Assembly (NCBI GenBank): GCA_016932735.1
Contig: JAFGCI010000004.1
Coordinates: 60,711 to 124,710 of the forward strand
Direction of reading: 5' to 3'
Length of the DNA: 64,000 nucleotides
Source: Candidatus Aenigmatarchaeota archaeon
GTDB taxonomy: Archaea > Aenigmatarchaeota > Aenigmatarchaeia > QMZP01 > QMZT01
Part shown: one piece after another, positions 1-64,000 of the stretch
How the letters are laid out: each line of letters starts with the position of its first letter
Numbering within the stretch: position 1 is the first letter of the stretch
Made by a program: the position numbers and the translations under genes
The notes under the pieces: model-generated
What the model was told of the DNA's origin: nothing
What the model saw: the letters and a program-made list of their open reading frames with translations, nothing else
Database searches by the model: none

Positions 1-1
1 C

Positions 2-2782
2 GCTGTCGGTAATATTTCAGACTACGATATCGCCGCCTACTATGGACCGGGAGTCAGGGAGTGGTTACTTCCTAACCACAACATGTCCTACTGGAGTATG
101 GTCCTCTATCCATATACGAATCCTTTCAGTGAAAGGATCAGCATAAACTCAACTGACTATTCCGGATTCCTCTACAACAGCCATGACATATCAAGCGAGT
201 CCGGAGTGACTTCCGATATCCTCAGGAACGGGGGTTCCCTTGTCGTTTCTTCCGGTGTTGTGCACCCTCAATATGCCGCATATGCATCAAACGCTTTCTT
301 CAGAGCGCTTGCCCGCGGAGGAACGGTTGGCGAGGCTTTCTACAATTCAATAAATATGAACGCTGAAAGCTTCTTCTGGAGCTCTGAATTGATGATGGGA
401 ACGCTGGATCCGGGCTCTCCCATTCCTTTGGCCCTTTCAGGAAATCTTTATGCCAAAAGCAAGACGGAGACTCTTCTTTTGGGGGACCCCAAAGCCAGGC
501 TGACGGATGAAAGATATTATCCGTTAGATGAGCCGGAATATTTCATAACGCCTTTCTGCTCATTCCTTTCCGTAAGCAGCATAGAGTCCGGTTACGAAAT
601 AATTGGCGACGTTGCCGTATTTAACAATGCTGACGCAGAGCTCCTGATCAGGGAAAAGCCGGCAATACCACTTTATGTGAGGGAATTCTATCTGCCCGAA
701 GGGTCGGTCATAAATTATATCAGCTTTTCAGGGAATTATTCCTTCCATGAAGGCCTCAAAAAGCAGATATTGTACAACGACACGCATTATTCCGATTATA
801 ATTCCATTGTACTGGCATGTGCAGATAGTTTGGGGTTATCGACAGAAGAAGAGCCTTCTGAAGCTGAAAAGATATTGTTTTTTGATTGCATAAAGAACTC
901 CATTGAACCGGTTATTGAATACCCGTATCCGGACAATTCTTACTGGAATGATATCCACTCGCTTCTTGACGGAAGGGTTCTTTTAAGGGTTTATGTTCCG
1001 GCCATGCTTTTTGACAATGAGACATGGTCAAAAATACTGGAAAATGCAACCATAAGCATTGATTATGAAACGCCTCTTGAAATGTATATCGATTCGGAGA
1101 ACTTCACAATATTTGATGATGTTATAGTCAAAGCGACCGTTATGAACGAAGGTAACGGGTTGGTCGAAGGTGTTCTTTTTGTAGGGATTAATGACACATT
1201 GGTTCAGCTGAACGTCTCGATCGGCGCCGGGAGTTCTGAAGTTTATGAAATAAGTTTTGGCAAAATGCCGGAAGGGTTTTATTCTGCCGTTGCCGGCCTC
1301 GAAACAGAAAACGTCGATATAGGGCCCAGGCATTCCGGTCTTTTCGTCTTCGGCGAACCGTTTTTTGAGTCCTCATATGAAGATGAAATAATTGTCGATG
1401 AAGGGGAATCCGGGATTTTCAATATAACCCTTTTCAGCTTGGTTGATATCGATTTTGGTGGAATCTCATTTGAGGCAGAAGATATTGTTTCAAATCCTGT
1501 AATTTCCAAAGGCAATATTTCAGTCAGTGCCGAGCTTTTTGGAGAAAACGAATGGTCGATAATTGCCACTGTCAATGTCCCCGATATGCAGCCTGCAGGA
1601 CTATATGAAGGCTATATAAACGTCATAAAAGACGATCACATTATCTATTCAATGCCGGTCAAAGTTGATGTTCCTCTGCGATGCGATGCGGAAATCAATC
1701 CCCAGCAGCTCTCGGTTAAAGGCATTCCTAAATATTCGGAAATAAATTTCTTTGCCCTGATAAATACCGGAAATGCGGAAATAGAAAATGTTCTGGCCGG
1801 CTCAGAATCGCTGGGAAACATCGCTCCGGGCGGATTTATCAATTACGGGCTTGAAACAGAAATTCCGTACTCAGCGCCGGGTATTTATGACTACACTTTC
1901 AGCTTCGTTTTTGATTGTGGATTCTGTTCTGTTGAGGAGATAGTGATACCTATAATGCTTGAAGTCGAGCCAGTTGTTTACTGGGAGATTGGTGGACATT
2001 GGGAATTCGTTATTGAAAAGGACCCTCCCGAGATGAGTTTCCTTGTGAACAATTCAAATGAATCGAACGCCGGTATAAACTCGCTGGAGGTTTCCGTAGA
2101 TGGTATTGAAGGCCTTCACGTCTCTTCTGTCATGGAAAGCCTTATTGAACCGGACTCTCATGGGATTCTAGACGTTTCCCTAGAATTTCCTGAAGGTATA
2201 AGGAAAGGTGTAAATGAGGGCAGTCTGATAATAAGCGGTGAAAAACACTTCATACCTGAAAGCATTGAAATTCCGCTTAAAATAATCGCCGAAGGAATGG
2301 ATTTTTCCGTCAGCAATTCATATCTTCCTGATAGCGTTTTCAATATAATGAATAAATTTGTGGTTCCCGGAAGAATCCAGAACATCGTTGCAATAGGAAA
2401 CGACGGCCCCAACAGGATAAAATCGTTTATATATGAAGAAACTCTACCGGACGGGTGGATTGCCGGCAGTTTTATAAAAGTCTTCCTGGGCCGGAACTTC
2501 TCCAACAGGGTTTTGCCTTTCAGGCTTCTGCAGATAATTCCCGCCTCTGGGGGAACCGTTGAAATCAGAATCGATGATTTCCGAAAACTCGCCGGACGAT
2601 ATCTTAGTGAAGGTGAATATATCATAATAAGTTATCCTTTAGAAGCCCAGAGATTCGCTATTCCCGAAACCCTGTCCGATGCATATATCCGCGTACAGAC
2701 TGCCGAAAATGTGTATTCAGAGCAAACAGAAACTTTTGAGATTCCAATAAAAAATATAGGAAGTATTTTCAATCCCTTCTAG
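2..2782 (+). CDS. Large secreted protein, C25 (gingipain-like) peptidase C-terminal part plus Ig/CARDB-like repeats; 5' end outside window
   Basis: Frame is open upstream of the listed ATG to the window edge (AVGNISDYDIAAYYGPGVREW...). 'AFFRALARGGTVGEAFYNS...LLGDPKARL' resembles the end of C25-type peptidase domains, followed by beta-rich repeats. Confidence 0.55.
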   Translation, partial: AVGNISDYDIAAYYGPGVREWLLPNHNMSYWSMVLYPYTNPFSERISINSTDYSGFLYNSHDISSESGVTSDILRNGGSLVVSSGVVHPQYAAYASNAFFRALARGGTVGEAFYNSINMNAESFFWSSELMMGTLDPGSPIPLALSGNLYAKSKTETLLLGDPKARLTDERYYPLDEPEYFITPFCSFLSVSSIESGYEIIGDVAVFNNADAELLIREKPAIPLYVREFYLPEGSVINYISFSGNYSFHEGLKKQILYNDTHYSDYNSIVLACADSLGLSTEEEPSEAEKILFFDCIKNSIEPVIEYPYPDNSYWNDIHSLLDGRVLLRVYVPAMLFDNETWSKILENATISIDYETPLEMYIDSENFTIFDDVIVKATVMNEGNGLVEGVLFVGINDTLVQLNVSIGAGSSEVYEISFGKMPEGFYSAVAGLETENVDIGPRHSGLFVFGEPFFESSYEDEIIVDEGESGIFNITLFSLVDIDFGGISFEAEDIVSNPVISKGNISVSAELFGENEWSIIATVNVPDMQPAGLYEGYINVIKDDHIIYSMPVKVDVPLRCDAEINPQQLSVKGIPKYSEINFFALINTGNAEIENVLAGSESLGNIAPGGFINYGLETEIPYSAPGIYDYTFSFVFDCGFCSVEEIVIPIMLEVEPVVYWEIGGHWEFVIEKDPPEMSFLVNNSNESNAGINSLEVSVDGIEGLHVSSVMESLIEPDSHGILDVSLEFPEGIRKGVNEGSLIISGEKHFIPESIEIPLKIIAEGMDFSVSNSYLPDSVFNIMNKFVVPGRIQNIVAIGNDGPNRIKSFIYEETLPDGWIAGSFIKVFLGRNFSNRVLPFRLLQIIPASGGTVEIRIDDFRKLAGRYLSEGEYIIISYPLEAQRFAIPETLSDAYIRVQTAENVYSEQTETFEIPIKNIGSIFNPF

Positions 2783-3102
2783 TACTGACGCCATGTATGC
2801 CTGCATTTCGTGCATCTGTAAAAAATCGTTGGAGGTTCATCCCCGCTTCTCATCTGCTTTATCCACCAGACAGCCTCTTCGTTACCGCATCTGGAACATT
2901 TGGCCTTTATTATCGGAAGCGATTCCTGTGATTTCCTGTCTATGATAACAACTTCGTCCATCGGCTTCCCTGAAACCTTCTGCTCAACTATATGAGAACT
3001 GTCAAGACTTTCCTCGTGACAGCAACGGGCACAAATAAGCCTCTTTTTACCCTTCTCTGTCCTGGCGACCATACGGCAACCGCATTTAGAGCAGAATCTC
3101 AT
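2779..3102 (-). CDS. tfs: Transcription factor S / RNA polymerase subunit M-like (TFIIS-type zinc ribbon)
   Basis: MRFCSKCGCRM...CSRCGNEEAVWWIKQMRSGDEPPTIFYRCTKCRHTWRQY; two zinc ribbons and the DE catalytic-loop context. Start moved to the internal ATG. Confidence 0.9.
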   Translation of the reverse strand: MRFCSKCGCRMVARTEKGKKRLICARCCHEESLDSSHIVEQKVSGKPMDEVVIIDRKSQESLPIIKAKCSRCGNEEAVWWIKQMRSGDEPPTIFYRCTKCRHTWRQY

Positions 3103-3106
3103 AAAA

Positions 3107-3649
3107 TCACTTGTTTTTGGGCCTGAAACGGTATTTCTTATTGTAGTCATCGCTCCCGAAGAAGGCTATGTAAAGGGCTGTTGCCGCCACAGCTATGATT
3201 ACGACCCAGATAAAATTTGGAATGATGTAGTTGAATACGAACTCCGTCAGGCCTATTTTCACCCAGCCTATATAAGGTATAATTGATATGACCTTCCCGT
3301 GTATCTGTTCCTTACTTATACTCTTTTCAAAGGGCAGCTGTCCATAGTTGTTATCTCCTTTTGTCTGGAAGGTCTCGTCGGGGTTTAATTCTATGATCCT
3401 GTGCACTATGGGAGTTGCACGGTCTGATACAGAGAAAACTATTATATCGGCTTCTTTCGGGCTTTGAACGCCCTGAAGTATTAGTATATCACCTTTGTAG
3501 AAGGTCGGTATCATTGAATTGGACTCGACGGCTACAATAGGCATGTCAGTGCCCAATAAAAATCCGAGTCCTGTATTGACCCCGAAAGCCAGAATTATTC
3601 CAAGAACAATATAGAGAAAAGTTCCTGTCTTCGAATTCTCGTTAATCAT
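3107..3649 (-). CDS. Signal peptidase I (archaeal Sec11-like)
   Basis: VESNSMIPTFYKGDILIL, IVHRIIELNPDETFQTKGDNN motifs with flanking TM segments. Confidence 0.85.
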   Translation of the reverse strand: MINENSKTGTFLYIVLGIILAFGVNTGLGFLLGTDMPIVAVESNSMIPTFYKGDILILQGVQSPKEADIIVFSVSDRATPIVHRIIELNPDETFQTKGDNNYGQLPFEKSISKEQIHGKVISIIPYIGWVKIGLTEFVFNYIIPNFIWVVIIAVAATALYIAFFGSDDYNKKYRFRPKNK

Positions 3650-3680
3650 CTGTTACACCTGAAGGTGTTTTTCGGAGGAA

Positions 3681-3956
3681 TTACTTTTTTCCTTTAACTT
3701 CTCTTGAGAAAACAGTCTCGAATTCCTTCGAATCGTCTATGGCTAACTGAGCAGCGTCTGTGAGAATTTTCTTGGGGTTTTTGGCCCTTATTATTAACTT
3801 GGGGTCTGACATGTAAGGGTGTTTGATTATGTAAGATGCCTGGTCTGCGCCTTTCTTCCATGCATTTTCCTTGATAATATTAAGCAGAGTGTGATCTTCC
3901 CCTTTAACAAGAACTTCTAATTTTCCCGTTTCCTGGCTCTCAATCTCTAGTTTCAT
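3681..3956 (-). CDS. rpoL: DNA-directed RNA polymerase subunit L (Rpb11-like)
   Basis: EDHTLLNIIKENAWKKGADQASYIIKHPYMSDPKLIIRA is the RpoL/Rpb11 signature. Confidence 0.9.
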   Translation of the reverse strand: MKLEIESQETGKLEVLVKGEDHTLLNIIKENAWKKGADQASYIIKHPYMSDPKLIIRAKNPKKILTDAAQLAIDDSKEFETVFSREVKGKK

Positions 3957-3996
3957 AGAGATATTATTATATGGGTTACATTTAAATAGAAATGGC

Positions 3997-4554
3997 TTAT
4001 TTTTTGGTTATTTTTGTGACGTTTCCCGTCATCTCTATATGGTCTGAAAACAGTCTGACGTCCCCTACAAAATCCACGAAGTCCGCCATTCCGTCTTGGG
4101 TTGTCCAAGTAGAGTTTCCGGTTGTTATGTCAAGGTGTATTTTGCCGAGTGTCAGCCTTGATATTTTCAGTTTTGATATGGTGATGTTCTCTGAAAGATA
4201 TCCTTTGAATTTCATAACACCGTCTTCATGGGAAAATGTTGCGTAGCCTGTCGACGGTTCAAAATCGACAGTGCCCTTGAATCCTGAAACGCTGAAATGC
4301 GAAGACTCTATATCAAACCTGTCTGTTGGTGCCAGTGTGTAATTTTCGGGATAAAAAATCACATTCACGAGCGACACATCTTTGACCGGGGTTTCAAACA
4401 TCCCGCCGAAAGGTGAAATCCTGAACCATTCCTGAATGCCTTCAATCAGACCGGACCAGAAATCCTCTGCGGATGCGCTGGCAACAAGAACTGTGGAAAG
4501 GGCTAACAATGCTATGAAAGCCGTCAATATTATTTTCGAATTCATTGCATACAC
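3997..4554 (-). CDS. Hypothetical secreted protein
   Basis: N-terminal signal peptide (IILTAFIALLALSTVLVASASA), beta-rich body. Confidence 0.6.
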   Translation of the reverse strand: MYAMNSKIILTAFIALLALSTVLVASASAEDFWSGLIEGIQEWFRISPFGGMFETPVKDVSLVNVIFYPENYTLAPTDRFDIESSHFSVSGFKGTVDFEPSTGYATFSHEDGVMKFKGYLSENITISKLKISRLTLGKIHLDITTGNSTWTTQDGMADFVDFVGDVRLFSDHIEMTGNVTKITKK

Positions 4555-4635
4555 GCCTGTTTTATTTAAATGTTAAGACTACTATTATATTAACCCATGT
4601 AACTTAAATGGTTTATTAAATTTGTTTGATGACGT

Positions 4636-5826
4636 ATGAATCCTTTTGCTGTTGGTACCGGAAATGACTGGATATCATGGATTTTTTTCATGGCTATGTG
4701 GGTTGGATTTTTCTTCTTTTATCCAAGGCTTATGCTGACCCAGATATTATGGAAGCTTGAAAAGGTTTCGATGGAACTCGAGGCATTGTCAGGCAAATCC
4801 AGAAAATACCTCATTAAAAGAGTTGATAAGAAGCCAGACAAGAATATTCTGGAATCTATCAGCATGTTCTTTGAGTTTTTCGTCATAGGCCCTGTTGACC
4901 TTGACCCAAATGGCATAATTAAAAAACTTGACCATATAATCCTTGAGCAGAAGGACAGGTTTGAATATTTTGCCGACCAGGTCATGCCTAAAGCAGATCC
5001 GGAGACGAAAGCAAATATGATGATGGGCTTTTCAGCAGGCATTGAACTGTACATGATTTCCAAAATCGTCAAGCATTATGTCGAGGTCGTTAAAGAAACC
5101 AAGTCCTACCAGCTTGCAATGATCCTCCAGATGCAGCTGCCTTTCATAGAAAAGATAGCGGTATCTATGGCCAGAGGAACCAAGGCTTTGGCTGAAGGAC
5201 AGCCTATAGGAGATGCCATAGGACCTTATGCTGCAGCCAAATTGATTGGAAACAAGAATGCAAAGGAAATAGAAGAAGACACAGTAATGGCTGAAGTTCT
5301 TATGGACGGCAGGAAGCTTCTTGTAATCAAGTCAAAGGGCCCGGGCGGACGTCTGGGAAGGCCGGGAAAAGCTGTTGAAGCTCTTGTAGAAAAGAACAAA
5401 ATAACAAGAATTGTAACGATAGATGCCGCCGGCAAGCTCGAAGGCGAGAAGACAGGAACTATTGCAGAAGGTGTTGGTGTTGCGATGGGAGGGCCGGGTG
5501 TTGAAAAATCCTATATTGAAGGCGTCGCTGTAAAGAACAGGATACCTCTGGATTCCATAATAGTCAAGATGAAACCGGAAGAAGCCATTCACCCGATGCC
5601 GAAGGCTGTGAAAGATGCTATCCCAAAGGTTATCGAATCTGTCAAAAGAAGCGTATCGAAGACAAAGAAGGGTGACACTCTTATCGTTGTTGGTGTGGGA
5701 AACACATCCGGTGTCGGCAATTCTGAAAGGGACCTTGATGAAGTTGACAAATGGGTGGAAAAAGAACATAAAAAGAATGAAAAGAACAAGAAGAAAAAAA
5801 TAAAAATTGATGACCTTTTCAAGTAA
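4636..5826 (+). CDS. DUF1512-like membrane protein, conserved in archaea
   Basis: N-terminal TM helix and soluble domain with LLVIKSKGPGGRLGRPGKAVE, matching remembered DUF1512 architecture; lysine-rich C-terminus. Confidence 0.65.
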   Translation: MNPFAVGTGNDWISWIFFMAMWVGFFFFYPRLMLTQILWKLEKVSMELEALSGKSRKYLIKRVDKKPDKNILESISMFFEFFVIGPVDLDPNGIIKKLDHIILEQKDRFEYFADQVMPKADPETKANMMMGFSAGIELYMISKIVKHYVEVVKETKSYQLAMILQMQLPFIEKIAVSMARGTKALAEGQPIGDAIGPYAAAKLIGNKNAKEIEEDTVMAEVLMDGRKLLVIKSKGPGGRLGRPGKAVEALVEKNKITRIVTIDAAGKLEGEKTGTIAEGVGVAMGGPGVEKSYIEGVAVKNRIPLDSIIVKMKPEEAIHPMPKAVKDAIPKVIESVKRSVSKTKKGDTLIVVGVGNTSGVGNSERDLDEVDKWVEKEHKKNEKNKKKKIKIDDLFK

Positions 5827-6768
5827 TCATAATTTGTCAACATCCTCCGGATTGAGGATGATTTTTTTGAACTGTAATGAATCTTCTTTCAGGCGCGGGC
5901 ATGCTGTATTCACAACGACGTCGCATTTAATTCCAAGAAGCTTCTCCGGGATGAGCATATCGGCTGAAACAACTATAACTTCCTTACCAATCGACAATAA
6001 TTTCTTTTTTATTTTATGCACCCTTTCGGGGTGCATCTGGCCGGGCTTGGTCGAAATGTAAATGACAAAGTTTTTCATATTCCTTGCCTTTTCGATGGAA
6101 AGCTCTTTTTTTATCATCTCTTTCCTGATTTCAGGGGAGATGTCAAAAATTTCCCCCCTTTCGCTATCGATGACAAAAAACGGCTTTTCTGTCAGAAACC
6201 CCGACGGGTGAAATCTCCCGGAGCCAAAATAAATGAAACAGTCAACTTTATTTTCCAGTGAGTTTACTGCCGAGAAATCGCATCCGAGGACATGCCCTTG
6301 GTAACCGGTCTTTTTGTTATTTCCAACCAGAACCTCTTTCCCGTTATGCTCCAGAGTCTGTTTAATCTGGGGAACCGAATCAACGTACTGTATAGTTGTC
6401 ATTACTCCTATCTTTTTGAATTTCTCCAGTTTTTTTATGTTTTCAATCAAGATTTTCCTGAAGTCGTATTCCATCCTGAACTCGTGATGAATGACAGGAA
6501 CTTCCGTTCTGACCCCGAAGTCGGCATGTCCTATGTGAACCAATAAATCGCATCCCATTTTTTTTGCTTCGTTGTCCCTTAAATCGCATGCACCAAAGCA
6601 TGGCTCTATGGATATAATAACCTCCGGCCCGGTCATTTCCAGATTTCCGGCTATTTCTGATGCATAAATCTTCAGGCCTTCAGGAACCTGCAATAATATC
6701 TTCCTGGCCTTCCTTTCGGTTATTTTTACCTTCATGTCTTCTGTCAGTTTCTCTATGATGGATTTCAT
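5827..6768 (-). CDS. dph2: Diphthamide biosynthesis radical enzyme Dph2
   Basis: Three conserved Cys contexts (EPCFGACD, VLGCDFSAV, NTACPRL) and VPVIHHEF. Confidence 0.88.
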   Translation of the reverse strand: MKSIIEKLTEDMKVKITERKARKILLQVPEGLKIYASEIAGNLEMTGPEVIISIEPCFGACDLRDNEAKKMGCDLLVHIGHADFGVRTEVPVIHHEFRMEYDFRKILIENIKKLEKFKKIGVMTTIQYVDSVPQIKQTLEHNGKEVLVGNNKKTGYQGHVLGCDFSAVNSLENKVDCFIYFGSGRFHPSGFLTEKPFFVIDSERGEIFDISPEIRKEMIKKELSIEKARNMKNFVIYISTKPGQMHPERVHKIKKKLLSIGKEVIVVSADMLIPEKLLGIKCDVVVNTACPRLKEDSLQFKKIILNPEDVDKL

Positions 6769-6850
6769 GGTTGTTATTTTGGGCTATTCTTTAAAAATAG
6801 ACGAACTTCAGGAATAACCTTTTTAAATTTTGCCTTCACGTTAGTTGAAT

Positions 6851-8143
6851 ATGGTTGGGAAAACTTCTGAAATTTCCGGTTTTTATAAGCTGAGTCCGGA
6901 AGAAAGGCTCGGGAAGCTTAAAGAGTTGGTAAATATCACAGATGACGATATAAAAATGTTACAAAATGCAGGAGCTCTTGATTTAGAAAATGCTAATAGA
7001 ATGATTGAGAATGTCGTTGGAACAACGCAACTTCCTTTCGGTCTGGCCCTTAATTTCATGATAAACGGAAAAGACTATATTATCCCAATGTGTATAGAAG
7101 AGCCCTCTGTTGTGGCAGCAGCGTCTTATGCAGCATCTCTTGCAAGGCCGGGAGGCGGCTTCAGGACGGAAAGCGATGATCCCATAATGATAGGACAGAT
7201 ACAAATGGTCGGTATCGAAAACCCTGAAAATGCCAAAAAGGATATCATGGAAAAGAAGGAAGAAGTGATAAGATATGCAAACGATGTTGACCCGGCCGTA
7301 CTGGTCAAATATGGCGGCGGCCTCCGTGATATAGAAGTAAGGGTTATAGAATCGAAAAGAGGCAAAATGCTAATCATTCATCTTCTTGTCGACTGCAGAG
7401 ATGCCATGGGCGCAAACGCTGTTAATACGCTGGCAGAAGCGCTGAGCCCGAGAATTGAAAAGCTCATCGGGGGCAAATCCAGGTTAAGGATTATTTCCAA
7501 TCTCGCCGTCCACAGGAAGGCTAGGTCAAGAGCAGTCTGGACTAAAAAAGAACTGGAGAAAAGCACAAAGGGAAAAATGGCTGGCGGAGATGTAGTCGAA
7601 GCTATACTTGATGCTTATGCGTTCGCAGATGCGGATCCATACAGATGCACAACAAACAATAAGGGTGTCATGAATGGTGTTGACGCCGTCGTTCTGGCAA
7701 CAGGAAATGATTTCCGTGCAATTGAGGCAGGGGCCCATTCATATGCATGCATTGATGGAAGATACAAGCCGTTGGCAAGATACAGCAAGAACGAGAACGG
7801 CGACCTTGTAGGAGAGATTGAACTTCCAATGGCGATAGGGCTTGTTGGCGGAGCGACAAGGACACATCCGATAGCAAAGATTGCTGTCAAGATGCTTGGT
7901 GTAAAAACCGCAAAAGAATTGGGAGAAATAATAGCATCTGTCGGCCTTGCCCAGAACTTTGCGGCACTAAGAGCCCTTGCAACAGAAGGTATCCAGAGAG
8001 GACATATGAACCTTCATGCAAAAAACATTGCAATAATGGCCGGAGCTAAAGGGGAGCGAATAGACATTGTATCAAAACAGATTATCGAAGAGAAAAGGAT
8101 AAGGGTTGACAGGGCAAAGGAAATTCTGGAAAGCCTTAATTGA
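6851..8143 (+). CDS. Hydroxymethylglutaryl-CoA reductase, class II type
   Basis: MIENVVGTTQLPFGLALNFMINGKDYIIPMCIEEPSVVAAASYAASLARPGGGF is a class II HMGR signature. Confidence 0.88.
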   Translation: MVGKTSEISGFYKLSPEERLGKLKELVNITDDDIKMLQNAGALDLENANRMIENVVGTTQLPFGLALNFMINGKDYIIPMCIEEPSVVAAASYAASLARPGGGFRTESDDPIMIGQIQMVGIENPENAKKDIMEKKEEVIRYANDVDPAVLVKYGGGLRDIEVRVIESKRGKMLIIHLLVDCRDAMGANAVNTLAEALSPRIEKLIGGKSRLRIISNLAVHRKARSRAVWTKKELEKSTKGKMAGGDVVEAILDAYAFADADPYRCTTNNKGVMNGVDAVVLATGNDFRAIEAGAHSYACIDGRYKPLARYSKNENGDLVGEIELPMAIGLVGGATRTHPIAKIAVKMLGVKTAKELGEIIASVGLAQNFAALRALATEGIQRGHMNLHAKNIAIMAGAKGERIDIVSKQIIEEKRIRVDRAKEILESLN

Positions 8144-8168
8144 CCTGTTTTAGATTGTATTGATTGTT

Positions 8169-8651
8169 ATGTTGCTCGGTATAATCAGTGATTCTCACAA
8201 TAATATGGAAAATATTGAAAAGGCAATCAATATCCTTAAAGATATGGGAATAGATATTGTGATACACTGCGGCGATGTCTGCAAGCCTGCCATCCTGACC
8301 AAGTTCGAAAAAAATGGAATTTTTGTTTATTTGGTTTTTGGCAATATGGATGACCGGCGGCTTCTGACAGAAACGTTCCGGAATTCTGAATATATCAATG
8401 TTCTCGGCGAAAGCGGGGAATTTAAAATGGGCGGCAAAAACCTGGCGTTTGCCCACCATCTGCGAACAGCAGAAAGTCTTATGAAAGGGAACCACGATGC
8501 AATGTTTTACGGCCATACACACAAAAAATCGGAAGAAATTATTGGAAAAACACTTTTGGTAAATCCGGGAGAGCTTGAAGGGTATTATGGAAAGGCGTCG
8601 TTCGCTGTTTATGACACCGAGAATAACAATGCAAAATTTATCGGATTATAA
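8169..8651 (+). CDS. YfcE/MJ0936-family phosphodiesterase
   Basis: GIISDSHNN, HCGDVC, GNMD, FYGHTHK metallophosphoesterase motifs. Confidence 0.85.
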   Translation: MLLGIISDSHNNMENIEKAINILKDMGIDIVIHCGDVCKPAILTKFEKNGIFVYLVFGNMDDRRLLTETFRNSEYINVLGESGEFKMGGKNLAFAHHLRTAESLMKGNHDAMFYGHTHKKSEEIIGKTLLVNPGELEGYYGKASFAVYDTENNNAKFIGL

Positions 8652-8657
8652 AAGGCA

Positions 8658-10469
8658 TTATTTCTTGTCGGCGCTAAGTTCGATAAGCCTTGCATAAACG
8701 GGCCTTGTTATCAGTATTCCGATAAGGACTCCTATTATTGTTGTTATTGCGAAGGACCTTATCAGGCCGACTCCTATTGACATAAGAGGTATCATTGCAG
8801 CTATTGTTGTTGCCGCTGAACCGAATATTATGAAAAATGCCTTCTTTATCTTATCCTTTACACCGATGAGCATCTTCCTGTCCTTCTTTTCGCCGCTCAG
8901 CGTCTCATCGGCGATAACTATCATATGGTCTATTCCTGTTCCTATTGCAGCTATTATTCCGCCTATTGCAGGAAGGTCTATAGTCCATGAAAGCATTCCC
9001 AATATAGGTATCAGAACTACGCCTATGGCTGTGAATGTGTCTATTTCCTGTTTTTTCCACCATGCAACACCCATTATTATCAGGTTGACAACAAGAACTG
9101 CCGCCCATATTCCGGTGTCATTGGCAGTCGATATTCCAAGAAGGATTATAATCTCAGAGAGGCTTATAAGAACCATCGGTATTGCAATCTTGAAACTCCT
9201 GTATCTGATAAAGACGACGACGACTACCATTAGTGCTGCCAGAAGGCCCGCATAAGCAGCAGATGTCACGAATCCTTCTCCAAGTTTTGGCGAGATTACC
9301 GAAACTGAAACGGTTTCCATTGATACCGGAAGAGCGCCTGACCTTAGTATTGTCTGAAGCCTCATTGTCTCTGATACGGCTCCTTCTTTGTCTTCCCTGT
9401 AACCCTGTATCTGCGGCGTTGTATAAATTTTACCGCCAAGGTCGGAAGAAATCTGTAAGTCAGAGACGGGCTGTTCATCAAGATAAAGTATTATCCTTGA
9501 ATCTTTCAGATAATAGTCGCCCGAGTTCATGTCCATTCTGGCGGGTATTCCTGAAGTGATTTTTGCAAATTTCTCCGCTCCTCTTGTCGAGACGGAAACA
9601 GTGAAATAAAATCTGAAACCCTCGCCCACGGGCATTATTGCCGCATGTTGGGAATCGGTCATTATCAGTTCTATATCTTTGCCGTCGTATGCATTCCCAA
9701 TAAAGAAAAGCTCGTTTCCCGTCCTGTTCGCATATTCAAAATCTATTCCCTCGAGATTGAATTTGTCTCCCTGAATAACGACTGTATCTCCTATTTTTAC
9801 AGAATTGTTTTCGCCTTCTGTCACTGTATACTTGTTGTCAATCAGATCGAATACGCCCTGACCATTGACAAGATCGACCGGTTTTATTATCTTTGCCTCA
9901 AATTTTCCCTGCTTCGATAGAAGGTCGTTTACAATCTCCCTGCCGACACCTGCAGCTTCTATCTGTATGAAATATTCCCCTGTTGAGCTCTGGACCGGAT
10001 AAAAGTTAATTTCCTTAAGCCCGTAAATGTTGGCCCGGGTTTTGAGGGTTTCCATTATCTGGTCTATTACTTCGCTGCTAGAGTTTTCTGCCTGGGGCTT
10101 CAAAATAACCCTTGTCCCTCCTTTTATATCGAGACCAAAGTCGAGATTGGTTGAATCGATGTTCATGACATCTATCCCTATATCGCTTATGTTGGACCGG
10201 TCAACAAAGAAATCATATGAATTTCCATTGACTACCAGTTTTACTGGTCCGGATAGCGTGGGTTCTATTTCAATCCATTGATCCATGTTTTCAATTAGCT
10301 GCCCGTTTACAGATGCCAGAATCATTCCATGCGAGAGAACGTCCTTGGCAGGTGAATAATCTGAAATGTATGCTATCTCAACTCCGTCTACAGGAGGTCT
10401 GAAAGTTATTGCCATCAATCCTCCAAATACACAAACCAATAGCACCAGTATTTTCCAGTATTTAATCAT
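8658..10469 (-). CDS. secD: Protein-export membrane protein SecD
   Basis: LGLDIKGGTRVIL...TRANIYGL..., C-terminal six-TM RND region; start overlaps the secF stop (TAATG). Confidence 0.92.
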   Translation of the reverse strand: MIKYWKILVLLVCVFGGLMAITFRPPVDGVEIAYISDYSPAKDVLSHGMILASVNGQLIENMDQWIEIEPTLSGPVKLVVNGNSYDFFVDRSNISDIGIDVMNIDSTNLDFGLDIKGGTRVILKPQAENSSSEVIDQIMETLKTRANIYGLKEINFYPVQSSTGEYFIQIEAAGVGREIVNDLLSKQGKFEAKIIKPVDLVNGQGVFDLIDNKYTVTEGENNSVKIGDTVVIQGDKFNLEGIDFEYANRTGNELFFIGNAYDGKDIELIMTDSQHAAIMPVGEGFRFYFTVSVSTRGAEKFAKITSGIPARMDMNSGDYYLKDSRIILYLDEQPVSDLQISSDLGGKIYTTPQIQGYREDKEGAVSETMRLQTILRSGALPVSMETVSVSVISPKLGEGFVTSAAYAGLLAALMVVVVVFIRYRSFKIAIPMVLISLSEIIILLGISTANDTGIWAAVLVVNLIIMGVAWWKKQEIDTFTAIGVVLIPILGMLSWTIDLPAIGGIIAAIGTGIDHMIVIADETLSGEKKDRKMLIGVKDKIKKAFFIIFGSAATTIAAMIPLMSIGVGLIRSFAITTIIGVLIGILITRPVYARLIELSADKK

Positions 10470-11356
10470 TATATCATTCCTTTCTTGTCCATGTACCATC
10501 TAAGAAGGACAGAGTTCATCGTCCATGTATAAATTATATCAGCAAAAAGCCCTATCAGAAGAACGGCTGCAATCTCCGATAAAACGGGAGATATTGCCGA
10601 TATTACAAGAGCGCTTACCGCCACTATGCTTGTAATGGTTTCAGTAAGCCCTGTTTTCAGGGAGCGTCTGAATCTTTCTGTGAACGGGGCGTCTGTCTCT
10701 TTTAGCAGTCTTGATGTAAGCATTATGTCGGTGTCAACTGAATAACCGATAAGCATGAGAATCGCGGCAAGGCTAGCCAACGAAAACTGCACGCCGAAAA
10801 CCTGCATAAATGCTAGAGCCGTCGTAATATCGAAAACGGCGCATGCGATGACGAGTATAGAGGGTACGGGTTTCCTGAACATGATGAAAACTATTATTCC
10901 CATTATTACGAAAGCCGCCATTATTCCTATCTGTGCCTGAGACCAGAAAGCTGAACCAAGGGAAGTTCCGATTGTCTGGATTGAATTCACGCCTGTATCT
11001 ATTCCAAAGTTTCCCATCTCCGCAAGAACTGCATCAGCATCCGTTTCTCCTGCGACCTCAGCAATAATCGAGGGCGTCCCTATTCCTGTGGTTCTTCTTA
11101 CATTGACGTCGCCGAACTTTCCTTTCAGCAAATTTTCGAGTTCTATTATGTCAACATTTGCATTCGTGTTCACAGTTATAAGGGTTCCGCCTTTCAGGTC
11201 TATTGATCTGTCGAAGAACTCCCCCGTCTGATAGTACCGGTTCCCCAGTATGGCTACAGACATTAAAATCAATATCAATGTCACTATAAGGAATTTTCTG
11301 TAGCTTTTTGATTCCTTGGTATGCAGGAATTTGTCTGCAATCGTGTGGAGTGCCAT
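10469..11356 (-). CDS. secF: Protein-export membrane protein SecF
   Basis: SIDLKGGTLITV...IGYSVDTDIMLTSRLL...SLKTGLTETITS. Confidence 0.92.
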   Translation of the reverse strand: MALHTIADKFLHTKESKSYRKFLIVTLILILMSVAILGNRYYQTGEFFDRSIDLKGGTLITVNTNANVDIIELENLLKGKFGDVNVRRTTGIGTPSIIAEVAGETDADAVLAEMGNFGIDTGVNSIQTIGTSLGSAFWSQAQIGIMAAFVIMGIIVFIMFRKPVPSILVIACAVFDITTALAFMQVFGVQFSLASLAAILMLIGYSVDTDIMLTSRLLKETDAPFTERFRRSLKTGLTETITSIVAVSALVISAISPVLSEIAAVLLIGLFADIIYTWTMNSVLLRWYMDKKGMI

Positions 11357-11408
11357 AAGTATAACTATTTTACCGTTAGTTATATAAATTAGCATTTTCC
11401 GTGGTCAA

Positions 11409-12425
11409 ATGTATGATATAATAATCGTAGGTGCGGGGCCGGCAGGGTTGTCTTGTGCCAGAAATCTGAAGAATGAAGGATTTTCAGTTGCAGTCATTGA
11501 GGAGCATGATGAAATCGGTCTTCCTGTGCAGTGTTCCGGCCTTGTTTCCTGGAATCTTGGCAAATTTGTTGATGTAGATGACTGTTATATAGAGAGGGTA
11601 TTGCATAAAGCTGTTATTCACTCCCCTTCCGGCCATGTAATCGAAATCAAAAAGAAAAAACAAGTTTACGTCATAGACCGGCATAAGTTCGATAAACTTT
11701 TGGCGAAAGGTTTGGAAGATGAAATACTTTTCGAAACCGGAGCAGACTTTGTCAGATATGAAAAAGATTGCATAACCATTAACACGGATAAAGGCGAATT
11801 CAGGGCAAAAATGGTTGTCGGGGCAGACGGTCCTAATTCTGTTATTGGGAGATTTTTTAATTCGGAACCAGAGACCGTTACCGGTCTGATAGCTATAACA
11901 GATGAGAACCCTGTTCAAGACAATGTGGACCTTTTCTTTGACAGAAGAATAACTGAAAACTTTCTTTGGAGGATTCCGAGGGGTAATGTAACAGAATACG
12001 GTATGATGGGAGCCAATTGCAAAGTTTGTGAATTGAAAAAATTCTTCGGCCTGAAAGACTGCAAAATAAGCGGTGGCCTTGTTCCTGTAAAGCCCTCTCC
12101 AAGAACGTATTTTGACAGATGTCTTCTTCTGGGAGATGCCGCCGGCCAGACAAAGCCATGGAGCGGCGGGGGCATCGTCTATTCTCTGCTTTGCTCACAG
12201 ATAGCTTTTAATATCATTAAAGATGCTTTCGGCAGGAACGATTTTTCTGCTCAATTTCTTAAGAGATATGAAGAAATGTGGAAAGAGGATATTGGAAAAC
12301 AGATATGCACAGGGAAATTCTGGAACGGTTTTCTTAAAATGTCAAATAATTATCTTCTGGATTTGTTTTTTCATTCATCTAAATTAATGCACTGGAACAT
12401 GCTTGACATGGACTTTATTGTTTAG
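11409..12425 (+). CDS. Geranylgeranyl reductase family FAD-dependent oxidoreductase
   Basis: DIIIVGAGPAGLSCARNL (FAD Rossmann), VGADGPNSVIGR, LLLGDAAGQTKPWSGGGI. Confidence 0.85.
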   Translation: MYDIIIVGAGPAGLSCARNLKNEGFSVAVIEEHDEIGLPVQCSGLVSWNLGKFVDVDDCYIERVLHKAVIHSPSGHVIEIKKKKQVYVIDRHKFDKLLAKGLEDEILFETGADFVRYEKDCITINTDKGEFRAKMVVGADGPNSVIGRFFNSEPETVTGLIAITDENPVQDNVDLFFDRRITENFLWRIPRGNVTEYGMMGANCKVCELKKFFGLKDCKISGGLVPVKPSPRTYFDRCLLLGDAAGQTKPWSGGGIVYSLLCSQIAFNIIKDAFGRNDFSAQFLKRYEEMWKEDIGKQICTGKFWNGFLKMSNNYLLDLFFHSSKLMHWNMLDMDFIV

Positions 12426-13315
12426 TTATAGAGAAGAAATTGCGGGTTCATATTATTATTGAACAGGTAATTCTGTTTCATTAAAGTTGTTGATTTGCCT
12501 CTATAAGCATCTTTTATGTAGTCGCTTCCGGGGTTTGAGCCTCCTCCGCAACCTCCGGGCTCTTCCGAGGCAAGCCGCCATTCTATAGATTCACCACTGT
12601 CAAGGCTGACCTTATCTATAGGGTCTTTGCTTATGTTAACGGTGCCGTCAGGCTTCCTGATGTAGAACTCCCACCACATTCCGTTCTCGCCATCCCTGAT
12701 GCCGTTTATCTCGTTTACATAGAAACTGCCAAACTCCTTGCTGAACTCGCTTTTTATTCCGAGCTCTTTTTCTGCTTTCATTGTCATTTCATATGCATTC
12801 GTTTTCTCCGGGCTTTTCATCTCTATCTGCTGGAAAACATACTGTCCGTGGCTGTCTTCCATTATAACGGGTTCCGTGTATTTAACCACGGTTATGTCTC
12901 TTTCATAATCAAGAAGTTCATTTTCGGGGGGCGTCTCAATTAGCCTTTTTTCTGTCAAACATGTAGGATTTTCAATTTGTAAATCGTAAAAAAGGAATTC
13001 TGTATCCGGGTTCTCATGAACCATTTCAATGGAATACCCTGTCGTTTTAAGCTTTTCTGAATGATCGAAATGTGTCTCGTCATTATCCTCTGATGTAGGG
13101 ACATCGCTCTCGATATATCTGATTTCCTCTTCATCTTCTTTTGCATAAATTTCTTTCTTCTTTGTTTCATAACCGTTTGAAGTCTCTTCATCTTCTTCAG
13201 AAAAAGCAACTTTAATCTCATCCTCTTCGGCAATCTGGGAAATGTCGAACAAATCTTCTTCCAACAAGTGTTCAGGGTTTTGGTAGATCCATACACCTCC
13301 CAGAATGATGAACAA
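12422..13315 (-). CDS. Membrane-anchored acidic protein with DUF4430-like C-terminal domain
   Basis: N-terminal hydrophobic segment, Glu/Asp-rich linker, 'GMWWEFYIRKPDGTVNISKDPIDKVSLDSGESIEWRLA'. Confidence 0.5.
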   Translation of the reverse strand: MFIILGGVWIYQNPEHLLEEDLFDISQIAEEDEIKVAFSEEDEETSNGYETKKKEIYAKEDEEEIRYIESDVPTSEDNDETHFDHSEKLKTTGYSIEMVHENPDTEFLFYDLQIENPTCLTEKRLIETPPENELLDYERDITVVKYTEPVIMEDSHGQYVFQQIEMKSPEKTNAYEMTMKAEKELGIKSEFSKEFGSFYVNEINGIRDGENGMWWEFYIRKPDGTVNISKDPIDKVSLDSGESIEWRLASEEPGGCGGGSNPGSDYIKDAYRGKSTTLMKQNYLFNNNMNPQFLLYN

Positions 13316-13374
13316 TATTATGGCCTAACATTTATAAATATTATTAAGAAGGAAAATCGTTAAAGACCAAACTG

Positions 13375-13794
13375 TCATTTGGCGGGTTTGAATTTCGTGC
13401 CGTAAAGTACAATCCCCGACTCGTGCTCGCTCCTTATTTTCCTGAACACGGCCTCGACAGGCATTCCAATCTTTATCTCTCCGGGATCACAATCCACTAC
13501 CTGTCCGGTTATCTTTGCGCCTTCTTCAAGCTCTATGATTGCAACGATATATGGAGCATAAATCTTAAAGCCTTCCGGTGGCACTCTGACAACTGTATAA
13601 GTGAATACCTTGCCCTTTCCTGAAAACATTACCTCTTCTATTTTAACTGTCCTTTTGCAGACAGGGCAGATATGCCTTTCAGGATAAAAATACCTCCCGC
13701 ATACAGGGCATCTGGAGCCTATCAGGGAGTATCTTTTCCTGAAATTTCTCCAATGGAAAGGAACCGCAAATTCTGGCATAAAATCATCTCTCAT
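13375..13794 (-). CDS. DUF35 OB-fold/zinc-ribbon acyl-CoA scaffold protein
   Basis: GSRCPVCGRYFYPERHICPVCK rubredoxin-like ribbon plus OB fold; in operon with thiolase. Confidence 0.88.
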   Translation of the reverse strand: MRDDFMPEFAVPFHWRNFRKRYSLIGSRCPVCGRYFYPERHICPVCKRTVKIEEVMFSGKGKVFTYTVVRVPPEGFKIYAPYIVAIIELEEGAKITGQVVDCDPGEIKIGMPVEAVFRKIRSEHESGIVLYGTKFKPAK

Positions 13795-14974
13795 TTGAAA
13801 GTATATGGACGACTACTGTCGCTCCGGAACCGCCGACATTGTGCGCCAGTCCATATCTTGCATTATCTACCTGTCTTTTTCCGGCTTCTCCCCGTAGCTG
13901 CTCGACAAGCTCATATAACTGTGCTATTCCGGTCGCGCCGACGGGATGTCCCTTTGCTTTCAGACCGCCGGATGTGTTTATGGGAATCCTTCCCCCTATT
14001 TCAACGTCGCCGCTTTCTATGAGCTTTCCGCCTTCTCCCTTCTTCGCAAAGCCCAAATCCTCGTATGCTATAAGTTCATTAATAGAGAAGCAGTCATGAA
14101 CTTCTGCAAAATTGATGTCCTTTGGTGTCAGTCCGGACCTCTGATAAGCTTCCTTTGCTGCCCACACAGTCGCGTCAAGGGTTGTTATGTCGCGCCTGTC
14201 ATGGACCGTCAGGCTGTCTGATGCCTGTGCCGACGCCCTTATGTATATTGGATTGTCGCTGTAATCTTTTGCCTTTTCAGCAGGAACCATTATGATACTT
14301 GCCGCCCCGTCTGATATAGGCGAACAATCAAGAAGCCTCAGGGGGTCTGAAACTAGTGCTGACCCTAAAACATCTGCAACTGTAATTTTGTTTTTGAAGT
14401 GTGCTATAGGGTTAAGGGAACCGTTCTTATGGTTCTTGACGGGTATCATTGCAATCTGCTCTCTCGTTGTCCCGTATTCATGCATATGCCTGTTGGCAAG
14501 GAAAGCGTAAACGCCTGGAAACGTCAATCCATGAAATGCTTCATTCTCCTGATCCATTGCACCGGCCAGAACTGATGTCGCAGTCTCGCCTGAAACATCC
14601 GTCATTTTTTCAGCACCGCCGACCGCAACCACATCATACATTCCCGATGCAACGGCCATGAAACCTACACGGGCCGCGACGCTTCCTGAGGCGCATGCCG
14701 CCTCTGTCCTCATTGATGGTTTTGGATTTATGCCGAGATAATCTGCAAATAGACCGGCTCCGTGTTCCTGTCCGACAAACATTCCGCCAGACATGTTGCC
14801 CCCGACCAGAAGCTGTATCTCCTCGGGATCTATTTTAGCATCATGGAGCGCCTTTGAACCTGCCTCACCTGCCAGCTCCCTTAGGCTTTTGTTCCAGTGC
14901 TCTCCGAATTCTGTGGAGCCTATTCCTACTATTGCCACGTCGCGGGCGGGTTTGAGTTTTGAAAAATCCATCAT
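13784..14974 (-). CDS. Acetyl-CoA C-acetyltransferase (archaeal thiolase)
   Basis: [40 protein letters not shown]. Confidence 0.9.
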
Positions 14975-16017
14975 CCTTGAACACCTTTAATTTTTCTCCT
15001 GTGCTTGAGATAATCGGCATATGTCAGGTATGCTTTATCGTCAATGAATTTATTTAGGGGAGTTCCTCTGTTTCTGTTTTCTTCAATTCCTTCTTCAACC
15101 GTTATCGAGAATGAATCTGAGCCCGCTCCCGAACCGAAAGATGTTGCAAGTATTCTGTCACCGGGTTTTGCTATATCAAGAACCGCCGCAAGACCTAAAG
15201 GAACAGCGGCCGAATATGTGTTCCCTATTTTTGGTACAAGCAGACCCGGAAGAACCTTTTCTTTTTCTATTCCGAGCTTTTTTGCAGCCAGAACGGGAAA
15301 CTTCGCATTCGGCTGGTGAAATATGAAATAATCATAATCTTTTACATCCGTTCCTGTTTTTTCAAGAAGCAGTCTTGTCGCTGATAGTACATGATTGAAA
15401 TATCCGGGCTCTCCGGTAAACCTTCCCCCATGTCTGGGAAAATCTTCACCTTCCCTTCTCCAGAAGTCGGGAGTATCCGTCGTGTATGAGCAGAAATCAT
15501 TGACCGTTGCTATTATATCCTCCGCCCCGAAAATATAAGCTCCGCAGCCTGCAGCGGCCGTATACTCAAGTGCATCACCGGGCCTTCCCTGAGAGGTATC
15601 GGACCCTATCGCCAGTCCGTATTTTATATATCCTGATTTTATCAGTCCCATAACGGCCTGGAATCCTGCTGTCCCTGCCTTGCATGCGAATTCAAGGTCT
15701 GCCGCTGTCATGACGGGCGTCGCTCCTATCGCTTCTGCAACAATAGCGGATGTAGACTTAACAACGTAGGGGTGTGATTCAGATCCTATATAGACGGCTC
15801 CTATATCTATTGGGTTTATTCCCGCTCTCGCCAAGGCTATCCTTGATGCAGTAACCGCCATAGTAGCTGAATCTTCATCTAAATCGGGAACTGTTTTCTC
15901 TCCTACAAGCTTTACTATGCTCTCTGGATCGACGCCCCAGATTTTTGCAATATTAGCCGATTTTATCCTGAAATGGGGCACATATGCACCATATCCTACG
16001 ATACCCGCCTTCATCAA
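14971..16017 (-). CDS. Hydroxymethylglutaryl-CoA synthase (archaeal)
   Basis: [37 protein letters not shown]; overlaps thiolase start. Confidence 0.92.
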
Positions 16018-16123
16018 ACCACTTCAAGTCTTTAATTAAACCCGCCAAAAGCTTTTAAATCTTCAAAGGTTCTATCGACAATCCTAACACTTGGCTTATA
16101 AATTTTGAACGCTATGATTATTC

Positions 16124-17209
16124 ATGATTCCAATAACAAAGCCAGATATCGGTGAAGATGAAATCAGGGCGGTTGAAGATGTTCTCCGTTCCGGTTATAT
16201 TGTCCAGCACAACAAAACAAGAGAATTTGAAAGAGATTTTTCTTTGTATATCGGAACAAAATACGGGATAGCGACTTCTTCAGGAACCACGTCACTTATG
16301 ATAGCCCTGAAATCACTTGGAATCAAGGAAGGGGACGAAGTGATAACAACTCCTTTCACTTTCGCTGCCACGGGAAACTCTATATTATATGTAGGCGCAA
16401 AGCCTGTCTTTGTTGACATAGATCCAAAAACCTTCAACATAGATCCCGACTTAATTGGTGAAAAAATAACAGAGAAAACAAAAGCCATATTACCTGTCCA
16501 TCTTTACGGCCAGCCCTGTGAAATGAAAAAAATAAATAAATTGTGCCATGACAACGGCTTACTTCTAATTGAAGATGCAGCACAGGCTCATGGTGCCGAA
16601 TATGATGGAAAGAAAGCAGGCTCCTTTGGCGATGTATCATGTTTCTCTTTTTATGCGACGAAGAATCTGGTGACCGCTGAGGGCGGTATGATTATGACAA
16701 ATTCAGAAGAAACCGAGGAGAAGTCAAGAATGGTGAGAGACCATGGGCAGTCCGGACGATATATCCACGAGTTCCTTTCCTACAATTTCCGGATGACCGA
16801 TATAAACGCGGCGCTGGGCATTGTCCAGCTTAAGAAACTGGATAGCATGAATAAGAAGCGTGCTGAAAATGCAGATTATTTCACAGAGAAATTAAAAAAT
16901 CTGGATTGGCTTGAAACCCCCTTTGTTCCTGAAAAAATGATGCCTTCATGGCATCAGTACACGCTCAGAATACTCGAAGGCAAAAGAGACAAATTCTGGG
17001 AACATATGAAAGAGAATGATATACAGTGCATGCTGTATTATCCAATTCCATTATATCTGCAGCCTTTCTACAGGACTATGGGATTCAAAGAAGGTCTTTG
17101 CCCGATAAGCGAGAGAATATCAAAGGAAGTCATTTCAATTCCTGTCGGCCCGCATCTAACAGAACCGGACAAAGAAAATATAGCTGATACGATTAAAGGA
17201 TTTGCATGA
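16124..17209 (+). CDS. DegT/DnrJ/EryC1/StrS aminotransferase
   Basis: GTKYGIATSSGTTSLMIAL, EDAAQAHGAEYDGKKAGSFGDVSCFSFYATKNL. Confidence 0.9.
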   Translation: MIPITKPDIGEDEIRAVEDVLRSGYIVQHNKTREFERDFSLYIGTKYGIATSSGTTSLMIALKSLGIKEGDEVITTPFTFAATGNSILYVGAKPVFVDIDPKTFNIDPDLIGEKITEKTKAILPVHLYGQPCEMKKINKLCHDNGLLLIEDAAQAHGAEYDGKKAGSFGDVSCFSFYATKNLVTAEGGMIMTNSEETEEKSRMVRDHGQSGRYIHEFLSYNFRMTDINAALGIVQLKKLDSMNKKRAENADYFTEKLKNLDWLETPFVPEKMMPSWHQYTLRILEGKRDKFWEHMKENDIQCMLYYPIPLYLQPFYRTMGFKEGLCPISERISKEVISIPVGPHLTEPDKENIADTIKGFA

Positions 17210-17287
17210 GGCTGGAAAGCGGGAACTATCTTCCACAAATCTATAAATGCTGCCTTGTCAATTTTATTCTAATCTGAGGATTGCAAA

Positions 17288-18268
17288 ATGGTCTTGAACG
17301 TTGCTGTCATAGGAACCGGTAACATGGGAAGAAACCATATAAGGACCTATTCTGAAATAGATGATGCAAAACTTGTCGCAATATCCGATGTTATCGAGGA
17401 TCGTGGAAAGGGTCTTGCGGAGAAATTCGGGTGCAGGTTCTATAAGGATTATAACGAAATGTTCAAAAAAGAAAAGATTGACATTGTCTCTATTTGCGTT
17501 CCTACCTTCCTGCATAAAAAAGTTGCTAAGGATGTAATCAGCCACGGTGTTAATTTTCTCATTGAAAAACCGATAGCAAGAAACGTTGAAGAAGGTGAAG
17601 AGATAGTAAAGTTAGCAAGAAAGAAGGGTCTTAAAATGACAGTCGGCCACATTGAAAGATTCAATCCCGCTGTGCAGAAACTGAAAGCAATGATTGATGA
17701 AGGCAAGCTGGGAAACATTACATCTGTCCTTGCCCGGCGGGTCGGTATATTTCCGCCACAAATAAAGGACGCGAATGTTGTCATAGACCTGGCCGTTCAT
17801 GATATAGATGTAATAAATTATCTCCTCGGGAAAAGCCCTGATAAGGTTTATGCGGGTCTTGGAAAAGCCCTGATAGAAAAAAGGCACGACTACGCGAATA
17901 TATTTCTTAAATACAACGGTGCGAATGCATTTATCGAGGTCAACTGGATTACACCGGTTAAAATCAGGAGATTGAGTGTAACCGGAACCAAAGGCTATGC
18001 GGAATTAAATTACATAACTCAGGAACTTATTTATTATGAAAGCATTTACGATAAATTCTGCGATGATTTTGGCGATTTCGTAATAAATTTTGGGGAGCCG
18101 AACATTACAAAGGTGAATATCAAAAAAGAAGAGCCTTTAAAGGTTGAGCTGAAACATTTCATTGATTGCATCGAAAATAATAAAGAGCCGATTGTAACCG
18201 GAGAACAGGCTTTGGAGGCTCTGAGGGTTTCTGAAATGGCTCTGAATAGCAACGGCTGCTGTCAATAA
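17288..18268 (+). CDS. Gfo/Idh/MocA family oxidoreductase
   Basis: VAVIGTGNMGRNHIRTYSEI, FLIEKPIARNVEEGEEIV, VGHIERFNP. Confidence 0.9.
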   Translation: MVLNVAVIGTGNMGRNHIRTYSEIDDAKLVAISDVIEDRGKGLAEKFGCRFYKDYNEMFKKEKIDIVSICVPTFLHKKVAKDVISHGVNFLIEKPIARNVEEGEEIVKLARKKGLKMTVGHIERFNPAVQKLKAMIDEGKLGNITSVLARRVGIFPPQIKDANVVIDLAVHDIDVINYLLGKSPDKVYAGLGKALIEKRHDYANIFLKYNGANAFIEVNWITPVKIRRLSVTGTKGYAELNYITQELIYYESIYDKFCDDFGDFVINFGEPNITKVNIKKEEPLKVELKHFIDCIENNKEPIVTGEQALEALRVSEMALNSNGCCQ

Positions 18269-18269
18269 A

Positions 18270-19238
18270 TTATTTTAAAAATATAAGCAGAATCGATATC
18301 AAACCGCAAAAAAATTCAAATGCAAATAACCAGCAGACAAGTTTTTTCTCTGTGGTTTTTCTGAAATTAGCAATAATGTAATAAAGCGTATTGACATTTT
18401 CTCCTTCTGGGGGTTTAATGAAACCGTTTTTATCTATAGTTGCGAATTTTTTTATCGGTTTTCCTCTTAAGATATCGGTCGTTGTTATAGCACCGTTAAT
18501 TATATACGGCAACAAAATTATTATCCCCACAACTTCTAGATTGGCCATTATAGCTCCGATAGCTATAGCGCATCCTATTATGAAAACGCCCGTGTCTCCA
18601 ATGAATATCTTTGCCGGGTATTTATTATAATAAAGAAAAGCCAGAAGCGTCCCTGAGAGGCAGAAAAGGAAAGAAGCTATCATTAAATTTCCTGTCATGA
18701 ATGCAGCAAGTCCCATGAAAAAACAGGCGATCAGCCCCGAGCCGGCTTCGAGCCCGTTGTACCCTGCAAGCATATTGAAGGCGTTAGAAACAACTGTAAT
18801 TGCAATTGGTATGAATATGATAGGGTATATCAGGCCAAAGTTTATGTTTCCCAATAAGGGTATGAACATCGTATGATGGCCTGCAAGAATTAACATCAGC
18901 GGTATTGCGGCAAAAACAGGCAAAATCGCTTTCGCTCTTTGCCTCATCCCGCCCATATCATCTGTTATCCCTATTATACCTGCAAGAAATACTGTCGCCA
19001 GAATGGCAGAGAGTTCTATTAGGTTGGAAATGAAAAAATATACGATGAAGATATAGCCTATCATAAATCCTATGAGAATAGGGATTCCTCCCATCTCGGC
19101 GACTTCCGGTTTATTCTTTTTATGGACGTCTTTGCCTGTTATCCCCATAGATTTGAATTTCTTAATAAATGATGGTGTAATGGAAACAGTAACAATGAAA
19201 CCGATAAATGCCGGCAAAATCAGATACAGCAACATCAT
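18270..19238 (-). CDS. Glycosyltransferase 4 family, dolichyl-phosphate GlcNAc-1-P transferase/MraY-like
   Basis: Multi-TM; AEMGGIPILIGF, NAFNMLAGYNGLEAGSGL, IFIGDTGVFIIG. Confidence 0.85.
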   Translation of the reverse strand: MMLLYLILPAFIGFIVTVSITPSFIKKFKSMGITGKDVHKKNKPEVAEMGGIPILIGFMIGYIFIVYFFISNLIELSAILATVFLAGIIGITDDMGGMRQRAKAILPVFAAIPLMLILAGHHTMFIPLLGNINFGLIYPIIFIPIAITVVSNAFNMLAGYNGLEAGSGLIACFFMGLAAFMTGNLMIASFLFCLSGTLLAFLYYNKYPAKIFIGDTGVFIIGCAIAIGAIMANLEVVGIIILLPYIINGAITTTDILRGKPIKKFATIDKNGFIKPPEGENVNTLYYIIANFRKTTEKKLVCWLFAFEFFCGLISILLIFLK

Positions 19239-19314
19239 ATCACTTCAAATTTCTGTGCATATAATTTAACTAGATACTGATGACTTGAATATTAATGTAA
19301 TGTTAAAATTAAAA

Positions 19315-21543
19315 TTATTGCGGTAACTTAAGCTTGTATATCCGTATAGCCGCATTATCAAAGACTTTTGTAAGACCTTCAAGGCCGTAGCCGTCCATGA
19401 ACATTAAGCTTGTAAATATGCTATATTCAGCTTCGGGCGGTATGTAGAAAACACCGAATTGCGTTAATGATATGCATCCCGGAATTGTATCGCTTGTCAC
19501 GTTGCCAATGGATATTATTCCCTGTGTAGTGCAGAGATCGTTTACATAAAGCCTCTGCAGGTACTGGCCGCCCTGCTGAACAAGGAAGACGGGCCTTCCT
19601 GCAATGTTCCCGGACGAATCAAAAGGAACCCATAATTCATAAGGAGCGGCTGAAAACTGGTATATTGTCGTGTTGTCTTTCTGATAGCTTCCCGCATTGC
19701 CGAACTGCATTATTCCTATAATCTGGCTGCCTTCCGATGCTATTTTTGATATCGCTCCGTATTTGGCAGGGAGAGTATAATCCATAAGTATGTAATCCAC
19801 GTCATACCTTTCCATAAACCAGTAGTGCCCTGTCCAGTTGTTGGCATTGTCAACGAACCAGTCTGCTATTTTATAGTTTCTGGCTCCGTAGCGGCCTTCC
19901 GCATCTCCGACGTTTCCGCCATCTGCTATCGAAGCCCTGTGACCTTTGGTCTGGAACCAGTAGCCGAAGTCCCACCACGACAGGACGGAGGCGTCTTCCG
20001 GTGTCTTCTCTTTAAGGAATGTCATCGCTTCATCGAAATACTGGTTGTAAGAAGAGCCCATCGAATTTGTATAAACGTAGGCAGTGGCTGTATTCAGCAG
20101 CAACAAAATTATGATGAAAATGCCCAGAACCAGTGATATAATGTCTATTCTGATTCCAAGCTTCTCGTTTTTTATAATATCCCTTGATTTTATTTTTGAG
20201 GAGTACCTTATCAGTTCTGATATAAAGAAGCCCGCGCAAAGCGCGGCCGCCGGCCCGAGAAGGAACATGAGCCTTATGAAACCGAATGTAGCCCATACTG
20301 TTGTTATGAGCCATATGAGAGGTATCAGATAAATGAAGTCCTTTGTTTTGTAGATTTCATATCCAATGAAACACGCCCCGATAAGCATAAACAGCCAGAC
20401 GCTGAAATATGTCGTTAAAAATCCGAGCTGTGGAAATATTCCGGCTGAAAAATTCGTTCCGAACATACTCATTATATCGTTCCATGAGCCCGGCGCGTTT
20501 TCAGCTACTGTTGTCCCTATAACCCCCTTGGATAGTGTTGCTGTCTGGAAAACCGACTCTATCTTTCCCCATAAAAATCTGGACTGTGTTGCACCTATGA
20601 GAAGCCCTATAACAGCCAATACAACCATTCCCGGAACCAGATAAGGCGCCTGCTCTTTTTTTATTATATTATACCTTACCAGCGCGAATCTCAGCAACAG
20701 CAAAAGAAGTACGCCTGCAGGAACAATTACTGTTGTCTGCGTCACATCTATGCTCCTGAGAGTCATAAGAGGGAACAGAACACTCAATATAAAGGCCGGT
20801 GTGTAGCTTTTCAGAAGGCCGTCTGAATATTTATTTATCAAAAGAAGTATGAACGTTGCCAGCGCAAGGAAAAGCCTCATATAGTCAGAACCGCCCCATG
20901 TCACAGCCAGTATTCCCAGGGACACTCCTCCGATAATACCGTGTTTCCATGAATTGTTTTTATATGCCTTTATGAAAAAATAGACCGATAAAAGCATAAA
21001 CGGGGCTCCTGCCGCTTCTTTTTCTATAAGGGCGGCAACCGTTCTTGAAATAAAGCCGGGAATAACGGCGAGAAAGAATGCGGAAAAAAGGCCGGCCTTT
21101 TTATCATTGAAAAACTCTTTGCCTACAAAATACATCACAACCACTGCCAGCGCCCCCATCAAAGGCGGGTACAGGAACGAAAACTGAAAGAAGCTTAATC
21201 CAAACGGGGCAAACATCACCAAATACATTATAACAGGTATAAGGAAAGGCCCGGGGAATTCAAACTGCCTTGACGGAAGCCCGTCTGGATGGTATCTTAG
21301 CGTATCCAGCTCCGGCAGCTGAAGGTTGTTCGCCAGCATGTATTCTCCCATCCTGTAGATATAATACTCGTCAAGGCCCGGGAGCTCTTTGTATTGAGCG
21401 GGATAGTATCTGACCGAAAATGCTGTTATGAATATAAGAATCAGCGCGATTATATGCCAGTTTCTTAACAGGAGATGCCATATCTTCTCTTCCTTTGTTT
21501 CCCTGTGGAACGGATTCTTAAAAAACTTTTTGAGCTCTTTCAT
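19315..21543 (-). CDS. aglB: Oligosaccharyl transferase AglB/STT3
   Basis: N-terminal GLDEYYIYRM, multi-TM, catalytic WWDFGYWFQTKGHRASIADGGN. Confidence 0.9.
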   Translation of the reverse strand: MKELKKFFKNPFHRETKEEKIWHLLLRNWHIIALILIFITAFSVRYYPAQYKELPGLDEYYIYRMGEYMLANNLQLPELDTLRYHPDGLPSRQFEFPGPFLIPVIMYLVMFAPFGLSFFQFSFLYPPLMGALAVVVMYFVGKEFFNDKKAGLFSAFFLAVIPGFISRTVAALIEKEAAGAPFMLLSVYFFIKAYKNNSWKHGIIGGVSLGILAVTWGGSDYMRLFLALATFILLLINKYSDGLLKSYTPAFILSVLFPLMTLRSIDVTQTTVIVPAGVLLLLLLRFALVRYNIIKKEQAPYLVPGMVVLAVIGLLIGATQSRFLWGKIESVFQTATLSKGVIGTTVAENAPGSWNDIMSMFGTNFSAGIFPQLGFLTTYFSVWLFMLIGACFIGYEIYKTKDFIYLIPLIWLITTVWATFGFIRLMFLLGPAAALCAGFFISELIRYSSKIKSRDIIKNEKLGIRIDIISLVLGIFIIILLLLNTATAYVYTNSMGSSYNQYFDEAMTFLKEKTPEDASVLSWWDFGYWFQTKGHRASIADGGNVGDAEGRYGARNYKIADWFVDNANNWTGHYWFMERYDVDYILMDYTLPAKYGAISKIASEGSQIIGIMQFGNAGSYQKDNTTIYQFSAAPYELWVPFDSSGNIAGRPVFLVQQGGQYLQRLYVNDLCTTQGIISIGNVTSDTIPGCISLTQFGVFYIPPEAEYSIFTSLMFMDGYGLEGLTKVFDNAAIRIYKLKLPQ

Positions 21544-21613
21544 CTTATCGCCGATATGGTGAATTGGTAAGATAATTTATCCGGTATAGATTTATATAAG
21601 CGGTTGTTTTGAT

Positions 21614-22264
21614 TTACTTAAAAAGTCCCATGATTTTTGATTCATGCCTTTTTTTGGCAATCACTATTATACTGTCCCCGGCTTCTATTTTAGTCTCATC
21701 TGTTGGTATTAAGAATTTATCCTTTCTTTTTATTGAAACCAAGCGAAAGGTGTTGTCTTCTTCTATGTCCCCGATTTTCATGCCTTTAATTCTGGACTTG
21801 CTTTCAACCTTCATCTCAAGCAAAGACACACCGCCTTTATGGGTAGATGCAATAGTAAGGACGTCGGGCTCCGTTATCATGAACTCCAGTTCCTCGGCGC
21901 CTGTTATCTCCGGTGAAACTATTATATTGATTCCTGCCTCTTCGAAAATCTTCTTATATCCCTCTTTGGTAACTCTTGTCGCAAGCTTAATATTTGACAT
22001 CCCTTTAGCGACCATGCAGGCAAGGAGATTGGTTTCATCGGTTCCCGTCGTGGTGACAAAAAAGTCTGATTTATCTATTCCGGCGTCGTCTAGCGTGTCT
22101 TCTTCTGTTCCGTTGCCATTTATGACCTTGCCGTTAAAATCTTCTGCAACTTCTTTCGCGATCTTCTCTTCCTTTTCTATAAGAACGACGTCATGCTTGC
22201 TTTCTGCAAGGTTCTCGCCCAAAGTTCTTCCGAATGTGCCGCCGCCGACTATTATGAACCTCAT
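21614..22264 (-). CDS. trkA: Trk K+ uptake regulator TrkA (RCK N/C)
   Basis: MRFIIVGGGTFGRTLGENL...VLIEKEE; C-terminal RCK_C; adjacent to trkH. Confidence 0.88.
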   Translation of the reverse strand: MRFIIVGGGTFGRTLGENLAESKHDVVLIEKEEKIAKEVAEDFNGKVINGNGTEEDTLDDAGIDKSDFFVTTTGTDETNLLACMVAKGMSNIKLATRVTKEGYKKIFEEAGINIIVSPEITGAEELEFMITEPDVLTIASTHKGGVSLLEMKVESKSRIKGMKIGDIEEDNTFRLVSIKRKDKFLIPTDETKIEAGDSIIVIAKKRHESKIMGLFK

Positions 22265-22265
22265 A

Positions 22266-23636
22266 TCAACTCCTCTTAGCGAATATATATCCCACCAATA
22301 CAAGGACGCTCCAGATTTCAAGGCGTCCTGCAATCATCACTACCATTAATGTTATCTTTGAGATAATATTAAAATCAGACACTATTGAAAGGCCGACGTT
22401 GCCCTGGGCAGAAGCAACTGAGAACATCGATTCCACTGCACTATAACCCGTAAACATCAGAATTGCTGAGGCAATAACAAATAATATAATATAAAGCATG
22501 CTGTATCTGTAAACTTCATATACTTCCTCATCCTTAAAGATTGTGCCGCCGACTCCCTGCCTGAAGACTCTTTTTGGCAAAAGCAGTTTTCTTACATTGT
22601 TGATTATGCTTCTGCAAAGAACCGCGACCCTTATTGATTTTATTCCTCCTGCAGTCGAGCCGGCCGCGCCTCCGATTATCATTACTATTACAAGTATAAT
22701 TAGTGAAAAGTCGCTCCATGCTTCAAGACCGCTTATCTGGAATCCTGTCCCCATGGCCGATACTACATGAAAAGAAGACGACAGTATATCATTGAAAGGC
22801 AGGATGACAACTGTGGCTACAGCAAGGACCAGGAAGACCATGTGATTTTGTATGTCTTTGATAAATTCTTTTACTTTTCCTGTAAGAAGCCTGTAGTGGC
22901 TTAAGAAGCTTATATTGCCTAGAATCATCAGTGCCATCAAGGCAATGTATATAGGAACAGAATCGAATGCACCGACGCTCGCTGCTCTTGTTGACATTCC
23001 CCCCGTCGCTATGGCTGTCATTGTATGATTTACTGAATCAAAAATTGGCATTCCCAGAATTGTCAGGAATATTATGCCAATTATTGTATAAAGGCAATAA
23101 ACCCACCATATGGTTTTTGTTGTGTTGATAATATTCGGCTGTATTCTCTCATCCCTCCCCTCGGCTGTGTAAAGGGTTATCCCGACCTTCAGCAGTCCGT
23201 TAAGCGCCAGGACGACTATGCCAAGACCGCCCAGCCACTGACCAAGGCTTCTCCAGAATAATATTGTATGGCTCAAAGTCTCCGGATTGAGCAGGGTGAA
23301 ACCTGTCGTCGTCCAGGAACTTACTGACTCGAATAAAGCGTCTACGAAACTCATTCTGACTGTCTACATTAATGGTATAGAGCCAATCAGTGTTATCACA
23401 ATCCAGAGGATTACTATAGTGACCAAAGACTGCCTAAGCTTCATTTTCTTGTTATCCCTGGGAGGGAGCTTCCTCATTATCAGGCTTATGAAGAATGTCA
23501 GGATAAACAAAAAAAGGAATGGTGCAATGTCGTCGAACTCTCTGTAAATCAAAGATACTATAATGGGAAGAAGAAAAACAAAGGACATATATTTCAGAAT
23601 AGTGCCCACTTCGCCGAAGACAGGAGAAACCTTCAT
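22266..23636 (-). pseudogene. trkH: TrkH K+ channel-like subunit interrupted by in-frame TAG at 23364..23366
   Basis: ORFs 23364..23636 (N-terminal TMs and first M1) and 22266..23354 (P-loop SFVDALFESVSSWTTTGFT onward) are in the same frame, separated by TAG ACA GTC AGA. Confidence 0.75.
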
Positions 23637-23660
23637 AATAATTATTAGGTAAATCCGTTA

Positions 23661-23987
23661 TTAGTCTTTCTTCAGATGAAGTATAGCTTCAGCAATGTCT
23701 CCGAACTCTTCAAGGGCTTTGGTAGCTTCCTCTTCTGAAACGCAGGCCTGCTCAGCCACCATCTTGGCATCTTCGTTACTGAATTTTTCTCCGGAGCGCT
23801 CTTCAATGTTTCCTGTTATCTGGAAGGATTCCTGCCCCATCATCTTTATCTTCTGGACATCGGGACTTGTTATTACGATTTCACTTCCGTCGCTTTTTCT
23901 GATTATTACTTCATCTGCCTCAATTGGAACCTGGCTCATGCCCATCTGCTTCATCATTTTTTCCATTTGTCTTGGATTGACTTTCAT
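23661..23987 (-). CDS. nac: Nascent polypeptide-associated complex protein (NAC alpha)
   Basis: MKVNPRQMEKMMKQMGMSQ, NAC domain and C-terminal UBA (VSEEEATKALEEFGDIAEAILHL). Confidence 0.92.
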   Translation of the reverse strand: MKVNPRQMEKMMKQMGMSQVPIEADEVIIRKSDGSEIVITSPDVQKIKMMGQESFQITGNIEERSGEKFSNEDAKMVAEQACVSEEEATKALEEFGDIAEAILHLKKD

Positions 23988-24061
23988 AAAAATCACCTGT
24001 GTTTTAGTATTGTTAATAATATTTATTGAATCCATTTAAGTCTGAACTCCTATACCTTGTT

Positions 24062-26728
24062 ATGCTTGTGCAAATTCTGGACGCGGACTATGTGATGCTC
24101 GAAAACAAGCCATTGTTAAGGATTTACGGCAAGACTGAAAAGGGCGATTCTGCATGCGTTTTCTACAGCGGCTTCATGCCTTATTTTTATGTTGATGAAG
24201 TTCCCGAATGGCTTAAAAAAGATCCTCAGGTTTTTTCTATAGAGCCCGTTGAAAGGGTTTATCCGATGTTCTACCGGACAGATAAAATGAAACTTTTCAA
24301 GGTAACAATTCACGACCCTTCCAGGACACCCGAACTTAGAGACAAGGTCATCGAAGGGGGCGGAACTGCCTATGAAGCTGATATTCTCTTCAAGTACAGA
24401 TTTATGGCAGATGCCGGCATCGGAAGTCTTATGTGGCTCGACATTAAAGGGGCATCGTCTGCTAATACATCGACTGTGCGCACAAAGACCAAGTTCGAAG
24501 TTAAAGGGATAAATATTATGGATAAGGTAGCGAATTCTGATTTCCGGTCTCTTGCATTAGATATAGAATGCGTGGCAGAAAATCAGGGTGAAGTCCCGAC
24601 AGCCGAAAGGGATCCTATAATAATGATATCGCTTGTATTTAGCGAGGAATATAACGGAAAAAAAGAAATGGTCATAAGCTACAGGCCGGGAAGCAACGTG
24701 CAATCATACAATGATGAAAATGGTATGCTCAAAGGCCTGATAGATATCATAAATGATTTTGATCCCGACTTCATAGTCGGTTACAATATAAACAACTTCG
24801 ATCTGCCTTACATAATCGAAAGGATGCAGAGGCTCAAGATACCGGCCATGTTTACACGTGCGACCGATAAGTCTGCGTGGACTAAGAAATTAGCAATGGG
24901 TTATAGGAACAATGTGCTGGGGAGGATTATAGCTGACCCTTTCGCGCTGATAAAAAAAGACTTCTCATTCAAAAGGTATTCACTGGAAAACGTCGCCTCA
25001 GAACTTTTGGGCGAACACAAAGAAGATGTCAAATATTCAGAAATGGAGAAATTGTGGAAAGGCGACCAGAAAGGATATGACCGTCTGGTCTCATACTGCC
25101 TGACGGATGCTCGTCTGGCTATGAGACTTTTCGGGGAGTTCAATCTTCTTGATAAATATATAGGGATATCGCGCATCTGCTGTCTCTTCCTTCAGGACGT
25201 CCTTGATGGAGGAGAAACCCAGAGAATTGAGCATTATCTTATGAGGGAATTCAACAGGAACGGCTACATATTCCCCCTCAAGCCCTCACAGGAGGAAATG
25301 GCTGAAAGGGACAACCAGAGAAAGGTTGGTCTCAAGGGAGGCTTCGTTCTGGACCCAGAGCCGGGGATGCACGAGAATGTCGCTGTCATGGACTTCAAAT
25401 CAATGTATCCGTCCCTTATCAGGACTTATAACATATGCCCTACCACGCTTGTCGGCCCGGACGGCCCGAAATTTACAGAAGATGAAATAAGCAAATCGCC
25501 AGAAGGCGGCAGTTTTGTAAAGCCCGAAATAAGGAAGGGCATAGTTCCTTACATTCTGGAGAACCTGATGAATGAAAGGGCTAACGTGAAAAAACGCCTT
25601 AAGAAAGCAACAAAGGACGGCAATGCTGCTGAGGTCAGGGAACTAAATACCAAACAGCTCGGAATAAAAATTATGGCCAACGCCTTCTATGGGCATATGG
25701 GCTATCCCAGGGCAAGAATATATAATATGGATGTCGCCAATGCTATAACTTCGTGGGGGCGGCAGACCATCCAGAAGACGAAGGATATTATAGAAAAGGA
25801 TTATGGTTATAAGGTCATATACGGCGATACCGATTCAGTGATGGTCGAGCTTGATAAGGTTTTTGACAACAAAAAAATTGCAGAAGTCGGTAATAAAATA
25901 TCAGAGGAGATAACCAAGAACCTCCCCGGCATCATGGAGCTTGAGTTTGAGAAGATTTTCAAAAGGTTCCTTCCATTGGCAAAGAAGAGATATGCGGCAT
26001 GGGCATTTATTCCGAAGGGTGGTGGCGAGTGGGTGGAAAAAATTGATATGAAAGGCATAGAAACCGTCCGCCGTGACTGGTGCGACCTTTCCTCTGAAAC
26101 ACTGAGGAATGTAATTGACATAATACTCAAGGAGAACGACAGGGAAAGAGCCGTCCAGTATTTCCAGAATATAGCCAAGAGCCTGGGGGAAGGCAATATA
26201 CCCATGGACAAACTTGTTGTCACCAAAACCCTGACGAAACGTCCTGAAAGCTATCCTGGTGTCCAGCCGCACGCCGAAGTGGCCAAAAAGATGACCCAGA
26301 GAAATCCCGCCGACGCTCCCAGTGTGGGGGACAGGATAAGCTATGTTATTGTAAAAGGAACCCAGCTGCTTTCCTATAGGGCCGAGGATCCTGAATACGT
26401 GACAGAGAAAGGCCTGCATCTTGATTCAATATATTATATGGAGAATCAGCTTCTCCCTCCGGTCGAAAGGATATTCGAGGCTCTTAACGTAACAAAATCG
26501 GAGCTTATGGGAAAGGGGAAACAAATGAATCTATTCAGCATGATGGGAAAGCAGGCTTCCAAAAAGGCAAAACCGGAAATTCCTGTTGCGGATATAATTG
26601 GATTCTCGTGCGAAGAGTGCGGGAGACCTTACAGGCGGCCTACGTTAACAGGATACTGTGAATGCGGCGGAAAAATACTATTTTCTTCTGCAAAAGGCAA
26701 TGCAGATGTTGTAAAGAATCCTTCTTAA
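24062..26728 (+). CDS. polB: Family B DNA polymerase (no intein)
   Basis: ALDIEC (ExoI), VGYNINNFDLPY, DFKSMYPSLI, KIMANAFYG, YGDTDSVMV. Confidence 0.95.
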   Translation: MLVQILDADYVMLENKPLLRIYGKTEKGDSACVFYSGFMPYFYVDEVPEWLKKDPQVFSIEPVERVYPMFYRTDKMKLFKVTIHDPSRTPELRDKVIEGGGTAYEADILFKYRFMADAGIGSLMWLDIKGASSANTSTVRTKTKFEVKGINIMDKVANSDFRSLALDIECVAENQGEVPTAERDPIIMISLVFSEEYNGKKEMVISYRPGSNVQSYNDENGMLKGLIDIINDFDPDFIVGYNINNFDLPYIIERMQRLKIPAMFTRATDKSAWTKKLAMGYRNNVLGRIIADPFALIKKDFSFKRYSLENVASELLGEHKEDVKYSEMEKLWKGDQKGYDRLVSYCLTDARLAMRLFGEFNLLDKYIGISRICCLFLQDVLDGGETQRIEHYLMREFNRNGYIFPLKPSQEEMAERDNQRKVGLKGGFVLDPEPGMHENVAVMDFKSMYPSLIRTYNICPTTLVGPDGPKFTEDEISKSPEGGSFVKPEIRKGIVPYILENLMNERANVKKRLKKATKDGNAAEVRELNTKQLGIKIMANAFYGHMGYPRARIYNMDVANAITSWGRQTIQKTKDIIEKDYGYKVIYGDTDSVMVELDKVFDNKKIAEVGNKISEEITKNLPGIMELEFEKIFKRFLPLAKKRYAAWAFIPKGGGEWVEKIDMKGIETVRRDWCDLSSETLRNVIDIILKENDRERAVQYFQNIAKSLGEGNIPMDKLVVTKTLTKRPESYPGVQPHAEVAKKMTQRNPADAPSVGDRISYVIVKGTQLLSYRAEDPEYVTEKGLHLDSIYYMENQLLPPVERIFEALNVTKSELMGKGKQMNLFSMMGKQASKKAKPEIPVADIIGFSCEECGRPYRRPTLTGYCECGGKILFSSAKGNADVVKNPS

Positions 26729-26894
26729 AGAAAATTATCTGTCTTATATTTTGTTTTATATGTTTTCAATTATGGAATAACGTTGAATTTTTCTCTTTTA
26801 TATTTATTATATATTTCACATAATATAGTTCCGGATACAATATGCCCAAAACTCCGTTTTCCGTTTTCAGGAATTTCATATTTTGTTCATATGT

Positions 26895-26936
26895 TTTCCA
26901 GATGAAGTTAACGACCCCCCTTAATTTTATATGCCC
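26895..26936. repeat. 42-bp direct repeat, copy 1 (tttccagatgaagttaacgaccccccttaattttatatgccc)
   Basis: Identical to 27606..27647 by direct reading; 18 bp upstream of the LAGLIDADG-like ORF. Confidence 0.95.
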
Positions 26937-26954
26937 GTTATACATGAATAACAT

Positions 26955-27581
26955 ATGAAGAAAGATTTTATGATCGGCTATATTTCAGGTGTCATCTGCT
27001 CAAAAGGCTTTGTTATTTACAATAAAAAGGAATCGATTTATACTATTGCCTTTGAAACAGGGAATGAAGAACTTTATAACATATTCACGGAAATGTGGGG
27101 CTCGCTGATGAAAACCGGTTTCAAAACTTACGAAAAGATCTACAAGAAACAGAAACGATTCGTCTTCAGGGTGTATGACGAAAAAACCGTCAGGAGATTT
27201 TTTTACAGATACGGATTCCGGACAGGTTCACATCACTGGAAGATACCAAAAATTGTTTCCGGAAACAAAGAAAGTCTGAGAGGGTTTCTTTCAGGTTTAT
27301 TTGATTCCGGCTCTTATATCAGGTGGAAAATCCGTGAAAGAGGGAAGAAAAAAGAAAAGGTAAGGAATATAAGGATTGTATCGCCTTGCAAAAGGGGGTT
27401 ACTGGCCGTTAAAAACGCACTTACAGAATTCGGTATTTCACCGATGTCGTATTCATCAGGAAAAAATTACTGCCTAGATATTGAAGGTAAAATGAAGCTG
27501 GAACTCTTTGAAATGAGAATCGGTTTCCTTCTGGGAATTAACAAAATAAGATTACAGGAAGCACTTTCATATAAAAAGTGA
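26955..27581 (+). CDS. Free-standing LAGLIDADG-like protein with two degenerate motifs
   Basis: FMIGYISGVICSKG and LRGFLSGLFDSGSYI spaced like a two-motif LAGLIDADG protein. Confidence 0.65.
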   Translation: MKKDFMIGYISGVICSKGFVIYNKKESIYTIAFETGNEELYNIFTEMWGSLMKTGFKTYEKIYKKQKRFVFRVYDEKTVRRFFYRYGFRTGSHHWKIPKIVSGNKESLRGFLSGLFDSGSYIRWKIRERGKKKEKVRNIRIVSPCKRGLLAVKNALTEFGISPMSYSSGKNYCLDIEGKMKLELFEMRIGFLLGINKIRLQEALSYKK

Positions 27582-27605
27582 ATTTTGTTTGTTCTTCATT
27601 GGGGG

Positions 27606-27647
27606 TTTCCAGATGAAGTTAACGACCCCCCTTAATTTTATATGCCC
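27606..27647. repeat. 42-bp direct repeat, copy 2, overlapping the 3' end of the TctA-like gene
   Basis: Identical to 26895..26936; contains the stop codon of the minus-strand gene. Confidence 0.95.
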
Positions 27648-28834
27648 ATATTCATGAAGAAAAGTATGACGGTCAGCATGAAAAACCCCATCATGTAGCT
27701 TCTTCTTATGTTCATCTGGATGCAGAAAATGCCTATGAATACCCCCACCATACAAATGAGAGCCCCGTACAATCCCGTCAGAGCAATGACGAGAACCGAC
27801 ACAATAGCTATAACAATCTTCCCAGCGGTTGCATAATCTATCATGGAAAGCCTGCTTAGGAAAAGCCATCCTATTTTAAGCGTCATGAATCCTGCTACCA
27901 GCGCCGATATTAATGCAACCGGAACTATCAAAATGAACAACCCTGTGTTCATTTCGGTGATTTGTGAAACAAATATAGCGAGACCAGAACGTGTTTTGGA
28001 TATCGTGAACAAGACGACCAGTGTGAATATTATATTGGATGTGTTTATTCCTCCCAGTGCTGAAACGAAGTCCCTCATTTTTGTTTTCATAATCTGGGCG
28101 GAAACCATTCCCGCCTGTGAAGAGCCGACGCCCGGAAGCAGCCCGACCAGCATCCCGCTGAGCCATCCTGTTACAGGCCCTTTAAAACCTATCCGGGAGG
28201 GTTTATTTCTTTTTTGCGGAGGGACCTCGGTTCTTTCCTTCACGCTCAGAATCAAGGTACTGAGACCGAACATTCCCGACAGCGCCGGGAATATCATCTC
28301 CTGTGAAGACGGAAGAGAGAAAACTATGATACCATAAAAACCTGACATTAAGAATATGACAAGAGCCCAGAACCGGTTGATGCCCCTTTCTGACAGCAAC
28401 ATCCAGACCAATATTGCTATGAGCACTAAATGAACATATGATTTTAGAAATTCATAGATAATCGGAGTTATCCATATGAGAACGGGCAAGCTTATAATCA
28501 TCAATAATGTCGATAACACGCCGCCGTATACTGTTAGGTAAAGGGCCTCATACCCTCTTCCTTTCATTAGCATTTTATGACCCGGGAGAACAGAGAGCTC
28601 ACTGCCTTCTTCGGGGGCCCCGAAAATAAGTGAAGGAATGAAGTCAATGAACGTATTGGTGACAGCCACCGATACGACAAATGATATAATTGCATAAATG
28701 CCGAACACTTCCAGAAAGGGTACAAAAGATAACAGTATTATATATATTGTATTTGGGTGGAGGCCGGGGACGAGTCCTGTCAATATACCCACAACAATGC
28801 CAAAAAATATGAAAATTATGATTTCGAAAAACAT
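27638..28834 (-). CDS. TctA-family (DUF112-like) membrane transporter
   Basis: Multi-TM with paired GLVPGLHPNTI and GLLPGVGSSQAG motifs, typical of TctA permeases. Confidence 0.75.
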   Translation of the reverse strand: MFFEIIIFIFFGIVVGILTGLVPGLHPNTIYIILLSFVPFLEVFGIYAIISFVVSVAVTNTFIDFIPSLIFGAPEEGSELSVLPGHKMLMKGRGYEALYLTVYGGVLSTLLMIISLPVLIWITPIIYEFLKSYVHLVLIAILVWMLLSERGINRFWALVIFLMSGFYGIIVFSLPSSQEMIFPALSGMFGLSTLILSVKERTEVPPQKRNKPSRIGFKGPVTGWLSGMLVGLLPGVGSSQAGMVSAQIMKTKMRDFVSALGGINTSNIIFTLVVLFTISKTRSGLAIFVSQITEMNTGLFILIVPVALISALVAGFMTLKIGWLFLSRLSMIDYATAGKIVIAIVSVLVIALTGLYGALICMVGVFIGIFCIQMNIRRSYMMGFFMLTVILFFMNMGI

Positions 28835-28959
28835 AGATTAAATTATATAATTGCACTTTATTTAGTCTTGTTCTATTCACTGTGGTGGTCATGTTTCGAA
28901 AAATATTATAGAACGACAATTCACAAGACATATAAAGTTAATCAGCGTAACTGTAAATT

Positions 28960-29676
28960 ATGGATGAGCTCGAAATCGCAAAAGACAATCTTGCCAGAAG
29001 TATTGTGGGGGAGATTGTCCTTTCGGACAAGCCCGAGGCTATACTCAAGAAATGGAGGAACATATTCAATTTCTCCCAGAAGGACGTTGCAGCTTCGCTC
29101 GGTATAACATCGTCGGTTATATCCGACTACGAGTCGGGACGGAGAAAGTCGCCGGGTATAAAGATAATAAAGAAGTATGTAACCGCTCTTATAGAAATGG
29201 ATTTGAAAAAGGGCGGCGATGTCGTAAGAAGCTTCTCGCAGACGGAAAAGAGTTCGACTCTTTCAGAAGCTATCCTTGACATTAAAGAATTCTCTGAAGG
29301 CGTCACTATAAAAGACTTCACGGACAGGATTAACGGTGTCTTTGTAACCAAGGAGAAGTTCGCGGACAGGAAAATCTATGGTTATACAATAATCGATTCT
29401 ATAAAGGCCATATCCGATCTTTCCTTCAACCAGATGCTGAAATTATACGGGACCACGACCCAGAGAGCCATGATATTCACTAAGGTGACAACAGGGAAAA
29501 CCCCAATGGTCGCGATAAAACTGACCAACCTTAATCCCGGGATGGTTGTGCTCCATGGCCTGACGAGCGTTTATGATGTAGCCAAGAATATCGCAGACGC
29601 GGAAGGAATCCCATTGGTTGTATGCAAGCTCGAAAGACCGGAAGATATAGTTGAAGCCCTGAAATATTTTAACTAA
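28960..29676 (+). CDS. Archaeal transcriptional regulator with XRE-type HTH
   Basis: RNIFNFSQKDVAASLGITSSVISDYESGRRKSPG helix-turn-helix. Confidence 0.85.
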   Translation: MDELEIAKDNLARSIVGEIVLSDKPEAILKKWRNIFNFSQKDVAASLGITSSVISDYESGRRKSPGIKIIKKYVTALIEMDLKKGGDVVRSFSQTEKSSTLSEAILDIKEFSEGVTIKDFTDRINGVFVTKEKFADRKIYGYTIIDSIKAISDLSFNQMLKLYGTTTQRAMIFTKVTTGKTPMVAIKLTNLNPGMVVLHGLTSVYDVAKNIADAEGIPLVVCKLERPEDIVEALKYFN

Positions 29677-30349
29677 CGTTTTTTGTTTCACAGGACACTT
29701 TCCCATTTTTGTTTATTTCTGCTATTCCATATTTGCCCTGAAAGACCGGCCCGGGATAAAAAAGAGTGGTGTCTCCTATCTTATCGTCGCCGTCTGATTC
29801 ATGTATATGCGCGGAGACCGCCAATACCGGCCTCGTCCTCTCTATAAAATTCCTTATGTTTCTGGATCCTACATGTTTTTTATCTGTCACCATATCAAGT
29901 TTGGTGTTGTAGGGCGGGTTGTGTACAACAAGAATGAATTTTTCGTTGTTCATTTCCTTATATGTCTCGTTTATGTATTTTTTTGTTTCCTCTTCTGTAG
30001 GTTCAAACCTGGTGTCGAACGGCGTCATCGCACCGCCCCATCCCATTATAGGTAACCCGTCTATGATTTTGGAATCTGCATGTATGTTGATACCGTAATC
30101 CTTAAAAATCTCCATGATGCCGTAAGGGTCTTGGTTTCCGGGGACAGCGAAGACTGGTTTTTTTGAAGACATCATCCGGCATATGACTATCTCCGCTATT
30201 TCAAGCTGTGTAAACCCGTCGGGTATGTCGTGCATATCTGTAAAATCCCCCGGCGCTATTATGGCATCGTATTTTCCCTTCTCCTTTTTCATTATCTGCG
30301 AAAGCTTCAGAAAATCGCCGTGAACGTCTGCCAAGATAAGGAATTTCAT
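29669..30349 (-). CDS. Metallophosphoesterase
   Basis: LILADVHGD, IAPGDFTD, VPGNQDPYG, VVHNPP, SAHIHES. Confidence 0.85.
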   Translation of the reverse strand: MKFLILADVHGDFLKLSQIMKKEKGKYDAIIAPGDFTDMHDIPDGFTQLEIAEIVICRMMSSKKPVFAVPGNQDPYGIMEIFKDYGINIHADSKIIDGLPIMGWGGAMTPFDTRFEPTEEETKKYINETYKEMNNEKFILVVHNPPYNTKLDMVTDKKHVGSRNIRNFIERTRPVLAVSAHIHESDGDDKIGDTTLFYPGPVFQGKYGIAEINKNGKVSCETKNVS

Positions 30350-30379
30350 AATAATACTATTAAAATATTATATATAAAT

Positions 30380-31345
30380 TCAGAAACCGCTCTTCCCCAG
30401 CTTGATTTTATCCTCGAGTCCCGTCGATATTATTGTAACGCTCTTGTAGTTTGTTCTGGTTTTCTCTCCGGCAGCGGAAGATACAACAAACAGGTCGGGG
30501 ACCTCCTTAATTATCAGGAATGAGGGTATCGTGTTTTCCTCTGTTCTTATGGACCTCTTTCTTAAAAAATTTATAAGCTTTCCTTTATCCAAACGATCAT
30601 TTGTCCTGTAAAACAATATTTTCATCTCTTCTTTTCCCTTTCTCACAGAAAAAAGAGAAGCGTTCTTCACTTTTATCTTCTTGCCTTCTATGTCTATACT
30701 ATCAGATTTCGAAAAATCAAACGATATTTCAGCTGATATTATTTTTTGTATATTATCCAGCGGTATATCCGGTAAAATCACGTCTTCAGCGAACATGGAA
30801 TTGTTTTTTATAAGGCCGCTTACTGCGACAACGTCATCGTTTTCTATATCGCCGTTCCCCGAATAAATGACATTCAGGGCTCCCGTCTCGTCCTCTATTG
30901 TGAGGCCGTTGTCCGTTTTCTGGCTGATGATACCGATGACGGATACCCTGTCTTTGTTATTTTCAGTTTTGTTTATCGATAGGGAAGTTGTCCTTTCAGA
31001 AAGAATGTCTCTTACCTCGTTGTATTTTTTATTGTAGACAGAAACAATATCCATTACATTTATCTTCTTTTTATCTATTTCTTTCAGTTCGCCCAGGACC
31101 TTTATTTCTATATCGCTTCCTTCTTCCGGCTGCTTCGGTTTTATATGGTCTCCGGGGGTCGTGGTCCCTCTTTCGGCTCCGCCCTTTGATAAGGCCACGT
31201 TTCCGTTGTTTGTAAGGCCACGTTTCTCTCTCAGTTTTTCTTCTAAAAAGTCCTTATGATTCTTCTTTTCCAGTGCGATGAACTCCTCCGGTTTGAGCAG
31301 TATGTCGTTCTGCAAAAAAAGTTTGATAACGGACTCTTCGCTCAT
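30380..31345 (-). CDS. DNA polymerase D small-subunit (DP1)-like protein with eroded phosphodiesterase domain
   Basis: N-term SVIKLFLQNDILLKPEEF; OB fold VSVIGIISQKTDNGLTIEDETGALNVIYS; AEDVILPDIPL; C-term EVPDLFVVSSAAGEKTRTNYKSVTIISTG. Lies directly downstream of cdc6. Confidence 0.72.
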   Translation of the reverse strand: MSEESVIKLFLQNDILLKPEEFIALEKKNHKDFLEEKLREKRGLTNNGNVALSKGGAERGTTTPGDHIKPKQPEEGSDIEIKVLGELKEIDKKKINVMDIVSVYNKKYNEVRDILSERTTSLSINKTENNKDRVSVIGIISQKTDNGLTIEDETGALNVIYSGNGDIENDDVVAVSGLIKNNSMFAEDVILPDIPLDNIQKIISAEISFDFSKSDSIDIEGKKIKVKNASLFSVRKGKEEMKILFYRTNDRLDKGKLINFLRKRSIRTEENTIPSFLIIKEVPDLFVVSSAAGEKTRTNYKSVTIISTGLEDKIKLGKSGF

Positions 31346-31367
31346 TAAATAGGTTTAATGACAAGTT

Positions 31368-32591
31368 TTATATGAATTCGTTCTTCATGTGTTGTCTTAT
31401 TTTTTCCATGACACTATCTGAAAGGTTCATCGATACTTCCCGCGTCCTCCCATACCTGCCCTTTGATATGACTTTGGCGTTTATTATTCCTAACATGTCA
31501 AGTTCTGATATGAGGTCTGTCACCCTTCTCTGTGTAAGTTCGCTGATGAAGTTTTCCTTACACTTCTTTATGTAAAGATCGTACACGTCTCCTGTCTGTA
31601 TGTTCTCCGCTCCCTTATCTACAAGCTCCACAACAGACTGGAGAACTGCTTTTGATTGTTTTGGTTGGGTTTTTACTATTTCCATTATTTTATCTTTATC
31701 CAGTTTCTTCTCCGCGTCAATCACATCTCTCTCTTCGATGTTTGTTCTTCCCTCTCTTTCTGCTATCTCCCCAGACACTCTTAGAAGATCGAGAGCCTTC
31801 CTGACGTCGCCGTGCTCCTGCGCCGCCAGGGCCGAGCATTTAGCAATTATTGATTTAGAAACCGCTCCGCCGTTGAATGCAAGATTGACCCTTTCCGTTA
31901 AGATATCGTTCAGCTGCATTGCATTGTAAGGGGGGAATATCATCTCCTCCTCAGAAAGTGTCGACTTGACTCTCGGGTCTATCTCGTTGATGAAAGAAAT
32001 CTTGTTGGATATCCCGACAAGCGTTATCATGCTGTTCTTTATCTCCTGGTTAATCCTGGTCAGATTATAGAGGACACCGTCGCCAACCTTCTCGACAAGA
32101 GCGTCTATCTCATCCAGCACGAGTATTATATTGTGTTTCTCTTTCTCCATTATTTCATAGAACATCCTGTAAAGCTTGTCTGTTGGGAGGCCCGTACAGG
32201 GGATATCCACATCAAAAAAGGACAGTATTTGCGAGAGGAGCCGGTATTCTGTGTCGCTTACCTTTCTCATCTTACAGTTTATGTATATTGTTTTTATCTT
32301 GTTGTTCATGTTACGTGTTGCTGTCTCGCCCAGAACATCGAGGACGTGAGCAACGCACAGCGTCTTTCCCGTTCCGGTCTTCCCATAAACAAAAACGTTT
32401 GAGGGCTTTTCTCCCCTTAATATAGGAGCCATTATCATGCCGAGATGCCTTATGTGCTCCTCCCTGTGTGGTATGTTCAGAGGTGTAAATTGTATAAGAA
32501 GTGTTGTCTTATCAACGAATATTGGCTTTTGTGTCATATAGCTATTGAATATATCATTCAGATTTGATTGCCCTGCCATCTCTAACCCCAT
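31368..32591 (-). CDS. cdc6: Orc1/Cdc6 replication initiator
   Basis: FVYGKTGTGKTLCVAHVL (Walker A), ILVLDEIDALVEKVGDGVLYNLTRIN, C-terminal winged helix. Confidence 0.93.
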   Translation of the reverse strand: MGLEMAGQSNLNDIFNSYMTQKPIFVDKTTLLIQFTPLNIPHREEHIRHLGMIMAPILRGEKPSNVFVYGKTGTGKTLCVAHVLDVLGETATRNMNNKIKTIYINCKMRKVSDTEYRLLSQILSFFDVDIPCTGLPTDKLYRMFYEIMEKEKHNIILVLDEIDALVEKVGDGVLYNLTRINQEIKNSMITLVGISNKISFINEIDPRVKSTLSEEEMIFPPYNAMQLNDILTERVNLAFNGGAVSKSIIAKCSALAAQEHGDVRKALDLLRVSGEIAEREGRTNIEERDVIDAEKKLDKDKIMEIVKTQPKQSKAVLQSVVELVDKGAENIQTGDVYDLYIKKCKENFISELTQRRVTDLISELDMLGIINAKVISKGRYGRTREVSMNLSDSVMEKIRQHMKNEFI

Positions 32592-32895
32592 CGTTTCATT
32601 TGGAAGTCCAGTTATAAAAAGGTTTGTTTCGGGTGGAAAAATATAACATTGTTATATAATATATATTTTATTCATCGTATTGATTATTAATAACGTTTCC
32701 ATATGAAATTGGGGGGTGGTGGGGTATAACACCAATTACCCGAACATTTTGTTCGATAAACCCTCAAACATCAGGGTTTCTTGCTAGTTTTATTCGCTTA
32801 ATTACATTTTACGGGCGTCCGTTATCATGTGTTCACTTTTCACTTTCTTTGGTCTTGGTTATTCTTTATATAACGAGGCAGTCAAATTCAATCAC
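32592..32895. promoter_or_regulatory. Candidate chromosomal replication origin
   Basis: Intergenic between cdc6 and hjc; AT-rich block ~32640-32695; ORB-like dyad plus G-string (gtttccatatgaaattggggggtggtgggg); inverted repeats cgaac/gttcg and aaaccct/agggttt. Confidence 0.6.
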
Positions 32896-33252
32896 ATGGC
32901 ATCAAGATACCAGAAGGGAGCCCACTATGAGCGCGAGCTTCTTTCAATACTTCATGACAAGGGCTTTGCTGTAATAAGGACCGCGGGCTCGGGCGGCGGC
33001 ATCTGTGTTCCGGATATAATAGGAATAAAGAAGGGGCAGGTCCTCGCGTTCGAATGCAAGGCGTGGGCAGAAGAGCCGAGACTTAAGCCGGAAAAATTAA
33101 AGGATTTAATAGAGTGGTCCGCAAAAGCGGGGGGTTTGGGTTTTGTTGCGTGGCGCCACGACAACAAATGGGAGTTCAAGGACGCAAGGAATCTGAAGGA
33201 CAAGGAAAAGCCTTGGGTTGATATGTTATCATTCTTTTCCTGTTTTGTTTAG
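32896..33252 (+). CDS. hjc: Holliday junction resolvase Hjc
   Basis: GAHYERELLSILHDKGFAVIRTAGSGGG...PDIIGIKKGQVLAFECKAW. Confidence 0.92.
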   Translation: MASRYQKGAHYERELLSILHDKGFAVIRTAGSGGGICVPDIIGIKKGQVLAFECKAWAEEPRLKPEKLKDLIEWSAKAGGLGFVAWRHDNKWEFKDARNLKDKEKPWVDMLSFFSCFV

Positions 33253-33253
33253 T

Positions 33254-35212
33254 CTAAATCCGTTCCTTCAGAAGCTGGTCCACCACAGAAGGATCTGCCA
33301 GTGTTGTTGTGTTGCCTACATCGTCCTTTCCTTCGGCAATTGTTTTTAGTATCCTTCTCATTATTTTGCCGGATCTTGTCTTTGGCAGGGCGTCAGCGAA
33401 CTGTATCTTATCTGGCTTTGCTATAGGCCCGATCTCTTTTGCTACGTGGTTTCTGAGCTCTTGTATGAGCTCCTGTGTTTTTTCAATGCCTTTATTGAGT
33501 GTTACAAATGCGTATAGGGCCTGTCCTTTGACGTCGTGCGGGAACGGAACAACAGCAGCCTCGGCGACAGCTTTGTGCGAAACGAGAGCGCTTTCTATCT
33601 CCGCCGTCCCGAGCCTGTGGCCAGAAACGTTTATTACATCATCAATTCTTCCCATGACCCAGAAGTCACCGTTCTCGTCTTTTCTGGACCCATCGCCGGC
33701 GAAATATATTCCGGGGAACCTGGACCAGTATGTGTCTATGAACCTTTGGTGGTCACCGTAGACTGTTCTCATCATGCCGGGCCACGGCTTCTTGATTGCG
33801 AGGTAACCGCCTTCGTTAATATCGGCTTCTGTTCCGTCTTCCCTTAAAATCATGGGTTCTATACCGAAGAACGGCCGCCCGGCCGATCCGGGTTTTAGTG
33901 TGATTGCCCCCGGCAGCGAACTTATCATTATTCCCCCAGTTTCAGTCTGCCACCAGGTGTCCACAATTGGGCATTCCCCCCTGCCTATGTTCTCGTGATA
34001 CCACATCCACGCTTCTGGGTTTATAGGCTCTCCTACACTCCCGAGAAGTTTCAGCGTGCTCATGTCATGCTTTTCGACCGGCTCAGAGCCGAATCTTGCT
34101 ATAGACCTTATTGCTGTCGGCGCTGTATAGAAGATACTGACTTTGAATTTTTCCACAACCTGCCAGAACCTGTCATTGCCCGGATATGTCGGGACACCCT
34201 CAAACATTACGGTTGTAGCGGCGTTTGATAGCGGGCCGTATACGATATAGCTATGTCCTGTTATCCAACCTATGTCGGCCGTGCACCAGAAGACATCCTC
34301 TTGATGATAATCAAAAATGTATTTGAAAGTCTGGTTTGTATAAAGGAGATAGCCTCCTGTTGTATGGAGGACTCCTTTAGGCTTTCCTGTTGTCCCTGAA
34401 GTATATAATATGAACAGGGGATCTTCTGCATCCATCTCTTCGGCGGGGCATTCGTCACTGATATCATCATAACCTATTTCATCCTTCCAGTAAGTTTCGT
34501 TGTCTTTCATCTCAATCTCATTCACGGTTCTTTTGACAACGATTACAGACTCGATGCAGTCAACACTCTTCAGAGCCTCGTCTGCTGTCTGTTTAAGCGG
34601 GATGACCTTTCCTGATCTGAAGCTGCCGTCCGAAGTGATAAGCATTTTGCACTGGCTGTCGAGTATCCTGTCTTTTAGTGATTCTGCACTGAAGCCGCCA
34701 AAAACAATGGAATGGATTGCACCGATTCTCGCGCATGCAAGCATTGAGATAGCAAGTTCCGGAATCATGGGAAGGTACATGCATACCCTGTCGCCTTTCT
34801 TTATCCCTTTCTTTTTCAGGACGTTAGCAAATCTTGAGACTTCTCTGTGGAGCTCTTTGTATGTGTATTTTTTGACGTCTTCTTCAGGCTCGCCTTGCCA
34901 TATTATTGCAGTCTTGTCTCCGTTTTTATCAAGATGCCTGTCAAGGCAGTTATAGCAAAGATTCGTCTTGCCTCCGGCAAACCACGTGAATTTTGCTGCT
35001 TCTTTATCCCACGTAAAAACATTATCCCATGGCTTAAACCAGCGGAGCTCTTTAGCTTTCTCAGACCAGAATTTTTCCGGGTTTTCTATAGATTCTTTAT
35101 AAATCTTCATGTAATCTTCTTCGGATTTAACATAAGCCTTCTCCTGAAAAGATTTAGGCGGAGCAAAACGCCTGTGCTCGCTACTTACAGATGAGATTGT
35201 TTCTTCACTCAT
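33254..35212 (-). CDS. acs: Acetyl-CoA synthetase, AMP-forming
   Basis: ILYTSGTTGKPKGVLHTTGGYLLYT, TWWQTETGG, PKTRSGKIMRRILK (acetylatable Lys context). Confidence 0.94.
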   Translation of the reverse strand: MSEETISSVSSEHRRFAPPKSFQEKAYVKSEEDYMKIYKESIENPEKFWSEKAKELRWFKPWDNVFTWDKEAAKFTWFAGGKTNLCYNCLDRHLDKNGDKTAIIWQGEPEEDVKKYTYKELHREVSRFANVLKKKGIKKGDRVCMYLPMIPELAISMLACARIGAIHSIVFGGFSAESLKDRILDSQCKMLITSDGSFRSGKVIPLKQTADEALKSVDCIESVIVVKRTVNEIEMKDNETYWKDEIGYDDISDECPAEEMDAEDPLFILYTSGTTGKPKGVLHTTGGYLLYTNQTFKYIFDYHQEDVFWCTADIGWITGHSYIVYGPLSNAATTVMFEGVPTYPGNDRFWQVVEKFKVSIFYTAPTAIRSIARFGSEPVEKHDMSTLKLLGSVGEPINPEAWMWYHENIGRGECPIVDTWWQTETGGIMISSLPGAITLKPGSAGRPFFGIEPMILREDGTEADINEGGYLAIKKPWPGMMRTVYGDHQRFIDTYWSRFPGIYFAGDGSRKDENGDFWVMGRIDDVINVSGHRLGTAEIESALVSHKAVAEAAVVPFPHDVKGQALYAFVTLNKGIEKTQELIQELRNHVAKEIGPIAKPDKIQFADALPKTRSGKIMRRILKTIAEGKDDVGNTTTLADPSVVDQLLKERI

Positions 35213-35320
35213 AAAATCAACTCCCTTTATACGTTATTTGTCTTAATTCAATACCATTTATCTGCTACAGAATTTGGAATATATATTTATATATTAAATA
35301 AATGATAACGGGAAGATATT

Positions 35321-36277
35321 ATGGAAATAATATATGATAAAATTTTCCTTGAACATGATACAGGTATGCATCCGGAAAACAAAAAAAGGATTGAATGTCT
35401 GGGGGAACTTACCGAGACGAAAACGGAGAGCGGGGAAAAATTTCTTGAGATAATTCACAAAAAGGAATACATAGAGCATGTAAAAGAATCATGCGTGAAA
35501 AAAGAGCACCTTGACCCGGATACGATAACATCTGCAGGAAGTTACAAGGCGGCAATACACGCAGTCGGGGCGACTGTTCTGGCATCGCAGACAAATAACT
35601 TTGCTGTCGTCAGACCGCCTGGCCACCACGCCCATCCAGGCAAGTCGAGCGGTTTTTGCATATTCAATAACATTGCTATAGCAACGCAAAAACTCGTAAA
35701 TGAAGGAAAAAAAGTTCTTATATTTGACTTTGACGGACACCTCGGAGACGGAACAATGAATATTTTCTACGATACAGATAAGGTCCTTTACTGGTCTCTT
35801 CACCAGTTTCCTGCATTCCCGTTCAGAGGAAACGTAAATGAAATTGGCGAAGGGAGGGGAAGGGGGTATACAGTAAACAATCCGCTACCCCCCCGGAGCG
35901 GCGATGATATTTTTATGGAGGCGATAGAAAGATTCATGCCGGCAGCGGAGCAGTTTAAACCGGACGTTGTCGGCGTCTCGGCGGGGTTTGATGCTCATCA
36001 ACTCGATTTGCTTCTGGATCTCCGTGTAAGCGCGACAGCTTATTATAAGATAGGGGAAATTCTCAGAAAGAGATTTAAGAACGTTTTCGCTACATTGGAA
36101 GGTGGATACAACATTGAGATGCTTCCTAAATGTCTTTTTAATTTCATGAACGGAATAAACGATAAAAAGATATATTACAATGAACAGGCAACAGATTCAA
36201 GGATAATAGCAATCGATGAATTCCAGGCGAGGATGAGCGCTGTTGAAAAGAACCTTTCCGAATACTGGAAAATTTAG
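35321..36277 (+). CDS. Histone-deacetylase-family protein (AcuC-like)
   Basis: RPPGHHAHPGKSSGFCIFNNIAIA, DFDGHLGDGT, GVSAGFDAH, LEGGYN. Confidence 0.9.
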   Translation: MEIIYDKIFLEHDTGMHPENKKRIECLGELTETKTESGEKFLEIIHKKEYIEHVKESCVKKEHLDPDTITSAGSYKAAIHAVGATVLASQTNNFAVVRPPGHHAHPGKSSGFCIFNNIAIATQKLVNEGKKVLIFDFDGHLGDGTMNIFYDTDKVLYWSLHQFPAFPFRGNVNEIGEGRGRGYTVNNPLPPRSGDDIFMEAIERFMPAAEQFKPDVVGVSAGFDAHQLDLLLDLRVSATAYYKIGEILRKRFKNVFATLEGGYNIEMLPKCLFNFMNGINDKKIYYNEQATDSRIIAIDEFQARMSAVEKNLSEYWKI

Positions 36278-36285
36278 TGATTTTT

Positions 36286-38955
36286 ATGCTATCGAAAAAG
36301 CTTGAGAAAATGTTTAACCCAGCGGCCATAGCAGTCGTGGGCGCGACAAGCAGAAGAGGCCACGTCGGCTATTCCCTGATAAAAAATCTCATAGGAAGCG
36401 ATTTTGAAGGCATAGTATATCCTGTGAATCCCAAAAGAAAGAGCATACTCGGGGTTAAGACATATCCATCTGTTTCAAAAATACCGGACATAGTTGACCT
36501 TGCAATAATAGCAACGCCCGCGAACACCGTTCCGGATATTGTCAGAGAGTGCGGCGAGGCCGGAGTGAGCGGGGTCGTCATAATTTCTGCGGGCTTTTCC
36601 GAGACAGGGAAAGAAGGCCAGAAGATGATGGACCAGATAATAAAATATGCAAGAAAGTACAGCATGAGAATTCTAGGACCCAACTGCATGGGCTTCATGA
36701 AGCCTTCCATAAATCTTAATGCGACATTCGCGAATAAACTGGCTTTGCCGGGTAAAATTGCATTCATCTCGCAAAGCGGTGCCCTCGGCACGGCGATACT
36801 GGACTGGTCGGTTTCGCAGAATGTGGGGTTCAGCCATTTTGTTTCAATAGGAGGAATGGCTGACATATCTTTCAGCGACCTGATAGATTATTTTGGCAAT
36901 GACACGAATACGAACAGCATACTGATTTACATGGAATCGCTGAAAAATGCCAGAAGATTCCTTAGCGCTGCGAGGGCATTCGCCAGGTCCAAACCCATAA
37001 TAATATTGAAAGTAGGCAAAAGTTCTGAAGGGGCAAAAGCAGCAAAATCGCATACAGGAAGCCTGACAGGAAACGATGAAGTATTCGATGCGGCTTTTAA
37101 GAGGGCAGGCATTCTGAGAGTAGATACGATAGGAGAGCTTTTTGATTGTGCGCAGACACTTGCAATGCAGAAGAGACCGCTCAACAAAAGACTGGCCATC
37201 GTAACCAATGCGGGGGGTCCGGGCGTCATAGCAACGGATTCGCTTATTTACAGGGGAGGCGAGCTTGCGCAGTTATCAAAAGAAACCGTTGAGATACTGG
37301 ATAAAGCTATGCCTTCTGCATGGAGCAAATCAAACCCCGTTGATGTTTTGGGTGATGCGGATGTTGGAAGATATAAGATAGCAATTGAAGCATGCCTTAA
37401 GGACAGCAACGTGGACGGGGTTCTTGTCATCCTGACACAGCAGGAAATGACAGATTCCGCCGCGGTGGCAAGACAGCTTGTTGAGACATCAAAAACATCA
37501 AGCAAAACCGTTTTGGGTGCATGGATGGGCGAAGACGATGTAAAGGAAGCCAGAGCCGTCCTGAAAAGGGGCAACATACCTTCTTACAAAATACCGGAGA
37601 ATGCTGTAAGGTCTTTTATGAATATGTATAATTATTCAAAGAACCTGGAGATGCTTTATGAAACCCCCGCTACCATACCACATGCATTCGTTCCCAATAC
37701 AAATAAGAACAGGGAACTGCTTGATAATATAATAAAAACAGGCAGGAACGTTCTGACAGAGAGCGAAGCAAAAGAGCTTTTATCGAATTATGAAATACCC
37801 ACAGCAAAAAACGGGATAGCAAAAACCTCAAAAGAAGCAGCGGCCATTTCATCTAAAATAGGATTTCCTGTCGCAATGAAAATAATGTCTCCTGATATTC
37901 TGCATAAGACAGAGGTCGGCGGCGTCCGCCTTAATATAAAATCCAGAGAAGAAGCCGGGAAAGCCTTTAGTGAAATAATAAGCTCCGCCAAAAAGAAAGC
38001 GCCAAAAGCAGATATACACGGAATCTTCATAGAGGAGATGGCGACAAAAAAATACGAGCTTCTCATAGGTGCCAAGAAAGACCCCATATTCGGACCTGCA
38101 ATAGTTTTTGGGATGGGCGGTGTTGCTGTAGAGGTTTTCAAAGACACAGACGTCGGGCTGCCTCCGCTTAACATGAGGCTGTCAATGCTTCTTATAGAGG
38201 ATACAAAGATATACAAGCTTTTGAAAGGGTACAGAGGAATGAAAGGGGTCGATATACCATCAATACAATTCCTGCTGTACAAATTTGCTTATCTTCTAAG
38301 CGACTTCCCGGAAATAGAAGACATAGATATAAACCCCTTTGGCGTCGACGAGAATGGAGGCATAGTGCTTGATGCAAAAGTCATCCTCGATAAAAAAACA
38401 ATGGGCAGGACAGTGAAGCCTTATTCACACATGGTCATATCGCCATATCCGAAGGAATATGTTACACCTTTCACAATGAAGAATGGGAAAGAAGTCCTTT
38501 TAAGGCCGATAAGGCCGGAAGACGAGCCTATGGAAGCCGAGATGTTCACCAAGTTTTCTGAAGAGACCCAAAGGTTCAGGTTCTTCACTCTGATTAAGGA
38601 CATAACACACGAACTTCTGGTAAGATACACACAGATAGATTACGACAGGGAGATAGCAATAATAGCAGAAGCCGAGGAAAGAAATAAGAAGAAGATGGCA
38701 GGTGTCGTGAGGCTGATAGCCGACCCTTACAACGAAACAGGAGAATTCGCCATAGTTGTTGCGGACCCCTGGCAGAATCAAGGTCTGGGGAACAAGTTCA
38801 CAGATTATATATTGGAGATAGCGAAGCTTAGGGGAATAAATAAAGTATACGCAGATTTTCTGAGAGACAACAACGTAATGAGGCACATGTTTGAAAAAAG
38901 AGGTTTCAGAATAACAACAGAAAAGGACATATCACATGCAGAGCTGGAACTATAG
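36286..38955 (+). CDS. ADP-forming acetyl-CoA synthetase-like alpha/beta fusion with C-terminal GNAT domain (PatZ-like protein acetyltransferase architecture)
   Basis: CoA-binding FNPAAIAVVGATSRRGHVGYS, succinyl-CoA ligase-like KSHTGSLTGNDEVFDAAF, ATP-grasp region, then GNAT VLLRPIRPEDEP...VVADPWQNQGLGNKFTDYIL. Confidence 0.88.
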   Translation: MLSKKLEKMFNPAAIAVVGATSRRGHVGYSLIKNLIGSDFEGIVYPVNPKRKSILGVKTYPSVSKIPDIVDLAIIATPANTVPDIVRECGEAGVSGVVIISAGFSETGKEGQKMMDQIIKYARKYSMRILGPNCMGFMKPSINLNATFANKLALPGKIAFISQSGALGTAILDWSVSQNVGFSHFVSIGGMADISFSDLIDYFGNDTNTNSILIYMESLKNARRFLSAARAFARSKPIIILKVGKSSEGAKAAKSHTGSLTGNDEVFDAAFKRAGILRVDTIGELFDCAQTLAMQKRPLNKRLAIVTNAGGPGVIATDSLIYRGGELAQLSKETVEILDKAMPSAWSKSNPVDVLGDADVGRYKIAIEACLKDSNVDGVLVILTQQEMTDSAAVARQLVETSKTSSKTVLGAWMGEDDVKEARAVLKRGNIPSYKIPENAVRSFMNMYNYSKNLEMLYETPATIPHAFVPNTNKNRELLDNIIKTGRNVLTESEAKELLSNYEIPTAKNGIAKTSKEAAAISSKIGFPVAMKIMSPDILHKTEVGGVRLNIKSREEAGKAFSEIISSAKKKAPKADIHGIFIEEMATKKYELLIGAKKDPIFGPAIVFGMGGVAVEVFKDTDVGLPPLNMRLSMLLIEDTKIYKLLKGYRGMKGVDIPSIQFLLYKFAYLLSDFPEIEDIDINPFGVDENGGIVLDAKVILDKKTMGRTVKPYSHMVISPYPKEYVTPFTMKNGKEVLLRPIRPEDEPMEAEMFTKFSEETQRFRFFTLIKDITHELLVRYTQIDYDREIAIIAEAEERNKKKMAGVVRLIADPYNETGEFAIVVADPWQNQGLGNKFTDYILEIAKLRGINKVYADFLRDNNVMRHMFEKRGFRITTEKDISHAELEL

Positions 38956-39012
38956 ATTAGTTTTAAAAGGAACGTATGCATCTTTTAATGAAAGAAATTA
39001 TGAGGTATTATT

Positions 39013-40218
39013 ATGAAAGGAATTCTTTCGAATAGATGGTTTGTTGTTATAGGAGCTCTTCTGATGCAGCTTTGTCTGGGCGCTATATATGCATGGAGCG
39101 TTTTTGTCAATCCACTGAAAAACTATTATGCATTCACGACAACGGAGACTCAGATAATATTTTCTGTTGCCCTTGCAACATTTGCCGGCGTTATGATATT
39201 CGCAGGCAGATGGCAGGATAAAATAGGGCCGAAGAAAGTGGGACTTATAGGTGCTGCTCTTCTGGGTCTTGGTTATTTCCTTGCAGGATTTACAGAGGGA
39301 TCTTTTTTAGGTCTGGTCGTTACGATAGGTCTGATAGGTGGTGCAGGTATTGGTTTTGGTTATGTGTGCCCGATAGCAGCCCTCATAAAATGGTTCCCGG
39401 ACAAGCGCGGTCTCATATCAGGAATTGCTGTAGCCAGTTTCGGCGCAGGAGCATGGGTGTTTGCGCAGCTTGCATCTGTCATGATACCTTCTATAGGCAT
39501 ATTGGCAACTTTCTCATTATTCGGGATAATATATTTTGTATTTGTCTTTATAGGAGCCCTTATGCTCAGAAACCCCCCAAAAGGATGGGCTCCTAAAGGT
39601 TGGGAATCCGCAAAGAAAGACAAGAAATCCACGGGCGTGGAGTTTGAATGGAGAACCATGGTTAAAACACACCAGTTCTGGCTTTTATGGATAATGTTCA
39701 TTATAGGAGCCTCTGCAGGGTTCATAGTAATCGGAAATCTCGCGCCGTATGGCGTCTTTTCCGGCCTGACAGCAGAAGTTGCAGCGTCTGCAGTTGGTTT
39801 GCTTGCATTATTCAATGGAGCAGGAAGGATTGTGTGGGGAACATTATCGGATAAGATAGGGCGCACAAAGGCCATGACTCTTATGTTCGTTCTTCAGGGA
39901 ATAATGATGCTCGTCTTAATATCTATGGGCTCAAGTCCATTCCTTCTGGCGATAGCTGCTGCATGGGTAGGCTTCAACTTCGGCGGAAACTTTTCATTGT
40001 TCCCCTCGGTGACTGCAGACTATTTCGGAACCAAGAATATGGGGATGAACTATGCTCTCGTTTTCACATCTTACGGTGTTGCAGGTATACTGGGCCCGAT
40101 ACTTGCAGGCAGCGTCTTTGATATGACTGGAAGCTATTTGTGGGCATTCATACCTGCAGGTATTGCATGTCTGGTTGCTGCAGGAATATCATTATTGGTA
40201 AAGAAACCGAACGTTTAA
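39013..40218 (+). CDS. MFS transporter, OFA (oxalate/formate antiporter-like) family
   Basis: MQLCLGAIYAWSVFVNPL, 12 TM pattern, GRIVWGTLSDKIGR. Confidence 0.85.
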   Translation: MKGILSNRWFVVIGALLMQLCLGAIYAWSVFVNPLKNYYAFTTTETQIIFSVALATFAGVMIFAGRWQDKIGPKKVGLIGAALLGLGYFLAGFTEGSFLGLVVTIGLIGGAGIGFGYVCPIAALIKWFPDKRGLISGIAVASFGAGAWVFAQLASVMIPSIGILATFSLFGIIYFVFVFIGALMLRNPPKGWAPKGWESAKKDKKSTGVEFEWRTMVKTHQFWLLWIMFIIGASAGFIVIGNLAPYGVFSGLTAEVAASAVGLLALFNGAGRIVWGTLSDKIGRTKAMTLMFVLQGIMMLVLISMGSSPFLLAIAAAWVGFNFGGNFSLFPSVTADYFGTKNMGMNYALVFTSYGVAGILGPILAGSVFDMTGSYLWAFIPAGIACLVAAGISLLVKKPNV

Positions 40219-40859
40219 TTAATCTCTTTTTCTATTTTTCTTATTTCGCCGAGCGGGGCGCATATTGTTATTATGTCGCCGTCCCTCAGTTTTGTTCTGT
40301 GGGTAGGAATGACAAGCTCCCCGTTTCTGTTAATAGCCGATATTGAGAATTTCTTGGCGATGTCTTCTACAGTCCGTCCCGCAAATTTTGATTTTTCATT
40401 TATCACGATTTCAAAGACTTCTGCTTTCTCGCCGGCGACAAATCCCGAAAGTATTTTCCCCGGCCTCTCTATGGCCTTTTTAAAATCAAGAACAGCAGAA
40501 TTTGTGGTGTTTATTATTGAGGAAATTCCAATCTTCATGAAAACGCCTTCGTTGGAAGTATCGTTTATCCTGGCGACAATATTTGACACCTTTGAGGATT
40601 TTGCGAGTTCGCAGACCATCAGGTTGGTTTTATCGTCACCTGTCATGGCTATTATGGCATCCGATTCCTCAAGGTTGGCATCTTTTAATATGCTTGCCTC
40701 GGAACCATCACCGTGAAGGACAAGTGCATCCAGTTTTTCGGCAAGGGCTTCCGCTCTTTTCTCATCTTTTTCTATCAGAACGATGTCATGTTTTTCTTTA
40801 ATGAGAAGTTTGGAAAGCGCTTCACCGACCTTCCCCCCGCCGACAATGACAATTTTCAT
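40215..40859 (-). CDS. TrkA-like RCK-domain K+ transport regulator
   Basis: MKIVIVGGGKVGEALSKLLIKEKHDIVLIEKDE; RCK_C. Confidence 0.88.
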   Translation of the reverse strand: MKIVIVGGGKVGEALSKLLIKEKHDIVLIEKDEKRAEALAEKLDALVLHGDGSEASILKDANLEESDAIIAMTGDDKTNLMVCELAKSSKVSNIVARINDTSNEGVFMKIGISSIINTTNSAVLDFKKAIERPGKILSGFVAGEKAEVFEIVINEKSKFAGRTVEDIAKKFSISAINRNGELVIPTHRTKLRDGDIITICAPLGEIRKIEKEIN

Positions 40860-40876
40860 AATACAACATTGTCCCG

Positions 40877-41389
40877 TTAGTTAATAAAACCTTCCCATAT
40901 CAAGATTTTGAGATCGACCGGAAGACCCGTTACAGAATCTGTCCCCATTCTTTTTATCTCAAAAACGCGGGGCCTTTCAACAAGATCGGTAGGCATTCTT
41001 CCACAATCAATTACAGTGGTTATCGGCTGGGTCAGAACTTCAGCCTTTACGATAAGATGGATGTTATGCTGCCCACCGAGGGGATCGGTTTTGTAAAGCT
41101 GTAAATCGTTTAATAAAGTAGGATAATTACCATTGCATGTGTTGTTGAATATTATCATTTTGTTTCTGTTAAAAACCGGCCATTCATCGGATATGCTATA
41201 TTTTGAATAAGGGTTTAGAAGGGCTTCCGAGACCTGTACTATCTTGCTCTCCATCTTATCGGAATCAAAACTATTGGAAAAAAGAGAGACTTCGCCCCCC
41301 ACATACGTCAGGGTATAAATTATAATTGAAAACAAAACAATAGCGGCCAGAATGAATTCAAAAACGGTTTGGCCTTTTTTGCTTCTCAT
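40877..41389 (-). CDS. Class III signal peptide (type IV pilin-like) protein
   Basis: MRSKKGQTVFEFILAAIVLFSIIIYTL: KGQ..xEF motif followed by a hydrophobic helix. Confidence 0.75.
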   Translation of the reverse strand: MRSKKGQTVFEFILAAIVLFSIIIYTLTYVGGEVSLFSNSFDSDKMESKIVQVSEALLNPYSKYSISDEWPVFNRNKMIIFNNTCNGNYPTLLNDLQLYKTDPLGGQHNIHLIVKAEVLTQPITTVIDCGRMPTDLVERPRVFEIKRMGTDSVTGLPVDLKILIWEGFIN

Positions 41390-41461
41390 ATTATAATGTT
41401 GTGATGGTCTGGAATATATCATTTTATAATGTTTTTATTGGTTGGAAGAGAATATCTTATC

Positions 41462-42451
41462 ATGTACAAGAAACCGGCATTGATGATGACTCTGGTTTTT
41501 CTGGTAGCGCTTTCCGGCTGCGCGGATATGCCTATGCTGTCCGGGTGGCTTGGGGGAACCGAGGTTGAGCAATATACAAATGATGTTGTGGTTATCAAAG
41601 AAGTCAAAGTGACACCAGTCCCAATAGTGCAGCCGGGTCAGACACTGAGTCTTAGTGCTGTCGTGAAAAACGTTCAGGAAATCGGTTTTGATGTGAAAAG
41701 AGACGTGACTGTCACCATATACGATACGTGCGGTATTTTCACAATAGAGGGAAGCGGCCTTTGTGGGGGCGATTGGACCAATTCAGGGCAGACATGTCTG
41801 TTCAAAGAACTGTATCCACAGACAGAGAATGAAATAATATGGAGATTGCGGGCAAACGACATAAAGGTGGAACAGTCATGCAATGTCGGTATAGAAGTCA
41901 AGTACAGCTATTACACAGAGACGACATCATCGGTCGACTTTGCAAGCCAGAAGGAAGTAGAAAGAATGATCCGAGAAGGTGAGGGGACTTCATCCGTAGG
42001 CAAAATGACTCTCGGAGAGGGTCCAGTCAAGCTTTATATTCAGGTTCCGAACCAGCCGATACTTGTTGGTGATGATTTCGAAAAATCAAACGGCATATTG
42101 GAGTTCTGGGCCGAGAATAAAGGCTCTGGGATAGTTGATGGCGGCAAGGTAACATATTTTAAAATAAACAATTCAGTTGAGGGAAGAGCAAAATTCAGGA
42201 AAACGTTAGAGGATACAAATTCATACGATGAGATAATAGCAAAGGATTATATTAAGGGAGCCCCGGGAGAAACGGATTATTCAATTACCATGCAGCTCAT
42301 CAACAAAAAAACGCCCAAAAACACGTGGATAATAACGCCCGGAAACGAGAACATCGGAAAGATAAGGGACAGGATATATCTTACAGGAATAGTCACTTAC
42401 GATTATAAGTTCACTAAAACCATAAAATTAACCGTCCAGCCGATTCGTTAG
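41462..42451 (+). CDS. Lipoprotein, tandem paralog family member 1
   Basis: Lipobox VALSGCA; CARDB-like domain; EVKYSYYTETTSSVDF...EVERMIREG...GPVKLYI. Confidence 0.75.
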   Translation: MYKKPALMMTLVFLVALSGCADMPMLSGWLGGTEVEQYTNDVVVIKEVKVTPVPIVQPGQTLSLSAVVKNVQEIGFDVKRDVTVTIYDTCGIFTIEGSGLCGGDWTNSGQTCLFKELYPQTENEIIWRLRANDIKVEQSCNVGIEVKYSYYTETTSSVDFASQKEVERMIREGEGTSSVGKMTLGEGPVKLYIQVPNQPILVGDDFEKSNGILEFWAENKGSGIVDGGKVTYFKINNSVEGRAKFRKTLEDTNSYDEIIAKDYIKGAPGETDYSITMQLINKKTPKNTWIITPGNENIGKIRDRIYLTGIVTYDYKFTKTIKLTVQPIR

Positions 42452-42501
42452 TTGCTTTCTTTATATAAAATATATAAGAGTTGCATAACCAAATAATACA
42501 T

Positions 42502-43542
42502 ATGAACTCGGCAAAATCTAAAAAGAATGGAATGTTTAAGCATCTTCTAGTAATTCCTGTAGTTTTTCTAGTTTTAGCTATTTCAGGATGCACCGGTATA
42601 TTCCCGGGGGGAGATACAGGAGCTTCCGGCAACGGAGTGACTATCAGGAATTTCAGAACAGATCTTCAGGAGGTTAACTGCAACCAACAGGTCAATGTGC
42701 AGCTCCAGCTTCAGAATATGGGTGATTATGATGCACAGGTAGCAACCCAGATGTACATGATAGAGCCCATGAAATGGGGAAATCCCTTACAGAACCCGCC
42801 AAACCCATTCACACTCAAAGCTGTGACAGACCAGTCAATAGAACCTGCAATACAGACAATCTCATGGCAGCTGAGACCAAACTGCGATATGCTTGATGTT
42901 CCAAAGGGAAGAACAATGGACTTCAGTCCACAAGTAAGGATTTACTATACATATAAAGGAGACGTGAAGAGAGCAATAACGTTCGTTTCAGAAGACGAAC
43001 TCAGAGTGCTGTCTTCACAGGGACAATCTCTTGCAATGGGAGAACAGATAACATCCAGCGGGCCTTTATCCGTAGCAATAAACACGGTGCCTTTCGCGCA
43101 GACATTCAACACATATGCGGATGTGCAGATACCTGTAAACATTAAAATAAGGAACAACGGTCAGGGAAAAGTGCCTGGAGATATAAACAACAACTATCCT
43201 GTTGCAGTCACTGTAACAGCCCCAACGGGAACGAGTTTCGTAAGTTGCACACCCGATCTGAACTTTCTGACTTACGGATACAGTAACATACCTTTAATGA
43301 GCATACCAACACCCGTTTTCACTACAGGAGGCTTTGGTGACACAAGAACAGGCTATGTATCCTTATTCACGGATTCGGGCGGCCAGAACGCAGATATAAC
43401 ATGTTATCTGAGAGTAACAGATGTGCAGCAGATAATAAAACAGGAAAGATACATAAACGCAAAGATAAGCTACATCTATTACATGGATACATCACCGCTT
43501 AACGTAAATGTCAAGAATCCGGCAGGACAGTCCACTTTTTAA
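42502..43542 (+). CDS. Lipoprotein, tandem paralog family member 2
   Basis: Lipobox LAISGCT; RIYYTYKGDVKRAITFVSEDELRVLSSQG...GPLSVAI. Confidence 0.75.
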   Translation: MNSAKSKKNGMFKHLLVIPVVFLVLAISGCTGIFPGGDTGASGNGVTIRNFRTDLQEVNCNQQVNVQLQLQNMGDYDAQVATQMYMIEPMKWGNPLQNPPNPFTLKAVTDQSIEPAIQTISWQLRPNCDMLDVPKGRTMDFSPQVRIYYTYKGDVKRAITFVSEDELRVLSSQGQSLAMGEQITSSGPLSVAINTVPFAQTFNTYADVQIPVNIKIRNNGQGKVPGDINNNYPVAVTVTAPTGTSFVSCTPDLNFLTYGYSNIPLMSIPTPVFTTGGFGDTRTGYVSLFTDSGGQNADITCYLRVTDVQQIIKQERYINAKISYIYYMDTSPLNVNVKNPAGQSTF

Positions 43543-43617
43543 AATATTTTTCTTCTTTTCATTTATTTTCATTCAATCAAGACACATTTTTATCCTTCTG
43601 ATGTCAAATTAATTATT

Positions 43618-44571
43618 ATGAAATACACGGCGCTGCTCATTTTCATTGTAATGGTCGCCACATTACTTTCGGGATGCACCGATTATGGCTATAATTTTGG
43701 CCCTATACAATGGAACATCGATCTTTTCAAAGGAAGCGGTAATGGTGTTGATATAGTTTCTTTCACGACAGAAACACCTACTCTGTCTCCAGGTGAAGAA
43801 GGAACATTTGAAGTTAAAATCAAGAATACGGGATCAGTGAAAGCAACTAACGGTTTTGTTGAGTTATTGGGGCTTGATTATACATGGAGTTCTTCCGGTG
43901 AAGAAATCCTCCCAAACGAGGAAAAATGCCGTCATACAGTGAGACAGATAACGCTCCTGCCAAAAGACGAAAATACGGGGGCACAGGGCGGCGAGTTCGT
44001 CTGCACATGGAATTATATGGCCCCTGATACATTACCGATAGGAGAGTCGACATATGAACCGACGGTCAGGGTTTTCTATACATACGAAACGACGTCTGTC
44101 GGCTCTGTGACACTTGTCCCTAAAGAGGAACTGACGAACTTCATGGAAAAGGGAGGAACCCTCAAATCTGATGTCGTTTCCCAGACGAAATCGCCCATAA
44201 AAATGACACTGAAAACACGGGGACCGGTAAAGCTTGTCGGCGGCAAGTCCGAATTCCCTATAGAGATAACAATAGAAAACGTGGGCGGGGGAACAGTCTG
44301 CCCCGATGTAGGCAAGTGTAAAAGGGACGGGGGCAATATATGGGACCAGCTGATAATCGACATGGAATTGCCCGACGGGCTTGAAAATAAAGACTGCGAT
44401 TTTGTCGGCAAGGCGACACAGATTTCAATGGGGAAGTCGCAAATCCTGAAATGCAACCTTGAAATCACGGGCAGTGTGAATTCTGTGACCCAGAAATACA
44501 TAAGGCTGCACAGCATATATGGATATTTCAACGATGCAAAAATGACAATAAGGGTGAAGGCGGGCGTTTAG
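43618..44571 (+). CDS. Lipoprotein, tandem paralog family member 3
   Basis: Lipobox TLLSGCT; RVFYTYETTSVGSVTLVPKEELTNFMEKG...SPIKMTL. Confidence 0.75.
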   Translation: MKYTALLIFIVMVATLLSGCTDYGYNFGPIQWNIDLFKGSGNGVDIVSFTTETPTLSPGEEGTFEVKIKNTGSVKATNGFVELLGLDYTWSSSGEEILPNEEKCRHTVRQITLLPKDENTGAQGGEFVCTWNYMAPDTLPIGESTYEPTVRVFYTYETTSVGSVTLVPKEELTNFMEKGGTLKSDVVSQTKSPIKMTLKTRGPVKLVGGKSEFPIEITIENVGGGTVCPDVGKCKRDGGNIWDQLIIDMELPDGLENKDCDFVGKATQISMGKSQILKCNLEITGSVNSVTQKYIRLHSIYGYFNDAKMTIRVKAGV

Positions 44572-44579
44572 GTGTTTAA

Positions 44580-45494
44580 ATGAAAATATACGCATTTTCC
44601 TGTTTATTGGTTTTAATCATCTTAATTTCCGGCTGTTCATATATTCCGGATTTAGGCAATTTTGGCGGTAATACAGGCGGCTCTGACAGTAAGATGGGCC
44701 TTATTATTGATACTTTCGAACCCGTTATCATGCAGAAATATTCTGCAGAGCCTGTTGCTTTCAGGGTAAAAATAAAAAACACAGGCTCAGAAACAGCATT
44801 TGATGTCGAGGCAAGGCTCACGAATATAGACGAGTTCCAGATATACAACCAGCCAACAAAGCGTTTCCAGAAGATACCGCCCCAGACGACAACAGCCACA
44901 GGAGAATCTCCGGAAGTCACATGGTCTTGGGATTTGGACGCTCCTGTAGTTCCGAAGGGGACAAAAGTCACATTCAAGCCCAGGATGCAGATTATTTACA
45001 CATATAAAACCGATACCGTCCGTTCTATAACAGTTATGCCTGAAATAGAGCTCAGGGAATATGTTGACAGCGGGAAACCCTTCCCCAGTGATGTTGTAAG
45101 CAAAAGCACTGGCCCTGTTTCACTCGATATTGATATAAAGGGACCAATAGCACATTATCAGAGCAAGATAACATTCCCGATATCGCTTACAGTCCAAAAT
45201 ATAGGAGGAGGCACGGTATGCAGAGAAGAATGCACCGACCTCGATAGAGATTATAACCGAGTCGACTTATTTTTAGAAACATACGACGTCAGGCTGAAAG
45301 ACTGCGAACTGAATAACATAAGGCTGACGGACGACCGTGCTACAGTGGTATGCAACGCTGAAATAGATGATTCCATATTCTTTGGTCTCATACAAATGGG
45401 CACAAAACAGGTTACAAAGAAGAATATACGGTTCAACATAGTTTACACATACATAACAGATAAGGTAACAACCATAGAAGTTGTAGGAAAATGA
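44580..45494 (+). CDS. Lipoprotein, tandem paralog family member 4
   Basis: Lipobox ILISGCS; QIIYTYKTDTVRSITVMPEIELREYVDSG...GPVSLDI. Confidence 0.75.
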   Translation: MKIYAFSCLLVLIILISGCSYIPDLGNFGGNTGGSDSKMGLIIDTFEPVIMQKYSAEPVAFRVKIKNTGSETAFDVEARLTNIDEFQIYNQPTKRFQKIPPQTTTATGESPEVTWSWDLDAPVVPKGTKVTFKPRMQIIYTYKTDTVRSITVMPEIELREYVDSGKPFPSDVVSKSTGPVSLDIDIKGPIAHYQSKITFPISLTVQNIGGGTVCREECTDLDRDYNRVDLFLETYDVRLKDCELNNIRLTDDRATVVCNAEIDDSIFFGLIQMGTKQVTKKNIRFNIVYTYITDKVTTIEVVGK

Positions 45495-45495
45495 A

Positions 45496-45712
45496 TGGAC
45501 CTGCTGGGATCCTCCCGGATAGCCGCTTTCGCGGCAAATATTTACATGATATCCGTTTTGAACCCAGGACCTCCGGCTTTCACAGAAAGCTGCAAGATTA
45601 AACTTGGCGGTCATATAAGACCGGCGCTCTAATTGCCCTAATTTTCCCGGCATATTTACACGACGGCGGTTGCCGTCTTTCCGGGGTATCAACCAAGCTG
45701 AGCTACAGGTCC
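45496..45712 (-). tRNA. tRNA with three introns, best read as tRNA-Ile(UAU)
   Basis: Exons 45712-45691, 45630-45614, 45578-45557 and 45509-45496 assemble to GGACCTGTAGCTCAGCTTGGTTAGAGCGCCGGTCTTATAAGCCGGAGGTCCTGGGTTCAAATCCCAGCAGGTCCA (75 nt), a complete cloverleaf; boundaries may shift by 1-2 nt. Confidence 0.85.
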
Positions 45713-45841
45713 ATTAATCTATATTAATTCATGTGCAATCTTTAAAAATATTCAAGAATGTTGGATGCCAATTCTTTTAAAATTTATCTCTATTAATAAC
45801 TATGATTTTATATCAGGTATATGATTCGAAGAGGTGATTTA

Positions 45842-47482
45842 ATGAATAGTGGTGGTAATCAGCCTATATTCATATTGGCAGAGGGAAGCAAAAAGACTTC
45901 CGGAAGAAATGCACAGAGGAACAACATCGAGGCGGGGAAGCTCGTAGCGGAGGCCGTCAAGTCTACACTGGGACCTAAAGGAATGGATAAAATGCTCGTC
46001 AATTCAATAGGCGATGTAGTCATAACAAACGACGGGGCTACTATATTAAGCGAGATGCAGATTGAGCATCCGGCAGCCAAGATGATGGTCGAAGTTGCAA
46101 AGACGCAGGACGATGAAGTCGGCGACGGCACAACAACCGCCGTAATCATTGCCGGGGAGCTTCTGGATAAGGCAGGCGATTTGCTTGAAAAACAGATACA
46201 TCCGACGGTTATAACAATGGGGTTCAGGATGGCCAGACTCAAGGCGTTAGCGGTCTTGGACTCTCTTGGTGCGAAAGTAACAATAAATGATAAAGAACTT
46301 CTTAAAAACATAGCAAACACAGCCATGACAGGCAAAAACGCGGAGAGGTCATCAGAGAAACTTTCAAATATAGCTGTTGAAGCTATCACAAAAATAGCGG
46401 AAACAGTTGACGGGAAGACAGTAGTCGACACAGAAAACATAAAGATAGAGAAAAAACAGGGAGGCTCAATGGCCGATACAGAGGTAATAGACGGAGTGAT
46501 AATTGATAAGGAAGTCGTTCATTCCGGAATGCCTAAGAGAATTGAAGATGTGAAGATACTACTTGTGGACTCAGCACTCGAGATAAAGGATCTTGAAGGC
46601 GACACAAAGATAAGCATAGATTCACCGGAAAAGCTTCAGGCTTTCATGGAAAACGAGGAAAAATCGTTGAAAGACATATCAGACAGGGTCATAAAAACAG
46701 GCGCAAAGGTCATTCTTTGCCAGAAAGGGATAGACGATGTGGCTCAGCACTTCCTTGCTAAGGCAGGCATAGTAGCTGCCAGAAGGGTCAAAAAATCCGA
46801 TATGGAGAAGCTCGCCAAGGCGACCGGAGCAAAAATTGTTTCCGACATCAAAAATATATTGCCTACAGACTTGGGTTATGCAGGCATTGTAGAGGAAAAG
46901 AAAATCGGCGGGGAAGAGATGCTCTATATAAGAAAATGCAAAAACCCGAAAGCTGTCACCATAATGATAAGGGGCGGTAGTGAACATATTGTCGAAGAAG
47001 TTGAGCGTGCAATGGAAGACGCCGTAAAAGGAATCGCAGCAGCTATCGAATTAGGAAAGATAGTTCCAGGAGGCGGGGCTATTGAGATTGAGCTTTCCCG
47101 TGAATTGAGGAAGTATGCAGAATCATTTAAAGGCAGAGAACAGTTAGCCATCAACGCCTTTGCGGAATCACTGGAAGTCATACCGAGAAGCCTGGCCGAA
47201 AATGCGGGCCTCGACCCGATTGACAAAATAGCGCTTCTCAGAGCAGAACATGAGAAAGGCAACAAGAGTGCAGGCCTCGACGTCTTCTCAGGAGATGTAA
47301 AAGATATGACAAAGCTCGGGGTTGTCGAGCCTCTTAAAATAAAGATACAGGCAATAGAATCCGCATCAGAAGTAGCCGAGATGATACTGAGGATAGATGA
47401 TGTCATAGCATCCGGCTCTGGAAGCGAGAGGATGCCTTCAATGCCGCCCGGTGGTATGGGAGGAGATATGCCTATGATGTAA
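45842..47482 (+). CDS. Thermosome subunit (group II chaperonin)
   Basis: VKSTLGPKGMDKMLVNSIGDVVITNDGATIL, DEVGDGTTTAVI, C-terminal GGMGGDMPMM tail. Confidence 0.95.
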   Translation: MNSGGNQPIFILAEGSKKTSGRNAQRNNIEAGKLVAEAVKSTLGPKGMDKMLVNSIGDVVITNDGATILSEMQIEHPAAKMMVEVAKTQDDEVGDGTTTAVIIAGELLDKAGDLLEKQIHPTVITMGFRMARLKALAVLDSLGAKVTINDKELLKNIANTAMTGKNAERSSEKLSNIAVEAITKIAETVDGKTVVDTENIKIEKKQGGSMADTEVIDGVIIDKEVVHSGMPKRIEDVKILLVDSALEIKDLEGDTKISIDSPEKLQAFMENEEKSLKDISDRVIKTGAKVILCQKGIDDVAQHFLAKAGIVAARRVKKSDMEKLAKATGAKIVSDIKNILPTDLGYAGIVEEKKIGGEEMLYIRKCKNPKAVTIMIRGGSEHIVEEVERAMEDAVKGIAAAIELGKIVPGGGAIEIELSRELRKYAESFKGREQLAINAFAESLEVIPRSLAENAGLDPIDKIALLRAEHEKGNKSAGLDVFSGDVKDMTKLGVVEPLKIKIQAIESASEVAEMILRIDDVIASGSGSERMPSMPPGGMGGDMPMM

Positions 47483-47571
47483 CAGGGCTAAAAACCCTTT
47501 CTTTTTCTATTATTAAATCAGGCATTGTTGGTGTACATTATTTATATAGGGAAAACTCCATAATATTTATC

Positions 47572-48081
47572 ATGGCTTTCGAAGACGACGAATACGAAAT
47601 CATACCGACTTCTCCTGTACGCAGGATTGAAAAAAGGATTGATCAGCTTGAGCAGGGAAGCTATCCAAACGAGGTCAGGAAACTCATCGAGCAGGTTGTT
47701 GAACTGATAAAATCCAATCAGAAGATAATTGATGACAGCATCAAGGCCAACAATGAGCTCAGAGCAGAGCTTTCAAAGATTCCGGAGAGCATAGAAAAGC
47801 TTATTAACCATATGAATGAATTCATGAAGCTTCTTGAAGAGAGTGCGACAGAAGAAGCAGTTTCTGATGTTTCAAAAGAGACAATGCAGCCACTCCTTGT
47901 CAAGATGACAGAGCTTGTCGAACAGAATAAAAAGAGCTTTGAGGCAAGTCAGGCAAGTCTCGCTACACTCGATATGATAGAGAAAAGGCTAAAAAGGGTT
48001 TTCATGCAGCAGGCATCTACACCACAATCTCCGCCGCCAATGATGCATAGGCAGATGCCCCCGCCCCCACAATATAAATAA
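47572..48081 (+). CDS. Coiled-coil protein, unknown function
   Basis: Long heptad-rich helical sequence with Pro-rich C-terminus; own upstream spacing. Confidence 0.65.
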   Translation: MAFEDDEYEIIPTSPVRRIEKRIDQLEQGSYPNEVRKLIEQVVELIKSNQKIIDDSIKANNELRAELSKIPESIEKLINHMNEFMKLLEESATEEAVSDVSKETMQPLLVKMTELVEQNKKSFEASQASLATLDMIEKRLKRVFMQQASTPQSPPPMMHRQMPPPPQYK

Positions 48082-48090
48082 GGTGATGAT

Positions 48091-48492
48091 ATGAAAAAAA
48101 TGAAAGGTATAACGCCGATAATTTCGATAATCATTCTTCTTTTGATTACGATAGCTTTGGCAGCAACTGCTTATAGCTATCTTAGCGGTTATCTGTTCGG
48201 GCAGATATCAGGCTCTTTCAGCATACCGGCAAACGGAGCCTTCTGTTCAGGTGGTACGATAAGCGTCATCGTAAGAAACGATGCCCCAGACGGCAATCTG
48301 ACATATTCCGACCTGACCATAGTGGAGATAGATGGAGCCCAACCACCATCATCAGGCATTACTAATGAACTGAACTTGGCTCCGGGGCAGTCCGGAAGAC
48401 TATTACAGGTTCCTAATCAAGTAACGGGAAATCATGAGGTTGTAATAGGAACGGGTTCAAATATTATAAGGCAAAATGTTTATTGTCCTTAA
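48091..48492 (+). CDS. Archaeal type IV pilin N-terminal-like protein
   Basis: MKKMKGITPIISIIILLLITIALAATAYSYLSGY pilin-type N-terminus. Confidence 0.75.
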   Translation: MKKMKGITPIISIIILLLITIALAATAYSYLSGYLFGQISGSFSIPANGAFCSGGTISVIVRNDAPDGNLTYSDLTIVEIDGAQPPSSGITNELNLAPGQSGRLLQVPNQVTGNHEVVIGTGSNIIRQNVYCP

Positions 48493-48505
48493 ATTCTTCT
48501 TTTTT

Positions 48506-51382
48506 CTAATTCAGAATCAGCTTCTTGAATAAATCTGGATTCAGTTTTCCCTGCACGAAATCGGCTTTGCCACCACCCGTTCCTTCGCATTTTTCAAGAA
48601 TTTTATCGAACTCTTGTTTTGCGTTGCCTTTCCCACTCTTTGCGATTGCGTCTCCCTGAGAATTTGCAAATATTATTATCGCCTCCGGATTGTTTTCAGA
48701 AATTTTCTGGGCCAGATTTATCATGAACTTTCTATCGCCGCTGACCAATTTAATAAGCTTGTTGCTTCTTATTTCAGACTCAAATTTATCTACAGAATCA
48801 TCAATGGAGTTTATCATTTCCTTTTCAAGGAGCTTTTTCTGATATTTCCATAAATCAAAAACCGCCTTTGAAAGCTCGGAAAGGGATTGAATTTTTTTAC
48901 ATCCGATATATTGTAGCATATCTTTTATACTGGCCCCTGTTTTGGAATTCTGTTCTTCTATATCTTTAACGAATTTTTCTATTGCCATGAACAACATGTC
49001 CCTAGACACCGAGAATATTTCAGAGGATTTCTGAATCTCTTCTGAGACAGCATAATGGTCTGCAGGATTTTTAATATTAATGGTGTTTCCGAATAATCCG
49101 GAGCATCTGCTAATTGTTTTGTCGAAGATTTTCTTTTCCTTCTCTATAAACAAGAGAGCAGCCTTTCCTGCAACAAAATCAACACGGTTTACACCATCCT
49201 GAATCCTCTCCGATTTAATTATCTTTATCATCTCAGCTTCTTTGGTATTGGTCAGATGAGTGCCTCCACACGCCTCTACATCAAAGATGTCTTTCTTGTC
49301 ATGAATGTTAACAACCCTTACACTCTTTCCAGGCGAGGCCCCGCCCTGATACAGGACAAAACCAAAATTGCTTTCAGCATCCTTTCTGTCCATAAAAACG
49401 GAGTCGATGGGAAGTCCTTTCTGAATAATATCATTTGCCAGTCTTTCAATTTTTTCCAAATCCTCATGTGAAAATGGCAGAAAATGCGTAAGGTCTATCC
49501 TTGAAGATTCGAGACCTTTCTGGGCTCCTGCCTGCCATACATGATGCCCGAACAATTTTCTGGCCGAGCCCGAAACAATATGGGTCCCCGTATGCATTTT
49601 CATAAGCTCATATCGTCTTTCCCAGTTTATTTCTCCTTTTACTTTTTCACCTATCTTAGAATCAGAATCTATAAGATGGAAAGCTACACCGTTCAGTTTT
49701 TCAACCTTTTTAACATCCTTTCCATTAATTTTTCCGATATCATAAGGCTGGCCTCCGCCTTCAGGATAGAAAAGTGTCTCCTTAAGAATAACCCATTTTC
49801 CTTCTTCATTATTGACAACTTTAACAACTTCACTTTCAAATGTCTTTGTATAAGGATTTTCATAGAAAAGGAATTTTGTTTTCTCCAGACCCTCCGTCTG
49901 AAATCTTTCTGCCTTTTCTTCGGGCTCATCTTGTGACATGTGTTTATCTGTTATCTTTGTATAGAAATCTTCAGGTATATCCAGTTTAATGCCTTCTTTA
50001 CCAGCTTCTTTTTCAATTATTTCGGGGGTTATTCCATGTGAAACGTATAATTTTTCCATTAAGTTATGATCTACTTTTCCCGTTTTGACTTCTTTCGCTA
50101 TTATTGATCTGGACCTCTCCATAGTATTTTCATATCTTTCTTTTTCGATTTTGTATATAGTTGAAAACATGTCTAAGTTTTCGGAAAGTTCCGGGAAAAG
50201 TGGCTTCAGGAAAGCCGCATGCATTTCAGCTATTTTAGGAATCTCAAAATCGAAATTGAACTCAGACATGAAAGATAGAGACCTCCTTAGGAGAATGCGT
50301 AAATTGTATCCACCGCCAACATTTGAAGGAATTCCGCCGTCTGTTATCGCGAACAATAAAGTCTTGACATGGTCCGCAATAGCGTAAAGGGCCTGCATGG
50401 GGCCGACGATTTTTTCCAGCTCGTTTACATCAACTCCGAGCTTCTCTGCTATTTTTATCCTGACGTTCCTGATGTCCCGGACCTCATCAAAATCAAGGCC
50501 GCCCGCCAGTTTTGAATATCTTTCAAAAAGGTCATCTGCATGCAGGCAGCTTTGTTTTTTCATCCAATCTATTACAGGGCCGAATACAGCTTCGTAACCA
50601 TTGAAAGTTCCATTAGAAAACCATACAAGCCTTTCGTGGCCCCAGCCGACGTCTATGACCTTCTGGGGAAGTTCGGTATATCTTTCCCCATATTTTGTGA
50701 ATTGCGAAAACACAGAATTGACCAGTTCAAGACCCATCGAGAAAGTTTCTATGCAGGGGCCAAATTGCGAGAAATCAGGCATTGACCATACATCTTCCAT
50801 ATAAATCAATTTGTCCTCCGGTATACCCATAACACCATTGAGGAAATTGAAATTGAGTTCTATGCAGCGGTCTTTCCAGTAATTCCCGAACGAATGCTGA
50901 CCGCCCATTATGAAAGACGTATGATGCCTTCCTGTCACACCTACATTTGGTATATCATTAAACCTCAGGCACATCTGAGGGACGATGAGAGGATCGGCCG
51001 GATATTCCATTGTCATTTTTCCTTCATCGATTCTCTGGAAATCCTGTATTGATGCAATCGTGAAGAAAAGATCAGGTCTCCACCTGTCAACGACCGGATA
51101 CCTTTTTACTGATTTATGACCTTCGTTTTTGAAGAACTTCTCAAATGCTTTCCATGTTTCAATGTAATCCATTTTTCCTTTGGTTATGGTATTGTTTATA
51201 AAGCCGTAATCTTCACATGAAGAATCGCTGCATACTGTTCTATCATTATCTGTTGTCCAGAAATTACGCCCGCATTTTGAACATTTTTTTCTGGAAAAGC
51301 CTTTCTCTTTGAATATTTCAAGCTCGTAATGCCTCTTCCAGTCTTCCCCGAATTCTTTTCTGAGACCGTCTTTGGTTAGCAT
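48506..51382 (-). CDS. alaS: Alanyl-tRNA synthetase (archaeal type)
   Basis: N-terminal zinc-ribbon extension, RPDLFFTIASIQDFQRID, MHTGTHIVSGSARKLFGHHVWQAG, CGGTHLTNT. Confidence 0.95.
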   Translation of the reverse strand: MLTKDGLRKEFGEDWKRHYELEIFKEKGFSRKKCSKCGRNFWTTDNDRTVCSDSSCEDYGFINNTITKGKMDYIETWKAFEKFFKNEGHKSVKRYPVVDRWRPDLFFTIASIQDFQRIDEGKMTMEYPADPLIVPQMCLRFNDIPNVGVTGRHHTSFIMGGQHSFGNYWKDRCIELNFNFLNGVMGIPEDKLIYMEDVWSMPDFSQFGPCIETFSMGLELVNSVFSQFTKYGERYTELPQKVIDVGWGHERLVWFSNGTFNGYEAVFGPVIDWMKKQSCLHADDLFERYSKLAGGLDFDEVRDIRNVRIKIAEKLGVDVNELEKIVGPMQALYAIADHVKTLLFAITDGGIPSNVGGGYNLRILLRRSLSFMSEFNFDFEIPKIAEMHAAFLKPLFPELSENLDMFSTIYKIEKERYENTMERSRSIIAKEVKTGKVDHNLMEKLYVSHGITPEIIEKEAGKEGIKLDIPEDFYTKITDKHMSQDEPEEKAERFQTEGLEKTKFLFYENPYTKTFESEVVKVVNNEEGKWVILKETLFYPEGGGQPYDIGKINGKDVKKVEKLNGVAFHLIDSDSKIGEKVKGEINWERRYELMKMHTGTHIVSGSARKLFGHHVWQAGAQKGLESSRIDLTHFLPFSHEDLEKIERLANDIIQKGLPIDSVFMDRKDAESNFGFVLYQGGASPGKSVRVVNIHDKKDIFDVEACGGTHLTNTKEAEMIKIIKSERIQDGVNRVDFVAGKAALLFIEKEKKIFDKTISRCSGLFGNTINIKNPADHYAVSEEIQKSSEIFSVSRDMLFMAIEKFVKDIEEQNSKTGASIKDMLQYIGCKKIQSLSELSKAVFDLWKYQKKLLEKEMINSIDDSVDKFESEIRSNKLIKLVSGDRKFMINLAQKISENNPEAIIIFANSQGDAIAKSGKGNAKQEFDKILEKCEGTGGGKADFVQGKLNPDLFKKLILN

Positions 51383-51517
51383 AATAACTACCGGTTAGTT
51401 TTAGATTATAGTGAAGGACATAATATATTAGAACAAAGTCGTTCACTATATTTCAACGGCGCTTTCAATTTAATTACGCCGGTGATTATATATATGTAGA
51501 AATAATAAAAAAGAGCA

Positions 51518-53839
51518 TTATTTCTTTTTTGCTTTGGTCTTTGTTTTCTTTTTATCACCAAGCTCTATCTTTGTTACCATAAGCTTGGTTTTAACAGCTG
51601 CATCGACATTAACTGAAATTGTGTCAATGCCTTCTTTAACAAGGAATTCCACATATTCCGGATAGTTGCTTGGCGCCTCTCCACATATACCGACATGTCT
51701 TTTGTATTTATGAGCAGTTTTAATGAGATTCGAAATAAGCATCTTGACTGCATCATTTCTCTCATCAAACTCTGAAAGAAGCTTTTCGTTGTCCCTGTCT
51801 ATGCCCAGAGTGAGCTGTGTTAAGTCATTGGATCCTATTGAGAAACCGTCGAACAGCTTTGAAAACTGGTCTGCCAGTATGACGTTTGATGGTATCTCTG
51901 CCATCATATAGACTTCAAGGTCATTCTTTCCGCTTTCAAGGCCTTCCGATTTCATTATTTTTAACACTTTCTCTGCCTCATTGACCGTCCTGCAGAAAGG
52001 GACCATTACCTTAAGATTAGTAAGTCCCATTACATCCCTGACTCTTTTTATTGCCCTGCATTCAAGGCGGAAAGCCGGCTCGTATTTAGGGTCTATATAT
52101 CTTGAAGCCCCTCTCCAGCCAATCATAGGATTCCTTTCCAGAGGCTCAAATTTTGCTCCTCCTTCAAGGCTTGCATATTCGTTTGTCTTGAAATCTGCAA
52201 GCCTTAAAATGACAGGCCTCGGATAGAAAGGTGCCGCTATTCCTGCTATGCCCTCTGAAAGCTTCTTTATATATTCATCTTCACGGTGCTGCTCTATCAT
52301 GTGAAGAGGGTGTTCACCAATGGAAGAACTTGTTATGAACTCTTCACGTGCAAGACCTATTCCGTCTACTGGAAGACATGAAGCTTCAAGGGCTTCTTCA
52401 GGTATGCCTGCATTGACAAGAACTTTTGTTTTTGTATTCCTGAGATTGTCAAGTTTTATTCCCTGAAGTTTGTATTTAAGTATACCCGCCTTAACAAAAC
52501 CTTCTTTACGAGTGCAGTCAACTGTAACGGGCTGTCCGGTTTTCAGAACCTTTGTAGCATTTCCGGAACCTATTATGCAGGGGATTCCGAGTTCCCTGGA
52601 AACTATTGCGGCATGGCATGTCAATCCGCCTCTTTCAGTAACAATGGCAGAAGCAATCTTCATTATGGGCTCCCATGACGGGTCTGTCATTCCTGTGACC
52701 AGGACTTCGCCTGGTTTGAATTTGTCAATCTTTTTAACGTCTTTGATTATATTCACTTTACCCTGGCCTATCTTTCTCCCTATGGACTGTCCTTTGACAA
52801 GAATCTTTCCGTCTTCAAGAAGTATGTATTTCTTTAGGATGGAACTGTCTCCCGAGCTGTGGACAGTCTCAGGCCTGGCCTGTAAAATGTATAGTTTGTG
52901 GTCATCTCCCTTTGCCCATTCTATGTCCATAGGACGTCCATAGTGTTTTTCTATCTTCATACCATATTCAGCAAGATGAAGAACATCACTTTCAGAAAGC
53001 ACAAATCTCTTTCTCAGATGCTCATCGACCTTAACGTTTTTGTTGCCTTTTTTGGTTCTTATGAGCATTTTCTCCTTTGAGCCGAGTTTCTTCATTATTA
53101 TGGACTTTTTGGGCTTGAAGACATGAAATTCATCAGGAGTGACCTTTCCCTGGACGACGTTCTCGCCAAGGCCGTATGCACCTTCTATGACAATCATATT
53201 CTTGAATCCGGTGTCCGGGTCTATTGTAAACATGACACCAGCCACGCGCGAATTTACCATTTCTTGGATACCCACGGAAAGGGCGACTTTTAAATGGTCA
53301 AAATTCTTGTCAACACGATAGCTTATTGCCCTGTCCGTGAAAAGAGAAGCTATGCAGTATTTTACGGCTTTAAGGATGTTCCTTCCTGTTATATTGAGGT
53401 ATGTATCCTGCTGGCCGGCAAAGCTGGCATCCGGCAGGTCTTCTGCTGTGGCAGAACTGCGGACAGCTACATAAAGCTCGTTTTTGCCGCTTTTTTTGCA
53501 CATCTCTTTGTAATGCTCCATTACCATTTTTTCAAGGTCTTCGGGTATTTTTGCCCTTATTATTGAAGACCTTATACTCTTTCCGACCTTTCTTAGCATG
53601 GCCATGTTATGCGTATCAAGGCCTGTAAGATTTTTCCTTATAACTTCTTCAAGCCCACATGACCTGATAAAATACCAGTAAGCATTGGATGTTATAGCAA
53701 AACCGTGAGGTACAGGAACATTTGTCTGCGATATCATTTCACCAAGAGAAGAATTCTTGCCCCCGACCAGAGGCGTATCGGTTTTTCTAAGCTCATCAAA
53801 CCATAAAACAAAACTTTCAGACTTATATTTTCCGTTCAT
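51518..53839 (-). CDS. ppsA: Phosphoenolpyruvate synthase
   Basis: VGGKNSSLGEMI, GGLTCHAAIVSRELGIPCIIG, GSNDLTQLTLGIDRD, VGICGEAPS. Confidence 0.95.
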   Translation of the reverse strand: MNGKYKSESFVLWFDELRKTDTPLVGGKNSSLGEMISQTNVPVPHGFAITSNAYWYFIRSCGLEEVIRKNLTGLDTHNMAMLRKVGKSIRSSIIRAKIPEDLEKMVMEHYKEMCKKSGKNELYVAVRSSATAEDLPDASFAGQQDTYLNITGRNILKAVKYCIASLFTDRAISYRVDKNFDHLKVALSVGIQEMVNSRVAGVMFTIDPDTGFKNMIVIEGAYGLGENVVQGKVTPDEFHVFKPKKSIIMKKLGSKEKMLIRTKKGNKNVKVDEHLRKRFVLSESDVLHLAEYGMKIEKHYGRPMDIEWAKGDDHKLYILQARPETVHSSGDSSILKKYILLEDGKILVKGQSIGRKIGQGKVNIIKDVKKIDKFKPGEVLVTGMTDPSWEPIMKIASAIVTERGGLTCHAAIVSRELGIPCIIGSGNATKVLKTGQPVTVDCTRKEGFVKAGILKYKLQGIKLDNLRNTKTKVLVNAGIPEEALEASCLPVDGIGLAREEFITSSSIGEHPLHMIEQHREDEYIKKLSEGIAGIAAPFYPRPVILRLADFKTNEYASLEGGAKFEPLERNPMIGWRGASRYIDPKYEPAFRLECRAIKRVRDVMGLTNLKVMVPFCRTVNEAEKVLKIMKSEGLESGKNDLEVYMMAEIPSNVILADQFSKLFDGFSIGSNDLTQLTLGIDRDNEKLLSEFDERNDAVKMLISNLIKTAHKYKRHVGICGEAPSNYPEYVEFLVKEGIDTISVNVDAAVKTKLMVTKIELGDKKKTKTKAKKK

Positions 53840-53873
53840 AGTTTAATCTATTGATTAAAGGGTCTTTATATAT

Positions 53874-54077
53874 TTAGAGATTTTCAGGAGAACCAACCGC
53901 TTTTGCGTTTTTATATGCTTCGTCTGGTGTGGAATAACCAATTCCCTCGCTAAAATAAAAAGCGTCATCAGGAATTTCAAATTCGTAATGCCATCTAAAA
54001 TTTAGACCATGTACTTTGGCACACAATCGGACATTAATCATATGCCCTTTTATGCGGGCTGTTCTGGTCTGAAACAT
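53874..54077 (-). CDS. Small hypothetical protein
   Basis: 67-codon ORF in otherwise empty space between ppsA and rpl12; no recognised family. Confidence 0.4.
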   Translation of the reverse strand: MFQTRTARIKGHMINVRLCAKVHGLNFRWHYEFEIPDDAFYFSEGIGYSTPDEAYKNAKAVGSPENL

Positions 54078-54122
54078 AAAATCACAAAATTTTAATTAAA
54101 GTAAAAAGAAGAAATAGGGAAT

Positions 54123-54431
54123 TTACCCGAATAATGCGCCAAGTCCTGCTGCAGCTTCTTCGGCTTTCTTCTCAGTGTCTTCTTCTTTCTTTTCTTCTTT
54201 CTTCGCTTCAGCTGGGGCAGAGCCGCCTGTTGATGCTGCTGGAGCCGCTGCAGTTACTGCCGCCTTTGAAATAGCCTCTTCTATGTTGACATCTTTCAGG
54301 CTAGCAACAAGAGCTTTAACCTTTGTTTCATCTGCTTTCTCTCCGGTCGCATCAATAACTTTCTTGACAGCGTCTTCTGTTATATCCTTTCCCATGCTGT
54401 GAAGAAGCATTGCCGCGTATACCATTTCCAT
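54123..54431 (-). CDS. rpl12: Ribosomal protein L12 (P1)
   Basis: MEMVYAAMLLHSMGKDI..., acidic hinge and GLGALFG terminus. Confidence 0.95.
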   Translation of the reverse strand: MEMVYAAMLLHSMGKDITEDAVKKVIDATGEKADETKVKALVASLKDVNIEEAISKAAVTAAAPAASTGGSAPAEAKKEEKKEEDTEKKAEEAAAGLGALFG

Positions 54432-54448
54432 ACCAATACCTCCGTTAA

Positions 54449-55285
54449 CTATAGTTTTGCCGCCTCCCTGACGGCATTCATCTGGCCATGTGCCTTAGCA
54501 AATATAGGGCCGACTGTCTTTTTAGTAACAATGTTTGCATTGATTGCAAGATTCATTGCTTCCATATGAGCTTTCATTATCAGGAACGGTGTTGTTTCTT
54601 TTGTCAGGTAGCCTGCATTGTATGAAAGATTGAATGCATTCCTGTAAGCATTTGTGATTTTATTTGAATACTCTTCAAGAGGTACAAACAATACATCCTT
54701 GCCGAAAACCATACCATTGTCCCATGCAGCAAGAAGATTCAATCCAATCTCCATTGGCTGTATTCCCAGTTTCATAAATAAGTCTGCATGAGCCTTTGTT
54801 ACTTCCTGACCCTCTTTAAGGACGACTGTATCTTTTTTGACAGCAATCTTATCTCCTTCAACACCCGCTGGTATTTTCAATCTTTGTAAATCGCCTATCG
54901 CTGGTCCCGGCGGAAGCGGTGTCGGGCCGGCTTTTACCATTATATCCTTTGGGGATATATCACCGGCCTTGGCATTTGCGGGGGATTTTGCCTTATCGAT
55001 TACTCTGGCAAGTTCAAATACATTCGCATTGCTTAAAAGAAGAGCAGGATAATTACCAATATACTGTTCAAGTTTATCTATGTTATCTTTCTTCAATTCT
55101 TTCAGAATCATCTTGACGAGAGCTTTCTTTACAATGGTTATCTTTGCCTGTGACTGCAATTTATCCTTCATTTCCTGTAGCTGCCTTGCAGGGAGTTTAT
55201 GCACATCAAGGACGCCAATAACTGAATATTTACCTATTTCCGGCTTGATTTTAGAGTATTTTTCCTGATTTCTTTTTGAAGTCAT
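54449..55285 (-). CDS. rpl10: Ribosomal protein L10 (P0)
   Basis: YSVIGVLDVHKLPARQLQEMKDKL, GPTPLPPGPAIGDLQRLKIPAGVEGDKIAVKKDTVVLKEG. Confidence 0.95.
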   Translation of the reverse strand: MTSKRNQEKYSKIKPEIGKYSVIGVLDVHKLPARQLQEMKDKLQSQAKITIVKKALVKMILKELKKDNIDKLEQYIGNYPALLLSNANVFELARVIDKAKSPANAKAGDISPKDIMVKAGPTPLPPGPAIGDLQRLKIPAGVEGDKIAVKKDTVVLKEGQEVTKAHADLFMKLGIQPMEIGLNLLAAWDNGMVFGKDVLFVPLEEYSNKITNAYRNAFNLSYNAGYLTKETTPFLIMKAHMEAMNLAINANIVTKKTVGPIFAKAHGQMNAVREAAKL

Positions 55286-55295
55286 TTTATACACC

Positions 55296-55928
55296 TTATA
55301 ATTCTACCTTGACGCTTTTTCCCATTGTAAGCTTTACATGAACCGATTTAACATTGTTTCTTCCTTTTGGAAGTTTTTCTGAAACCATGTTGAAAACATG
55401 AAGTGCGTTCTTTGCAATTTGTTCGTCGGTCATTTTATCTGTCCCTACCGGTGCATGGACGACTGGGGTATCCTTTGTTTTTATTTTAACAACCCTTCTC
55501 GATAGAGAAACAAGACCATCAATTTTTGCTTTAGGTGGAACAGGCTTTGGCATCTGGCCTCTTGGCGCAAGAATCATACCCAAAGCCTTACCAACCAGAG
55601 GCATAAGAGGAGCTTCAGCGAGCCATGAATCATATTCAGTTGCCAGTTTCCTAATCTCTTTTTTCTTTCCTGAAAGTTTTTCAATATCGGGTTTTGTAAG
55701 CACTTTATCAGCCAGTCTCTTCGCATCTTCCGTAAGACTGTCAGCTATAAAAATAATCTTGATATCCTTTCCCCGGCCTTCAGGCAGAGGAACCTCTAAA
55801 TTGAGTTTGCTTTCCGGTTTTTTCATGTCCATACCCCTGAGCTCAATGGACATATCCCATGTCTGGGAAAACTTCCTTTCTCTTGACTCTGATTTAGCTT
55901 TCTGTATAGCGTTTAAAAATCTTTTCAT
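55296..55928 (-). CDS. rpl1: Ribosomal protein L1
   Basis: RKFSQTWDMSIELRGMD, LGMILAPRGQMPKPVPP; L1-L10-L12 order. Confidence 0.95.
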   Translation of the reverse strand: MKRFLNAIQKAKSESRERKFSQTWDMSIELRGMDMKKPESKLNLEVPLPEGRGKDIKIIFIADSLTEDAKRLADKVLTKPDIEKLSGKKKEIRKLATEYDSWLAEAPLMPLVGKALGMILAPRGQMPKPVPPKAKIDGLVSLSRRVVKIKTKDTPVVHAPVGTDKMTDEQIAKNALHVFNMVSEKLPKGRNNVKSVHVKLTMGKSVKVEL

Positions 55929-56076
55929 TATATACCTCCTACCGAAGTAGTACAAGTTTAACGGATAATAGTACTTAGATTGTAGTAAAAGTATATAAAC
56001 GTTTATGATTTTTAATATTTTGATTATTTCTTATCATTGAGTAAAAACCTTAAAAATTTTACATTTTATTAATATC

Positions 56077-56856
56077 ATGCATTGTAAAAATTCACTTAAA
56101 CCTGAAGGATTCTTAAAAGTCATTGATTATGTGAATCATCATTATGGCGGACATTCACAAGTCGCAGGAAGGAGTATGTGTTTTGAATGTGGTACGGATA
56201 TACCATGTGGTTCTTTTAGATACGATCGGAGATCACTTGTGCCCAGTTCTGAAATAATACAATTGAATAAAGATCATATAGAATTTCCTTTAGAGCACTT
56301 ACACATAGGCGGGCACGATGATATTGAAAAATATGCAGAATACAAAGAAGGAGAAAAAGAAGCCATTGGAAGATTAATTGAAATATCTCAAAATTGGCAG
56401 ATATACACTGTACCCAAAAACCTTATTGATGTTTATATCGATGTAATGAAAACATCTGGATTGATTACAATAGCAAGCGTCGCAAGGAATCATTGGTTTA
56501 ACGCAGTTCATTCAACACCCGAATATAGTGAAGATGAAATGAAAAGAGAACCGTGGAAAAGGAAAATAATGGAAGATGAGAAAAGAATTTGCAGTAAACC
56601 AGACGAAATAGTTCAAAGCATAAAACCTCAAATAGAAAGATTGACTGAAGGTATTATAGGAAATAGAAAACTACCAAATATTTATAAATCAAAAGAGGGA
56701 ACTTTGGAGTTTCAATTATACTTTATTGAAAATACTTACGATACATTGAAAGCGAAAAATATATTTTACCCTAGGGGCTCTGTAAAATCTGCAATCAATG
56801 AAATAGAACCTGCTTTAAAAAAGGGAATTGAAGCATTACGAAATAGTCCATTTTAA
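56077..56856 (+). CDS. Hypothetical protein with CxxC...C motif; no recognised family
   Basis: 259-codon ORF with own upstream region, MCFECGTDIPCGSFRYDRRS. Confidence 0.6.
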   Translation: MHCKNSLKPEGFLKVIDYVNHHYGGHSQVAGRSMCFECGTDIPCGSFRYDRRSLVPSSEIIQLNKDHIEFPLEHLHIGGHDDIEKYAEYKEGEKEAIGRLIEISQNWQIYTVPKNLIDVYIDVMKTSGLITIASVARNHWFNAVHSTPEYSEDEMKREPWKRKIMEDEKRICSKPDEIVQSIKPQIERLTEGIIGNRKLPNIYKSKEGTLEFQLYFIENTYDTLKAKNIFYPRGSVKSAINEIEPALKKGIEALRNSPF

Positions 56857-58248
56857 TCATGCAAATTTCTTATTCAGATAAAAGTCGAAGGTTTTTCTGA
56901 ATTCATAATTCTCTGAAACAAACTTTTCAATGTTCTTTTGGTTAATGACCCCGAATCTGGATACTCCTTCAGCTATTTTTGAAGCAATGCCGGCTTCCAT
57001 AAGTTCGGGAGGTTTCTTTCTGAAGAAATGAGCAAACAGATCTTCCGGCGTTTTATAGTTTCTCCTTATCTCTGCTACATAAATATTATCCTCTACGAAA
57101 ACCCTCCCCACGTTCCTGTATTTCATAACAAACTGTTTTGAATGCTTTTCATTGAAAAGAGGAGGACCCTTCAGCTTCCTTATAGAAGGGAGTTCCCAAA
57201 TCTCCATTTCAAAAATAATTATTATATAATTTTCATCTGCATATTCCAAAGAACCAACAATCTCAAATTCATTGTCTTTCAAAATACCATCTATTCTTCT
57301 TGAAGTTCTCCTTATCTGGGACCATATTATGTCATCCACTGTATCAGACCTCGGGAACCGCAGCCCTATGAATTTTGTTCCTCTTTTCTTCATATTTTGT
57401 ATTATACTCTTTGGCTGGATTTTTTTGTTTTCCATGAAAAAGAAATCGCGTGAAGGTTTATTCATGAAATCTTCACACATCTTCACAAATAATACGAAGT
57501 TATCAGGTGAAAGAGCAGCGGCAACATTCCTCTTGGGGTCTGTGGGATCGATAGCAATAAGTGGATGATTCTTTGTTATTTGCTGTATTCTTTCTTTGTT
57601 TCCATGCTTTTCTATATCAATGAAAATGCCGGGCTTCCACGATTCAACAGCCTTTAAGAGTTTCAAAAAACTTTTATATTTCAATATAAGTATCTCACAA
57701 AGATATCCTGAAAACCCTCTTGTTTTTACATCGGAACCATAAACTCCAATTGATTTTGTGAATTTCTTCAGAATCCTGACTTCATCCGAAAGTTTTTTTG
57801 TTATATTTTTCTTCATATATTCGTTATGAAATGGCGTTCTGTCAACCGCCGACTGCATCTCCTCAATTTTTCTTAGTTTATAGCAGGGAACAATATCTAT
57901 ACTAAAACCTTTAAACGAGCCCTTTGTATAAGGATGTTCTGCATATGCAATTTCATATTTTCCGCCAATTTTTTCCATTATTTTTCTGCCTATCTGAAGG
58001 CCCGTGGTTTGGAGCTCTCCCCTTGGATACTCTTTCGGGAACAGTATGAACAAATCGAATTCCTTCTTATCGGAAAGCCATGTATCTCTTATATAAGAAC
58101 CGGAAATGGTGTAATCGAGATCCAAAGGTCTTATTATATCTTTGGTCACCATGGTTACCATATCAATAATAGCCTTCATCTGACTTTCTTCATTTTTTGA
58201 GGGTTTTATCTCTTTTTTAACGTCTTTGAGGATAGATTGAACGTTCAT
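56857..58248 (-). CDS. cca: CCA tRNA nucleotidyltransferase (class I, archaeal)
   Basis: YTISGSYIRDTWLSDKKEFDLFILFP nucleotidyltransferase motif, GFSGYLCEILILKYKSF. Confidence 0.92.
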   Translation of the reverse strand: MNVQSILKDVKKEIKPSKNEESQMKAIIDMVTMVTKDIIRPLDLDYTISGSYIRDTWLSDKKEFDLFILFPKEYPRGELQTTGLQIGRKIMEKIGGKYEIAYAEHPYTKGSFKGFSIDIVPCYKLRKIEEMQSAVDRTPFHNEYMKKNITKKLSDEVRILKKFTKSIGVYGSDVKTRGFSGYLCEILILKYKSFLKLLKAVESWKPGIFIDIEKHGNKERIQQITKNHPLIAIDPTDPKRNVAAALSPDNFVLFVKMCEDFMNKPSRDFFFMENKKIQPKSIIQNMKKRGTKFIGLRFPRSDTVDDIIWSQIRRTSRRIDGILKDNEFEIVGSLEYADENYIIIIFEMEIWELPSIRKLKGPPLFNEKHSKQFVMKYRNVGRVFVEDNIYVAEIRRNYKTPEDLFAHFFRKKPPELMEAGIASKIAEGVSRFGVINQKNIEKFVSENYEFRKTFDFYLNKKFA

Positions 58249-58792
58249 ATGATTAATATTGGCTTTCTGTTATTAAAACTGCAGAAATTCGTGAAAAACG
58301 AGGTTTTAAAAGTGAGATTTAACGGAGCCCAAACACATAAAGCATACTTTCTGTTTATCGTTTTCAGACAGGACGATGTGAAAAAATATTTATATGGGAT
58401 AAGCTAATTATTATTTAAATGACGGTTATCTGAACAGATAAATCTGCGGATAATTGATAATCGGTATGAAGAGAGCCAGCAGAGTGCAAGATTATTTCTA
58501 TTACCGGAGAATATATTTGACGGGGTCAAATTTAGAAAATAAAATTTGTATAAGATAAAGTTTAAAAGGTAAGCAGGTATATAGAGTATATCACTATATC
58601 ACGTAGTTAATAATCCTCTATTCACTAACTTTACAGGGAATTAAGGTAAATGTGGCAGGTTTATACTAATTCCATTAATGAGAAGAAAGGTCCTTGAAGA
58701 GGGGTTGTTTATATTGCGTGATATCCTGTGATATCGCGCCGTTTGTTCTGAACGGCCATTATGAATCATTAGAAATCAGGAGGTTGATGTTT

Positions 58793-60055
58793 ATGTCAAA
58801 ACTAGCACCGGCATCGATAAAATACGTTATAAAAGCGACAATTTCAGCAAAAGGTATAATAGAGAAGCCGGACGTAATAGGAGCCATATTCGGTCAGACA
58901 GAAGGTCTGCTCGGATCCGATTTGGATTTGAGGGAGCTCCAGAGAACAGGAAGAATAGGAAGAATAGAAGTTAACATAAAATCAGAAAGGGGATCCGCAA
59001 CCGGCGAAATAATAATACCATCTTCACTGGATTCGGCGGAAACAGCCCTGATTGCAGCAACAATGGAGACAATAGACAGGGTAGGGCCATGCACGGCAAA
59101 AATATCCCTGGAAACCGTCGAAGATACAAGATCTGCAAAGAGGAAGTTTGTGGTTGAAAAGGCAAAGGAGATACTGAGAAAGCTAATAAGCGAAGGTGTC
59201 CCTGATATAACGGAAATTTCAGAAGAGATAAAGGAAGCCGTAAGAGTAGATGAAGTCACATCATATCAAGGGCTGCCATGCGGACCCAATATGCTCGATT
59301 CTGATAATGTGATAATAGTAGAAGGCAGGGCAGACGTTGTCAATCTATTAAAGTTTGGCATAAGGAACACACTAGCAATTGAAGGAACATCTATACCCCC
59401 AGTCGTCGTGAAGATATGCCAGCAGAAAGTGGCAACCGTATTTTTCGATGGTGACAGAGGCGGTGAACTTAACATGAAGGCTCTTCTGGAAGTCGCAGAT
59501 ATTGATTTCATCACAACAGCTCCGAAAGGAACAGAAGTTGAAGAGTTATCTAAAAAGGAAGTTTACAAGGCCCTTAGAGATAAGATATCTATTGAACAAT
59601 ACAAACTAGAGAATAGGGAATTATATAGCAACAATGCCAATGAAATTGATAGAAATTCACGTGAAAAATCAAAAATAACAAAAACACAGCCAAAGAAAGA
59701 CTACAGAGCAATTGTTAAGAAGGAAGTAACGGAAAAAGAAGCAAAAAAAGAGTCTTTACCGGAAAGGGAATTCGAATTGTTCTCAAAAACGCTCGATGAT
59801 ATAATAGGTACAAGGGCTGCGTGTATATTTGATGCGGAATACAATATTTTGGGTAAGGTTCCCGTGAAGGAGATTGATTCCGTTTTAAAGAGCATAGAAA
59901 ATCCGCATGCAGTGGTTTTTGACGGCAGTGCGGATTCAGAACTTGCCGGATTGGCTAGGGCCCGTGGCGTGAAATATCTGGTTGGCATGAAAAAAGATAA
60001 CGTAACATCTTCACAGGTAATAATATTGTCAAAGGAAGATTTCAAGAAGAATTAA
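58793..60055 (+). CDS. dnaG: Archaeal DnaG primase-like protein
   Basis: AKGIIEKPDVIGAIFGQTEGLLG, TOPRIM VIIVEGRADVVNLLKFGIRNTLAIEGT, FDGDRGGEL; aggagg SD-like element upstream. Confidence 0.93.
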   Translation: MSKLAPASIKYVIKATISAKGIIEKPDVIGAIFGQTEGLLGSDLDLRELQRTGRIGRIEVNIKSERGSATGEIIIPSSLDSAETALIAATMETIDRVGPCTAKISLETVEDTRSAKRKFVVEKAKEILRKLISEGVPDITEISEEIKEAVRVDEVTSYQGLPCGPNMLDSDNVIIVEGRADVVNLLKFGIRNTLAIEGTSIPPVVVKICQQKVATVFFDGDRGGELNMKALLEVADIDFITTAPKGTEVEELSKKEVYKALRDKISIEQYKLENRELYSNNANEIDRNSREKSKITKTQPKKDYRAIVKKEVTEKEAKKESLPEREFELFSKTLDDIIGTRAACIFDAEYNILGKVPVKEIDSVLKSIENPHAVVFDGSADSELAGLARARGVKYLVGMKKDNVTSSQVIILSKEDFKKN

Positions 60056-60078
60056 AGGCGTGAGTATTTATCAATTCT

Positions 60079-60459
60079 TCACGTCATTATTTCAATTTCA
60101 TTTTTGTTCGGTATTATTTCAATCTGACTTTCATATTTCTTTACTTCACCTCTCAATTTTAACAATGTGCCTCTTTCTATCTTGTTCCTAAATTCATTTC
60201 CAACAGAATTAACTGTTTCGTTCCAAATAACAACTCTTATTGTTCCTGTCTCGTCTTTTAAAGTTATGAATATGTGACCTTTATTAAAATTCATTTCATC
60301 AATGAAGCCCATAGTAGTTATTATTGAGCCAATATCTTTCTCCCCTATTTCACAGATTTTTACATAGTCTTGACCTATATTCACAGAGACAAAATAAAGA
60401 AACACCAAACCGATTATAGAACCAGCCAATGTTATTTTCTTTAGACTAGATTCTTTCAT
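60079..60459 (-). CDS. Membrane-anchored OB-fold protein
   Basis: N-terminal TM helix then OB fold GFIDEMNFNKGHIFITLKDETGTIRVVIWNETV. Confidence 0.65.
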   Translation of the reverse strand: MKESSLKKITLAGSIIGLVFLYFVSVNIGQDYVKICEIGEKDIGSIITTMGFIDEMNFNKGHIFITLKDETGTIRVVIWNETVNSVGNEFRNKIERGTLLKLRGEVKKYESQIEIIPNKNEIEIMT

Positions 60460-60511
60460 ATTAAATCAATAACTGCTTCATTTATATTAATTTCAGATTT
60501 GTGAAATAAAT

Positions 60512-61660
60512 GTGAAGTTATTTAAAGTTTATGAGTTCTTAATGAATATTATGAAAAAACATGAAGATGTGATCCTTTTTGGGTGGAATGAGAACCCTTT
60601 CACATTCAAAATACTTCCCGATATTTTTATAGGGTATGAAAATGAGATACAGTCTATACTGTCAGGTATCAAAGGAAACAGTAAAGTGACAATTATATTA
60701 GGCCCCACAGGTTCTGGTAAGACTACATTACTCAAACATTTAATAAAAAATAAACTCTCCTCAAAAAATATTCTATATCTCCCAAAACCTCCCAGAGACC
60801 CTGCAGATTTAGTGAATATTCTAATGAACTTCACGAAAAATAGTATATTTAGAAAATTACTTTCACGTAAAAAGGACGTGAATTTATATAACATCGCTGA
60901 TTACATGAACTCGAAAATAAAAAACGGGCATGTTCTTTTGGTAATAGATGAAGCAAATGAGTCAACAACAGAAACAATGGAATGGTTAAGAACTTTATCG
61001 GATCAGATAACGAATATGACTCTAGTTATGGCTGGCCTACCCGTACTCGAAAATAAGATGAAATCTGAATTAGAGACCTTTTACAGGAGAATTGATAACT
61101 CAGTAAAGTTAACAAACCTTAACCAGATGGAGACAAGAGAATTGATCAAAAGAAGAATAGAACGGGCAGGAGGCGAAGGTCTGAAGCCCTTTACACCAAG
61201 GATGGTTGACATGATATACGAAAAAACCGGCGGCTTCCCGAGGGAAATTCTGAGGATGTGCAATTCTTATGTGAATGAGGCAATTAAGAAAAATATAACA
61301 ATGATAGACGTTGACCTCAAATCTGATATTGAAGACGTGAAAGAACATAGTGTCGTTAGAAATGCTCCCGCTTTCAGAAGGCAGGAAAGCAAAACTGTTT
61401 ATGATTCAATCGAAGAGATGCCTCAGAAACAAAAAGATATCATTGATATACTCAGTTCCCACATCAAAGGACTCACGCCAACCGAAATTGTCAGTAAAAT
61501 GAACCTGAAAAGTTATAAAAACAGAGACAATGCAATAAGGTCTGTTAATAATATCCTCAGAAGAATGGGAGATGAGGGCTCTGTTATAAGGGAGAGAAGA
61601 GGAAAGGCATATAAATATTCGCTTTCCGGAAAGCTCAGAACAGCAACAGTCAAATCCTGA
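60512..61660 (+). CDS. AAA+ ATPase with C-terminal winged-helix domain
   Basis: IILGPTGSGKTTLLKHL, HVLLVIDEANESTTE, GGFPREILRMC, wHTH-like C-terminus. Confidence 0.75.
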   Translation: MKLFKVYEFLMNIMKKHEDVILFGWNENPFTFKILPDIFIGYENEIQSILSGIKGNSKVTIILGPTGSGKTTLLKHLIKNKLSSKNILYLPKPPRDPADLVNILMNFTKNSIFRKLLSRKKDVNLYNIADYMNSKIKNGHVLLVIDEANESTTETMEWLRTLSDQITNMTLVMAGLPVLENKMKSELETFYRRIDNSVKLTNLNQMETRELIKRRIERAGGEGLKPFTPRMVDMIYEKTGGFPREILRMCNSYVNEAIKKNITMIDVDLKSDIEDVKEHSVVRNAPAFRRQESKTVYDSIEEMPQKQKDIIDILSSHIKGLTPTEIVSKMNLKSYKNRDNAIRSVNNILRRMGDEGSVIRERRGKAYKYSLSGKLRTATVKS

Positions 61661-61720
61661 TATATGATATTTAAAAAGCTTTATACCATATAAACAATAT
61701 CTAATGGGGAGGTTATAATT

Positions 61721-61981
61721 ATGGACGAAAGATTAAGGAGCAAGAAACTCGTTGGCAAGATTCTTATTTCAGAAGAGTCCGGGAAGAAATTCGGTACAGT
61801 GGGGGATGTCGACTTCATAACAGAATCGGGCGAACTAATAAATCTCGTTCTTGTCGAATCAACAAAGCATACTGTAGATTTAAGCCTGCGTGAAGATGAA
61901 AGAGGAAGGGTTCTGGTTCCATTTTCAGCGGTTAAGTCTGTAGGCGATTTCATCATAGTTTCTGAAAAAGACATTATATAA
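61721..61981 (+). CDS. PRC-barrel domain protein
   Basis: LVGKILISEESGKKFGTVGDVDFITESGELINLVL. Confidence 0.8.
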   Translation: MDERLRSKKLVGKILISEESGKKFGTVGDVDFITESGELINLVLVESTKHTVDLSLREDERGRVLVPFSAVKSVGDFIIVSEKDII

Positions 61982-62015
61982 CCGCTTTTTATTCCTCTTT
62001 TTCCAATTTATTTAT

Positions 62016-62324
62016 ATGTCTAGGTCTTTCTATAGAAGCACTGTAAACAACATAATAAAGATATTTAATGTACTAAAAAAAGCCGAAGAAGACAGTGAAA
62101 TGATGACCATCTCGAAAATAGCCTCAATTACAGGAATTCATAAATGGAGCGTTTCGAGAACAATAGACCTCTATATGTCATCTTTTGTTGAAATCACAGT
62201 GCCTGAGCATCTCGAAGACGTCGGGTTACAACTGAAGATAGTGAGATTGAAGGACCCTGACACAAAAATTGAACAGGTATCCAACTACATAAAGATGTCA
62301 AAAAATTTAGAAACGGAGATTTAA
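62016..62324 (+). CDS. Small winged-helix/HTH protein
   Basis: MTISKIASITGIHKWSVSRTIDLYMS helix-turn-helix. Confidence 0.6.
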   Translation: MSRSFYRSTVNNIIKIFNVLKKAEEDSEMMTISKIASITGIHKWSVSRTIDLYMSSFVEITVPEHLEDVGLQLKIVRLKDPDTKIEQVSNYIKMSKNLETEI

Positions 62325-63256
62325 TCTGTTATACCGTCTGCAGTAACCCGGAAGATAGTCTCCCCGTCAGGTAATGAAGGCGCATCAACCAGCTTAACTA
62401 TTCTTTTGTCTTCTTTGCTCTTTCTTAGATAAAGTCTGAACGTCGATCCGTGACCTATTATATTGCCCCCTATAGGAGAAGTTGGGTCTCCGAAAAGTAT
62501 AGCCGGGTTCGACATTACCTGGTTTGTAATGAAAACGGCTAAATTGTGCACATCTGAAAGTTTCTTAAGGTCGCTTAAATGCCTGTTCAGTTTCTGCTGC
62601 CTGTTTGCCAAAGTTCCACGACCAGTATATTCGGAACGGAATGCACCGGTCACAGAATCAACTATGACCAGCTTTATTTTCTCCTTTCGGGCTATTTCTT
62701 CCGCCTTCTCAACCAGGACAATCTGGTGATCTGAGTTGTATGCCCTTGCGACAAAAATATTCTCCAGAGCAGCTTCGGGGTCAAGTCCTGCGCCCATCGC
62801 CATCTGTTTTATCCTTTCAGGACGGAAAGTCTGTTCCGTATCTATGAATATTGCCTTTCCTCCAAGCCCGCCATCATCTTCTCCCATCTGAACATTGACA
62901 GCTAACTGATGGGCAAGCTGGGACTTGCCTGAACCAAAAGCTCCGTAAGCCTCTGTTATGGCCTGCGTTTCTATGCCTCCGCCTATGAGGTCATCGAGGG
63001 CTTTTGAGCCTGTTGTTATCCTGCCTATCTTGGTTCGTCTTTCCATTGCCTCTGTTCCCGTTTCAAAGCCCATGTTAAGTTTCTCTCTTGCGGAAAGAAT
63101 GACCTTATTTGCAGTATCTTCACCGAGACCGGTTGCTTCCATTATCTCGCCTGCAGAAGATGCAGCAATTGTCATATAATTATCAAAACCGGCTTCTATG
63201 AGCTTTTCAGCGGTTTTAGGACCAACGCCAGACAATTCTTTAATATCATCAGCCAT
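62321..63256 (-). CDS. radA: DNA repair and recombination protein RadA
   Basis: N-terminal HhH domain, EAYGAFGSGKSQLAHQLAVN, FRSEYTGRGTLANRQQKLNRHL. Confidence 0.95.
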   Translation of the reverse strand: MADDIKELSGVGPKTAEKLIEAGFDNYMTIAASSAGEIMEATGLGEDTANKVILSAREKLNMGFETGTEAMERRTKIGRITTGSKALDDLIGGGIETQAITEAYGAFGSGKSQLAHQLAVNVQMGEDDGGLGGKAIFIDTEQTFRPERIKQMAMGAGLDPEAALENIFVARAYNSDHQIVLVEKAEEIARKEKIKLVIVDSVTGAFRSEYTGRGTLANRQQKLNRHLSDLKKLSDVHNLAVFITNQVMSNPAILFGDPTSPIGGNIIGHGSTFRLYLRKSKEDKRIVKLVDAPSLPDGETIFRVTADGITD

Positions 63257-63269
63257 ACATTGCACCTCT

Positions 63270-64000
63270 TCACATTATTTTGTTAATCTTTTCAATTTCC
63301 CCAATCATCTCATGAGACCGGATTTCTGAATCGATTTCCTCAACCTCATTAGCTATGAATTCAATATTCCCGCTGAAATCGTTCTCCTTCACCGAACCCC
63401 TCAAAGATAAATGCTTACCCAAAACATCAGAAGAATCATAAATTGTCAAAGGATCCTTTGATTTTTCTATTAACTTTTTAATATCATCCCCAGTCTTTCC
63501 AAGAACCCTTTCTGCATTTTCCTTAAACATGATAGTCCTTATGTTTCCATAACCATCATCAATTATCCCGGAAAGAAGCAAAGCGAATTTTGGGTTGGTC
63601 TCTCCGCACGATTTACAAAGCCACTTATCGTTCATTTTTTCAACCTTTCCTTCACACTTTTCACATACCTCATAATATGGCTTTCTTTTAAAAATCTGAA
63701 TTATTCTACCTTTGATTCTCACTCTGTCACCCGCTTTAAGGTTGTTAATCGTCTTTTCCTGGACTGCCGTGCTGAAAGATACGGCCCTTGCGCTGACTGG
63801 CAGGTTTATACCCAGATCCTTTATTTTTTCAATTTTTCCCCTTTTACCTAGACGAAGCTCTGCGTTGCCAAGGTTATCCTCTTTTGAGAGCATTTTTGTA
63901 ATTTTCACAGTATCGCCCTCTTTGATACAAAATTCATGGAATCTCTCTATTTCATCATTCCAGATAGACAGCCTTATTATACCAGTCTCGTCGCCTAAAA
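63270..64000 (-). CDS. Replication protein A / ssDNA-binding OB-fold protein, truncated by window end
   Basis: Zinc finger CEKCEGKVEKMNDKWLCKSCGE plus OB folds; frame remains open upstream to the window end (GDETGIIRLSIWNDEIERFHEFCIKEGDTVKITKM). Confidence 0.85.
   Translation of the reverse strand, partial: LGDETGIIRLSIWNDEIERFHEFCIKEGDTVKITKMLSKEDNLGNAELRLGKRGKIEKIKDLGINLPVSARAVSFSTAVQEKTINNLKAGDRVRIKGRIIQIFKRKPYYEVCEKCEGKVEKMNDKWLCKSCGETNPKFALLLSGIIDDGYGNIRTIMFKENAERVLGKTGDDIKKLIEKSKDPLTIYDSSDVLGKHLSLRGSVKENDFSGNIEFIANEVEEIDSEIRSHEMIGEIEKINKIM

Follow-up and report, generated by a model that had tools for sequence, protein, structure and literature searches.

A repeat-flanked LAGLIDADG gene without catalytic acids near a presumptive replication origin in Aenigmatarchaeota

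The locus and its neighbours

The window (the whole 64,000-nucleotide stretch of DNA analysed here) contains a replication-gene block, in which cdc6/orc1, a PolD small-subunit-like gene and a TctA-family gene lie convergent with polB, with a LAGLIDADG gene in the ORB-bearing intergenic region (Table 1). Its host belongs to Candidatus Aenigmatarchaeota (DPANN), a name borne by nearly all of the nearest named PolB loci. The LAGLIDADG gene begins 18 nt past the first copy of a 42-bp direct repeat, and its stop codon falls 24 nt short of the second, which runs over the final 10 bases of the minus-strand TctA gene. As the sequence-only reading had reported, the two copies are identical (42/42 positions, spacing 711), and an exact repeat of this kind at 711-bp spacing is far beyond chance. 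The weaker similarity described on both sides of it was not recovered: ungapped flanks match at 7/30 positions on the left and 11/30 on the right, which is the chance level, and the edges of the repeat are therefore sharp. The two ends of the 711-bp unit carry no terminal inverted repeats. A genome search with the 42-mer, proposed at the same time, covered the whole 1.18-Mb assembly (central 30-mer, ≤3 mismatches) and returned these two sites only, which rules out a dispersed regulatory repeat. An RNA element was also rejected, as the Rfam match is sub-threshold (PhrS, 20.8 vs 37 bits), and so was an insertion sequence or transposon, since the unit holds a single LAGLIDADG ORF and lacks a transposase or recombinase, inverted repeats and multiple copies.

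Table 1. Coordinates of genes and sites at the locus, numbered from the first base of the window.
Feature	Position	Strand	Basis or remark
DNA polymerase B gene	24026..26728	+	Family match
Repeat copy 1	26895..26936	+	Candidate operator/promoter for the LAGLIDADG gene; carries CAGATGAA 56 nt 5' of the ATG
TATA-like box TTTTATAT	26925..26932	+	-30 to -23 of the ATG, read from sequence
LAGLIDADG protein gene, 208 aa	26955..27581	+	Pfam and structure model
Lys17 codon	27003..27005	+	Catalytic position, motif 1 (ISGVICSKG)
Gly119 codon	27309..27311	+	Catalytic position, motif 2 (LSGLFDSGS)
Repeat copy 2	27606..27647	+	Overlaps TctA stop; probably the older site
TctA-family membrane protein gene	27638..28834	-	PF01970, E 8e-48
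PolD small-subunit-like gene	30380..31345	-	Family match
cdc6/orc1 initiator gene	31368..32591	-	Family match
ORB-like site, cdc6 side	32583..32606	-	24.1 bits
ORB-like site	32696..32719	+	26.0 bits; inverted relative to 32583..32606, AT-rich between

No other ORB-like site on the 189-kb contig scores as high as the two at the cdc6 5' end. With the AT-rich stretch between them, this inverted pair is the presumptive oriC and lies 5 kb away from the 42-bp copies. GC skew along the contig has no clear switch at the site and neither supports nor contradicts an origin there. With 321 aa the PolD small-subunit-like product is short, and its match to the NCBIfam model is confined to the N-terminal region of that model; a separate metallophosphoesterase gene (29669-30349) adjoins it, and the two may be a split subunit. 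On the other side, a TrkH-like potassium transporter gene (22266-23636, minus strand) carries an in-frame TAG at 23364-23366 (GSIPLM*TVRMSFVDALFE), for which sequencing error, a pseudogene and recoding of the stop are all conceivable explanations.

Loss of the catalytic acids and conservation of the locus

The assignment of the ORF between the repeats to the LAGLIDADG family, made at first from the letters only, is borne out by a Pfam LAGLIDADG_3 match above the curated cut-off (E 4e-8) and by an AF2 model with a two-repeat LAGLIDADG fold (pLDDT 91). A fold search with this model matched homing endonucleases and WhiA, and two relatives also match Pfam LAGLIDADG_WhiA. A C-terminal helix-turn-helix is absent: the two LAGLIDADG repeats use up the 208 residues, and no HTH family matched. 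Lysine and glycine stand at the two catalytic positions (Table 1). Using a family profile (strong match, >170 bits) we found strong matches in 15/156 Aenigmatarchaeota genomes, and none of these 15 origin-linked members has D/E at either catalytic position, while D/E occupies both positions in 27/29 distinct other LAGLIDADG proteins of the phylum. Being common to all 15 members, the catalytic loss is old. Reading frames are intact in the 15 genomes, and pairs from families f8 and f12 diverge at 0.49-0.65 of third codon positions, against 0.21-0.37 of second positions. With third positions about twice as changeable as second in intact frames, the codon pattern indicates that the protein is under purifying selection.

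Other LAGLIDADG proteins without a full catalytic pair occur in the phylum. One pair, L018 and L019 (G008 and G002, family f1), has D/S and N/N at the catalytic positions. Family f10 has a weaker related set at a different genomic location, next to an amine oxidase gene, with an acid at the catalytic positions in 0/7 proteins examined; this second catalytically dead set comprises L052 2054-2593, where the amine oxidase gene adjoins, and loci L120-L128, and no polB lies near these genes in the stretches read.

The 15 members belong to families f1 (G000, the genome of the window, and G003), f4 (G011, G021), f12 (G053, G047, G059, G080, G081), f8 (G056, G050, G043, G135, G136) and f29 (G132). Fourteen genomes, from families f1, f4, f8 and f12, have the gene next to polB, and the fifteenth (G132) is cut by a contig end. 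In f1, f4 and f12 it stands between polB and TctA, usually near cdc6/orc1, and in f8 it is one or two genes from polB; its orientation is that of polB in f1/f4 and the opposite in f8/f12.

Within f8 and f12 the family follows the PolB phylogeny, which indicates vertical inheritance. The four members from f1 and f4 do not form a clade in the HEG tree, where support is weak, and are scattered among gene-less genomes in the PolB tree; many losses from one ancestor and transfer to the same locus both fit this patchy presence. The branch separating the catalytically dead clade from other LAGLIDADG proteins is also weakly supported (68/46). Single-protein viral scans and tblastn against phage and plasmid sequences found no relatives.

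These results do not support the mobile unit that the sequence-only reading had seen in the 711-bp segment. An active unit, excising and re-inserting through the 42-bp repeat with a recombinase supplied in trans, would account for exact, sharp-edged repeats that are alike within and unlike between genomes. It is very improbable, however, given a single locus per genome wherever the family is present, a unit without a recombinase, the lack of viral, phage or plasmid relatives and the vertical inheritance in f8 and f12; the loss of the catalytic acids in 15/15 members likewise speaks against mobility. A fresh insertion with target duplication was rejected as the main reading on the grounds that the locus is kept across families and the catalytic sites are dead.

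Promoter motif, repeats and ORB-like sites in relatives

All 15 genes carry the motif CA[C/G][A/G]TGAA 56-66 nt 5' of the start codon, against a mean of 0.02/15 and a maximum of 1 in dinucleotide shuffles; the start codons of G011, G021, G059, G080 and G081 were picked among alternatives by N-terminal homology. In the window the motif falls within repeat copy 1 and is followed by the TATA-like box, whose position fits a leaderless archaeal promoter, as the putative promoter is read here. The motif was found upstream of 0/9 f10 paralogues with readable upstream sequence, and a degenerate operator pattern fitted too poorly to be useful. A single LAGLIDADG monomer reads about 22 bp, and the 42-mer is longer. 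The 42-mer is a conserved cis-element of the LAGLIDADG gene and more than a by-product of insertion.

The repeat layout of the window, second copy included, occurs in four genera, with exact repeats of 42 (G000), 45 (G003), 33 (G011) and 47 bp (G021). These are identical within each genome and different between genomes, where 27-34/48 positions agree. Copy 2 has no counterpart in f8/f12, and therefore only copy 1 is general. If the duplication took place before the genera split, the copies would have undergone concerted evolution; otherwise several origins would be needed. Candidate causes of the identity within genomes are gene conversion, repeated re-duplication and shared constraint.

We scored the repeats on an ORB matrix built from 24 sites (scoring 23.5-35.9). 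The 42-mer of the window scores 7.5, which is no match to the phylum ORB consensus, so that a plain ORB is not supported in this genome and the repeat is possibly unrelated to Orc1 here. The motif and the ORBs nevertheless have the TCCACATGAA half in common; as the operators score low despite this half, we treat the 42-mer as ORB-related and not as an ORB. One alternative is that the repeats are drifted ORBs kept alike by Orc1/Cdc6, the LAGLIDADG gene being a passenger that serves another function and has its promoter coupled to the binding of Orc1. The shared half would agree with this, as would the ORBs that occupy the same gap in relatives and the repeats of G003 and G021, which still score 26.6 and 19.6. 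We consider it unlikely, though, because the repeats of G000 and G011 (8.9) and four f12 operators (G047, G059, G080 and G081; -3.9 to 5) contrast with scores of 20-32 for the cdc6-side ORBs of these genomes, where present in the assembly, and because the motif keeps a fixed distance from the LAGLIDADG start codon. In general, the score of an operator falls far short of those of the strongest ORBs at its locus.

Eighteen members of the order have an intact polB-TctA gap without the gene, and ORB-like sites are present in 18/18 of these gaps, one to four in each; the longest exact direct repeat in them is 19 bp. A related 19-mer pattern (≤2 mismatches, 41 genomes) matches only in the polB-TctA gap or on the cdc6 side. 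Copy 2 overlaps the TctA stop in the window, and in gene-less G004 (L053) an ORB of the same orientation does so too; removal of one 711-bp unit from the window would leave a gap of about 200 bp that resembles those of gene-less relatives. Judging from the G004 site and the gene-less gaps, an ORB probably stood at the TctA end before the LAGLIDADG gene took up its present arrangement. Copy 2, which the sequence-only reading had called probably the original target, is thus plausibly the older site, and its role as a target would be a further step. That reading had expected to be contradicted by an arrangement common to all relatives or by a dispersed 42-mer; with 18 gene-less gaps and a 42-mer confined to two sites, neither applies cleanly. 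Gene-less relatives exist, and among them there is no occupied/empty pair of close strains.

Two further observations concern this gap. Recurrent TTCACGTGAA-like palindromes also occur in gene-less gaps (e.g. L249, L237) and may be another motif of the origin region. In G001 (L229), the only genome of the same genus, the contig stops 180 nt past polB, approximately where the repeat would begin, which could reflect an assembly break at the repeat or mixed alleles.

The gap also bears on whether the locus is the relic of a declining homing element, in which a free-standing LAGLIDADG endonuclease once targeted the TctA-end ORBs, inserted and duplicated its target, leaving repeats that are leftover target copies and a protein without a present role. 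Such a past is in keeping with LAGLIDADG descent, with ORB-like sites in gene-less gaps (one of them over the TctA stop), with the sharply bounded exact repeats, with the gene's patchy occurrence in the order and with the precedent of WHO, whose target is duplicated beside FBA1. A protein without a role is harder to reconcile with frames intact in 15 genomes and much greater variation at third than at second codon positions, with a catalytic loss that is old, being common to all 15, and with a promoter motif in 15/15 genes even where the second repeat is missing, and we regard the relic as improbable.

A candidate origin-region binder and its precedents

The locus is kept across several families, and a domesticated gene is therefore probable rather than a freshly inserted jumping element. 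The reading that we lean towards, as somewhat probable, is that of a domesticated, non-cutting LAGLIDADG DNA-binding protein nested in the ORB cluster of the origin region and predicted to bind copy 1, its own promoter, as well as copy 2. The protein would have retained DNA binding; copy 1 would be the operator by which it regulates its own expression, driven by the neighbouring TATA box, and with both copies occupied it would sit at the two ends of its gene and may alter the access of Orc1/Cdc6 to the ORB cluster. Exact repeats also allow deletion and gene conversion; these processes may account for the gene's patchy occurrence in the order as well as for the identity of the copies within genomes. 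Several observations weigh against this reading: the 42-mer has a low ORB score and exceeds the span that one monomer reads, f8/f12 have no counterpart of copy 2 and carry the gene in the opposite orientation, the branch of the dead clade is weakly supported, and GC skew was of no help in placing the origin. As a tentative and rather less probable extension, the protein and its sites might form a replicator-regulator pair: a dead homing endonuclease would serve as a dedicated binder of the origin region, ORB-derived sites would co-evolve with it and stay identical per genome, and a once selfish, ORB-targeting enzyme would now control replication initiation.

A domesticated LAGLIDADG protein with a long evolutionary tie to replication genes and ORB sites would connect homing endonucleases with the control of origins and be a further, non-Orc1 candidate factor in archaeal initiation. 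The site-protein pair in 15 genomes is directly testable and offers a natural test for concerted repeat evolution. We found no description of a LAGLIDADG protein at an archaeal origin in the literature, so far as this can be searched, and few domesticated LAGLIDADG proteins are known (WhiA, HO).

Compared with known systems, the protein shares its two-repeat fold with LAGLIDADG homing endonucleases (I-Tsp061I 2dch, PI-PfuI 1dq3, I-DmoI), which are the top PDB matches by sequence and fold, but here both catalytic acids are replaced, and the gene is neither in an intron or intein nor dispersed. In Haloarcula hispanica a downstream ORB cluster is a negative regulator of oriC2 (PMC4010727). This is a similar case of an ORB cluster near, yet separate from, an origin, although that cluster is not known to hold a LAGLIDADG gene. 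Non-Orc1 proteins are tied to archaeal origins elsewhere, namely UBP at the ucm motif in Sulfolobus (PMC12141716) and WhiP at oriC3 (PMC4010727), and the window protein would be another. Neither is a LAGLIDADG protein, and the origin link of UBP is experimental, whereas that of the window protein is drawn from genomic context alone.

In the WHO elements of yeasts, a free-standing gene of LAGLIDADG descent lies next to a duplicated part of its target locus, and HO is domesticated (PMC7282813). WHO differs in that it cuts its target, carries a zinc-finger fusion and duplicates the 3' end of a coding gene, while cutting is not expected of the window protein; the repeat here occurs in four genera, and which copy would be the target is a matter of inference only. 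WHO elements are the closest known parallel to a LAGLIDADG gene that stands free beside a duplicated target. WhiA, an autoregulatory, domesticated LAGLIDADG transcription factor, binds DNA through a C-terminal HTH (PMC3781837), an added domain that the 208-aa protein does not have; it is also bacterial, is not linked to an origin and acts on many target genes, unlike a 42-mer found at one locus. Both proteins have a degenerate LAGLIDADG domain without catalytic residues (WhiA/DUF199, fold match 8dy9_I, TM 0.73 by query length); as a regulator with a degenerate LAGLIDADG domain, WhiA is the closest precedent.

Follow-up and report, generated by a model that had tools for sequence, protein, structure and literature searches.

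The window analysed here, a stretch of 64,000 nucleotides from a Candidatus Aenigmatarchaeota genome (contig JAFGCI010000004.1), encodes a degenerate small subunit (DP1) of the DNA polymerase PolD that has very probably been kept as a non-catalytic B-subunit of a B-family replicase. Judged from its sequence this short DP1 is exonuclease-dead, with the five-motif 3'-5' exonuclease site gone, and its probable catalytic partner is a B-family polymerase (PolB) encoded in the same window (Table 1).

Table 1. Replication-related features of the window, with positions counted from its first nucleotide.
Feature	Position	Strand	Remarks
Short DP1-like protein, exonuclease-dead homologue of the PolD small subunit (predicted)	30380..31345	-	321 aa, ATG start, intact ORF
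N-terminal helical domain, residues 1-45 of short DP1	31211..31345	-	AF2 helices 3-12, 19-27, 30-41
OB-fold core, residues ~133-190 of short DP1	30776..30949	-	AF2 strands 133-190; matches DP1 OB region in 6knb/5ihe
Phosphodiesterase (PDE) remnant, residues ~200-321 of short DP1	30383..30748	-	C-terminal beta-strand half of the PDE domain; metal ligands gone
Orc1/Cdc6 origin-binding protein	31368..32591	-	Directly upstream of short DP1, 22-bp gap
Calcineurin-like metallophosphoesterase, free-standing	29669..30349	-	Adjoins DP1; conserved cluster neighbour; Pfam Metallophos 2e-17
PolB, ~890-900 aa, probable catalytic partner	24026..26728	+	ExoI DIE, ExoII, ExoIII, motifs A and C intact
PolB C-terminal zinc finger, homologous to DP2 zinc finger III	26597..26701	+	Cys 862, 865, 878, 880
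Possible PCNA-binding (PIP-like) motif QMNLFSMM	26522..26545	+	Just before the PolB zinc finger; PIP assignment putative

Homology and fold of the short DP1

The original prediction described the N-terminus, OB fold and 'PDIPL' linker of the protein as DP1-like, and this is borne out by the NCBIfam PolD small-subunit model NF003118, which matches residues 2-201 with E=3.4e-22 (model positions 4-220 of 481) and is also matched by all 21 members of the short-DP1 alignment. Both the PD(I/V)P linker and the DP1 N-terminal/OB region are present, and the OB fold is the best conserved part of the protein. Beyond residue 201 the single sequence has no model match; likewise a single-sequence phmmer search against the PDB returned no match and a single-protein scan of the named genomes returned no relatives, and in both cases alignment-based searches then succeeded. 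A profile built from 21 orthologues (the window protein and 20 others) matches the solved DP1 6knb in two stretches, the OB region and the C-terminus (9.8e-17 overall), and hhalign aligns it end to end with active DP1s from family f10, which belongs to the same class (99.7%, E=5.3e-27). Because the profile covers the C-terminus of solved DP1s as well as the full length of active ones, the C-terminal resemblance to DP1, previously seen only by eye, reflects real homology.

An AF2 model of the short DP1 is predicted with good confidence (pLDDT 88.6, pTM 0.76), and a Foldseek search with it returns Pyrococcus DP1 (5ihe_B) first, at 1.4e-10, followed by the B-subunits of Pol alpha, epsilon and delta, a ranking that supports the parallel to inactivated eukaryotic B-subunits drawn earlier. 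The TM-scores are moderate (~0.5), which is expected because half a domain is absent. Profile and model comparisons with solved DP1s thus agree that the homology is specific to DP1, and a generic OB fold only was rejected as an explanation, since the PDE remnant alone matches DP1 in the second 6knb stretch. Separate C-terminal matches of the remnant are found in f10 genomes, down to 2e-16.

Loss of the phosphodiesterase active site

An intact reference DP1 of the same class is 472 aa long and carries the motifs SDLH, AGD, GNHD, YHG and GHLH, so that the window protein is indeed much shorter than DP1, as had been remarked, with ~125 residues after the linker compared to 266. The metal-binding blocks were said to be absent or replaced, and the alignment gives the particulars: a deletion starts soon after the PDIPL linker and runs through motif III, such that SDLH, AGD and GNHD are absent, the His of motif IV is changed to Arg, and SSAAG stands at motif V where intact DP1 has GHLH. 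At most one of the eight catalytic (ligand) residues remains (0-1/8). A longer relative, L152 (384 aa, 7/8 catalytic residues), has an AF2 model that retains the strand-helix-strand-helix half of the PDE domain and is a much better match to DP1 than is the window protein (E=4e-27, TM 0.69); on the predicted structures, this half is the part absent from the window DP1. The proposal that a structural role has been kept without exonuclease activity is supported.

DP1 and DP2 across the genome and phylum

The expected partner, the PolD catalytic subunit DP2, did not materialise. The window's own genome (1.18 Mb, 90.6% complete) contains one DP1 homologue, and neither DP2 nor a second, full-length DP1 was found in it; the DP2 model matches only a zinc-finger fragment at the end of the PolB, which had previously gone unnoticed and is the likely partner instead. 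DP1 homologues are present in 134 of 156 Aenigmatarchaeota genomes, nearly all without stops, and DP2 is present in ten, all of family f10, and was not found in the other 146. In most non-f10 relatives with a match to the DP2 model, the match is a short zinc-finger stretch at the end of a ~900-aa ORF. All eight catalytic residues are present in two DP1s of family f10. One f10 locus (L105:7680-10223, genome G058) encodes an active-type DP1 of 847 aa with an intein directly after AGDL of PDE motif II, and the intein contains Hint, intein splicing and LAGLIDADG domains.

The search of relatives for the same short form was productive, with 65 short DP1s identified including the window's own (267-401 aa, median 335). 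Genome G034 has two short DP1 genes (C1:458646-459611 and C1:706015-706941), one beside PolB and the other beside a partial orc1. Among the PolB-linked DP1s (n=66, window included), none has all eight catalytic residues, and in every one the GNHD Asn, the GNHD His or both are gone; 12 retain four to seven catalytic residues and 54 have two or fewer. In a quick PolB tree rooted at its midpoint, the relic DP1 forms fall into two clades with good support, both of which also contain fully eroded forms, and DP1 erosion therefore occurred several times. The supported forks suggest at least ~5 losses, as a reading of the tree rather than a formal test, and a plausible order of change is a swap of partner, then loss of motif III, and then repeated erosion and deletion.

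PolB and its zinc finger

The PolB C-terminus (CEECGRPYRRPTLTGYCECGGKILFS) aligns with the DP2 zinc finger, and its four zinc-finger cysteines are invariant in 20 orthologues, as is Gln833 of the QMNLFSMM motif. The intact exonuclease motifs read DIE, YNxxxFDxPY and YxxxD. The best PDB match is human Pol delta (E=1.6e-170), narrowly above archaeal PolBs, and the Pol delta alignment begins at the N-terminal region, whereas the archaeal PolB alignments do not; the Pol delta match is consistent with assignment to group B6. The PolB examined from one genome (G154) of f10, a family that keeps PolD, is 771 aa long with no zinc finger at its end. The zinc-finger domain of the window PolB is short and seems to be without the helical bundle through which DP2 and eukaryotic polymerases make a further contact with the small subunit; DP1 may therefore bind it more weakly or differently.

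PolB relatives in the named genomes are nearly all from Candidatus Aenigmatarchaeota, and one scan of viral contigs found none. The closest relative (73%), L113 (JAADIF010000054.1), is deposited as Micrarchaeota, but in the PolB tree it falls among the Aenigmatarchaeota; the assembly is probably misnamed. The only other PolB found in the window's own genome has degraded catalytic motifs (see below).

Gene neighbourhood and alternative explanations

Among the named genomes orc1 immediately precedes DP1, in the same orientation, at every locus (55/55). PolB is within 5 kb of DP1 at 68 of the 70 loci where both were seen, and at 39 it is the immediate same-strand neighbour, these loci having been fetched with PolB as bait and the distances being conditional on a 10-kb flank. 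In the window PolB is 3.7 kb from DP1 on the opposite strand, and the two share no operon. Other conserved neighbours of the replication cluster are an HTH regulator (window 28960-29676) and a TctA-family membrane protein (window 27638-28834), and a LAGLIDADG-domain ORF (window 26955-27581) lies directly downstream of PolB, with homologues that adjoin PolB in several relatives.

The adjacency of orc1 is stricter than that of PolB and the OB fold is the part of the short DP1 that is best kept, as would suit a protein that has left the polymerase to become a separate OB-fold ssDNA-binding or Orc1-associated protein, hence its place behind orc1. We consider this unlikely, as the PDE remnant also retains conserved positions (L261, R264, P283 and Y300) and the short DP1 is found together with a PolB that carries exactly the element of DP2 to which DP1 binds. 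Moreover, orc1 beside DP1 is an old gene order in archaea, and the adjacency therefore says little about binding. It is very improbable that the exonuclease has simply moved, with the neighbouring metallophosphoesterase acting in trans as the PDE of the truncated DP1: its Metallophos domain is intact and it adjoins DP1 in the window's family and is near the cluster in many others, but it matches generic YfcE-like phosphoesterases rather than DP1, it is also near longer DP1 relics (e.g. L155 and L165), and the exonuclease motifs of PolB are already intact. The same gene was considered as the displaced PDE domain of DP1 itself, which present evidence does not support.

Strong divergence (22-32% identity to relatives) and a genome that is ~91% complete leave some room for a decaying pseudogene, or for a truncated copy accompanied by a functional PolD that the assembly lacks, and we regard the chance of either as minimal. 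Both are opposed by the intact frame, the confident fold, the persistence of a homologue, nearly always without stops, in 134/156 genomes of the phylum, and the failure to find DP2 in 146/156. A sequencing frameshift or pseudogene was rejected, the frame being intact and conserved phylum-wide.

A probable non-catalytic subunit for PolB

In archaeal PolD, DP2 zinc finger III docks at the DP1 OB/PDE interface, and this site also serves in eukaryotic polymerases (Raia et al. 2019, PMC6355029). On the favoured reading, DP2 was lost in this lineage and its place taken by a PolB with a DP2-type C-terminal zinc finger, and the short DP1 most likely docks this finger at the groove between the OB fold and PDE remnant, in the manner of DP1-DP2 and of eukaryotic B-subunits with Pol alpha and epsilon. 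Docked there, it may link the polymerase to other replication proteins at the fork. Proofreading would have passed to the exonuclease domain of PolB, relaxing selection on the DP1 phosphodiesterase, whose metal site would then have decayed, with half of the PDE domain deleted in many lineages.

The window DP1 has the N-terminal region, OB fold, PDIPL linker and C-terminal PDE half in common with DP1 of Pyrococcus abyssi (5ihe) and Thermococcus (6knb), from which it differs in the deletion of motifs I-III, replacement of motifs IV-V and lack of a DP2 partner. The replicative polymerases of eukaryotes are regarded as chimeric, with a core from PolB, a zinc-binding tail derived from PolD and a DP1 that has been inactivated. 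Their B-subunits POLA2, POLD2 and POLE2 descend from DP1, are inactive and are bound to a PolB whose C-terminal domain binds zinc; they retain a full-size inactive PDE domain, whereas half of it is gone from the window DP1, and the window PolB, unlike eukaryotic polymerases, has a single zinc finger and lacks the second (CysA) motif. Since the probable partner is a PolB with a DP2-type zinc finger, the likeness to eukaryotic polymerases would span the whole holoenzyme plan.

Aenigmarchaeota with an inactive DP1, and with DP2 absent in most genomes, have been reported by Kazlauskas et al. 2020 (PMC7544198), together with B6 PolBs (B6-aenigma1) that have one DP2-like zinc finger; the authors proposed that both polymerisation and proofreading were taken over by PolB, an origin that eukaryotic polymerases may have in common. 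On the main text of that paper, the window DP1/PolB is a further case of the kind described, resembling the inactive DP1/B6-aenigma1 PolB of the Aenigma_GB_GCA_002789635 type in phylum, inactive DP1 and missing DP2, and in a PolB that has an exonuclease of its own and a single DP2-like zinc finger. The inactivation is reported in that main text, with no mention there of half-PDE deletion, gene linkage or a graded series; relative to it, the truncation of the PDE domain to half, the graded and repeated erosion and the conserved gene linkage are apparently, if provisionally, new. Among the open-access papers searched, none after 2020 was found on the inactive DP1/zinc-finger PolB pair.

A whole archaeal phylum has the same combination as eukaryotic polymerases, and since intermediates are still visible, the order of partner swap, loss of small-subunit proofreading and domain erosion is traceable. 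Tentatively, and with somewhat more doubt than conviction, we suggest that Aenigmatarchaeota harbour a living series of steps from PolD to a eukaryote-like PolB holoenzyme, in which intact PolD (in one family), inactive near-complete relics (4-7/8 catalytic residues) and half-PDE minimal B-subunits coexist, the last having arisen several times in separate lineages, following one exchange of DP2 for a zinc-finger PolB. In this genus, where the second PolB seems to have been inactivated as well, one could picture a replicase that combines an active PolB with a dead PolB and a dead exonuclease subunit, after the pattern of Pol epsilon. The half-size PDE domain suggests how little of DP1 suffices as a polymerase scaffold, and the putative DP1/PolB complex is open to testing with recombinant proteins.

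A second PolB with degraded motifs

The second PolB of the genome (G000:C8:23986-26490; locus L195:4984-7491, minus strand) is full-length at 835 aa and has lost residues of ExoI, motif A and motif C (DIE, D, and DTDS to DSYS). A similar loss is seen in the genus mate G001, and the residues are kept in 18 aligned orthologues from other genera, and the alignment suggests that a retained polymerase has been inactivated at the level of the genus.
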